The position numbers were made by a program, and so were the translations under genes. A DNA stretch of 38,666 bases. Origin: Parabacteroides sp. GTDB taxonomy: Bacteria > Bacteroidota > Bacteroidia > Bacteroidales > Tannerellaceae. Every line of letters begins with the position of its first letter. The first letter of the stretch is position 1. The DNA lies in the NCBI GenBank assembly GCA_017937385.1, contig JAGBDR010000060.1:1-38666 (forward strand). Reading direction: 5' to 3'. Positions 1 through 38,666 of the stretch are shown here, one piece after another. The notes beneath the pieces are model-generated. The model did not search any database. It saw nothing but the letters and a program-made list of their open reading frames with translations, and was not told the origin of the DNA.

Positions 1-375
1 CCAAAAGATCAAGGCTGAACCGTCCAGGCTACTCCGGGTAAAGGCTACGCTGTCGCCTGCGAAACTCGCTTCGCTCAGACAGCGCAGGCTCCTGCCGCTT
101 CGCCTTTACCCTCCGCTTGACGCCTGTCCGCTTAGGCCTTTCCGAGAAAGCTCCGCTTTCTCTTGGGATGGCCGATGCCGCCTGTTATATAGGTGCCGGT
201 ATCGGCCATCCTCAAAGAGCCGCCAGGCTCTATCTCCGGCCTAAGCTGGCGAGTGTCAAGCGCAGTGACCGGAGTGAGCGTCCGGAGCGTCTGCTGTTTG
301 AGCGAAGCGAGTTTCAGACGCGACAGCGAACGCAGGGAACGGAGTAGCGAGGCTGGTTAAGCCGTGATCTTTTGG
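1..375. repeat. Large nested foldback (inverted-repeat) element, noncoding
   Basis: The segment folds on itself around position 188. Complementary arm pairs are 1-16 with 360-375 (one mismatch), 28-36 with 340-348, 48-56 with 320-328, 61-77 with 299-315 (17 bp perfect), 114-121 with 255-262, 130-138 with 238-246, and about 166-180 with 197-211 (one mismatch). Smaller hairpins lie on both flanks of the centre (about 142-160 and 216-231). The arms nest in order, so the whole reads as one long stem with side hairpins. Its left end coincides with the window edge, so it may extend further. The only long reading frame (117-347) is arginine-rich, has no recognisable family and is explained by the repeat. 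It could be a nonautonomous mobile foldback element or a structured RNA; the sequence does not decide. Confidence 0.75.
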
Positions 376-402
376 TTACTTTTCCATCCAGGGAAAAGTA
401 AC
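375..402. repeat. 11-bp perfect hairpin at the edge of the foldback element
   Basis: GTTACTTTTCC (375-385) and GGAAAAGTAAC (392-402) are perfect complements around a 6-base loop. It directly follows the outer arm of the foldback element and probably belongs to it. No T-run follows in the plus direction, so it is not a convincing terminator. Confidence 0.7.
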
Positions 403-460
403 ATTGAGCCAGCAAAGATAATTAAATTCTTGCGAGGATGCTAATTCCCTCTTTTTCCAA

Positions 461-468
461 TATCTTTG
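461..468 (+). promoter_or_regulatory. Candidate -7 promoter element for the lipoprotein gene
   Basis: TATCTTTG matches the Bacteroidetes -7 consensus TAnnTTTG and lies 32 bases before the ATG at 501. I do not see a well-spaced TTTG at -33. Confidence 0.5.
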
Positions 469-500
469 CACCGGATAAGAAGAAATAAACAATCATCATC

Positions 501-1331
501 ATGAAAAAGTCAGCAATCAGCATAGCACTTGCAACCCTGGCACTGGCCGGTTGCAACAACGACGAAAAGAATGCACAGGCAAGGTTGGACAGTGCCCGGA
601 ATATGTATGAACGGAATGAATTCTTTGCCGCCAAAAGTGAAATAGACAGTATCCGCATCCTGTACCCGAAAGAGTTCAAAGTGATCCGGGAAGGCCTGAC
701 CCTGATGCGCCAGGTGGAACAGAAGGAGGCGGAACGCAACTTGGCTTTCTGCGACAGTCTGCTTCCCATCAAGTTGCAGGAATTGGAGGAATTGAAGAAT
801 GGCTTCAACTTCGAAAAGGATTCCGCCTATAACGAAATCGGCAATTATGTCTCCAAGCAACAGACCATCGAACGCAACATCCAGCGTTGCTACATCCGTT
901 CCGGTGTCAACGAAAAAGGCGAGATGTATTTGGCAAGCGTCTATTTCGGAGGGAAACCCATCAATCATACCGGCATCAAACTGAGTACACAGGACGGGCT
1001 TTTCGCCGAAACGCCAGCCATCCCTTACGACGGCGGCTTGAACTACCATTTCAAGGACTTGGGGAATACGACCGAAGTCGTGACCTATCAGGGAGAGAAG
1101 TGTGAAGATGCCGTCAAGTTCATCTTCGCCAATAAAGAGGAACGCATCAAGGTGGAATATACAGGCGGCAAATCCTACATCCTCTATATTGCCGATGCGG
1201 ACAAAAAAGCGATCGCCTCGACGTATGAACTGGCAGTCGTGTTGAGCGACATCGAAAAACTGACGAAAGGAAAGGAGAAAGCCATCAAGAAGTTAGCCTA
1301 TTTGGAAAAGAAACTTTCGGGCGAGAAGTAA
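501..1331 (+). CDS. Putative lipoprotein of unknown function with coiled-coil segment
   Basis: The 276-residue protein opens with a lipoprotein signal peptide: a short basic start, a hydrophobic stretch, and the lipobox LAGC with the acylated cysteine at residue 18. Residues about 25-130 are charged, helical and probably coiled-coil, with many Glu, Lys and Arg. The remainder looks beta-rich and ends in another charged helix with several lysines. I do not recognise a family and assign no function. A lipoprotein exported to the periplasm or outer membrane is the supported statement. It stands alone: foldback DNA lies upstream, and a terminator and a convergent gene lie downstream. Confidence 0.85.
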   Translation: MKKSAISIALATLALAGCNNDEKNAQARLDSARNMYERNEFFAAKSEIDSIRILYPKEFKVIREGLTLMRQVEQKEAERNLAFCDSLLPIKLQELEELKNGFNFEKDSAYNEIGNYVSKQQTIERNIQRCYIRSGVNEKGEMYLASVYFGGKPINHTGIKLSTQDGLFAETPAIPYDGGLNYHFKDLGNTTEVVTYQGEKCEDAVKFIFANKEERIKVEYTGGKSYILYIADADKKAIASTYELAVVLSDIEKLTKGKEKAIKKLAYLEKKLSGEK

Positions 1332-1359
1332 TTTTTCTCCCGCAATTACAGCCATAAAG

Positions 1360-1392
1360 AAAGGCGGCTTCCTTTGCAGGAAACCGCCTTTT
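1360..1392. terminator. Bidirectional intrinsic terminator between convergent genes
   Basis: AAAGGCGGCTTCC and GGAAACCGCCTTT form a stem (one internal mismatch) around the loop TTTGCA. It is flanked by T-runs on the plus side and A-runs on the other, so it can serve both the lipoprotein gene (plus) and the large secreted protein gene (minus). Confidence 0.85.
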
Positions 1393-1412
1393 CAGTTGTA
1401 ATAACATTGTTC

Positions 1413-3944
1413 TTATTTCACAATCACCTTATAAGTGGTATCGCCTTCAACCGTTACCAAAATGATACCGGAGGTTGCAGGCATCGAGAAGTATTCGGAG
1501 TTTGCCCGACGGACACCGATTGTCTGTCCCAAGATGTTGGACAATGTAATCATCCGGCCGGAAGCATTCGCCACGATCACCTGACCGTCATGGCTGATCA
1601 CCTTGATCTCGGATACGTTCACTTCCTCGTTGGCAGTCGGAGCAGAAGCGGTTTGTACCTCAAAGGCTGTGCTTGGGAATTTCTCCAATACGACAAACCC
1701 GTTCACGATACCGACGTATGGATAACCGGCATTAGAATTACCCACGCTTTTCTTCAATTGCTGCTGGTTCTCCAAGATATAACCACCCCTTTCGTTCACC
1801 TTGAATGCGAACAAAGCCGGACTGTTTTTCGACCGCTTGATGGTGTCGTTCGACAGGAACATGGCATTCCGGTAGGTTTCAGCACTGATATTGTTGATTG
1901 TCGTATCCTTGTAAGACAGATAATAACGTGTATCACCTACTGCCGAAGAGATGAAATAGAGCTGCTTGCCGGCAACCACCGTATCCGGTTCCACCCACAG
2001 GCTGAAGTTATCCTTTTCGTATGCGGCTTTCGTGATTTCACTTCCTTCTGTCTTTGCCTGTGCAAAGAAATTCAGCGGGTTCATCACCAAGGAGTTTCCA
2101 TCAGATACCAAACGTTTGTGGCCGGCTTCGAAAGAGGCATATTCAGGAGCGTCCATAGGTGCAATGTTTACGCTTGTTCCGGCAGAGGCCGTCAATTGCA
2201 GGTTGGAAGTGTTGATGTCGATTCCGACATATTTGCCTCCTTCCGTTACCAAGGAATACAGCTGGCTGTTAGGTTTGGCCAAGAAACGGAAATTGAGAGC
2301 TTTATCTGTCTTCGAGAACTTCAAACCATTCGCACCATCTTTTGCCACTTTTCCATCCAAGAAATAACCACCCAACTGGTAATCAATCACAGAAATAGTA
2401 TCTCCCAATTCTTGTGCTCCGGCAACTTTGGTTGTACCGACCGGATACAATTTGAACAATTGCGCTGCTTCTTCCGCGCTGCCTTTCAAGATAGAATCAG
2501 GCGTGTACATAAACAGTTCGGGAACACCCGGTGTCGCGGTATAGAGGCTCAGGATATATCCTTTATCCAGCAACTCCTGTTCGGAGGCGGCAAAGGAACC
2601 TAAATAGGCATCATTTATATCAGAGTTTGTGCCACGTTCTTTGAGCGTGATGGTATCTTGACCGATCAGGTAAGTATCTTCCATTCCCTTCACCGCAAAA
2701 ACTTCTCCATTCTTGATTAAAGTCGTATTGGATTCACGATCCACGATGGAATACTTGCCGTTGTTCGCTTTGACAAGCCATTGTCCACGAGGAATGGTCA
2801 ATTCGGGAACGCTGTCTCCACCCATGAAGACACCTTTACTTCCTTCTCTGTCATAAGCCACATAATATTTACCGGCATTTGCCCCCTTGCTTGCGCTCTG
2901 CAAGAAATAGAAACCGTCACCAGACGAGATTTCAACAGGCGTACCCCGTTTTGCCGTGATCTTAGGAAGATCGCCTTGCAAAGCATCACCCGTTTCAGAA
3001 ACCGTCAAGACTTTTGTAGAACCGGTTTGGGCATATACGACACGTACATTATTTATTGAAGCCAAAGTTTCTCCATTCACATCCGGAGCCGCTTTCACAT
3101 ACATGGCAATAGAATCGTTCTTCAAGTTTACCGTAAACTTGAACTTTTGGAAATCTTCATTTCCAACGGAATGAACACCCATAAGAGCGGCGTATGTGGA
3201 ATCAGCCACGAACTTCGCACCGTAAACGCCTTTTGCACCGGAAATCACAGTTTTTGTTGTATCAACTCCTAACAATTTGGCTTTGCCATCCGCGAATGTT
3301 TCATCACCTGCGAATTGCAAAGAGACATAACCTCCATCCAAGTCCTTTGCCAACAATTCTTTTCCCCCAAAGATATTGCCTTCGTAAGTATCGCCGAACA
3401 TCAGTTGGAAAACGGAGAAGCCGTTGCCGAGTTGTGCAGCGTCCAACGGGAAGTCAGAATACGGAGCTTCCACTGAAAAAGCAGTACCGCCTGTTGCAGC
3501 CAAAGAGAGCTTACCGTCTGTTACAACCAATTCCAAAGTCTTATCTCCATCATAAAAACCTTTGATTGTATTACCCAACACCCAACGATCCACACCGGAA
3601 GCCAAATTCAAATCAGCATCCGCTTTAGCGGCGAAAGAGAGAACATCTTGCGTCGCTTTGTTGGTAATCTTATAGGTCGTAACTCCTAAAGCAGTTTCTT
3701 TATCGGAAATCTGCCACAAAGCTGAATCGAGCGCAGCTTTCGTTTTAATGTTATCAAGCGACTTCACAATCACAGAGTCAGACTTGTTCCCATCCAATGC
3801 CAAATAAGAACTTCCGCTCTTCAGATGATAATAATTACCGGCTGTCCAGTCTTTTTCATCTACAGTTGTTGCATCTCCCGCATTTGCAGACAAACCGCCA
3901 ACCATCATCAAGGCCGTAGCCAAAAGTGTAAATCTTTTATTCAT
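1413..3944 (-). CDS. Large secreted protein with type IX-like C-terminal sorting tail (DUF6383-like)
   Basis: I place the start at 3944 rather than at the upstream in-frame ATG (3974), because the downstream ATG begins a clean signal peptide (MNKRFTLLATALMMVGGLSA) and the longer start would put it next to its own promoter. The mature part of about 820 residues is beta-rich, with repeated 'YYLxSxG' style modules (for example around QLYFISSAVGDTRYYLSY) reminiscent of surface-exposed beta-trefoil or sandwich repeats. The last 70 residues have the pattern of a type IX secretion C-terminal domain: a segment ending GQVIVANA, then ITLSNILGQTIG, then SGIILVTVEG and a final KVIVK. From memory it resembles the DUF6383 proteins of Parabacteroides. 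It would be exported by the Sec and type IX systems, and the translocon gene sprA is in this window. The substrate or ligand is unknown. Confidence 0.8.
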   Translation of the reverse strand: MNKRFTLLATALMMVGGLSANAGDATTVDEKDWTAGNYYHLKSGSSYLALDGNKSDSVIVKSLDNIKTKAALDSALWQISDKETALGVTTYKITNKATQDVLSFAAKADADLNLASGVDRWVLGNTIKGFYDGDKTLELVVTDGKLSLAATGGTAFSVEAPYSDFPLDAAQLGNGFSVFQLMFGDTYEGNIFGGKELLAKDLDGGYVSLQFAGDETFADGKAKLLGVDTTKTVISGAKGVYGAKFVADSTYAALMGVHSVGNEDFQKFKFTVNLKNDSIAMYVKAAPDVNGETLASINNVRVVYAQTGSTKVLTVSETGDALQGDLPKITAKRGTPVEISSGDGFYFLQSASKGANAGKYYVAYDREGSKGVFMGGDSVPELTIPRGQWLVKANNGKYSIVDRESNTTLIKNGEVFAVKGMEDTYLIGQDTITLKERGTNSDINDAYLGSFAASEQELLDKGYILSLYTATPGVPELFMYTPDSILKGSAEEAAQLFKLYPVGTTKVAGAQELGDTISVIDYQLGGYFLDGKVAKDGANGLKFSKTDKALNFRFLAKPNSQLYSLVTEGGKYVGIDINTSNLQLTASAGTSVNIAPMDAPEYASFEAGHKRLVSDGNSLVMNPLNFFAQAKTEGSEITKAAYEKDNFSLWVEPDTVVAGKQLYFISSAVGDTRYYLSYKDTTINNISAETYRNAMFLSNDTIKRSKNSPALFAFKVNERGGYILENQQQLKKSVGNSNAGYPYVGIVNGFVVLEKFPSTAFEVQTASAPTANEEVNVSEIKVISHDGQVIVANASGRMITLSNILGQTIGVRRANSEYFSMPATSGIILVTVEGDTTYKVIVK

Positions 3945-3987
3945 AAGCAACTTGTTTAAATTTACTATTCTCAATCTTTAACAAGGG

Positions 3988-3995
3988 CAAAGATA
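3988..3995 (-). promoter_or_regulatory. Candidate -7 promoter element of the secreted-protein gene
   Basis: On the minus strand the bases read TATCTTTG, a match to TAnnTTTG, 43 bases before the chosen ATG. A TTTTG lies 16 bases further upstream (4012-4016), closer than the usual spacing of about 19. Confidence 0.55.
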
Positions 3996-4086
3996 GAAAA
4001 GTTCAGTTTCACAAAATGATAATCAACTATAAAAGATACTTACACACGGGCATAATGTACAAAAGTACCGTTATCCGTGCCATAAT

Positions 4087-4116
4087 AAAAAAGGCCCGCC
4101 ACCAAAGTGACGAGCC
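4087..4116 (-). terminator. Intrinsic terminator downstream of the MscS gene
   Basis: On the minus strand GGCTCGTCAC, loop TTTG, then GTGGCGGGCC form a 10-bp stem (two G-U pairs) followed by six T. The G-U pairs exist only in the minus-strand RNA, which sets its direction. It would end transcripts coming from the mscS side. Confidence 0.8.
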
Positions 4117-4225
4117 AGGAATCATTTTCTCTTATAATCAAATAATAATAATAATACTAAAGTATTGAAATAAAGTTCCTAATATCTTTCTATCTAATAT
4201 CTTTCCTTCTATTTACAACCGTGGA

Positions 4226-4233
4226 CAAAGATA
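4226..4233 (-). promoter_or_regulatory. Weak candidate -7 element between mscS and its terminator
   Basis: The minus strand reads TATCTTTG, but TTTG boxes upstream are 12 and 27 bases away, neither at the usual distance. If active it would make a transcript of about 130 nt ending at the terminator 4087-4116. Confidence 0.3.
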
Positions 4234-4321
4234 TAGCTTTTTGTTCAAAGTTCGATCCTTCAAAAAGACTCCTTTCAAAACCTATTGATTATTGAACGAA
4301 CCCTTTTCTTTTCAGGACAAA

Positions 4322-5167
4322 TCAGTTATCGGCCCGATGTACAGTAAGTTGCGGGAACGGGAAGTTAATGCCCTTTTCATTAAAAGTTGCATAAACCGCC
4401 TGATTGATACCAAAATAGACATCCCAATAATTCGGACTTTCCACCCATACGCGGACAACGATATTCACACTGCTGTCAGCCAACGCATGCAAGGCGATAA
4501 AAGGAGCCGGATCAACCAGAATACGGGAATCACGGGCAAGAATCGTTTCGATCACAGCCTTTACCTTCTCATAATCCTCGCCATAGTCGACACCGAACGT
4601 CCAATCCACACGACGAGTAGCCTGCCGGCTGAAGTTCGTCACCGCACCACTGCTGAGCGAACCATTCGGAATATACACCATCTTATTGTCGGGCGTTGCC
4701 AGGATCGTGTGGAAAATCTGGATCTCCTTCACCGTGCCACCCGAACCTTGTGCCTCAATATAATCACCGACTTTAAATGGCTTGAACAGAAGAATAATCA
4801 GTCCACCCGCAAAGTTCGCCAAATTGCCACTCAAAGCCATACCGACAGCGACACCGGCAGAAGCCAGCAAAGCGGCAAACGAAGTGGTCTGTACACCCAG
4901 CGCACCGACAACCGAGATTATCAACAGAATCGTCAGGACAACATTTACCAGACTTCCGAAAAAGGTCTTGACTGAAGGATCGATATCGCGTTTCAGTAAA
5001 ACCCGTTTTATCAGTTTGTTCACCAAGTTGATCAGAATCCGACCGACAAGAAAAACCAAAAACGCCTTGATAAGCGTCCATCCCAACGCCGCACCTTGCG
5101 CCATCAAGGAATTCAAGACCCCTTCAAAACCATGTGAAAAGTCAATTGCTGCTACAATCATAATCAT
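4322..5167 (-). CDS. mscS: Small-conductance mechanosensitive channel, MscS family
   Basis: The protein forms a tension-gated pore in the inner membrane that releases solutes on hypo-osmotic shock. The 281 residues have the compact layout of the founding member: three transmembrane helices (about 28-48, 69-91 and 94-127). The third is the pore helix, rich in Gly and Ala (LLASAGVAVGMALSGNLANF). The cytoplasmic beta domain starts at VGDYIEAQGSGGTVKEI and includes the conserved Pro-Asn-Gly (MVYIPNG). A mixed alpha/beta vestibule domain follows to the C-terminus. The second Met (codon 3) could also be the start. It is transcribed divergently from the TPR gene and stands alone. Confidence 0.92.
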   Translation of the reverse strand: MIMIVAAIDFSHGFEGVLNSLMAQGAALGWTLIKAFLVFLVGRILINLVNKLIKRVLLKRDIDPSVKTFFGSLVNVVLTILLIISVVGALGVQTTSFAALLASAGVAVGMALSGNLANFAGGLIILLFKPFKVGDYIEAQGSGGTVKEIQIFHTILATPDNKMVYIPNGSLSSGAVTNFSRQATRRVDWTFGVDYGEDYEKVKAVIETILARDSRILVDPAPFIALHALADSSVNIVVRVWVESPNYWDVYFGINQAVYATFNEKGINFPFPQLTVHRADN

Positions 5168-5248
5168 TTATATTTATAGATATTCATACTAACTACATAA
5201 CAAGCATTCGTCCTAAAAGTATTCGGAATTATTTCTTAGAAATTGTAG

Positions 5249-5256
5249 CAAAGGTA
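5249..5256 (-). promoter_or_regulatory. Candidate -7 element of mscS
   Basis: The minus strand reads TACCTTTG, matching TAnnTTTG, 81 bases before the mscS ATG. No clear -33 box is visible; the sequence upstream is AT-rich. Confidence 0.45.
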
Positions 5257-5296
5257 TAAAGTTTTTTTATTCGAATAAAGAACCGATTTTATTATG

Positions 5297-5304
5297 TAGC
5301 TTTG
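5297..5304 (+). promoter_or_regulatory. Candidate -7 element of the TPR gene
   Basis: TAGCTTTG matches TAnnTTTG and lies 34 bases before the ATG at 5339, back to back with the mscS promoter candidate. Confidence 0.5.
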
Positions 5305-5338
5305 CAAACAATCAGATAACAGACATAAACGATAGAGC

Positions 5339-6163
5339 ATGAGGACTTTCTTGATTATGATAGGCCTGTTCCTGTTTATAGGGAACAGCTTTGCACAATC
5401 ATACGAAGAATTGATAGAGAAAAGCTACGACTTCGTAGACAAAGACGACCTGATCTCCGCAGAAGAGAGCCTGAAAACAGCCATGCGCAAGGAACCCGCC
5501 AATCCGTTGAACTACGCCCTGCTCACGAACCTCGGAACCATACAACGCCGGCAAGGGAAACTGCAGGAAGCCCTTATCTCCTACACATCCGCCCTTAGCG
5601 GCCACACCCAAAATATCACCATTCTCGAAAACCGGGCTTCCCTTTATACCGAGTTAGGTGAAACAGAAAAAGCATTGAACGATTACAATACGTTGCTGAT
5701 AGAAAATCCGGAACATCAGGAAGCACTCTATTGCCGCGGCCTGCTTTACATCCAGTTAAAAAACTATATGTGGGCGGAACAGGACTTCGACAAGATCCTG
5801 GAAATAAACGACAAATCGGTCCGCGCCCGCCTCGGTCATGCCATCTTGGAAAAAGTGCGTGGAAACTACGACGACAGCGAACGGATATTCAACTACCTGA
5901 TCAGCGAAATGCCTCGCGACTGGATTCTCTACGAAGGACGGGCAGACCTGTATTTCATGATGGGAAAGAATGCACGGGCCATGGCGGATATAGAAAAGGT
6001 CTTTGCCGAAAGCGAACCGACAGCCAACCTCTATGTGCTGAGAGGCAAGATCAAGTTGGCACAATACGAAAAGGAACGGGCAGCCCTCGATTTCAAAAAG
6101 GCTGAATCCATGGGATATGACAAGGAAGTAATCAAGGAATTGATGAAACTCACCCAACAGTAA
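5339..6163 (+). CDS. Exported tetratricopeptide-repeat protein
   Basis: The 274-residue protein has a cleavable signal peptide (cleavage likely after Ala19, before QSYEEL). The rest is a run of about six or seven 34-residue TPR helix pairs, seen as repeated patterns such as QGKLQEALISYTSAL, LGETEKALNDYNTLL, LKNYMWAEQDFDKIL and MGKNARAMADIEKVF with Ala8- and Pro32-type positions. TPR arrays are protein-protein interaction scaffolds, and no enzymatic domain is present. It is periplasmic or outer-membrane associated by its signal. The acyltransferase gene begins 39 bases later with no terminator between, so the two may be co-transcribed. Confidence 0.88.
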   Translation: MRTFLIMIGLFLFIGNSFAQSYEELIEKSYDFVDKDDLISAEESLKTAMRKEPANPLNYALLTNLGTIQRRQGKLQEALISYTSALSGHTQNITILENRASLYTELGETEKALNDYNTLLIENPEHQEALYCRGLLYIQLKNYMWAEQDFDKILEINDKSVRARLGHAILEKVRGNYDDSERIFNYLISEMPRDWILYEGRADLYFMMGKNARAMADIEKVFAESEPTANLYVLRGKIKLAQYEKERAALDFKKAESMGYDKEVIKELMKLTQQ

Positions 6164-6202
6164 ACAAACAAACATTTACTAACATACTTAAATCACTTTA
6201 TT

Positions 6203-7276
6203 ATGCCGAAAGACACTAAACGCAATTTTGCGCTCGATGTTCTGCGAGTATTGGCTTGTTACATGGTCATCCAAGTACACGCCGGAGAATTTTATTATAT
6301 CGGCCCGGTCGGGGACGTGATAAAAGGAGAGAATGCTCTTTGGGTAGACCTTTATAATTCGGTCTGCCGGTCAGCCGTTCCTCTGTTCGTGATGCTAACC
6401 GGATATTTTCTTCTTCCGGTAAAGGACGAACCGGCACACTTCTTCCGCAAGCGCTTCACGCGCGTAGTCATCCCCTTCATATTTTGGTGCATCGCTTACG
6501 CTTTCTATCAATTCTTCCGGGGACAGGCGGATTTGGCAACCGCTTGTACCAATATTCTCAAAATCCCGGTAAACTTCGGGACAGAGGTTGGACATCTCTG
6601 GTACGTTTATATGTTAATGGGATTGTATCTCTTCGCTCCTATCATTTCGCCCTGGCTGACAACGGCTTCGCGAAAGAGCATCGAACTGTATCTGGGAATA
6701 TGGGCCTTTACATTGTGCGTACCTTATATCCATCTGGTATTTCCGGAGCTATTGGGAGAATGTTTCTGGAACGGGACTCCAATGTTATACTACTTCTCCG
6801 GATTGTTAGGATACATGGTATTGGCTTATTACTTGCGGACGTATGCTTCGGAACGGAAAAGCTGGAACTTGCCGGCAGGTATCGTTTTACTGGCGATAGG
6901 CTATTTCATCACCTGGTATGGTTTCCACGAACGGTTATCGACAGCCGAATATATCCCGCAACTGGAAATCACCTGGGGATACGAAACAATCAACGTGGCC
7001 ATGATGGCAACAGGCATTTTCCTGTTGGTCAAGAACATCCGGATCAAAAACCCGGATTCATGCTGTGGGAAGTCCGTTACGGATATATCGATTAAAAGTT
7101 ACGGGATCTATCTGATACATATCATGTTGCTGAATCTGTTCCATGATTTGTTGAATAACCTGTCCGACAGTGCCATGATCAAGGTTCCGGTAATCGCAAT
7201 CTGTACGTTCATTACCTCCTATCTGGTAATCAAACTCCTCTCCTATTTGCCGAAGAGCAAATACATAATCGGATAA
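6203..7276 (+). CDS. Membrane acyltransferase, acyltransferase-3 family
   Basis: This 357-residue polytopic membrane protein has about ten hydrophobic segments. Its N-terminus carries the family signature, with Asp12, Arg15 and the catalytic-type His26 (NFALDVLRVLACYMVIQVHAG). The family transfers acyl groups, often acetyl or succinyl, onto surface sugars or other extracytoplasmic acceptors. The segment RKRFTRVVIPFIFW near residue 90 is also typical. The acceptor cannot be told from sequence: no glycan gene cluster surrounds it, only the TPR gene upstream. Its 3' end is followed at once by an AATTGACAATT repeat and a facing repeat from leuB. Confidence 0.87.
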   Translation: MPKDTKRNFALDVLRVLACYMVIQVHAGEFYYIGPVGDVIKGENALWVDLYNSVCRSAVPLFVMLTGYFLLPVKDEPAHFFRKRFTRVVIPFIFWCIAYAFYQFFRGQADLATACTNILKIPVNFGTEVGHLWYVYMLMGLYLFAPIISPWLTTASRKSIELYLGIWAFTLCVPYIHLVFPELLGECFWNGTPMLYYFSGLLGYMVLAYYLRTYASERKSWNLPAGIVLLAIGYFITWYGFHERLSTAEYIPQLEITWGYETINVAMMATGIFLLVKNIRIKNPDSCCGKSVTDISIKSYGIYLIHIMLLNLFHDLLNNLSDSAMIKVPVIAICTFITSYLVIKLLSYLPKSKYIIG

Positions 7277-7280
7277 AATA

Positions 7281-7368
7281 CAATTGACAATGGAAAATTG
7301 ACAATTGACAATTTAATGTTTTACGAAACTATATTAATTGTCAATTGTCAATTATCAATTGTCAATTC
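7281..7368. repeat. Two facing AATTGACAATT repeat units between convergent genes
   Basis: A plus-oriented unit follows the acyltransferase stop, and a minus-oriented unit spans the 3' end of leuB. Their cores, 7296-7313 and 7336-7353, are perfect 18-bp complements (AATTGACAATTGACAATT), giving a hairpin with a 22-base loop that may end transcription from both sides. The leuB stop codon (TGA, 7362-7364) lies inside the unit. Related copies are at 15216-15248 and 33208-33239. Confidence 0.8.
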
Positions 7369-8423
7369 TTCTCTATGTATTCCACAATCCACGCACCAAC
7401 CTCTTTCGTGCCATATTTTGCACCACCTTCCACCTGGATTTCAGGAGTACGGACATGGGCATCCAAAGAAGCATCCACAGCCTTGCGGATCAAGGCGCCT
7501 TCCTCCTGGCAACCGAAATGCTCGAACAACATGGCAACCGAAAGGATCTGTGCCAACGGATTGGCTATATTCAAACCTTTCGCTTGCGGCCATGAACCAT
7601 GAATCGGTTCGAATACGGGTGTGCTTTCGCCCGTCGAGGCAGAAGGAAGCAAGCCCATGGAACCGCTGATACAAGAACCTTCGTCAGTGAGGATGTCACC
7701 AAACGTATTCTCCGTTACCATGACATCAAAGAATTTGGGTTCCTGAATCATGCGCATGGCAGCATTGTCAACATACATATAGTCGGTCTGAACCTCCGGA
7801 TAAGAAGGTGCCATCTCTTGTGCGATCTGGCGCCACAGGCGCGAAGAGGCCAGGACATTCGCTTTGTCGACCACCGTCAGATGTTTTTTCCGTTTCATGG
7901 CATATTCAAAGCCGACCTTCAAGATACGTTCGATCTCAGGGCGCGTATACAGGTTTGTATCGTAGGCCTTGTCATTATCCTGATATTTCTCCCCGAAATA
8001 CATACCTCCTGTCAGTTCACGGATACACAGAAAATCCGCGCCATCCACCAAGTCGGCACGAAGCGGCGATTTGTGCAACAAGCACTTAAACGTCTGCACA
8101 GGTCGAATATTCGCAAACAGACCCAGTTTCTTACGCATAGCTAACAGTCCCTGTTCAGGACGTACTTTGGCCGTCGGATCGTTGTCAAACTTCGGATCAC
8201 CTACGGCAGAGAAAAGAACCGCATCCGCTTCTTTACAAATCTTATATGTCTCTTCCGGGAAAGGATCACCCACCTTATCGATGGCATCAGCTCCGCAAAG
8301 AGCATATTCGTAATGGACCTCATGTCCGAATTTCTTACAAACGGCACTCATCACATCCACACCTTGTGCGGAGATTTCAGGACCGATCCCGTCACCGGGA
8401 AGTACAGCGATATTCAATTTCAT
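7362..8423 (-). CDS. leuB: 3-isopropylmalate dehydrogenase
   Basis: LeuB is a cytoplasmic NAD-dependent enzyme that oxidises 3-isopropylmalate to 2-oxoisocaproate in leucine synthesis; in the citramalate route the same enzyme handles 3-methylmalate. The 353 residues are full length for the family. The start [10 protein letters not shown], the substrate loop ([12 protein letters not shown]), the metal-binding segment with acidic residues ([22 protein letters not shown]) and the NAD-binding FEPIHGSWP are all visible. It is the last gene of the leu operon, about 30 bases after the citramalate-synthase-like gene. The last residue and the stop come from the AATTGACAATT repeat. Confidence 0.96.
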
Positions 8424-8453
8424 GATTTATGATTTTTGATTTATGATTTATCT
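8424..8453. repeat. GATTTATGATTT repeat unit between leuB and the upstream gene
   Basis: The plus strand reads GATTTATG, then ATTTTTGATTTATG, then ATTTATC. The same AT-rich motif recurs at 9964-10004, 10851-10938 and 13876-13905, always at junctions of the leu operon. Confidence 0.65.
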
Positions 8454-8454
8454 T

Positions 8455-9963
8455 TTACCCTTCTATCTTGTTTAACATCTTCAACGTCGCTTTAATGGCC
8501 GCTTCCGTCTGGTCTGCATCGAGTCCACGAGTTTTAAAGTCTACTCCAGCATAATTCCAACTGATGATGGTTTGCACGAAAGCATCGGTCCGTCCGCCAG
8601 GAGGGATGGAAACAGAGTAGTTGGTCAACATCGGGAAAGGACGGCCCAGATCGGTATAGATTTTCCGCAAAGCACGTACGAAAGCATCATACTGCCCGTC
8701 GCCGGAAGCCGACTCCTGATAGGCCTCACCGTTGATTTCAATCTTCAAGGTAGCGACAGGTTTCAGGCCCTGTGCCAAAGACAACGAATAATTCAGGATG
8801 CGGATACGCTGATCTGCCATCGCATCATGATGGAGCACATCGCTGATGATATACGGAAGATCTTCTGTCGTAACCATCTCCTTTTTATCACCCAATTCGA
8901 TGATCCGTTCGGTCACCTTACGCATGGACTCTTCGTCAATATCGATCCCCAACGCCTCCAGGTTCTTACGGATATTCGCTTTACCGGAAGTCTTGCCCAA
9001 GGCATATTCGCGGACACGGCCGAAACGTTCGGGCAGCAAGTCGTTGCAATACAGATTATTTTTGCTATCTCCATCGGCATGGACACCGGCACATTGCGTA
9101 AAGACATGTTCTCCGATAATCGGCTTATTAGGCGGAATATGAACACCGGAGAACGTTTCCACCAAACGACTGGCATAATTGATCCGCTCCTCTTTAAGCG
9201 TCGTCTCCACCCCCAACTGATCTTTCAACACAGCAAGCACACTACTGAGCGGGGCATTCCCGGCACGTTCACCCAATCCGTTCAACGTGGTATGAAGCCC
9301 TCCTATGCCGGCCCGAACAGCCGAGTAGACATTCGCTACCGCCAGATCATAATCGTTATGGGCATGAAAATCAAACTTCAGGTCCGGATAGCGGGTAACC
9401 ATTTCCCGACAATATTCATACGTATTGCCCGGATTCAGGACGCCAAGCGTATCAGGCAGCATAAAACGCTGGATCGGCAGGTCACGAAGCGAATCGATGA
9501 ACTGAAAAACATATTCAGGCGAGTTCTTGATACCGTTCGACCAGTCTTCCAGATAGACGTTCACAGCGATTCCCCGTTCCGTTGCCCGGTTGATAACAGA
9601 ACGTATATCGGAAAAATGCTGTTCGGGAGTCTTGCGAAGTTGCTCTGTCACGTGCTTGTAAGAACCTTTACAAAGCAAGTTGACCACACGGCAGCCGGCC
9701 GCTTCGATCCAGTTCAACGATACCTCACCATCCACAAAGCCCAGTACTTCGAGCTTCCGGATGTTTCCAGTACGTTCCGCCCAGGAAGCCACACGCTTCA
9801 CAGCCTCAAACTCACCGTCCGAGACACGCGCAGAAGCGATCTCCAAACGGTTCACACCCAAGTCGAGCAATGCCTGTGCAATACTCAACTTCTCATGCGC
9901 CGCAAAAGAGACCCCCGAAGTCTGTTCCCCGTCACGCAGGGTGGTATCCATTATTTCTATCAT
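8455..9963 (-). CDS. cimA: Isopropylmalate-synthase-family enzyme, probable (R)-citramalate synthase
   Basis: This is a Claisen-type condensing enzyme of the LeuA/CimA/homocitrate synthase family, 502 residues. The catalytic barrel shows [12 protein letters not shown] near residue 6, the metal-binding HAHNDYDLAVAN and GLGERAGNAPLSS. A C-terminal regulatory-type domain of about 120 residues (VATLKIEINGE, SASGDGQYDAF) follows. A genuine leuA starts the same operon, so this is a paralog. Citramalate synthase (pyruvate plus acetyl-CoA, towards isoleucine) is the best inference: no threonine deaminase gene is seen, leuBCD can serve both routes, and the operon leader has Ile codons. A second isopropylmalate synthase or homocitrate-like enzyme remains possible. 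I chose the ATG at 9963; the open frame extends to 10083, but only through repeat sequence. Confidence 0.8.
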   Translation of the reverse strand: MIEIMDTTLRDGEQTSGVSFAAHEKLSIAQALLDLGVNRLEIASARVSDGEFEAVKRVASWAERTGNIRKLEVLGFVDGEVSLNWIEAAGCRVVNLLCKGSYKHVTEQLRKTPEQHFSDIRSVINRATERGIAVNVYLEDWSNGIKNSPEYVFQFIDSLRDLPIQRFMLPDTLGVLNPGNTYEYCREMVTRYPDLKFDFHAHNDYDLAVANVYSAVRAGIGGLHTTLNGLGERAGNAPLSSVLAVLKDQLGVETTLKEERINYASRLVETFSGVHIPPNKPIIGEHVFTQCAGVHADGDSKNNLYCNDLLPERFGRVREYALGKTSGKANIRKNLEALGIDIDEESMRKVTERIIELGDKKEMVTTEDLPYIISDVLHHDAMADQRIRILNYSLSLAQGLKPVATLKIEINGEAYQESASGDGQYDAFVRALRKIYTDLGRPFPMLTNYSVSIPPGGRTDAFVQTIISWNYAGVDFKTRGLDADQTEAAIKATLKMLNKIEG

Positions 9964-10011
9964 GTACGATTTCTGATTTATGATTTCAAATTTATGATTT
10001 ATGATGACACT

Positions 10012-10234
10012 GTGTCGAAAAGCGCTGTTGGCGCTTCGCATAATAGCCCGGGGTTTCAACCCCGGGAAGTTATGTTCCCTCACTCCTTAGCATCCTGTAA
10101 GGATGCTGCTATACGTAAATAACTTATATTCATTGCTGTACCCTTACAGGGTACAAACTTGTCGGAAAGGATGCACCTCCCCCAGGTTGAAACCTGGGGC
10201 TATTATGCAAGGCACCTACAGTGCCTTTCGACAC
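10012..10234. repeat. Mirror-symmetric module of six hairpins (BIME-like)
   Basis: The outer arms GTGTCGAAA (10012-10020) and TTTCGACAC (10226-10234) frame six hairpins arranged symmetrically: 10021-10035, 10047-10066 (CCCGGGGTT stem), 10089-10107, 10138-10154, 10180-10199 (CCCCAGGTT stem) and 10209-10227. Between them GCATAATAGC (10038-10047) mirrors GCTATTATGC (10199-10208). Loops also mirror each other: TC with GA, and TGTAA with TTACA. The whole sits between leuD and the citramalate-synthase-like gene. It resembles the REP/BIME arrangements of other bacteria; no transposase gene is nearby. Confidence 0.85.
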
Positions 10235-10248
10235 ACCTCCTTCATAAA

Positions 10249-10839
10249 TCATAAAACCCTTTTTTCGTATGCCTCAATCTTATCCTTATTCGACAAGAGA
10301 TAGTCGATATCGTCAAGGCCATTCACCAGACAATCCTTTTTATAGGCATTGATGTCGAAATGCTCGCTCTTGCCCGTAGCCTTATTCGTGATGGTCTGGG
10401 CGGGCAGGTTGACTTCGACTTCCGTTTTCGGATCCGCAAAAATCGAATCGAAAAGCTCGGCCAGGAACGATTCGCTGACAACGACCGGAAGGACAAAATT
10501 ATTCAGTTCGTTGTTCTTATGGATGTCAGCAAAGAAGCTACTGACTACTACGCGAAAGCCATAGTCGGCAATCGCCCAAGCTGCATGTTCGCGACTGGAA
10601 CCCGAACCGAAGTTCTTTCCTGCCACCAATATCTGACCGCCGTAGGTCGGATCGTTCAGGACAAACGATTCTATCTTGTTGCCCTGTTTGTCATACCGCC
10701 AGTCGCGGAACAGGTTTTCACCGAATCCCTTCTTGTCGGTTGCTTTCAAGAAGCGAGCGGGAATGATCTGGTCCGTGTCCACATTCTCAAGAGGAAGAGG
10801 GACGCAGGTTGATGTGATGATATTGAATTTCTGTTTCAT
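10249..10839 (-). CDS. leuD: 3-isopropylmalate dehydratase, small subunit
   Basis: LeuD carries the swivelling domain that completes the active site of LeuC for the isomerisation of 2- to 3-isopropylmalate, and of citramalate to 3-methylmalate in the isoleucine route. The 196 residues include [12 protein letters not shown] near residue 20 and the conserved [16 protein letters not shown] around residues 73-88, the hallmark of the family. It follows leuC after 90 bases filled with a long palindromic repeat, and is followed by the six-hairpin module. The last residues run up to the repeat edge. Confidence 0.96.
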
Positions 10840-10874
10840 GAATGTTGAGAATTATGATTTCAAATTGATGATTT

Positions 10875-10938
10875 GATTTATGATTTCAGATTTATGATTT
10901 ATGCATCGAAATAAATCATAAATCTGAAATCATAAATC
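10875..10938. repeat. 28-bp perfect inverted repeat at the leuC-leuD junction
   Basis: The arms 10875-10902 and 10911-10938 are perfectly complementary over 28 bases, with the 8-base loop GCATCGAA. They are built from GATTTATGATT units. The right arm contains the leuC stop codon (10930-10932) and its last two codons. In RNA this is a very strong stem between two genes of one operon; no T-run follows, so it is more likely an mRNA-stability or processing structure than a terminator. Confidence 0.85.
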
Positions 10939-12330
10939 CTTAAGCTCTCTCGGATCTGTGATCACCCCCGTCACGGCAGCGGCAGCAGCCACTAACGGTC
11001 CGGCCAGAATCGTACGGGCACCCGGTCCCTGACGGCCCTCAAAGTTACGGTTGCTTGTCGAAACGGCATACTTTCCTGCCGGGATCTTATCGTCATTCAT
11101 AGCCAGACAAGCCGAACATCCCGGTTGACGCAACTGGAAACCGGCTTCTTCAAAGATCTTGTCCAAACCCTCTTCACGGATCTGCGCATCCACCATCCAA
11201 GAGCCGGGTACCAACCAGGCAACCACATGATCCGCCTTTTTCCGTCCCTTTACGATAGAGGCGAACGCACGGAAATCTTCGATACGACCATTGGTGCAGG
11301 AACCCAAGAAAACATAATCGATCTTCTTGCCCAACAAAGACTCGCCCGGCTGAAAGCCCATATATTCCATCGATTTCAGAAAAGAGTTTTTCTCTACATC
11401 GCTCATTCCCTCGACAGTCAGGATATGCCCGGTAACGCCCATCCCCATACCAGGATTGGTTCCATACGTCACCATCGGTTCAATATCGGCAGCGTCAAAC
11501 AGGATTTCTTTGTCAAACACGGCATCCTCACCGCTCTGCAACGTCTTCCAATAGGCAACAGCCTTGTCCCAATCTTCACCGGTCGGAGCGTTCTCACGGC
11601 CTTTGAGATAAGCAAACGTCGTCTCGTCGGGAGCAATCATACCGCCACGTGCCCCCATTTCGATAGACAGGTTGCACAAAGTCAGGCGTCCTTCCATCGT
11701 CAGGCTGCGGATCGCCGAGCCGGCATACTCGATGAAATATCCGGTAGCACCACTGGTCGTCACCTTCGACATGATATAAAGGGCAACATCCTTTGCCGTC
11801 ACGCCCTTTCCAAGATTTCCTTCCACACGGATACGCATGGTTTTCGGCTTTGCTTGCAAAATGCACTGGGAAGCCATCACCATTTCCACTTCGCTGGTTC
11901 CGATACCGAAAGCGACAGCCCCAACCGCCCCGTGGGTAGAAGTATGCGAGTCACCGCAAACGATTGTCATCCCCGGCAAAGTCAGTGCGCGTTCCGGACC
12001 GACCACATGGATAATGCCGTTACGTTCATCCATCATCCCATAATGAGTCAAACCGAATTCGGCGGCATTCTTCGCCAACGTATCGACCTGTTTTTTCGAA
12101 ACAGGGTCCTCGATCGGCTTATCCTGATCGTGCGTCGGCGTGTTATGGTCCGGCATACAATAGATCCGTTCCGGGCGAAGCGGTTTCAACCCCCGTGCAC
12201 GCATACCGGCAAAGGCCTGCGGGCTGGTTACTTCGTGGCAGTACAACCTGTCGATGTAAAGCTGTGTAGGTCCCTCTTCTATGATCGTCACCACGTGAGA
12301 GTCCCAAATCTTGTCAAATAATGTATTCAT
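10930..12330 (-). CDS. leuC: 3-isopropylmalate dehydratase, large subunit
   Basis: LeuC is the aconitase-family subunit that holds the catalytic [4Fe-4S] cluster and, with LeuD, interconverts 2- and 3-isopropylmalate. It is 466 residues, the usual length. Cluster cysteines are visible in [13 protein letters not shown] (near residue 345) and [10 protein letters not shown] (near residue 408). Substrate-binding segments include [15 protein letters not shown] and the N-terminal [11 protein letters not shown]. It starts 10 bases after leuA, so the two are tightly coupled in the operon. The final Asp-Leu and the stop are read from the GATTTATGATT repeat arm. Confidence 0.97.
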
Positions 12331-12340
12331 AATCGTCTAT

Positions 12341-13837
12341 TCATTTTACAAATTTATTAATCGCATCGATAAACGCCTCCACAGAAGCAGCTATAATATC
12401 GGTATTGGCAGCAAAACCGTAATACCGGTTTCCTTCGTGCTCAACCTGCATGTGGACCTTACCCATGTCGTCACTGCCTTTATTGATTGCCTGGATCAGG
12501 AATTCCTGGATCGTCATCGTACGGTGGATAATGGATTTCACCGCCTTAATCGCAGCATCGACAGGGCCGTTTCCGGAAGCGGCCGCCTCGAACTTCTCGC
12601 CTGCGATATCCAAGCAGACACTGGCCACAGACTGCAAACCGACACCGGATGTCACCTGCAAATATTCCAACTTGATGCGGTGCATGGCCGTACGGTCCTT
12701 GCCGGCAAGCATCAGGACATCGTCGTCATTGATATCTTTCTTGCGATCGGCAAGTTTCAGAAATTCTTCATACACCTTATCCAGTTTTTCCTGAGACAGT
12801 TCGACACCCAATATCTGCAAACGGTGCTTCAATGCCGCACGCCCGCTACGGGCCGTCAATACGATTGCGTTATCGTCGATTCCGACATCTTTCGGATCGA
12901 TGATTTCATAGCTTTCACGGTTCTTCAAAACACCGTCCTGATGGATACCGGAAGAATGGGCGAACGCGTTGCGCCCGACAATCGCCTTGTTCGGTTGGAT
13001 CGGCATATTCATCAGGCTGGACACCATACGGCTGACTCCGTAGATCTTCGTCGTATTGATATTGGTGATGATCTCCCGTTCCTTGTGGCTTTTGAAAATC
13101 ATTGCGATTTCTTCCAAAGAGGTATTACCGGCACGTTCGCCGATACCATTCATGGTCACTTCCACCTGGCGGGCACCGTTCAAGACGCCCTGCACCGTGT
13201 TGGCAGTAGCCATTCCCAAATCGTTATGGCAGTGGGTGGAAAGGATTGCTTTCCCGACACCCTCCACGTGTTCCATCAGATATTTGATTTTCGCTCCATA
13301 TTCGTCCGGCAAGCAATAACCGGTCGTATCGGGGATATTGACCACTGTCGCCCCGGCCTTGATGACCGCTTCCACCACACGTGCCAGATATTCGTTGTCC
13401 GTACGTCCGGCATCCTCGCAATAGAACTCGACGTCTTCCACATACCGCTTCGCATATCGGGTAGCGGCGACAGCCCGTTCCAAAATATCTTCCCGGTTGG
13501 AGTTGAACTTATACTTGATATGATAGTCTGACGTTCCGATACCCGTATGGATACGTCCGCGTTTCGCATACTTCAAGGCTTCAGCCGCCACATCGATGTC
13601 TTTTTCCACCGCACGGGTAAGCGCACAGATTGTAGGCCATGTTACGGCCTTCGATATTTCAACGACACTATTGAAATCGCCCGGGCTCGACACCGGGAAA
13701 CCGGCTTCAATCACGTCTACCCCCAGTTCCTCCAGCGCCTTGGCTACCTGAATCTTTTCAATACTGTTCAACTGGCAACCCGGCACCTGCTCGCCATCTC
13801 GTAAGGTTGTGTCGAAAATAAATAATCTGTCTGACAT
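12341..13837 (-). CDS. leuA: 2-isopropylmalate synthase
   Basis: LeuA makes 2-isopropylmalate from 2-oxoisovalerate and acetyl-CoA, the committed step to leucine. The 498 residues match the bacterial LeuA1 form. The catalytic barrel begins [16 protein letters not shown], and the metal ligands lie in [15 protein letters not shown] and [14 protein letters not shown]. The C-terminal domain with [16 protein letters not shown] is the leucine-binding regulatory region of the family, so feedback inhibition is likely. It is the first structural gene of the operon, 71 bases after the attenuator terminator. Confidence 0.96.
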
Positions 13838-13875
13838 AGTTTATTCGATTTATAATTGATTGTTTCAGCTCTATT

Positions 13876-13905
13876 ATTTATGATTCATACGCATAGATCA
13901 TAAAT
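13876..13905. repeat. 9-bp hairpin of the GATTTATGATTT family before leuA
   Basis: ATTTATGAT (13876-13884) and ATCATAAAT (13897-13905) are complementary with a 12-base loop. It lies between the attenuator terminator and leuA. Confidence 0.6.
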
Positions 13906-13908
13906 GAC

Positions 13909-13943
13909 AAAAGCCTTTCTCACAAGGAAGTGAGAAAGGCTTT
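13909..13943 (-). terminator. Attenuator terminator of the leu operon
   Basis: On the minus strand AAAGCCTTTCTCAC (13943-13930) and GTGAGAAAGGCTTT (13923-13910) form a 14-bp perfect stem with a 6-base loop, followed by TTTTGTC. It sits between the leader peptide and leuA. Bases 13926-13935 of its 5' arm are complementary to 13976-13985 at the leader stop codon, so an antiterminator of 10 bp can form instead. Confidence 0.9.
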
Positions 13944-13975
13944 CCATATCTTAATGCCCAGCAAAGCATACACAG

Positions 13976-13985
13976 TCTCACTTCC
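13976..13985 (-). promoter_or_regulatory. Antiterminator arm of the leu attenuator
   Basis: The minus strand reads GGAAGTGAGA, an exact complement of TCTCACTTCC in the 5' arm of the terminator. It overlaps the last codons and stop of the leader peptide. A ribosome finishing the leader would cover it and allow termination; a ribosome stalled on upstream Leu or Ile codons would leave it free to block the terminator. Confidence 0.8.
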
Positions 13986-14052
13986 TATCCCGCTTCCAGA
14001 GTAGAATAATAGGTAGAGAAATAATGAGGCTATTTAGCATTTCCTGTTTCAT
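13978..14052 (-). CDS. leuL: Leader peptide of the leu operon (24 residues)
   Basis: The frame starts at ATG (14052) and stops at TGA (13978-13980). It begins MKQEML and ends WKRDRK. Of 24 residues, five are Leu (6, 9, 13, 17, 18) and four are Ile in two adjacent pairs (10-11 and 15-16); none is Val. The control codons precede the stop by 6 to 19 codons, suitable for ribosome stalling. It lies about 30 bases after the predicted transcription start and before the attenuator. Its role is regulatory; the peptide itself is probably not used. The Leu plus Ile composition suits an operon with both leuA and a citramalate synthase. Confidence 0.85.
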   Translation of the reverse strand: MKQEMLNSLIISLPIILLWKRDRK

Positions 14053-14087
14053 ATTGTTCTTTAATCTGTTTTTTTGTTTGAACGGTG

Positions 14088-14118
14088 CAAAGATACAGCG
14101 TTTTTCCAAACCGGCAAG
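14088..14118 (-). promoter_or_regulatory. Promoter of the leu operon
   Basis: On the minus strand CTTG (14118-14115), a 19-base spacer and TATCTTTG (14095-14088) fit the Bacteroidetes TTTG-N19-TAnnTTTG pattern with one mismatch in the -33 box. The leader ATG lies 35 bases downstream of the -7 element. Confidence 0.8.
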
Positions 14119-14364
14119 TATAATTCGAAGTTTTTTACGGATATTTTCTTATAAAACGTAAGACAATACGCAGATGCGACATCAATTCATAAATAGACCG
14201 ACAACCCATACAGCCGGAAATCCAACCTGGCATAAGGACATACCGGCTGTCTACTCCTTATAACAAGCCTCTCAAAAACGGTGTTAAAAACGCATTAACA
14301 TTAGCCGGCGAAAAAGGCTTCTATTGTTAAAAAATAACCGCTATTTTAACGCCAATCCTAAGTA

Positions 14365-14397
14365 AACGAGGGATCAACGAAGGATCAACGAAGGATC
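14365..14397. repeat. Three tandem 11-base units upstream of ruvA
   Basis: AACGAGGGATC is followed by two copies of AACGAAGGATC. Period 11 puts the copies on the same face of the helix, as some protein-binding arrays do; no factor is known. Confidence 0.7.
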
Positions 14398-14548
14398 AAC
14401 GGACCTAATACGGCCCTAATAGGGCAGATTTCATGTTAAAACCGGCAAGAAACATTATGTATTTTTAACCGGTTTCGCGTGAACACGTTTTTTGCGCGCC
14501 TCATCGCTTCAGCCCCTATTACGATTGGAATGAAGTTAGGCAAGTTTT

Positions 14549-14582
14549 TTTGCACGGTTATATACGCTTTTCCCTAATTTTG
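14549..14582 (+). promoter_or_regulatory. Promoter of ruvA
   Basis: TTTG (14549-14552), a 22-base spacer and TAATTTTG (14575-14582) match the Bacteroidetes consensus with a slightly long spacer. The ruvA ATG is 37 bases further on. Confidence 0.6.
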
Positions 14583-14619
14583 CGTTATAATTGATACGAA
14601 AGATTCCAAACGAAGAAAA

Positions 14620-15213
14620 ATGATCGAATATATCAAAGGGGAAATCGTTGAACTGGCACCTGCACGCATGGTGTTAGAATGTGCCGGAATCGGCTATGAG
14701 CTGAACATTTCCCTGAACACCTATACATTTTATAACGGCAAGACGGAAGGCAAAGTCTACGTCTATGAAATCATACGCGAAGACGCCCACGTGCTGTTCG
14801 GTTTCGCCGCGCCGGAAGAGCGCGAGTTGTTTCTGATGCTGACCACTGTGCCGGGCGTAGGCCCCAACACGGCGCGGATGATTCTTTCCTCCCTGTCGCC
14901 CTCCGAGCTGGTCAGGGTTATCGCCGACAAAGACGAGTCCACCCTGACAACCGTCAAAGGGATCGGGACCAAGACGGCACAACGCATACTGGTCGACCTG
15001 AAAAACAAGGTGAAACCCTTGGAAGGCATCGCCTCGGCAAAAGGGACAAAAGCGGCCTCAACCAGCAGTGCGGTAGCCGAGGAAGCAATTGCCGCGCTTG
15101 TCATGCTTGGCTTCCAGAAGACTGCCTCACAAAAGGCGGTCCATACGATTCTGAAAGGTTCACCCGCCCTTGCGGTCGAACAAGTGATCAAAACAGCATT
15201 AAGAATGCTTTGA
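14620..15213 (+). CDS. ruvA: Holliday junction branch-migration protein RuvA
   Basis: RuvA tetramers bind four-way DNA junctions and load the RuvB motor for branch migration. The 197 residues show the N-terminal OB-fold (MIEYIKGEIVELAPARMVLE, with GIGYELNIS). Two helix-hairpin-helix motifs follow (LTTVPGVGPNTARMIL near residue 73 and LTTVKGIGTKTAQRIL near 108). A linker rich in Ala, Thr and Ser leads to the small C-terminal RuvB-binding domain (EEAIAALVMLGFQKTASQKA). Length and order are typical. sprA starts 39 bases downstream on the same strand, and an AATTGACAATT repeat fills the gap. Confidence 0.97.
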   Translation: MIEYIKGEIVELAPARMVLECAGIGYELNISLNTYTFYNGKTEGKVYVYEIIREDAHVLFGFAAPEERELFLMLTTVPGVGPNTARMILSSLSPSELVRVIADKDESTLTTVKGIGTKTAQRILVDLKNKVKPLEGIASAKGTKAASTSSAVAEEAIAALVMLGFQKTASQKAVHTILKGSPALAVEQVIKTALRML

Positions 15214-15215
15214 AG

Positions 15216-15248
15216 AATTGACAATTGAGAATTGACAATTGACAATTT
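15216..15248 (+). repeat. AATTGACAATT repeat unit between ruvA and sprA
   Basis: The unit begins two bases after the ruvA stop and consists of four AATTGA-type copies. It has the same orientation relative to the preceding gene as the copies after leuB, ilvD and the acyltransferase. Confidence 0.8.
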
Positions 15249-15252
15249 GGGG

Positions 15253-18200
15253 ATGAGAAAGATTTTGAAATATATATGGGTGGCAGTTTTGCTGTTCGGG
15301 GTGGGAGCCTATTCGTTGAACGCGGGGTTCCTCTCTTACACGTTGTCGTTGCCGGACGAGGAATCGCCCGTTATTCCGGATGACACGGTGCCGAAAGTAC
15401 GTACCCGTTTTCCGGTCTCAAAGACGGTTCCGGAAGGATATCAAGACCTGACCAAACAGTCTCCCGCCGACTTGAAGACGCCTGACAACGTGAAATCGGT
15501 GGTCGAATATGACATCCGGACCGGGACATACGTGATCCGGACCCGCTTGGGCGATGCTGACCTGACCACCCCCATCTCGCTTACTCCCGAAGAGTATCAA
15601 GACTACAGTTTCCGGAAGTCCGTCCAGTCCTACTACCGGCAAAAAAACGAAGAAGAGTTCCAGAAGGCGGCCAATAAAGAGTTCAACCTGACGGATATGC
15701 AGTTCAGTATCGGGGCGGCAGAGCGTATCTTCGGCCCTGGCGGAGTCCGAGTCAGGACACAAGGTTCGGCCGAAGTAGAAATGGGTCTGAAACAGAACAA
15801 GACCAAAAACCCGTCTTTGCCGGAACGTGCCCGCAACCGTACGTTCTTCAATTTCGACGAGAATGTCCAATTGAATGTACAAGCATCAGTCGGTAGCAAG
15901 GTCAATTTCGACATGAACTATAATACCGAAACCTCTTTCGACTTCGATTCCAAGAAGTTGAAACTGGCTTATACCGGCGAGGAAGACGAAATCATCAAGT
16001 CGCTGGAAGCTGGTAACGTAAGCATGACAACCAGCAACTCCCTGATCAACGGAGGGGCCGCCTTGTTCGGTATGAAAGCGGACCTCCAGTTCGGAAAGTT
16101 GCGGCTCAACGCCTTGTTCGCCCAACAGGAATCAGAATCGAAAACGGTCAGTTCGAAAGGCGGCGTGCAGACGAAGCCATTCGAACTGACAATCGACCAG
16201 TATGACGAGAACCGCCATTTCTTCTTGTCGCACTATTTCCGCGATCGCTATGACGAGGCGGTAAAGAACCTGAACACAATCTCTTCGCCCGTCACGATCA
16301 GCCGGGTGGAAGTGTGGGTGACCAATAAGCGGGCTACCTACGACCAGGCACGCAACATAGTCGCCTTTTCCGATTTAGGCGAACATACCCGTATCTCGAA
16401 CACGGCGCTCGTCTCGCCTTCGGGAGCGCAGTCGATTCCTTACAACAATACAAACACCTTATATAACACCCTGAACCAACAGTTTGCCGGTGCCCGCGAT
16501 ATCAGTACGGTGAACCAGACATTGGAAGGGACTTTCGTCAACGGGACGGAGTATGAAGAGGTGGAAAGCGCCCGTTTGCTGGATGCCTCCGAATATACGG
16601 TAAATACGAAATTAGGGTATATCTCGCTGAAAACCCAGTTGCAACCGGACGAGGTGCTGGCTGTCGCTTACAACTATACCTATTCGGACGGGAAAACCTA
16701 CCAGGTGGGTGAGTTTTCAACCGACAATCCTTCTACGGCAGCCTCCTGCCTGTATGTGAAGTTGTTGAAAGGGATCACCATGTCGCCCGCCATGCCTTTT
16801 TGGGATTTAATGATGAAGAACATCTATTCGTTAGGTGCCTATTCTGTCCAAAAGGACAAGTTCAGGCTGAACATCCTGTACCAGAGCGATACGACCGGTA
16901 CATACGTCAACTACTTGCCGGAAGGGGCGATTGCCAATCAAATCCTGCTCAGGGTGCTGAATCTGGACAGCTACGATTCCAACAACCAGCCGCATCCGGA
17001 CGGCATATACGATTTCATCGAAGGTGTGACCGTCTTGTCTGATAACGGAAGAATTATCTTCCCGAGCGTAGAGCCGTTCGGTTCCTATCTGCGCAAGAAG
17101 ATCAATAATGATGCAATCGCCGACAAATATGTGTTCCAGGAACTCTACGACTCGACATTGACTGTTGCCCGGCAGATTGCGGAAAAGAACAAGTTCAAAT
17201 TGGAGGGAGAATACAAGGCCTCTTCAGGAGCCGAGATACAGTTGGGCGCATCCAACGTGGCACGAGGTTCTGTCAAGGTGACGGCAGGAGGAGCCATATT
17301 GACCGAGAATGTCGATTATACCGTCGACTATACATCCGGTGTGGTGACGATCCTGAACGAGAGCATCATCGCTTCAGGGACACCGGTCAGCGTCACTCTG
17401 GAAAACCAGACAGCCTATAATATGCAGCGCAAGACCATGATGGGATTAGACTTGAACTATCAGTTCAAGCCGAACCTGATGGTTGGCGCTACCATCATGC
17501 ACATGTCCGAAATGCCATTGACTACCAAGACGGTGATGGGCGACGAAGCGATCAAAAACACGCTCTGGGGTGTCAACATGGCCTATAAGGGGGAAAGCCA
17601 GTGGCTCACCAATATGTTCGACAAGCTGCCGTTGCTGAACTTGAGCAAACCCAGCCAGATCTCTTTCAATGCGGAATTTGCCCATTTGATCGCCGGGCAC
17701 TATGAGAACAAGAACACAGGTGGATATTCGTATCTGGATGATTTCGAATCGACACAAAGCAATTTCGACCTTTCAGACCCTTATCCCTGGCAATTGTCCA
17801 GTGTGCCATACGACGACAATACGCCCCAACTGTTCCCGGAAGCCGGACTGACCAATCATATCGATTACGGGAAAAACCGTGCTTTGCTTGCCTGGTATAC
17901 GATCGACGGGCTGTTCACACGCAAGAATTCTTCTTTGCGCCCGAAATATATCACGGCAAAAGAGTATTTGGACAATCATTATGTCCGTGCTATCGAAACG
18001 GGAGAGCTGTTCCCGCAACGGCAACAAAGCATGAGCGAGAGCAACACATTGAGAGTACTGAACTTGGCTTACTATCCGCAGGAACGTGGTCCGTATAACC
18101 TGGATGCCGATAACATCAATCCGGACGGGACCTTGCAAAACCCCGAAAAACGTTTTGGCGGTATGATGCGCAAGATAGACCAAAGCGACTTTGAAACAGC

Positions 18201-21200
18201 GAACGTCGAATATATCGAATTCTGGATGCTCGATCCGTTTATTTATGACCGCCAGACTTCGGGGGGTGACCTGTATTTTAACTTAGGCGAAATCTCGGAA
18301 GACATTTTGAAGGATGAAAAGAAGTTTTTTGAGAACGGATTGCCAATCGATGGCGATACATCGAAGGTAGACTATACGGTTTGGGGAAAAGTCCCCAAGC
18401 AACAGAGCACGGTCTATGCATTCGACAATACGGCCGGTGCACGTCTGTTGCAGGATGTCGGTCTGAACGGTCTATCTTCAGACGAAGAAATGGAATATCC
18501 GGCCTACCGGGATTATCTGGACAAGTTACGCCAGAAATTGAATGCGGCCACCCTTGCCGAGATGGAAAACGACCCGTTGCAGTTGTCTCCTTTCTTTGAC
18601 CCGGCAGGTGACAAGTTCCACTATTTCCGAGGTTCGGACTATGATGCCCAGGAGGTAGACATCTTGACCCGTTACAAACGTTACAACGGAACGGAAGGAA
18701 ACTCGAAAGATATCAACGATTCGAGCGAACGCTACAGCACATCTTCCAAGACTGTGCCCGACGTGGAAGACATCAACCAGGACAATACACTGAACAAGAA
18801 CGAAAAATATTTCGAATACAGGGTAAGGATCACCCCGCAGGACACGGTGGTCGGTGAAAACTTCATTGCTGATAAACGTACCTCATCCAAAAGACTGACA
18901 GACGGTACGACTGAATCCGTCACCTGGTACCAGTTCAAGATTCCGGTCAAACAATACCAACGCCGCGTAGGAGCGATCAATGATTTCAAGACGATTCGTT
19001 TCATGCGTATGTATATGACCGGATTTAAGAAACCGGTCGTATTGCGTTTCGGTACGTTGCAACTGGTGCGCGGTGAATGGCGTTCCTACGAGCAGGATCT
19101 GTCCGACCCGAAAATGCCGCCCGCTGTAAAGGGTAAATTAGAAGTCTCGACAGTCAACATCGAGGAAAACAGCGATCGGGATCCGGTCAGCTATACATTG
19201 CCTCCTGGTGTCAGCCGTGTATTGGACCCAAGCCAGCCACAGATCCGTCAGGAGAATGAACAATCCCTTTCTTTAAAGATCACGGACCTGGCAGCTCAGG
19301 ATGCACGCGCCGTCTATAAGAATACGAATTACGATTTACGCCAGTATAAGCGCTTGCAACTGTTTACGCATGCCGAGGCACCGAAATTGGATATAAACGA
19401 TCTTGCGGATGGCGACCTGGCTGTTTTTATTCGTCTGGGCTCGGACTATAAGAACAACTATTACGAGTATGAAGTCCCATTGAAACTGACTCCGCACGGA
19501 GAGTATAATTACAACAATTCGGAACACCAGAAAATCGTCTGGCCGGCAGAAAACATGTTGAACTTCCGTCTGGAGATTCTGACAGATCTGAAGTTGGAAC
19601 GTAACCGGGAAAAGCGGTCCGGTGCGAATGGAGTGTCTTTCCAGACGATTTATTCAGGCAGGGATCCGGATAACGAGGGGAATACGATCCGAGTCAAAGG
19701 TAACCCAAGTCTTTCTGAAGTGAAGACAATCATGATTGGTGTACGGAATGTGCGGAACAAGTTGAAAAGCGGTGAAGTCTGGGTGAACGAACTGCGCTTG
19801 ACCGACTTCAATGAAGAAGGAGGCTGGGCTGCCAATGCCAACTTGAATGTCGCACTCTCCGACCTGGGTACGGTGAATGTGGGCGGACGCATCGAGACAG
19901 CCGGTTTCGGTGCTCTCGACCAGTCATTGAACGAACGCCGGCTGGAGGACTTCAAGCAATACAACGTGGCGACCTCTATCGAACTGGGTAAATTGTTCCC
20001 TGAAAAAGCGCAGGTCAGCATTCCGTTCTATTACGCCTATTCGAAAGAGACATACGACCCGAAATACAATCCGTTGGATCAAGATGTCAAACTGAAAGAT
20101 GCGATCGACAAAGCTGAGACGAAAGTAGAGAAGGATTCGATCCGTGACTATTCGCAGGACAGAACGATTATCAAGAGCGTTTCTTTCAATAATGTACGTG
20201 TGAATATCAAGAGTAAGAACCCGATGCCTTACGATCCGGCAAACTTCACACTCGGCTATTCGTACAGCATTAATGATAAGAAAAATCCGGATACCGAATA
20301 TGAGACGACAAAGGACTACCGGGCTAATTTCGCCTACAGTTATGTCCCATACGTCAAACCGATCAAGCCGTTCGACAAGTTGTTGAAGAAAAACAACGGC
20401 TATACGCGCTATGCCAAACAGTTGGCGTTTAACGTAGCCCCGTCTATCAACTTCCAGACAGCCATGATGCGTAATTATTACGAAATAAAATTACGTGACC
20501 TGACCGGTATGTCAACCGGCGTCACAAACGATATTCCGGTGACATTCAGCCAGAATTTCTATTGGGACCGTGCTTTCAGCCTGAACTGGGCATTTACGAA
20601 TAACCTGAACGTAACATTTAGTTCCGGTACGAATGCCCGTATCGAAGAACCGTATGTACAGGTGAATAAGGAGCTGAATCCGGATGGTTATCAGTTGTGG
20701 AAAGACTCTGTAAAGAAGAGTATCGCCGATCTGGGGACCCCGATGAAATATGACCAACAGTTTATGGCGACTTGGCAGTTGCCGTTACAGCTGATTCCGG
20801 TTCTGGACTGGACCAATGCTTCCTTGAGCTACAATGCCACTTATAACTGGGACCGGGGAGCAACAATAAGCGAAAATATCGAGATGGGTAACACGATCAA
20901 GAACCAACGTCAGTTCGATTGGCAAGCGAACCTGAACTTGTTATCCCTTTACAATAAAAACAAATACCTAAAGAAAGTCAACCAGAAATTCAACAACACC
21001 CGGACTACCGCTAAAAATCAGGAGAAGAAGAAAAAGCCGAAATTGGAGAAAGAGATCGTCCTGAACCCGGACAGTGCGACGGTTGTCGAACATGGTATGT
21101 TTACAAAGAAGGTACAAATCACAGCTAAAAGGATGGACGGACGTGTCTATCGGGTTAAATACAAACCGATCAACTATGCTCAAGTCAAGATTCTGGACCA

Positions 21201-22704
21201 AGACACAGTACGCCTGAAGCTGACGATCGTACCGGGACCGGCTCCCACCGAGGATTTTCTTTACAAGGCAGCCGAGCACAGTGCCCGTTTCTTGATGATG
21301 GTGCGCCGTTTCAATATCCAGTTTACGAACTCTGCCGGTATGATGTTGCCCGGCTTCCGTCCGGAGATCGGCGATATCTTTGGCCAGGGACGTTCTTCTG
21401 TCGGACTCTCACCGGGTATAGGATTTGCGTTCGGTGATGTGCGTCGCAGCTATATCGATGAAGCATACGAAAAAGGCTGGCTGATTACAGATACCGAAAG
21501 AGACGTAAATGCCGCCGTTATGACCAGCACGAAGAATCTGAATATACGGGCGAACCTCGAACCGATCACGGGATTGAAGATCGATTTGACAGCTCTTCGC
21601 AACGATACACGTAATACGGAAATACAATTCATGTATGAAGGTATGCCGGAGATTATGGGAGGTAACTTTACCATGACGACTATCGCGTTGGGAAGTGTCT
21701 TCGGAAGCAGTGGAAATGCGAAGAATAACTATGCTTCGAAATCCTTTGACAAGTTGTTGGCAAACCGTGAAATCATCGCCCAGCGCATCGAAAACCAATA
21801 TTCCGGTTTGAGATATCCGGATGCAGGTTTTATCCACGATAAAGGTTTGGGAGGAATGCCTTATAATCCGGGAGCCGATAACGTGAACGGCGTCAACCGG
21901 AACTCGGCAGATGTCCTGATTCCCGCTTTCCTTGCCGCTTATACCGGAAAAGACCCGAAAAAAGTGGGCCTGACGGCTTTCCCTTCATTGAAGAGTATGC
22001 TACCTAACTGGCGCATGACTTACGACGGTCTGATCAAGATTCCGGCTGTCAAGAAACATTTCAAGAGTGTGACGTTGAGCCATCAGTATCGCTGTTCCTA
22101 TTCGGTAGGAGCGTTCTCTTCTTTCCTGAACTGGGTGGATGCCGGGCAGGACGGGCTGGGATATATCCAATCGATCCTGAACGATAACCCGACACCGTCG
22201 TCTCCTTATTCGATCTCGTCTGTCAGTCTTACCGAGGCGTTCAGTCCATTGCTGGGTGCAGATGCGACCTTGTTGAATAATGTGACAGTCCGGGCAGACT
22301 ATTCGACTACCCGCAATTTAAACTTGAATACGACCTCCTACCAATTGGTCGAAGCGCTTTCCAAGAAAGTGACGATCGGTTTAGGGTACAAATATGCCGA
22401 GTTTAACAAGGTGTTGAAGATGAAAAAGACGCGTGATTTCAGCAATGACCTCACCGTCCGTTTGGATTTCTCGTACAACAAGATGCAATCGTTGATCCGC
22501 AAAATCGACACGCAACTGACACAGGCTACCAGCGGTAACATCGCAAAGACAATCTCGTTCTCGGCAGATTACGGTTTGAGCCGTGCCTTGACGATCCGCG
22601 CGTTCTATGATATCCAGATCAACGAGCCGTTGATATCGAGTGCATCTTACCCGACATCCAATTCAAACTACGGCATCAGCCTGCGATTCTCGCTTGCCCA
22701 GTAG
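15253..22704 (+). CDS. sprA: Type IX secretion outer-membrane translocon SprA (Sov)
   Basis: SprA forms the very large outer-membrane beta-barrel pore through which type IX substrates leave the cell. From the ATG at 15253 it has 2483 residues, in the range of this exceptional family. I prefer this start to the ATG at 15232, because the latter lies in the AATTGACAATT repeat and the downstream one begins a clean signal peptide (MRKILKYIWVAVLLFGVGAY). The sequence is rich in alternating aromatic and polar beta strands up to a C-terminal strand ending in Phe-Ser-Leu-Ala-Gln (SLRFSLAQ). Family features include LNVQASVGSKVNFDMNYNTE near residue 210, YKGESQWLTNMFDKLPLLN near 780, and a charged low-complexity stretch near residue 1920 (KNQEKKKKPKLEKE). 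A substrate-like gene lies at 1413-3944. Confidence 0.97.
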   Translation: MRKILKYIWVAVLLFGVGAYSLNAGFLSYTLSLPDEESPVIPDDTVPKVRTRFPVSKTVPEGYQDLTKQSPADLKTPDNVKSVVEYDIRTGTYVIRTRLGDADLTTPISLTPEEYQDYSFRKSVQSYYRQKNEEEFQKAANKEFNLTDMQFSIGAAERIFGPGGVRVRTQGSAEVEMGLKQNKTKNPSLPERARNRTFFNFDENVQLNVQASVGSKVNFDMNYNTETSFDFDSKKLKLAYTGEEDEIIKSLEAGNVSMTTSNSLINGGAALFGMKADLQFGKLRLNALFAQQESESKTVSSKGGVQTKPFELTIDQYDENRHFFLSHYFRDRYDEAVKNLNTISSPVTISRVEVWVTNKRATYDQARNIVAFSDLGEHTRISNTALVSPSGAQSIPYNNTNTLYNTLNQQFAGARDISTVNQTLEGTFVNGTEYEEVESARLLDASEYTVNTKLGYISLKTQLQPDEVLAVAYNYTYSDGKTYQVGEFSTDNPSTAASCLYVKLLKGITMSPAMPFWDLMMKNIYSLGAYSVQKDKFRLNILYQSDTTGTYVNYLPEGAIANQILLRVLNLDSYDSNNQPHPDGIYDFIEGVTVLSDNGRIIFPSVEPFGSYLRKKINNDAIADKYVFQELYDSTLTVARQIAEKNKFKLEGEYKASSGAEIQLGASNVARGSVKVTAGGAILTENVDYTVDYTSGVVTILNESIIASGTPVSVTLENQTAYNMQRKTMMGLDLNYQFKPNLMVGATIMHMSEMPLTTKTVMGDEAIKNTLWGVNMAYKGESQWLTNMFDKLPLLNLSKPSQISFNAEFAHLIAGHYENKNTGGYSYLDDFESTQSNFDLSDPYPWQLSSVPYDDNTPQLFPEAGLTNHIDYGKNRALLAWYTIDGLFTRKNSSLRPKYITAKEYLDNHYVRAIETGELFPQRQQSMSESNTLRVLNLAYYPQERGPYNLDADNINPDGTLQNPEKRFGGMMRKIDQSDFETANVEYIEFWMLDPFIYDRQTSGGDLYFNLGEISEDILKDEKKFFENGLPIDGDTSKVDYTVWGKVPKQQSTVYAFDNTAGARLLQDVGLNGLSSDEEMEYPAYRDYLDKLRQKLNAATLAEMENDPLQLSPFFDPAGDKFHYFRGSDYDAQEVDILTRYKRYNGTEGNSKDINDSSERYSTSSKTVPDVEDINQDNTLNKNEKYFEYRVRITPQDTVVGENFIADKRTSSKRLTDGTTESVTWYQFKIPVKQYQRRVGAINDFKTIRFMRMYMTGFKKPVVLRFGTLQLVRGEWRSYEQDLSDPKMPPAVKGKLEVSTVNIEENSDRDPVSYTLPPGVSRVLDPSQPQIRQENEQSLSLKITDLAAQDARAVYKNTNYDLRQYKRLQLFTHAEAPKLDINDLADGDLAVFIRLGSDYKNNYYEYEVPLKLTPHGEYNYNNSEHQKIVWPAENMLNFRLEILTDLKLERNREKRSGANGVSFQTIYSGRDPDNEGNTIRVKGNPSLSEVKTIMIGVRNVRNKLKSGEVWVNELRLTDFNEEGGWAANANLNVALSDLGTVNVGGRIETAGFGALDQSLNERRLEDFKQYNVATSIELGKLFPEKAQVSIPFYYAYSKETYDPKYNPLDQDVKLKDAIDKAETKVEKDSIRDYSQDRTIIKSVSFNNVRVNIKSKNPMPYDPANFTLGYSYSINDKKNPDTEYETTKDYRANFAYSYVPYVKPIKPFDKLLKKNNGYTRYAKQLAFNVAPSINFQTAMMRNYYEIKLRDLTGMSTGVTNDIPVTFSQNFYWDRAFSLNWAFTNNLNVTFSSGTNARIEEPYVQVNKELNPDGYQLWKDSVKKSIADLGTPMKYDQQFMATWQLPLQLIPVLDWTNASLSYNATYNWDRGATISENIEMGNTIKNQRQFDWQANLNLLSLYNKNKYLKKVNQKFNNTRTTAKNQEKKKKPKLEKEIVLNPDSATVVEHGMFTKKVQITAKRMDGRVYRVKYKPINYAQVKILDQDTVRLKLTIVPGPAPTEDFLYKAAEHSARFLMMVRRFNIQFTNSAGMMLPGFRPEIGDIFGQGRSSVGLSPGIGFAFGDVRRSYIDEAYEKGWLITDTERDVNAAVMTSTKNLNIRANLEPITGLKIDLTALRNDTRNTEIQFMYEGMPEIMGGNFTMTTIALGSVFGSSGNAKNNYASKSFDKLLANREIIAQRIENQYSGLRYPDAGFIHDKGLGGMPYNPGADNVNGVNRNSADVLIPAFLAAYTGKDPKKVGLTAFPSLKSMLPNWRMTYDGLIKIPAVKKHFKSVTLSHQYRCSYSVGAFSSFLNWVDAGQDGLGYIQSILNDNPTPSSPYSISSVSLTEAFSPLLGADATLLNNVTVRADYSTTRNLNLNTTSYQLVEALSKKVTIGLGYKYAEFNKVLKMKKTRDFSNDLTVRLDFSYNKMQSLIRKIDTQLTQATSGNIAKTISFSADYGLSRALTIRAFYDIQINEPLISSASYPTSNSNYGISLRFSLAQ

Positions 22705-22715
22705 CTTGAATCATT

Positions 22716-24170
22716 CTATTGTTTCCAGAATCCCGGCAGCAAGATCGTCAGTACCGTGAAAATTTCCAAACGGCCGACCATCATAAGGAAAGACAGGAAC
22801 CATTTCGACAGCGTAGGAACTTCGGCAAAGTTTCCGGCAGGTCCCAAGCTTCCCAACCCCGGACCGACATTGCTGATAGATGAAATGGTGGCTCCGATAG
22901 CCTCCTCAAACCCCAATCCGTCAATCATCAGGACCACGCAACTGGCAAAAGCCAAGGCGATATAGGCAAAAGTAAAGGCCAAGACCTGATGGACGATGTC
23001 GCCGGAAATGGCATGGCCGTTCATACGTACCGGGATGACCGCATGAGGATGTGTCTGTTTCTTAAACTCGTTGAAAAGATTCTTACTTAAAATAACAAAA
23101 CGCCCCATCTTCAACCCGCCACAAGTGGAGCCGGCACAACCACAAATCACCATCAAAACCATAGCCAACAACCAGAAGAAAGGTCCCCACGGAATGTAAT
23201 CAACCGTTGCAAAACCACAAGTCGAAACCAATGTCACCACCTGGAAAACCGCCTCGCGAAAAGCCGTACTGAAATCACCGGCAAATCCTTTATACAAAAT
23301 CCAAGCCATCGCCATCCCGGTAAGAATCAAGACAAAGAAGAAAAGCCAACGCATCTCTTCATCGGCAAACAGCTTTTTAGGCTTGCCATTGAAGAAAAAG
23401 TAAATCAGTGTGATATTGGTCGCTCCAATAAACATGAAGATTGTGATGACATATTCGATATAAGCGGAATCCCAAAAAGCAATACTAGCATTTTTCGTGG
23501 AATAGCCACCCGTTGAGATACAGGTGAGCGCATGATTGACAGCATCATATAAATCCATCGGGCCTGCCCACAAAAGACCGACAAGGATAATGGTCAAGAA
23601 AAGGTAAACGCCCCAAAGACGTTTGGCAACTTGGGTAACGCGCGGGCGGAAACGTTCGTGCGTAATTCCCGGTGTCTCGGCATTGAACATCTGGGTGGCT
23701 CCACCACCGATAATAGGCATCAAAGCAACAGTAAACACAATCATCCCGATACCGCCCTGCCATTGCGTGAGGCTCCGCCAGAACAAGATTCCACGCGGAA
23801 GCGACTCGATGTCGGTCAATATGGTAGAACCGGTAGTCGTGAAACCGGACATGGTTTCAAAATAGGCATCGGTCACATTGTCAATATACCCGCCCAAATA
23901 GAAAGGCAACATCCCCAAGAGGGAGAAAAGCATCCAAGTCAGCGTGACGGTCAACATTCCTTCCCTTCGCCCGGCCAAATGCTCGTTGGCACGCCACCCG
24001 AACAGCAAGAAAAGGACTCCCGTCCCGAACATAATGCCGCTCGATTGGAGAAGCGGATAGAAGTCACTACCTTCATACAAGAAGGCAACTGCCGTCGCCA
24101 TCAACATAAAAAATGTCTCAAGGATGAACATCATCCCCAACATCTTGACTATAAAACGAACGTTCAACAT
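22716..24170 (-). CDS. trkH: Potassium uptake channel subunit TrkH
   Basis: TrkH is the K+-conducting membrane subunit of the Trk/Ktr uptake system. The 484 residues contain the four membrane-pore-membrane repeats of the superfamily. The filter loops are visible as SGFTTTGSTIL, CISTGGYST, VSTCGFATVD and SNVGPGLGSLG. I chose the ATG at 24170 over 24230, because the longer form would overlap the 3' end of trkA by 59 bases and add a non-membrane, non-conserved stretch. With this start it begins one base after the trkA stop (TAA-T-ATG), a sign of translational coupling to its regulatory partner. It converges with sprA, with only 11 bases between the stops. Confidence 0.95.
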   Translation of the reverse strand: MLNVRFIVKMLGMMFILETFFMLMATAVAFLYEGSDFYPLLQSSGIMFGTGVLFLLFGWRANEHLAGRREGMLTVTLTWMLFSLLGMLPFYLGGYIDNVTDAYFETMSGFTTTGSTILTDIESLPRGILFWRSLTQWQGGIGMIVFTVALMPIIGGGATQMFNAETPGITHERFRPRVTQVAKRLWGVYLFLTIILVGLLWAGPMDLYDAVNHALTCISTGGYSTKNASIAFWDSAYIEYVITIFMFIGATNITLIYFFFNGKPKKLFADEEMRWLFFFVLILTGMAMAWILYKGFAGDFSTAFREAVFQVVTLVSTCGFATVDYIPWGPFFWLLAMVLMVICGCAGSTCGGLKMGRFVILSKNLFNEFKKQTHPHAVIPVRMNGHAISGDIVHQVLAFTFAYIALAFASCVVLMIDGLGFEEAIGATISSISNVGPGLGSLGPAGNFAEVPTLSKWFLSFLMMVGRLEIFTVLTILLPGFWKQ

Positions 24171-24171
24171 A

Positions 24172-25509
24172 TTAATTAAAATAGTCTTCCAATTTACGCA
24201 TAGCCGTATCGAGGCAGAACACCACGACATGGTCGTATGCCTGAATTTGCGTATCCCCCTTGATCATCATCGGCTCGCCATCGCGTATCAAGCCGCCTAA
24301 CGTCAGGTCTTTCGGGAGTTTCAGATCTTTTACCTGTTTACGGGTAATCTTCGAACCGGGGCGAGCGACCAGCTCCGCCACATCGGCATTGGCAAATGTA
24401 AGACATTTCACATTCGACACATCTGCATCCAACAAGAATTGATAGATGTGACTGGCGGCAATCAGTTTCTTATTGATAACCGAGCCGATATCCATACTCT
24501 CCGCCAACGGGATATAGTCGATATTCTCAATCTTGGCAATGGTCTTGAACACGCCGGAACGTTTGGCAGCTAAACAAGCCAAGATATTCGTACTTGAATT
24601 ATCAGTCAACGCAATAAAAGCCTGTGCATCTTTAATTCCTTCCTGCATCAACAGGTCTGTATCCCGTCCGTCACCATTAATGATCAAGACATTTCCGGGG
24701 ACGACTTCGGCTATACGATGGCTCTTTTCTTTATTTGTCTCGATTACTTTTACACGGATATTGTTCGGGAGATACTGGCAAGTGCGGATCGCAATACGGC
24801 TACCTCCCATAATAATGACTTTCTTCACTTCCGGGTCCTGCTTGCCGGCATGTAACCGGACATCTTCGATATGGCTTTTGGTCGTTGTGAAGAAAACGAT
24901 ATCTCCAGATTCTATGCGGTCCATACCACGGGGAATGATCGTCTCGTTCTGCCGCTTGATGGCTACGATGTGATAGAGTTTTTGCTCGTTCAGCAATTCA
25001 GACAGTTGCTTGTTCACAAGCCGGGAGTTATCGCGTACTTTCACACCTATCAGGATCAAGGCTCCTCCAAACAACTCCCAATATTGTCGGGTCCACGGAC
25101 GTTTGACAGCCGTCACAATTTCTTTGGCCGCCAACATTTCCGGATAAATCATGGAATTAATCCCCATCTTCTCGAACAATTCCTTGTTTTTAGGGAGCAG
25201 ATATTCGTAATTGTTGATACGTGTCAACGTTTTACGCGCTCCTAACTTAGACGCCAAAATACTGGCTGCCACATTGGTCGTTTCTTCCGGCGTGACACTG
25301 ATAAACAGATCAGCCTTTTTGATACCGGCTTCTTCCAGGTCCCGAATGGATGTCGGATTCCCTACCACAGGAAGAATCTCCATACTTGAATTTGTAAAAT
25401 TCAAACGTTCTTCATTCGGGTCCATCAGGATTATATCCTGCTTTTCCTGTGATAACATTTTTGCCAGGTGAGTTCCAACTTCACCGGCTCCGGCTATAAT
25501 AATTTTCAT
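24172..25509 (-). CDS. trkA: Potassium uptake regulatory subunit TrkA
   Basis: TrkA is the cytoplasmic nucleotide-binding ring that gates TrkH. The 445 residues contain two RCK units. Each has a Rossmann fold: GAGEVGTHLAKML at residues 6-18 with Asp after strand 2, and MGGSRIAIRTCQYL near residue 234 with Glu after strand 2. Each is followed by a TrkA-C domain (for example GDIVFFTTTKSH near 206 and the end IQAYDHVVVFCLD). Binding NAD(H) or ATP/ADP is expected from the family. It sits 29 bases after dxs and immediately before trkH, so the three probably share a transcript. Confidence 0.96.
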   Translation of the reverse strand: MKIIIAGAGEVGTHLAKMLSQEKQDIILMDPNEERLNFTNSSMEILPVVGNPTSIRDLEEAGIKKADLFISVTPEETTNVAASILASKLGARKTLTRINNYEYLLPKNKELFEKMGINSMIYPEMLAAKEIVTAVKRPWTRQYWELFGGALILIGVKVRDNSRLVNKQLSELLNEQKLYHIVAIKRQNETIIPRGMDRIESGDIVFFTTTKSHIEDVRLHAGKQDPEVKKVIIMGGSRIAIRTCQYLPNNIRVKVIETNKEKSHRIAEVVPGNVLIINGDGRDTDLLMQEGIKDAQAFIALTDNSSTNILACLAAKRSGVFKTIAKIENIDYIPLAESMDIGSVINKKLIAASHIYQFLLDADVSNVKCLTFANADVAELVARPGSKITRKQVKDLKLPKDLTLGGLIRDGEPMMIKGDTQIQAYDHVVVFCLDTAMRKLEDYFN

Positions 25510-25538
25510 TTTATATAGAGATTAATTATGAAGATACA

Positions 25539-27446
25539 TCATCCTCCGATAACCATCCTTTTTATTTCTCCCGCCATACTTTTGGCATCCATGCCACATA
25601 ACTTATACAGTTCAGGGATCGATCCGTGTTCGACAAACTCATCCGGCACACCTATCCGCTTCACCTGCGGGGTATAACCGTTATCAGCCATAAACTCCAG
25701 AACAGCACTTCCGAACCCACCTTTGATCACACCGTTTTCAACCGTGATGATACGGCTGAACTTCCGACCGACTTCATGTAATAACTCTTCATCCATCGGT
25801 TTCAGATAAATCATATCATAATGGGCAACGGATATGCCGTCACCCTCGACCTCTTTGATTGCCTTTATCACTTCATTGCCGATAGGACCGAGCGACAAGA
25901 TCGCGATATCATCTCCATCACGAAGTTTCTTTCCTTTTCCGATCGGCAGGACATGCATCTCATTCCTCCAATCCGCCATCTCTCCCTTGCCACGTGGATA
26001 ACGGATCACGAACGGCCCCTTGCAGACCTTATACCCCGTATACATCAGGTTCCGCAGATCCCATTCATTCAAAGGAGACGAGATAACCAAGTTCGGGACC
26101 GGACGCAGATAAGCGAGGTCGAACACTCCGTGGTGCGTCGCCCCATCTTCGCCCACCAATCCGGCACGATCCAAACAGATCACCAGATGAAGATTCTGGA
26201 GAGCGACGTCGTGTATCACCATATCATACGCCCGCTGCATGAAAGAAGAGTAGACATTACAGAAAGGGATCATTCCCTCCTTGGCCAACCCGGCAGAAAA
26301 AGTCACCGAATGCCCTTCGGCAATCCCGACATCAAACGCCCGCTTCGGAAAGGCTTTCATCATATAGGTCATGGAACAGCCCGTCGGCATGGCCGGGGTG
26401 ATTCCTACGATTCGCTCGTCCTGTTCGGCCAGCTCGACAAGGGTATGACCGAAAACATCCTGATACAACTGAGGTTCGTTCAACTTGCGGACGATGATCC
26501 GTTCGCCTGTTTCCTTATTGAATAATCCCGGAGCATGCCACTCCGTCGCCGATTCTTCGGCAGGCTTGAACCCTTTGCCCTTCTTTGTCTTGATATGCAA
26601 CAATTTCGGACCTTCCATATCTTTTATATCGTTCAGCACCTTGATCATATATCCGACATCATGCCCGTCGACCGGCCCGAAGTAACGGATGCTGAATCCC
26701 TCAAACAGATTATGTTGCTGCGTGAGCAATGCTTTCAGGCTATTATTGAAACGAAGGATGTTTTCCCGGCGGCCATTATTGATCAGCTTCATTTTACGCA
26801 GCCCCCGATACACATCATAGCGCATCTTATTATACGTCTGGCTGGTAGTAATATCCACCAAATACTGGCTCAACCCGCCGACCGCATGATCGATCGCCAT
26901 ATCGTTGTCATTGAGAATGATAAGCAAGTTGTTCGGATTGGCCGACGCATTATTCAACCCTTCGAACGCCAAGCCGCCCGTCATGGCTCCATCACCGATC
27001 ACGGCAATCACATGCCGGTCCTTTTCTCCCTTCAGGGCAGAAGCGACCGACATTCCCATAGCTGCCGAAATGGAATTGGAAGCATGTCCGGCTACAAACG
27101 CATCATACATACTTTCCTGAGGATTCGGGAAACCGCTGATTCCTTTGAACTTTCGAAGCGTTTGAAAAGCCTCCCGACGGCCGGTCAGTATTTTATGTCC
27201 ATACGCCTGATGCCCCACATCCCAGACGATACGGTCATAAGGAGTATTAAAAACATAGTGTAGTGCAACCGTCAGCTCTACCGTGCCGAGACTCGCCCCG
27301 AGATGTCCGGGATTCTCCGACAGTACATCTATTATATATTGACGCAACTCTGCACATACCTCTCCCAGTTTATCGGGGGACAACTGGCGCAAATCCTCTG
27401 GGCTATCAATGGAATTTAATAGGTGTTCATCCTTGCATTCTGTCAT
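25539..27446 (-). CDS. dxs: 1-deoxy-D-xylulose-5-phosphate synthase
   Basis: Dxs condenses pyruvate and glyceraldehyde 3-phosphate with thiamine diphosphate, the first step of the MEP isoprenoid pathway. From the ATG at 27446 it has 635 residues, the family norm; the open frame reaches 27548, but only through AT-rich repeat DNA. The thiamine site shows [17 protein letters not shown] near residue 150, ending [36 protein letters not shown] is split here as [16 protein letters not shown] near 65. The pyrimidine domain has [18 protein letters not shown] near 425. The C-terminal domain includes YPRGKGE and [11 protein letters not shown]. It heads a run with trkA and trkH. Confidence 0.97.
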
Positions 27447-27465
27447 AATCGCTACAATTTTGTGG

Positions 27466-27473
27466 CAAATGTA
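27466..27473 (-). promoter_or_regulatory. Candidate -7 element of dxs
   Basis: The minus strand reads TACATTTG, a match to TAnnTTTG, 19 bases before the ATG at 27446. No convincing TTTG at -33. Its position inside the longer open frame supports the shorter Dxs start. Confidence 0.55.
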
Positions 27474-27517
27474 AAGAATTAATTTGTTTTTCCATAGTAA
27501 CACGCACAAACTCATTC

Positions 27518-27571
27518 CATGCCCATGCATTTTCCATTTCATGCCCATGCATTTTCCATTTCATGGGCATG
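27518..27571. repeat. Tandem 22-base repeat with inverted end
   Basis: Two identical 22-base units (27518-27539 and 27540-27561), each starting CATGCCCATGCATTTTCC, are followed by CATGGGCATG (27562-27571), the exact reverse complement of CATGCCCATG. Either unit can therefore pair with the end. It lies between the metallophosphoesterase stop and the dxs promoter. Confidence 0.85.
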
Positions 27572-27575
27572 AAAA

Positions 27576-28742
27576 TTACTTCTTTATCGAAAACTGGTCC
27601 AACGTCTTCCCGTCCGCATCAACAACCTGTATTTTCAGTTCTTTCGGATCTGCAGTCGCTTTCAAGACCGCGGTGTTGGTATTGACAATAATCGGGAATG
27701 GCGTCTGAGCCGTTGCATCCTGATGGACAAAACGATGGAGATGGCCGCACAACATCACATCCGGCTTGGCATCACGCAATAAAGGCATGAATTTCTGCTC
27801 CACTTCCAAGTTTCCATGCCACCCGCCGATCGGAGGAATATGGGCAACGATGATTTTAAACGGTGCTTCTTTATAGGCTTTGCTATCCAACACTTGGCGC
27901 AACCATTCCGCTTGTTCCGTCCGATACTCGTCGTAGACCGTTATGCCTGCATATTCGATATCGGAATCCGGTTTATCCTCGCCTGTATCCAAAATAACGA
28001 AACAGATCGGGCCTTGCCGGAACATATAGTAGATATTTTCCTCTTTCGGTGAAAAATAACGCTGGAACTCGGTTGCAAAAGCACCACGTGTTTCATGGTT
28101 GCCTCTCGTATAATACATGGGGATTTCAGAAGCAAACAGCTTGGTCGCCGTATCCATAAAACCATCGAAGATATGATTTTCCTCATTGAAGACCGACACC
28201 ATATCTCCATTGAAAAGGAAGAAGTCTGTCTTTTTCAGATCGCATTTGCCCACCAGATCCGTCAGCAGATCATTCTTTCCATGTATATCATTCACCATCG
28301 CAAACGAAACCGTATGATCCGCAGGATCACTTGTCTTGAACACCAACGGCTTTTTGGAATACACATCGGTCGAAGCATAATTCCCATAAATGATCTTATG
28401 GCCGACATGGCTCAATACTTCCTGAACGAAGACACGATAACGGTAGTCCGTACCGGGTTTCAACCCTTTGATCTTCACGGTATGGATCGTGGAGGTATTC
28501 TTTACTCCGTTACGGGCATCATAATACTTGGGACGCTCGGAGGCATAAAAGTTCGTATCATCGTCCGGCGCCAGTTCCACCCAGCCAACCGACGGTTTGT
28601 CCGACAACCATACAATCGTCACTTCATCGGGCCCCAGATTCTGCAGATAAGGACCATGTACCAAACGGATCTTCGACTCTACCGCTCCTGCAAGACTGAC
28701 TGACAGCCACAGCAGCATTACCAAAACTTGGAATTTCTTCAT
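27576..28742 (-). CDS. Secreted metallophosphoesterase, purple acid phosphatase-like
   Basis: The 388-residue protein has a signal peptide (MKKFQVLVMLLWLSVSLAGA). A fibronectin-type N-terminal domain of about 110 residues follows (RLVHGPYLQNLGPDEVTIVW to GLKPGTDYRYRVFV), as in purple acid phosphatases. The calcineurin-like catalytic domain has all five metal motifs in order: NDIHGK, NGDMVS, RGNHETRG, VAHIPP and CGHLHRF. It should hydrolyse phosphate esters in the periplasm or outside the cell. Whether it acts on nucleotides, phytate-like or other substrates cannot be told. It stands upstream of dxs but is separated by a repeat and the dxs promoter, so it is probably a separate unit. Confidence 0.92.
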   Translation of the reverse strand: MKKFQVLVMLLWLSVSLAGAVESKIRLVHGPYLQNLGPDEVTIVWLSDKPSVGWVELAPDDDTNFYASERPKYYDARNGVKNTSTIHTVKIKGLKPGTDYRYRVFVQEVLSHVGHKIIYGNYASTDVYSKKPLVFKTSDPADHTVSFAMVNDIHGKNDLLTDLVGKCDLKKTDFFLFNGDMVSVFNEENHIFDGFMDTATKLFASEIPMYYTRGNHETRGAFATEFQRYFSPKEENIYYMFRQGPICFVILDTGEDKPDSDIEYAGITVYDEYRTEQAEWLRQVLDSKAYKEAPFKIIVAHIPPIGGWHGNLEVEQKFMPLLRDAKPDVMLCGHLHRFVHQDATAQTPFPIIVNTNTAVLKATADPKELKIQVVDADGKTLDQFSIKK

Positions 28743-28836
28743 GATATACTATTTAAGCAATTAAATTCAGATTTATAACCACGAAGATACCGATTACGCT
28801 CCAAAGATTCCTTATTAAAATGATACATTTTATTAG

Positions 28837-28870
28837 AAAAAAGCGACAACCCGGTTAGAGTTGCCGCTTT
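28837..28870 (-). terminator. Intrinsic terminator of the ilv operon
   Basis: On the minus strand AAAGCGGCAAC (28870-28860), a 9-base loop and GTTGTCGCTTT (28850-28840) form an 11-bp stem with one G-U pair, followed by a T-run. It lies 35 bases after the ilvC stop. Confidence 0.85.
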
Positions 28871-28904
28871 CCTTATGCACGCAAATAAAAGAATGCCCTA
28901 TCCA

Positions 28905-29948
28905 TCAATTGTTTTCCGGACGCAATTTGCGGACAACTGCGCCGGCACGCCACATTTCGCTTTCGCGCAATGCTGCCAGTTCTTTTTCCAGGCCTTCGCG
29001 ATAATCCGGTTTGCTATTCGTGTCGATCGAACGCTGCGCTTCGTTACCACAAGCAACCTCACGATACAGTTTCTCGAATACAGGCTTAACAGCATCATGG
29101 AACGGGCCCATCCAGTCCAAAGCGCCACGTTGTGCCGTCGTAGAACAGTTGGCATACATCCAGTCCATACCGTTTTCTGCAAACAGCGGCATCAAAGACT
29201 GCGTCAACTCTTCAACCGTTTCATTGAACGCCTCGGAAGGTTCATGGCCATTTTCACGCAAAGTTTCATATTGAGCCAACAACAATCCCTGGATGGCACC
29301 CATCAAGGTACCGCGTTCGCCGGTCAGGTCGGAATATACTTCCTTCTTGAAAGTTGTTTCGAACAGATAGCCGGAACCGACACCGATACCCAAAGCGACC
29401 ACACGGTCCCAAGCCTTGCCGGTTGCATCCTGGAAGATTGCATAGCTGGAGTTCAAGCCACGTCCTTGCAGGAACATACGGCGCAAAGAAGTTCCTGATC
29501 CCTTCGGAGCGATCATGATTACATCGACATCTGCTGGAGGAATGATGTTGGTACGCTCCTTGTAAGTAATAGCAAAACCATGAGAGAAATACAGGGCTTT
29601 GCCCGGAGTCAGGTATTTCTTGATACGCGGCCAGCATTCGATCTGAGCGGCGTCGGAGAGCAACACCTGTATGATAGTCGCCTTTTCGCAAGCTTCTTCG
29701 ATGCCGAACAAAGTTTCACCCGGAACCCAACCGTCGGCAACAGCCTTGTCATACGTCTTACCAGGACGCTGTCCTACAATCACATTAAAACCGTTGTCAC
29801 GCAAATTCAAGCTCTGTCCAGGACCTTGAACGCCGTAACCGATCACTGCGATCACTTCATCTTTCAATACTTCTCTTGCCTTTTCCAACGGAAACTCTTC
29901 GCGGGTTACGACGTTTTCGTCAACACCGCCAAAATTCATTACTGCCAT
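28905..29948 (-). CDS. ilvC: Ketol-acid reductoisomerase, fungal-like type
   Basis: IlvC rearranges and reduces acetolactate and acetohydroxybutyrate to the dihydroxy acids for valine/leucine and isoleucine. The 347 residues have the Rossmann motif GYGVQGPGQSLNLRDNG (residues 38-54), a cofactor loop at VGQRPGK, and the knotted C-terminal domain with the metal ligands in SDLTGERGTLMG and EAFNETVEELTQ. From memory, segments such as GRGLNSSYA, LRENGHEPSEAFNETVEE and the C-terminal KLRPEN are closer to yeast Ilv5 than to the common short bacterial enzyme. It is the last gene of the ilv operon, followed by a terminator, and preceded by a hairpin array. Confidence 0.96.
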   Translation of the reverse strand: MAVMNFGGVDENVVTREEFPLEKAREVLKDEVIAVIGYGVQGPGQSLNLRDNGFNVIVGQRPGKTYDKAVADGWVPGETLFGIEEACEKATIIQVLLSDAAQIECWPRIKKYLTPGKALYFSHGFAITYKERTNIIPPADVDVIMIAPKGSGTSLRRMFLQGRGLNSSYAIFQDATGKAWDRVVALGIGVGSGYLFETTFKKEVYSDLTGERGTLMGAIQGLLLAQYETLRENGHEPSEAFNETVEELTQSLMPLFAENGMDWMYANCSTTAQRGALDWMGPFHDAVKPVFEKLYREVACGNEAQRSIDTNSKPDYREGLEKELAALRESEMWRAGAVVRKLRPENN

Positions 29949-29975
29949 TTTCTTTTACTATTAAATTGTAACGTT

Positions 29976-29999
29976 GGGACGGCTGCAGACCGCCCGTAC
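29976..29999 (-). repeat. GC-rich 24-base hairpin repeat before ilvC
   Basis: On the minus strand it reads GTACGGGCGG, TCTG, CAGCCGTCCC, a near-perfect stem-loop. It has the same length, the same GTA start and the same orientation as the units at 30867-30918 and 35080-35103 in this operon. Confidence 0.7.
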
Positions 30000-30019
30000 T
30001 TAAAAATAATTCTTTGTTT

Positions 30020-30122
30020 GTGCGTCAACCCTAACGCCAACAGTGCGTCAGTTCTAACGCAGATGGTGCGTCAACCCTAACGCAGATGATGCGTTAGCTT
30101 TAACGCCGTCATTACGTCAATG
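30020..30122. repeat. Array of four 23-base hairpin units before ilvC
   Basis: Units run 30020-30042, 30043-30065, 30066-30088 and 30089-30111, with a partial fifth to 30122. On the minus strand each forms a short hairpin: in units 2 and 3 TGCGTTA, a four-base loop, TGACGCA; in unit 4 GCGTTA pairs with TAACGC exactly. Loops vary (GGGT, GAAC, AAGC) while the stem is kept. The partial copy contains the thioesterase stop codon. Confidence 0.85.
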
Positions 30123-30848
30123 CCACGTGGCCGAAGCGCGACAGATGGATTTTCCTTCATGACAAATCGCCATGTCGTATTTTCCGCTGCCGACCTCCTT
30201 TTTATGAAGCTTAAGCTCCATCCCGTACTTGCCTTCCGCTTGGTAGGCGATCTCGAAACGCCCCACTTCCCGGGTCTTGAACAAATCGAGGTCAAACAGG
30301 TCCAGCAAATGTTCCATGTACTTGATGCTGTTCAGGTGGCCATTGATGTCAAGGTCACTATACTTGACAACATACGGAATTCCTTGCGTATCACTTTCCA
30401 CAGCCGCGATCTTCCCCGGCTTTTCGATCGGACAAGGACGGTCGGTGACATAAACACCCAGACCGGCCACATCCAGCAAAGTAGGCCGACGTGTTTCCAC
30501 ATCGATAGCCGCCCAGATGGAGCGGGCATAACCGAACGTCTTGCCTTTGCCGTCTGCCAACTCAAAACAACGGCTGGTAAAGAGGCGGCCGACTTCGTCG
30601 ATCCAGGTATAGAGCGTGATAGGTTCGGACATGACCGGATATTCAAGCATTTCGATCGCCATACGGGAAAGGACCCAAGCCGTGTGCCGTTCCGACATAT
30701 CGCTAAACCCGAACCCACGTTCGGCGGCATGGTGGGACGCGGCGTGTATCAGGTAGTTGCCGATCATCGGGATCGTCACGCGGCCCCGAAAATCCAACAG
30801 GTACGGCTCGGTGGCGAAATGAAATTCTCCTATTTTGCTTTTTTCCAT
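30117..30848 (-). CDS. Acyl-ACP thioesterase
   Basis: The enzyme releases fatty acids from acyl carrier protein. The 243 residues show the double hot-dog fold of the family: first half RVTIPMIGNYLIHAASHHAAERGFG, second half beginning near residue 160. The catalytic segment is SDLDINGHLNSIKYMEHLLD, with the Asn/His pattern of plant FatA/FatB and bacterial homologs. It lies inside the ilv operon, between ilvH and ilvC, an arrangement I know from Bacteroides genomes. Inference: it links branched-chain keto acid supply to release of branched fatty acids. The 2-oxo acid primer enzymes themselves are not in the window. Its stop codon falls in a 23-base repeat. Confidence 0.9.
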   Translation of the reverse strand: MEKSKIGEFHFATEPYLLDFRGRVTIPMIGNYLIHAASHHAAERGFGFSDMSERHTAWVLSRMAIEMLEYPVMSEPITLYTWIDEVGRLFTSRCFELADGKGKTFGYARSIWAAIDVETRRPTLLDVAGLGVYVTDRPCPIEKPGKIAAVESDTQGIPYVVKYSDLDINGHLNSIKYMEHLLDLFDLDLFKTREVGRFEIAYQAEGKYGMELKLHKKEVGSGKYDMAICHEGKSICRASATWH

Positions 30849-30866
30849 GATGCTTTTCAGTTTGTC

Positions 30867-30918
30867 GGGACAGGCAGGCCCTGCCCTTACGATTGGGACA
30901 GGCAGACCCTGTCCTTAC
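30867..30918 (-). repeat. Two GC-rich 24-base hairpin units at the ilvH 3' end
   Basis: The minus strand carries GTAAGGACAGG-GTCTG-CCTGTCCC (30918-30895) and GTAAGGGCAGG-GCCTG-CCTGTCCC (30890-30867), period 28. The first unit overlaps the last codons of ilvH, and the ilvH stop (TAA, 30887-30889) is in the second. Confidence 0.8.
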
Positions 30919-31465
30919 TTTTTTCCTGTAGTTTGCGTTCCATTTCGGCCAACATGTCGCTCAAGCGTTCAACGCGGCTCTTGGTGATCGCGACACGGCC
31001 GGAACGAATGAACTGCAAGACACCGATCGTTTCGCTCAATTCTTTGAACAAGGCTTGTGTCTCGTCGTAATGGCCGCTCTTTTCCAAGACTACACAGGTT
31101 TCGTTTATCTCTAGAATACGGGCATTATACTTACGGATCAGATCTTCGACCGCACCCATCTTGATGAACAGGTCGGTACTCAGTTTGTAAAGTGCGATTT
31201 CCTGATATACAAGATCTTCATCCGTATTGTAATACGCTTTCAGGATATCCACCCGTTTGTCAATCTGTTTCACGACCTTGTCGATCGTATCCTCATCGGC
31301 GAATGTCGTGATCGTAAACTTATGTATGCCCTGTATGGCGGATGGTGAAACAGAAAGCGTCTCGATGTTCAACTGCCGGCGCGTAAAGATAATCGTAATC
31401 TGATTCAGAAGACCGACTGTATTCTCTGAAAAGATAATAACGGTATATAATTTCTTTGTTGTCAT
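30887..31465 (-). CDS. ilvH: Acetolactate synthase, small regulatory subunit
   Basis: IlvH/IlvN activates the catalytic subunit and confers valine feedback inhibition. The 192 residues open with an ACT domain (LYTVIIFSENTVGLLNQITIIFTRR), with the conserved Asn-x-x-Gly-Leu-Leu seen here as ENTVGLL. A second ACT-like domain begins near residue 85 (EIALYKLSTD). The last seven residues (RVCLSQS) and the stop codon are read through the GC-rich hairpin repeat, so the C-terminus was probably altered by repeat insertion. It starts 12 bases after ilvB. Confidence 0.93.
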   Translation of the reverse strand: MTTKKLYTVIIFSENTVGLLNQITIIFTRRQLNIETLSVSPSAIQGIHKFTITTFADEDTIDKVVKQIDKRVDILKAYYNTDEDLVYQEIALYKLSTDLFIKMGAVEDLIRKYNARILEINETCVVLEKSGHYDETQALFKELSETIGVLQFIRSGRVAITKSRVERLSDMLAEMERKLQEKSKDRVCLSQS

Positions 31466-31477
31466 AACTTCACCTCC

Positions 31478-33178
31478 TTACTTATCTCCCAATATCATAT
31501 TCGTTACGCTTCCTCCGGCAGGAACCATCGGATAAACCATGCCACAGGGTTCCACATTGGCAACCAACACATACGCACCGTCATGATTCAGCATTTCGGC
31601 AATCGCTCCATCCAGCTCTTCCCGCTTTTCCACCGTGCGGCCGGCAATGCCGTATGCTTTCGCAATCGCCACGAAATCGGGATTCTCCATAATCGTGTTC
31701 GAATATCGTTCATGGAAAAACAATTCCTGCCACTGGCGTACCATTCCTAAGAAATTGTTATTAAGGATAATGATTTTCACATCCAGTTTCTCTTGCATGA
31801 TCGTTCCGAGCTCCTGAATCGTCATCTGCATGCCACCGTCGCCGGTAAAGAAACAGACCGTGCGGTCAGGTGCGCCGAACTTGGCGCCCATAGCGGCCGG
31901 AAGGCCAAAGCCCATCGTCCCCAGTCCGCCCGAAGTAACGACACTACGCGTACGCTTATATTTGAAATAGCGGACACCCATCATCTGGTTTTGTCCGACA
32001 TCCGTCACCAGGACAGCATCGTTGCCGGTTGCTTCGGATACTTTCCGAACGACTTCACCCATTTTCAGCGGACCGCTCGCCGGAGACAATTCCTTTTCGA
32101 TCACCTTTTCATACTCTTCCTGCGCATCCGGCTCGAACTCCGCATTCCACTCCGGACGCTTCCGTTCTTCCAACAATGCCGTTATCATCGGAATCGTATG
32201 TTTGGCATTTCCAAGTACCTTTACATCGACCGGCACATTTTTCCCGATCTCCGAATTGTCGATATCCAGATGGATCACTTTTGCCTGCTTGGCGTATGTC
32301 TTCAAATCGCCTGTAACACGATCATCGAAACGCATACCGATGGCGATCAGGACATCGCACTCATTGGTTTTCCGGTTTGGTCCGATATTGCCATGCATAC
32401 CCAGCATACCTTTATTCAAAGGAAAATCGGACGGCAATGCCGACAAACCGAGAACAGTAGAGCCGGCAGGAATATCATTCTTCAACAGGAATGCCTTCAA
32501 CTCTTCTTCTGCACCTCCCAACAGGACCCCTTGTCCGACCAAACAAAACGGCTTCTCCGCTTTATTGATCAAAGCAGCGGCAGCCTTGATCCGGTCTGGG
32601 TTGATATCCGGTTCCGGCTGGTAGCTGCGGACGTAATCCACTTTCTTATATTCGAAATCAACCAACCCGACCTGGGCATCCTTTGCCAAATCAAGGACAA
32701 CAGGACCCGGACGTCCGGTAGATGCAATGTAAAAGGCACGTGAAACAGCCCATGCAATCTCTTCCGGCTTACGAATCTGGTACGCCCATTTGGTGATCGG
32801 CTGTGTGATACCGATCACATCGACTTCTTGAAAAGCATCGGTTCCAAGCAATGGAGAAGGAACCTGACCGGCAATGACCACCATGGGCGTACTATCCATC
32901 AGGGCATCCGCTATGCCGGTGATGGTATTCGTCGCGCCTGGACCGGATGTGACCAACGTCACCCCTACTTTGCCGGATACGCGAGCATACCCTTGTGCAG
33001 CATGCGTCGCCCCTTGCTCATGACGTACCAAAACATGTTTCAATTGATCTCTGTAATCATACAGGCTGTCGTAAATGGGAATCGCCTGTCCGCCGGGATA
33101 GCCAAAGATCGTATCTACGCCTTCAGCTATCAACGACTTCAATAACGCTTCCGAACCCGTTATCTTTTGTTTCTCCAT
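31478..33178 (-). CDS. ilvB: Acetolactate synthase, large catalytic subunit
   Basis: IlvB is a thiamine diphosphate and FAD enzyme that makes acetolactate (valine, leucine) and acetohydroxybutyrate (isoleucine). The 566 residues are typical. The catalytic Glu lies in HEQGATHAAQGYAR near residue 54. The middle domain begins near residue 190. The thiamine-binding segment GDGGMQMTIQELGTIMQ to NNNFLGMVRQWQ is near residue 450. TSGPGATNTITGIADA is the usual N-terminal signature. It sits 48 bases after ilvD, the gap being an AATTGACAATT repeat and a short AT-rich stretch, and directly upstream of its regulatory subunit. Confidence 0.97.
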   Translation of the reverse strand: MEKQKITGSEALLKSLIAEGVDTIFGYPGGQAIPIYDSLYDYRDQLKHVLVRHEQGATHAAQGYARVSGKVGVTLVTSGPGATNTITGIADALMDSTPMVVIAGQVPSPLLGTDAFQEVDVIGITQPITKWAYQIRKPEEIAWAVSRAFYIASTGRPGPVVLDLAKDAQVGLVDFEYKKVDYVRSYQPEPDINPDRIKAAAALINKAEKPFCLVGQGVLLGGAEEELKAFLLKNDIPAGSTVLGLSALPSDFPLNKGMLGMHGNIGPNRKTNECDVLIAIGMRFDDRVTGDLKTYAKQAKVIHLDIDNSEIGKNVPVDVKVLGNAKHTIPMITALLEERKRPEWNAEFEPDAQEEYEKVIEKELSPASGPLKMGEVVRKVSEATGNDAVLVTDVGQNQMMGVRYFKYKRTRSVVTSGGLGTMGFGLPAAMGAKFGAPDRTVCFFTGDGGMQMTIQELGTIMQEKLDVKIIILNNNFLGMVRQWQELFFHERYSNTIMENPDFVAIAKAYGIAGRTVEKREELDGAIAEMLNHDGAYVLVANVEPCGMVYPMVPAGGSVTNMILGDK

Positions 33179-33207
33179 ATAATGTTTCTTACTTTTCTTT
33201 CTCTCTT

Positions 33208-33239
33208 AATTGTCAATTGTCAATTATTAATTGTCAATT
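33208..33239 (-). repeat. AATTGACAATT repeat unit at the ilvD 3' end
   Basis: On the minus strand the unit begins within the last three ilvD codons, and its first TAA (33227-33229) is the ilvD stop. Confidence 0.8.
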
Positions 33240-35065
33240 ATCCTCACTCCTCCTTTATCGGCCGAACTAACCATCTTGCCATAAGCCCTCAAAGCCTTTG
33301 AGACGACACGTTGGCGATGAGGAGGCGTAAAGGCCTTCGCGCCGCGGGCCTCTTCCGCTTTACGGCGTTCTGCCAATTCGGCATCGCTTACCTTCACATG
33401 AATCGTACGTTCGGGAATATTGATCTCGATGATGTCGCCGTCTTTCACCAGACCGATCGCTCCGCCTGCCGCAGCTTCGGGAGAGATATGGCCGATAGAA
33501 AGCCCGGAAGTACCGCCACTGAAACGGCCGTCCGTAATCAGCGCACATTCCTTGCCTAAATGACGGCTCTTTATATAAGAGGTAGGATAAAGCATTTCCT
33601 GCATACCGGGACCGCCCTTCGGCCCTTCGTGTGTAATCACAACCACATCGCCCGAGACCACTTTTCCACCGAGGATGCCCTCGCAAGCCGCATCCTGCGA
33701 ATCGAATACTTTGGCAGGACCAGCAAACGTCCAGATACTTTCATCCACACCGGCCGTCTTGACCACACAACCATCCAGCGCGATATTACCTTTGAGGACA
33801 GCCAGACCGCCATCTTTGGAGTAAGCATGTTCGATATCGCGGATACATCCGGCAGCACGGTCGGTATCCAGTTCCTTATAATAGGTTTCCTGCGATCCCA
33901 TCTGAATACTGAAACGGCAGGCAGGAGCACTCTTGTATTTCTTGATGGCTTCGTCCGTCACATTCGGAGAGGTGATCGCAAAGGCATCGACCGCTTCGGC
34001 AAGCGTCATGCCATCCACACGCTTTACATTACCATCGACCAAGCCACCTTTCAACAGTTCGTTCATAATCCCCATGATGCCACCGGCCCGGTTCACATCC
34101 TGGACATGATACGTATGTGTGTTGGGAGCGACCTTGCAAAGGCAGGGAGTCTTGCGGGAAAGCATATCGATATCATCCATCGTGAAGTCCGCCTCCGCCT
34201 CCTGTGCGATCGCAAGCAAATGGAGAACGGTATTCGTAGAACCGCCCATTGCGATATCCAACGACATGGCATTCAGGAAAGCCTGGCGAGTGGCGATGCT
34301 GCGGGGAAGAACCGACTCATCGCCATCCCGATAGTATTTATAAGCATTTTCTACGATCTGCCGGGCTGCATCGCGGAACAATTGTGTACGGTTGGCATGT
34401 GTGGCGACAATCGTTCCGTTACCCGGCAAAGCCAGACCGATCGCTTCATTCAGGCAGTTCATCGAATTGGCCGTAAACATACCGGAGCAACAACCACATC
34501 CCGGGCAGGCATTCCGTTCGACCTGTGCGATCCGTTCATCACCGACCGACGTATCAGCCGATTCGATCATCGCATCGATCAAATCCAAATGCCGATTATC
34601 CAATTCGCCGGCTTCCATCGGACCACCGGAAACAAAGATCGTCGGGATATTGAGCCGCATGGATGCCATCAACATCCCCGGCGTGATCTTGTCGCAATTG
34701 CTGATGCAGACCATCGCATCCGCTTTGTGGGCATTGACCATATATTCGACGCTATCCGCAATAATATCACGTGAAGGGAGCGAATAAAGCATCCCGTCGT
34801 GCCCCATTGCAATGCCGTCGTCAATCGCGATCGTATTGAACTCGGCCGCGAAGCAACCCAACTTTTCAATCTCCGCTTTTACAAGCTGTCCTGCCTCATG
34901 CAAATGCACATGGCCAGGGACAAACTGGGTAAATGAATTCACAATGGCTATAATCGGTTTGCCGAACTGCTCTTCCTTCATGCCGTTGGCGCGCCACAAA
35001 GCACGGGCTCCAGCCATGCGTCTGCCCTCTGTGCTGTATGAACTTCTTAACGGATTCTTCATCAT
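33227..35065 (-). CDS. ilvD: Dihydroxy-acid dehydratase
   Basis: IlvD dehydrates the dihydroxy acids to 2-oxoisovalerate and 2-oxo-3-methylvalerate. It binds an iron-sulfur cluster; the cysteines are visible in [12 protein letters not shown] (near residue 124) and [21 protein letters not shown]-type spacing near 195. The lysine-containing segment and [14 protein letters not shown] near residue 517 are also conserved. The 612 residues match the E. coli-type form. It is the first structural gene of the ilv operon, 61 bases after the attenuator; a GC-rich hairpin lies in that gap. The second Met (codon 2) could also be the start. Confidence 0.97.
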
Positions 35066-35079
35066 ATTATCTGTTATTT

Positions 35080-35103
35080 GGGGCGGCTCGTGAACCGCCT
35101 TTA
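35080..35103 (-). repeat. GC-rich 24-base hairpin repeat in the ilvD leader
   Basis: On the minus strand AGGCGGTTC, ACG, AGCCGCCCC form a stem-loop related to those at 29976-29999 and 30867-30918. It lies between the attenuator terminator and ilvD. Confidence 0.65.
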
Positions 35104-35125
35104 TACATTATATTATATACATATC

Positions 35126-35157
35126 AAAAAAGCCTTTCCCGATAAGGAGAAAGGCTT
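35126..35157 (-). terminator. Attenuator terminator of the ilv operon
   Basis: On the minus strand AAGCCTTTC (35157-35149), one bulged T, CC, a 5-base loop, GG and GAAAGGCTT (35138-35130) form an 11-bp stem followed by a T-run. Bases 35143-35154 are exactly complementary to 35197-35208 at the leader stop codon, so a 12-bp antiterminator competes with it. Confidence 0.9.
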
Positions 35158-35196
35158 AAGAAATATCTTCAATACGATTTCACAACTTCTTACACA

Positions 35197-35208
35197 CCTT
35201 TCTCCTTA
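35197..35208 (-). promoter_or_regulatory. Antiterminator arm of the ilv attenuator
   Basis: The minus strand reads TAAGGAGAAAGG; its first three bases are the leader stop codon. It is a perfect complement of CCTTTCTCCTTA in the terminator 5' side. It can also pair weakly (TCCTT with AAGGA) with Leu codons in the leader (35224-35228), which could act as the pause or anti-antiterminator hairpin. Confidence 0.8.
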
Positions 35209-35265
35209 CCTACTAATGACTAGAAGGACCACCACGAGAATAATATGCAATACGTTGTTCATCAT
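35206..35265 (-). CDS. ilvL: Leader peptide of the ilv operon (19 residues)
   Basis: The frame runs from ATG (35265) to TAA (35206-35208). The sequence is MMNNVLHIILVVVLLVISR. Twelve of 19 residues are branched-chain: five Val (including three in a row), four Leu and three Ile (two adjacent). It lies about 30 bases after the predicted start of transcription and before overlapping antiterminator and terminator. It is therefore a control peptide for transcription attenuation by charged Val, Leu and Ile tRNA. The three amino acids match the operon, whose enzymes (IlvBH, IlvC, IlvD) serve all three. Confidence 0.88.
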   Translation of the reverse strand: MMNNVLHIILVVVLLVISR

Positions 35266-35297
35266 CTTTCCAATGTCTCTATTCTTGTTTGACGCTG

Positions 35298-35328
35298 CAA
35301 ATGTAGAACAATAATTCATACAAGCAAA
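35298..35328 (-). promoter_or_regulatory. Promoter of the ilv operon
   Basis: On the minus strand TTTG (35328-35325), 19 bases, then TACATTTG (35305-35298) is an exact match to the Bacteroidetes consensus TTTG-N19-TAnnTTTG. It lies 32 bases before the leader ATG. Confidence 0.88.
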
Positions 35329-35420
35329 GAAATTAAAAGAAAAATATTGATTTCACTTACATTTATTCAGAATCAAAACGCAATCACTTTCATTTTAACA
35401 ATCCAACATACCTTTTTCAA

Positions 35421-36017
35421 TCATTTCTCAACCGGTGCATACAATACCGCCTTCCCATAGCCCAACTTCTTTATCTTACCGGATTCGATCATTTCCTTTA
35501 TATCACGGGCAGCGGTAGAGCGGGTACAGCCGTTCAAACGCATATATTGAGCCGTCGTGAAATATTCCCTCTCTTGCAACGTGAGCAATATACGCCCTTT
35601 CCTTTGTTCCGGCGAATAAAGCGTAGCCTTGGCTTCGGAATCCCGTTCCAAATCGATCGACCTCAACTGGTTTTTCATCTTTTTACTTCCTTTGAAATGG
35701 ATATTCCCGAAACGCACGGACCAAGAACGCAATTCCTTCTTATCCATCACCGGACGGCATTTCAGAGAGAGGGAGAAAGAACCCAAATCTTCCAACTCGA
35801 CCGTATATCCCTGCCGCAGATTCCGGGCAATGATTTTAGCCAGCGCATCCAGCATTCCTTTGGTCGTAGCGGTGGAATAGCCGCTTCCATCCGCTATCTG
35901 TTCCGCGATTTCCTGCGTACGAACCGTTCCTTTCGGGACAATCCGGGCATGTAACGGTTGCTTTTCCCCGTTCCCTTTCGGATTGGGATTTTCATACAAA
36001 GCATATTTTGCTCCCAT
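35421..36017 (-). CDS. HU-related DNA-binding protein with C-terminal winged-helix domain
   Basis: The 198-residue protein begins with an HU/IHF-type fold as in the HU-HIG family of Bacteroidetes (MGAKYALYENPNPKG, then ARIVPKGTVRTQEIAEQIADGSGYS, and the ELEDLGSFSLSLK arm near residue 75-90). Residues about 140-198 are a short winged-helix region (LTLQEREYFTTAQYMRLNGCTRSTAARDIKEMIESGKIKKLGYGKAVLYAP) that looks like a DeoR-type or MarR-type helix-turn-helix. It should bind DNA in the cytoplasm; target and function are unknown. It has a repeat-rich leader of its own. Confidence 0.85.
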   Translation of the reverse strand: MGAKYALYENPNPKGNGEKQPLHARIVPKGTVRTQEIAEQIADGSGYSTATTKGMLDALAKIIARNLRQGYTVELEDLGSFSLSLKCRPVMDKKELRSWSVRFGNIHFKGSKKMKNQLRSIDLERDSEAKATLYSPEQRKGRILLTLQEREYFTTAQYMRLNGCTRSTAARDIKEMIESGKIKKLGYGKAVLYAPVEK

Positions 36018-36057
36018 AATACTTATTTTTAATGAATAAAACCCATATTCTATTGCC

Positions 36058-36142
36058 TTTCACAACTGTGCTCCTTGTGTTTCACAGCTGTGTTCCTTCT
36101 GTTTGACAGTTGTGTTCCTTGTGTTTCACAGCTGTCAAACAC
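36058..36142. repeat. Array of 22-base units in the leader of the HU-like gene
   Basis: Units begin at 36058, 36080, 36102 and 36124 (last incomplete). Each contains a near-palindrome: CACAACTGTG, CACAGCTGTG (perfect), GACAGTTGTG and CACAGCTGTC. Unit 1 is complementary to unit 3, and unit 2 to unit 4. On the minus strand each linker reads AAGGA. The array lies between the predicted transcription start and the ATG, so it is transcribed. Confidence 0.85.
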
Positions 36143-36156
36143 AAACTACATAGGCA

Positions 36157-36164
36157 CAAATATA
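36157..36164 (-). promoter_or_regulatory. Candidate -7 element of the HU-like gene
   Basis: The minus strand reads TATATTTG, matching TAnnTTTG, 139 bases before the ATG at 36017. No well-spaced -33 box. Confidence 0.45.
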
Positions 36165-36258
36165 CAAAACAATGGGCATGAACCGCTCTATCTGCCGGCA
36201 TATATTTTATTCTTGGCTTGCGACCATTGGAAAAGATCCGATTAAAAACAGCCGAAAA

Positions 36259-37113
36259 CTATTTTTGTCGATATTCGCTTGGGGTCATACCGGTTTCTCG
36301 TTTGAAGAAATAGCCAAATGCGGACTGGCTGGGGAAGTTCAGGCGGTCGGCGACCTCGCTGACAAGTATGTCTTTGCCCTTCAACAACACTTTGGCTTGT
36401 ATCAATGTGGCACGGTTAATCCAATACATCACACTCCGTCCGCTGACTTTGGCTACCAAAGTGGACAAATAGTGTGGCGTGAGAGCCAGTTTGTCGGAAT
36501 AGAAAGAGATCGTCCTATACTGATAGCAATACTCATTTACAAGTTTTTTGAAATGACAAAAAGTTTCATCTTGACGACTCTTCCTTTTTGTCGGGTGTAA
36601 TTCCTGCTCTGCACGATTGATGTACTGGACGTCACTGACGATGGAAGCTATAAGATACCCCACCGCTTCTTGCCGGAAAGGAGTATGCCGGACTATATTC
36701 CACAGATTGCTGACAAGCTCCAGCGTTTCGTTCCAATCATCTTCTCGGGCATGGACAATAAGGTTTTTGCTGACCGGTATATTCTCCTTATACATTATAC
36801 CCATCATGGTATAATCATCACTGCAAGATTTCAACTCCATGATGGTTTCCGGTGCCAACAATATAATATCACCTTTTTTAATGTGATGTTCATCCAATGT
36901 CAATTCAATATCGGCACTTCCTTTTGTAACCCACAAAATACGCCCTTCTACCAAATGATAAGGCTGTCCTATTTTAACAAAGTCATTACAGTATGTCCCG
37001 ATATCAAGAAGCATCCCAATGTGTTCGTTGATAAACGCCAAGTCGGGAAGGTTTTCCAGGCTGCTGAAATCAGTCGTCTGCAATGAGAAATCATTTAGTA
37101 CGCTTCTTGCCAT
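36259..37113 (-). CDS. AraC-family transcriptional regulator
   Basis: The 284-residue protein has a cupin-like ligand-sensing N-terminal domain (about residues 30-130, with HLVEGRILWVTKGSADIEL and KKGDIILLAP). The AraC DNA-binding domain occupies residues 190-284. Both helix-turn-helix motifs are seen: FYSDKLALTPHYLSTLVAKVSG and ILVSEVADRLNFPSQSAFGYFFKRETGMTPSEYRQ. Inducer unknown. It is divergent from the efflux genes at 37280 and is the likely regulator of that locus, a layout common for AraC-TolC-HlyD-ABC export systems in Bacteroidetes. Confidence 0.93.
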   Translation of the reverse strand: MARSVLNDFSLQTTDFSSLENLPDLAFINEHIGMLLDIGTYCNDFVKIGQPYHLVEGRILWVTKGSADIELTLDEHHIKKGDIILLAPETIMELKSCSDDYTMMGIMYKENIPVSKNLIVHAREDDWNETLELVSNLWNIVRHTPFRQEAVGYLIASIVSDVQYINRAEQELHPTKRKSRQDETFCHFKKLVNEYCYQYRTISFYSDKLALTPHYLSTLVAKVSGRSVMYWINRATLIQAKVLLKGKDILVSEVADRLNFPSQSAFGYFFKRETGMTPSEYRQK

Positions 37114-37243
37114 TTTTTATATTGTATTGTTTTTCCGATAAAAATAGATATAAAATCCGAATCATTTACTGATTAAACCAATAATCGTACAATATCAAGA
37201 ATTTAAGTAAGGATTTTGACATAAGAACCACCTATGGGCACTC

Positions 37244-37251
37244 TATTTTTG
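37244..37251 (+). promoter_or_regulatory. Candidate -7 element of the efflux locus
   Basis: TATTTTTG matches TAnnTTTG, 28 bases before the ATG at 37280. The -33 region lacks TTTG, as expected of an activator-dependent promoter. Confidence 0.45.
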
Positions 37252-37279
37252 CGATGTGAAACATAAATCTCAATTAGAT

Positions 37280-37690
37280 ATGAAGTATATCCCGACATTT
37301 TTCATCCTGGTGCTTTTACCGGTACTGGTACAGGCACAGACGGTCACACTTGACGAGTGCCAACGGTTGGCCCAAGAAAATTATCCGCTCATTAAACAAT
37401 ATGATCTGATCCGGCAAACGACCGATTACAGTGTGAGCAACCTCTCGAAAGGATGGCTTCCACAGATTTCAATGGCAGCCCAGGCCACCTACCAGAGCGA
37501 TGTAATGACGCTTCCCGCTCCGTTGCAAACAATGCTCGGACAACAGGGATTCGATGTAAAAGGAGTAAATAAAGATCAATACCGTATCGGATATGAAGAA
37601 GGTAACAATCCTTATGTCGGCAGTTTCGGCCATGCTGCTCACTGCCTGTGGAAACAAAGATGTCGATTACGATGCATCCGGCGTGTTTGA
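37280..37690 (+). pseudogene. TolC-family outer-membrane efflux protein, internally deleted
   Basis: The start at 37280 gives a signal peptide (MKYIPTFFILVLLPVLVQAQ) and the first 95 or so residues of a TolC-type protein (LDECQRLAQENYPLIKQYDLI, then GWLPQISMAAQATYQSD). After KDQYRIG, near 37580, homology ends: the expected ISQT-type strand and the remaining 300 or more residues of the barrel and helical tunnel are missing. The frame runs on for about 35 unrelated residues, overlapping the start of the adaptor gene in another frame, and stops at 37690. The likely cause is a deletion from within tolC to its 3' end. The product cannot form a channel. Confidence 0.82.
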
Positions 37691-38489
37691 AACGACCGAG
37701 GTCATCGTATCAGCCAGAGGAACGGGAGAAATCAAGTCCCTTCATGTGGAAGAGGGACAGAACGTGAAAGCGAACCAACCTCTTGGCGAACTTGACATGA
37801 CGCAGCTCGTGTTGAAAAAGCAACAACTCCACGCCGGCAAAGAGGCCGCAACCAGTCGCAAACTGAACACCGCCCGGCAGGTTGCCTCCCTGCGTCAGCA
37901 GATAGCCAATCTGCAGTCGGAACAAACCCGTTTCAAGGCTTTGCTCAAAGAGGGTGCCGCCACTCAGAAGCAAGTCGATGATATCAGTTACCAGATTGCC
38001 ACGCTCCAGAAACAGCTGGCAGCCACCAACGAGCAGGTTTCCACTGCCAACCAAAGCATCGACGGGCAATCTGCCGGTTTTGACGCACAGATAAAACAGA
38101 TCGACGATATGATGCGACAAGCCGTGATAACGGCTCCCATTAATGGTGTCATTTTGTCCAAATACGCCGAGGCCGGTGAATTTGCCGTACCGGGACGAGC
38201 CTTGTTCAAGGTGGCAAACATGTCGGACATGAAACTGAGGGCGTATGTAACCGCAGGCCAGTTGACCGGATTACAAATCGGGCAGAAAGTAAAAGTCTAT
38301 GCCGACCAAGGGACAAACGAGCGCAAGGAATATGAAGGAACGGTTTCATGGATAAGCAGTGAGGCGGAGTTTACGCCCAAAACCATCCAGACACGCGATG
38401 AACGTTCAAACCTCGTCTATGCCATAAAGATAACCGTCCGGAACGACGGATTGATCAAACGGGGAATGTACGGGGATGTAAAACTATAA
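37593..38489 (+). CDS. HlyD-type membrane fusion lipoprotein (efflux adaptor)
   Basis: The 298-residue protein has a lipoprotein signal with lipobox LTAC (Cys19). Next comes the first lipoyl-like half (GEIKSLHVEEGQNVKANQPLGELD). A coiled-coil hairpin (about residues 75-165: KQQLHAGKEAATSR to QIKQIDDMMRQ) follows, then the second half (VITAPINGVILSKYAEAGEFAVPG) and a beta-barrel domain (LRAYVTAGQLTGLQIGQKVKVYAD). It is intact and full length for the family, which links an inner-membrane ABC exporter to an outer-membrane channel. Its neighbours are both broken, so it probably has no working partners at this locus. Start chosen at the ATG with the lipobox; it overlaps the TolC remnant. Confidence 0.9.
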   Translation: MKKVTILMSAVSAMLLTACGNKDVDYDASGVFETTEVIVSARGTGEIKSLHVEEGQNVKANQPLGELDMTQLVLKKQQLHAGKEAATSRKLNTARQVASLRQQIANLQSEQTRFKALLKEGAATQKQVDDISYQIATLQKQLAATNEQVSTANQSIDGQSAGFDAQIKQIDDMMRQAVITAPINGVILSKYAEAGEFAVPGRALFKVANMSDMKLRAYVTAGQLTGLQIGQKVKVYADQGTNERKEYEGTVSWISSEAEFTPKTIQTRDERSNLVYAIKITVRNDGLIKRGMYGDVKL

Positions 38490-38501
38490 ATCCGGACGGC
38501 C

Positions 38502-38594
38502 ATGTCAATAGTACGTGTGGAAAATCGGCTCATCTGCAAATTTCCGTGGCACGAAAAGTCATCCTCAACCAAAGATAGTACAAAGTCGGTATAA
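38502..38594 (+). pseudogene. Start of an ABC-transporter gene cut by an insertion sequence
   Basis: Twelve bases after the adaptor stop, ATG begins MSIVRVEN, the usual opening of YhiH-type ABC ATPases that follow HlyD in such loci. From codon 9 the sequence changes to the end of an insertion sequence, and the frame stops at 38594 without a Walker motif. Only eight codons are homologous, so the identification rests mainly on position. Confidence 0.5.
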
Positions 38595-38666
38595 GAAAAA
38601 CGGTATATCCGCAATTCCCCGCAGTTGCGCCCTAAAACCTTTAATCTTGGAATTAAGTGATTCAGC
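38527..38666 (-). mobile_element. End of an insertion sequence (ISL3-like) running off the window
   Basis: The element appears to begin at GGCTCATCTGCAAATTTC (38527), like ISL3-family termini that start GGCTC or GGNTCT. The transposase ends 38 bases inside on the minus strand. It interrupts the ABC gene. The other end and any target duplication are outside the window. Confidence 0.6.
38565..38666 (-). CDS. Transposase C-terminus (partial), ISL3-like
   Basis: Reading the minus strand from the window edge gives 33 residues and a TGA (38565-38567). It contains AESLNSKIKGFRAQLRG followed by DIPFFLYRLCTIFG. This matches the AESFNxKIKxFRxQxRG and FFLxRLxxIF pattern at the C-terminus of ISL3-type (DDE) transposases of Bacteroidetes, from memory. 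The catalytic residues, except a Glu that lies near this motif in the family, are outside the window. The gene is not complete here. Confidence 0.6.
   Translation of the reverse strand, partial: AESLNSKIKGFRAQLRGIADIPFFLYRLCTIFG

Follow-up and report, generated by a model that had tools for sequence, protein, structure and literature searches.

A conserved, probable leader-peptide attenuator before the ilv operon of a Parabacteroides genome

The ilv operon in the Parabacteroides DNA analysed here (the window, a stretch of 38,666 nt) is preceded by a short reading frame crowded with valine, leucine and isoleucine codons and then by an intrinsic terminator. Does this arrangement form a switch that reads the supply of the three branched-chain amino acids, and is it kept in related genomes? 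The reading we favour, with a probability of roughly 0.92, is that the region is a ribosome-mediated transcription attenuator sensing charged Val, Leu and Ile tRNAs and controlling the ilv operon. Its anatomy, its conservation, the covariation and exclusivity of both helices and the stall-position geometry were observed by computation. The whole control region lies on the minus strand and runs from promoter through leader, antiterminator strand and terminator to ilvD-ilvB-ilvN-thioesterase-ilvC, as follows.

35325..35328, minus strand: promoter -33 element TTTG, of Bacteroidetes type (from the enrichment of TAnnTTTG with a -33 TTG)
35298..35305, minus strand: promoter -7 element TACATTTG (TAnnTTTG), 19 nt from the -33 element and ending 32 nt before the leader ATG
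35288..35294, minus strand: expected transcription start region, placed from the -7 element
35206..35265, minus strand: leader peptide reading frame, MMNNVLHIILVVVLLVISR and stop, 19 aa of which 12 are V/L/I; a V/L/I-rich leader recurs in relatives
35236..35250, minus strand: leader segment that, in the full-length fold, pairs with the antiterminator strand and the adjoining downstream bases; possible anti-antiterminator
35196..35210, minus strand: antiterminator 5' strand GGTAAGGAGAAAGGT, which includes the leader stop TAA (35208..35206); from duplex, swap test and covariation
35141..35155, minus strand: shared strand GCCTTTCTCCTTATC, partner of the antiterminator strand or (5' part) of the terminator 3' arm; from covariation of both helices
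35126..35157, minus strand: intrinsic terminator AAGCCTTTCTCCTTATCGGGAAAGGCTT, with a stem of 11 pairs (35157..35130), then a U run to 35126
33227..35065, minus strand: ilvD, dihydroxy-acid dehydratase, first structural gene (NF009103, 1074.6 bits, cut-off 710)
28905..33178, minus strand: ilvB, ilvN, acyl-ACP thioesterase and ilvC, the rest of a probable single operon, judged from order and strand

The mechanism proposed for this region is as follows. When Val, Leu and Ile tRNAs are all plentiful, a ribosome at the leader stop would cover the antiterminator strand of 12-15 nt; with that strand covered the terminator would form, and transcription would end near 35126. A shortage of any one of the three would stall the ribosome within codons 5-16 and leave the antiterminator strand free. 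The free strand would then capture the shared strand before the terminator 3' arm exists, and polymerase would continue into ilvD. The start of transcription, translation of the leader, stalling and the amino acid response are the parts of this explanation that we infer.

The elements TTTG and TAnnTTTG, which we take to be the -33 and -7 consensus of Bacteroidetes-type promoters, recur before the leaders of related loci. Of 67 leaders, 56 have TAnnTTTG at a distance of 12-70 nt upstream of their start, against 5.8% of shuffles; together with a -33 TTG it is found in 54 of the 67 and in 0.8% of shuffles. The 67 are those of 70 positive loci, defined below, that have at least 95 nt upstream. The consensus promoter of the original prediction is borne out by these counts and by the two elements themselves (TTTG at 35328..35325, TACATTTG at 35305..35298), and its leader of 19 residues with 12 branched-chain residues is right in both coordinates and counts. 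A further in-frame ATG upstream of the leader falls between the -33 and -7 elements, and MMNN is therefore taken as the leader start. Downstream, the acyl-ACP thioesterase gene occupies 30117-30848 on the minus strand, between ilvN and ilvC. A hairpin-forming sequence, GGCGGTTCACGAGCCGCC (35082-35099, minus strand), lies between terminator and ilvD and is missing in some relatives, e.g. L097 and L085.

The 12-nt TAAGGAGAAAGG (35208..35197), which begins with the leader stop codon (35208..35206), is the exact reverse complement of CCTTTCTCCTTA within the terminator, as had been claimed for a 12-bp antiterminator; the helix in fact reaches 15 pairs, two of them G-U (35210..35196 with 35155..35141). 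Between 34900 and 35500 there is a single terminator-like site, where 0.2 are expected. The arms GAGAAAGG and CCTTTCTC (8 nt each, 20-50 nt apart) occur together at a single place in the 3.7-Mb genome, a count that by itself is no excess since a control pattern matched 2 + 2 times.

Conservation was assessed by a mechanical test for a terminator of -9 kcal/mol or lower, an antiterminator duplex of -11 kcal/mol or lower and a V/L/I-rich reading frame ending there. Its thresholds were fixed after a laxer first pass, which had accepted 76 of 110 rows including evident chance rows such as L035 and was replaced. The stricter test is passed upstream of 70 of 110 related ilvD genes: all 30 from a genome search (41 genomes, 33 with an ilvD match, the best 30 of the 33 fetched) and 40 of the 80 from a contig search (the best 80 of 589 contig matches). 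Among ilvD upstream regions of at least 300 nt, 68 of 102 pass, against 13 of 4080 dinucleotide shuffles of the same regions. When loci were selected on leader and terminator alone, all 63 so chosen also passed the antiterminator test. The 40 failing loci include Prevotella-named genomes, Desulfobulbaceae, Spirochaetes and contigs cut near the gene. Thirteen of them (L028, L031-L038, L040, L042, L043, L045), with record titles mostly of Prevotella, Prevotellaceae or Bacteroidaceae, failed within up to 600 nt of upstream sequence (about 195 nt in L033), which suggests that the attenuator has been lost there or that control is of another kind.

Each of the two helices covaries. Over 55 distinct terminator strands, the duplex of a terminator with its own antiterminator averages -17.6 kcal/mol and that with a swapped one -13.6, and none of 10000 permutations was as good; for 22 diverged strands the values are -16.4 and -11.6 kcal/mol, again with 0/10000. 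In an unguided MAFFT alignment (A1) that represents each distinct strand once, 62 of the 70 positives in all, the antiterminator helix pairs in 87.1% of cells, with a covariation score of 0.275 against 0.174 when shuffled and at most 0.145 when slid. This score and the number of two-sided cells exceed all 500 shuffles, which keep the relatedness of the sequences in. The number of antiterminator pairs with two-sided change (5/10) is not above the shuffles, as 221 of the 500 reach it. The terminator pairs in 95.2% of cells, with changes on both sides in eight of nine pairs. The claim of an ilv attenuator with mutually exclusive antiterminator and terminator is supported by the swaps and by covariation in both helices.

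The window holds a second control region of this kind, before the leu operon.

14052..13978, minus strand: leu leader, MKQEMLNSLIISLPIILLWKRDRK and stop
13986..13976, minus strand: leu antiterminator AGGAAGTGAGA
13943..13908, minus strand: leu terminator, the whole leu attenuator spanning 13908..14052
7362..13837, minus strand: leu operon, leuA, leuC, leuD, a cimA-like gene (its best match, below the NCBIfam cut-off) and leuB

The compact logic was said to be common to both regions. Leu leaders do pass the same test, at 23 of 30 leuA loci (the best 30 from 34 genomes with a match), but the helix core of the window's leu leader begins 6 nt before the stop, and the ilv leader RNA shows a third pairing (below). 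With 18 distinct leu strands the own duplex averages -18.8 kcal/mol and the swapped -17.7 (19/10000 permutations as good). The content of the leader follows the operon, as predicted: Val accounts on average for 40% of the V/L/I residues in 30 ilv leaders and for 3% in 23 leu leaders, and, given the cimA-like gene, Leu and Ile without Val match the products expected of the leu operon.

The two regions were also proposed to be related. An RNA model trained on ilv loci (R1) has two hits in the window's genome: one at ilv (E 3.4e-15), which was among its training sequences, and one at leu (13905-14022; E 7.0e-6), which was not. These E-values are rough. The ilv and leu terminators of one genome are no more alike than those of different genomes (16 pairs; 6006/20000 permutations as good), so the two regions may be homologous or may have evolved in parallel. 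A recent shared origin of the two regions within one genome is unsupported by this permutation test.

Stall geometry was computed on the assumption that the ribosome covers 12 nt beyond the A-site codon, a figure given in a passage of PMC4833913. On this footprint the window's ilv leader behaves as expected, a ribosome at the stop covering the antiterminator strand and a stalled ribosome freeing it. Stalls at codons 3-16 bring the terminator probability to 0.00-0.04, ribosome positions from codon 17 to the stop give 0.88, and the RNA with no ribosome gives 0.93. Nine V/L/I stalls leave the antiterminator strand free, and for these, with the 3' arm unmade, the antiterminator probability is 0.90-0.99; its value of 0.00 at the stop is built into the calculation, which treats the strand as covered there. 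Among homologues at equilibrium the terminator has a mean probability of 0.68 when the ribosome is stalled and 0.97 when it is at the stop; 55 of 61 ilv leaders and 15 of 18 leu leaders have the higher value at the stop. A rise from below 0.3 to above 0.7 was taken as a clear equilibrium switch. It is shown by 13 of 61 ilv leaders and by none of 18 leu leaders, and in the leu leader of the window the value is 0.999 whatever the state; these counts do not support a simple equilibrium switch for all homologues. With the 3' arm unmade and the ribosome stalled, the antiterminator averages 0.94 over 62 ilv leaders, 61 of which reach 0.5 or more, and 0.96 over 18 leu leaders, all of which do. Weak switching at equilibrium combined with a strong antiterminator before the 3' arm makes kinetic capture of the shared strand the likely mechanism, as in the general model of ribosome-mediated attenuation; where a homologue's terminator prevails even with the ribosome stalled, any switching would have to be kinetic.

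A third pairing complicates this scheme. In the full-length fold, a helix between leader coding sequence and the antiterminator strand stands beside the terminator. The mean probability of this pairing is 0.741, against 0.630 when synonymous codons are reordered within leaders (n = 60; Wilcoxon p 1.7e-10 without correction for relatedness) and 0.611 when leaders are swapped between species. Taken leader by leader, the synonymous-order test gives p of 0.05 or below in 9 of 60 and of 0.5 or above in 8 of 60, with 0.12 for the window. The pairing suggests a protector (1:2) helix that would keep termination as the untranslated state, and the compact two-helix logic may to that extent be incomplete. 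Before the 3' arm is made and with no ribosome, the antiterminator outcompetes the leader pairing in the window (0.99), which would mean read-through without translation and counts against the proposed mechanism; under these conditions 45 of 62 ilv leaders and 10 of 18 leu leaders have the antiterminator at 0.5 or higher.

The same anatomy could serve a different sensor, in which ribosome release or coupling at the stop codon is decisive and the attenuator reads general translation in place of stalling at Val, Leu or Ile codons. What speaks for it is the position of the stop, which in 52 of 70 ilv loci begins within the helix core or no more than 6 nt ahead of it. In 17 of the 70, however, the stop lies beyond the core (in one further locus it lies further before), while the V/L/I run holds its distance: the last V/L/I codon ends a median of 9 nt before the core with a standard deviation of 3.5 nt, against 10.0 nt for the stop, the 3.5 being partly small by construction, as the V/L/I run is dense. 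We consider this sensor of general translation very unlikely. The 17 exceptions also make stop overlap a frequent layout and not a rule. In the genome's own trp and his leaders, too, the best pairing is not a stop-overlapping helix; overlap as a general defining rule was rejected on both grounds.

Stalling at branched-chain codons, which we prefer, would also fit the codon usage. Of the Leu codons in 14 same-genus leaders (L081-L102), 23% are CTA, against 1% in their ilvD genes; in the other 48 leaders, among which L105 is also same-genus, the figures are 24% and 3%. ATT and GTC are likewise enriched in leaders. Rare codons suit a stall sensor, and the needs of base pairing could contribute to the choice of codon. 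This usage bears in turn on the proposal that the short reading frame encodes a working small hydrophobic protein, with a terminator that ends the transcript or sets a basal level and no amino acid switch at all. The peptide is indeed hydrophobic, and MMNNVLHIILVVVLLVISR is identical in L083, L084, L087-L090, L097, L099 and L100. Outside the genus, however, it is mainly the V/L/I run that is kept, with V, L and I interchanged and lengths of 14 to 32 (L081 and L082 set aside, as their listed frames extend back into the promoter). The covariation of the helix at the stop codon, the enrichment of rare CTA codons and a Val share that tracks the operon product likewise stand against a small protein, which we regard as highly improbable. 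A leader bound by protein or tRNA (a T-box or other riboswitch) that controls the terminator, with the reading frame incidental, would suit the stable fold of the complete 166-nt leader RNA, better than all 200 shuffles (z -4.3), but is barely credible: the V/L/I frame recurs together with the terminator, and no Rfam family matches at gathering score, the best lax match being PyrR (25.6 bits, gathering 54, E 0.13), so that a T-box or catalogued riboswitch was rejected.

How far does the attenuator reach beyond the window? R1 has matches in 100 of 247 genomes sampled from the window's order, representing 74 of 165 genera, and in 68 of 296 sampled from its phylum. The window genome is counted in both tallies, and five more of the 100 gave training loci (L104, L106, L108-L110); the genome of another training locus, L107 (G032), was missed in the order-wide search. 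From the order, 46 hits in 40 stretches were picked by hand with preference for second or third hits and close pairs, and so not at random. Forty of the 46 have ilvD, ilvB or leuA downstream. The other six precede gltB (two), hisG (one), an agmatine-deiminase-like gene (one) and two unidentified places; for L190, L193 and L196 (agmatine-deiminase-like gene downstream) no explanation was found. Upstream of gltB, the glutamate synthase gene, L186 and L202 have short Lys/His-rich reading frames with antiterminator and terminator.

Six of the 40 stretches have two R1 hits in series before one gene, ilvD in L178, L179, L181 and L182 and ilvB in L180 and L183. Both units have their own terminator and antiterminator in five of the six; in L179 the scan detected no second terminator. 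No ATG leader was found for the first unit of L182, which is at a contig start. A second V/L/I-rich reading frame lies further upstream in L060, L071 and L077.

From the phylum, 25 hits in 20 picked stretches were inspected. In 13 of the 20 ilvD lies downstream within the stretch, at more than 700 nt and with another gene first in seven of them (L218, L224, L225, L227, L231, L232, L234). L219, L220 and L221 have paired units, with weaker antiterminators (-8.1 to -12.4 kcal/mol), before a small-subunit acetolactate-synthase-like gene, a call that is below the NCBIfam cut-off in L219, rests on a tblastn match of 34% in L221 and was made by eye in L220, which resembles L219. In L218 ilvE is preceded by three units. 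The first has a weak antiterminator (-9.3) and an Ile-rich leader that would use TTG as its start; the other two have nearly identical Ile-rich leaders, with antiterminators of -18.8 and -20.4. The hit at L236 is a leader of Trp type ahead of trpE; for L222, L223 and L228 among the 25 hits no explanation was found. A wider reading would place the window's switch in an uncatalogued, Bacteroidota-wide superfamily of leader-peptide attenuators with a common CCTTTCTC-type strand, stacked two or three deep in some lineages so that their amino-acid readings multiply into a steeper gate. It would span ilvD, ilvB, ilvN-like, ilvE and leuA genes, with look-alikes before gltB, hisG and trpE; we hold it tentatively and rate it somewhat short of an even chance.

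Such results would add branched-chain operons to the catalogued trp leader as cases of leader-peptide attenuation in Bacteroidota. They tie the codon content of the leader to the product of the operon, Val/Leu/Ile for ilv and Leu/Ile for leu-cimA, and the many natural variants, serial units included, offer material for learning what stalling site, stop position and helix strength each contribute to an attenuator.

Among known systems, the attenuators of E. coli ilvGMEDA (ilvL) and leu (leuL) have leaders rich in branched-chain residues and exclusive antiterminator and terminator helices, and the leu leader uses rare Leu CUA codons. They belong to another phylum, whereas the window has a Bacteroidetes-type promoter and a stop codon inside the antiterminator strand.

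Nearer at hand is the Bacteroid-trp leader RNA, RF01692, listed in PMC2864571. The trp leader of the window's own genome, MRTSIVNTYWWWRSLQLIRS before trpB (L146:1268-1399, C113), belongs to it at 88.9 bits (gathering 49). It too is a leader-peptide element of an amino acid operon in Bacteroidetes, in the same genome, but it is a Trp leader, and the ilv and leu elements fall below the RF01692 gathering score; at that score the window ilv region, L081 and L111 gave no match, and the leu and his loci match nothing in Rfam. The his leader, MKFIALHFHHHHHNGQSFGGLCGM before hisG (L142, C117), is followed by a strong terminator and has no Rfam match at gathering score. A candidate Thr-containing leader, MTLTGFTYHTWALMMTPWGV, precedes an aspartokinase-type gene with an 844-aa frame (L143, C3), with no clear terminator.

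According to a passage of Naville and Gautheret (2010; PMC2965389), no leader-peptide system was known outside Proteobacteria and Actinobacteria before their own Firmicutes case. A transcriptome of B. thetaiotaomicron has short reading frames in 5' UTRs reminiscent of leader peptides, with ilv unnamed in the sections at hand (PMC7366714). Our literature search, which mostly took in freely available papers and not subscription ones, turned up no account of a leader peptide for ilv or leu in Bacteroidetes; Lopatovskaya (2010), cited in PMC4833913, may contain such a prediction. Anatomy alone is not proof of attenuation, since similar ilvB and leuA leaders of Streptomyces coelicolor failed codon-mutation tests, as excerpts of PMC1262725 report.

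The closest tested analogue among the literature examined, some of it in excerpt, is the ilvBNC attenuator of C. glutamicum, whose leader MTIIRLVVVTARRLP has Ile, Val and Leu codons and for which codon and start-codon mutants are reported in parts of PMC11857589. By the same parts, it is alike in having terminator, antiterminator and anti-antiterminator; it differs in that its first gene is ilvB, its transcript begins a single nucleotide from the leader's start codon and its hairpins overlap otherwise. For units in series, which are the more unusual part and are found in relatives, outside the window, the parallel is the tandem attenuators of Salmonella mgtCBR, with two leader reading frames in series before one operon that sense ATP and proline (sections of PMC3641672). 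Going by those sections, the mgtCBR units sense different signals, whereas the relatives' units described here are both V/L/I-rich where a leader was found. Set against these systems, the window's ilv element is real and conserved and, judged from sequence, very probably a functional leader-peptide attenuator, uncatalogued and of a known kind.
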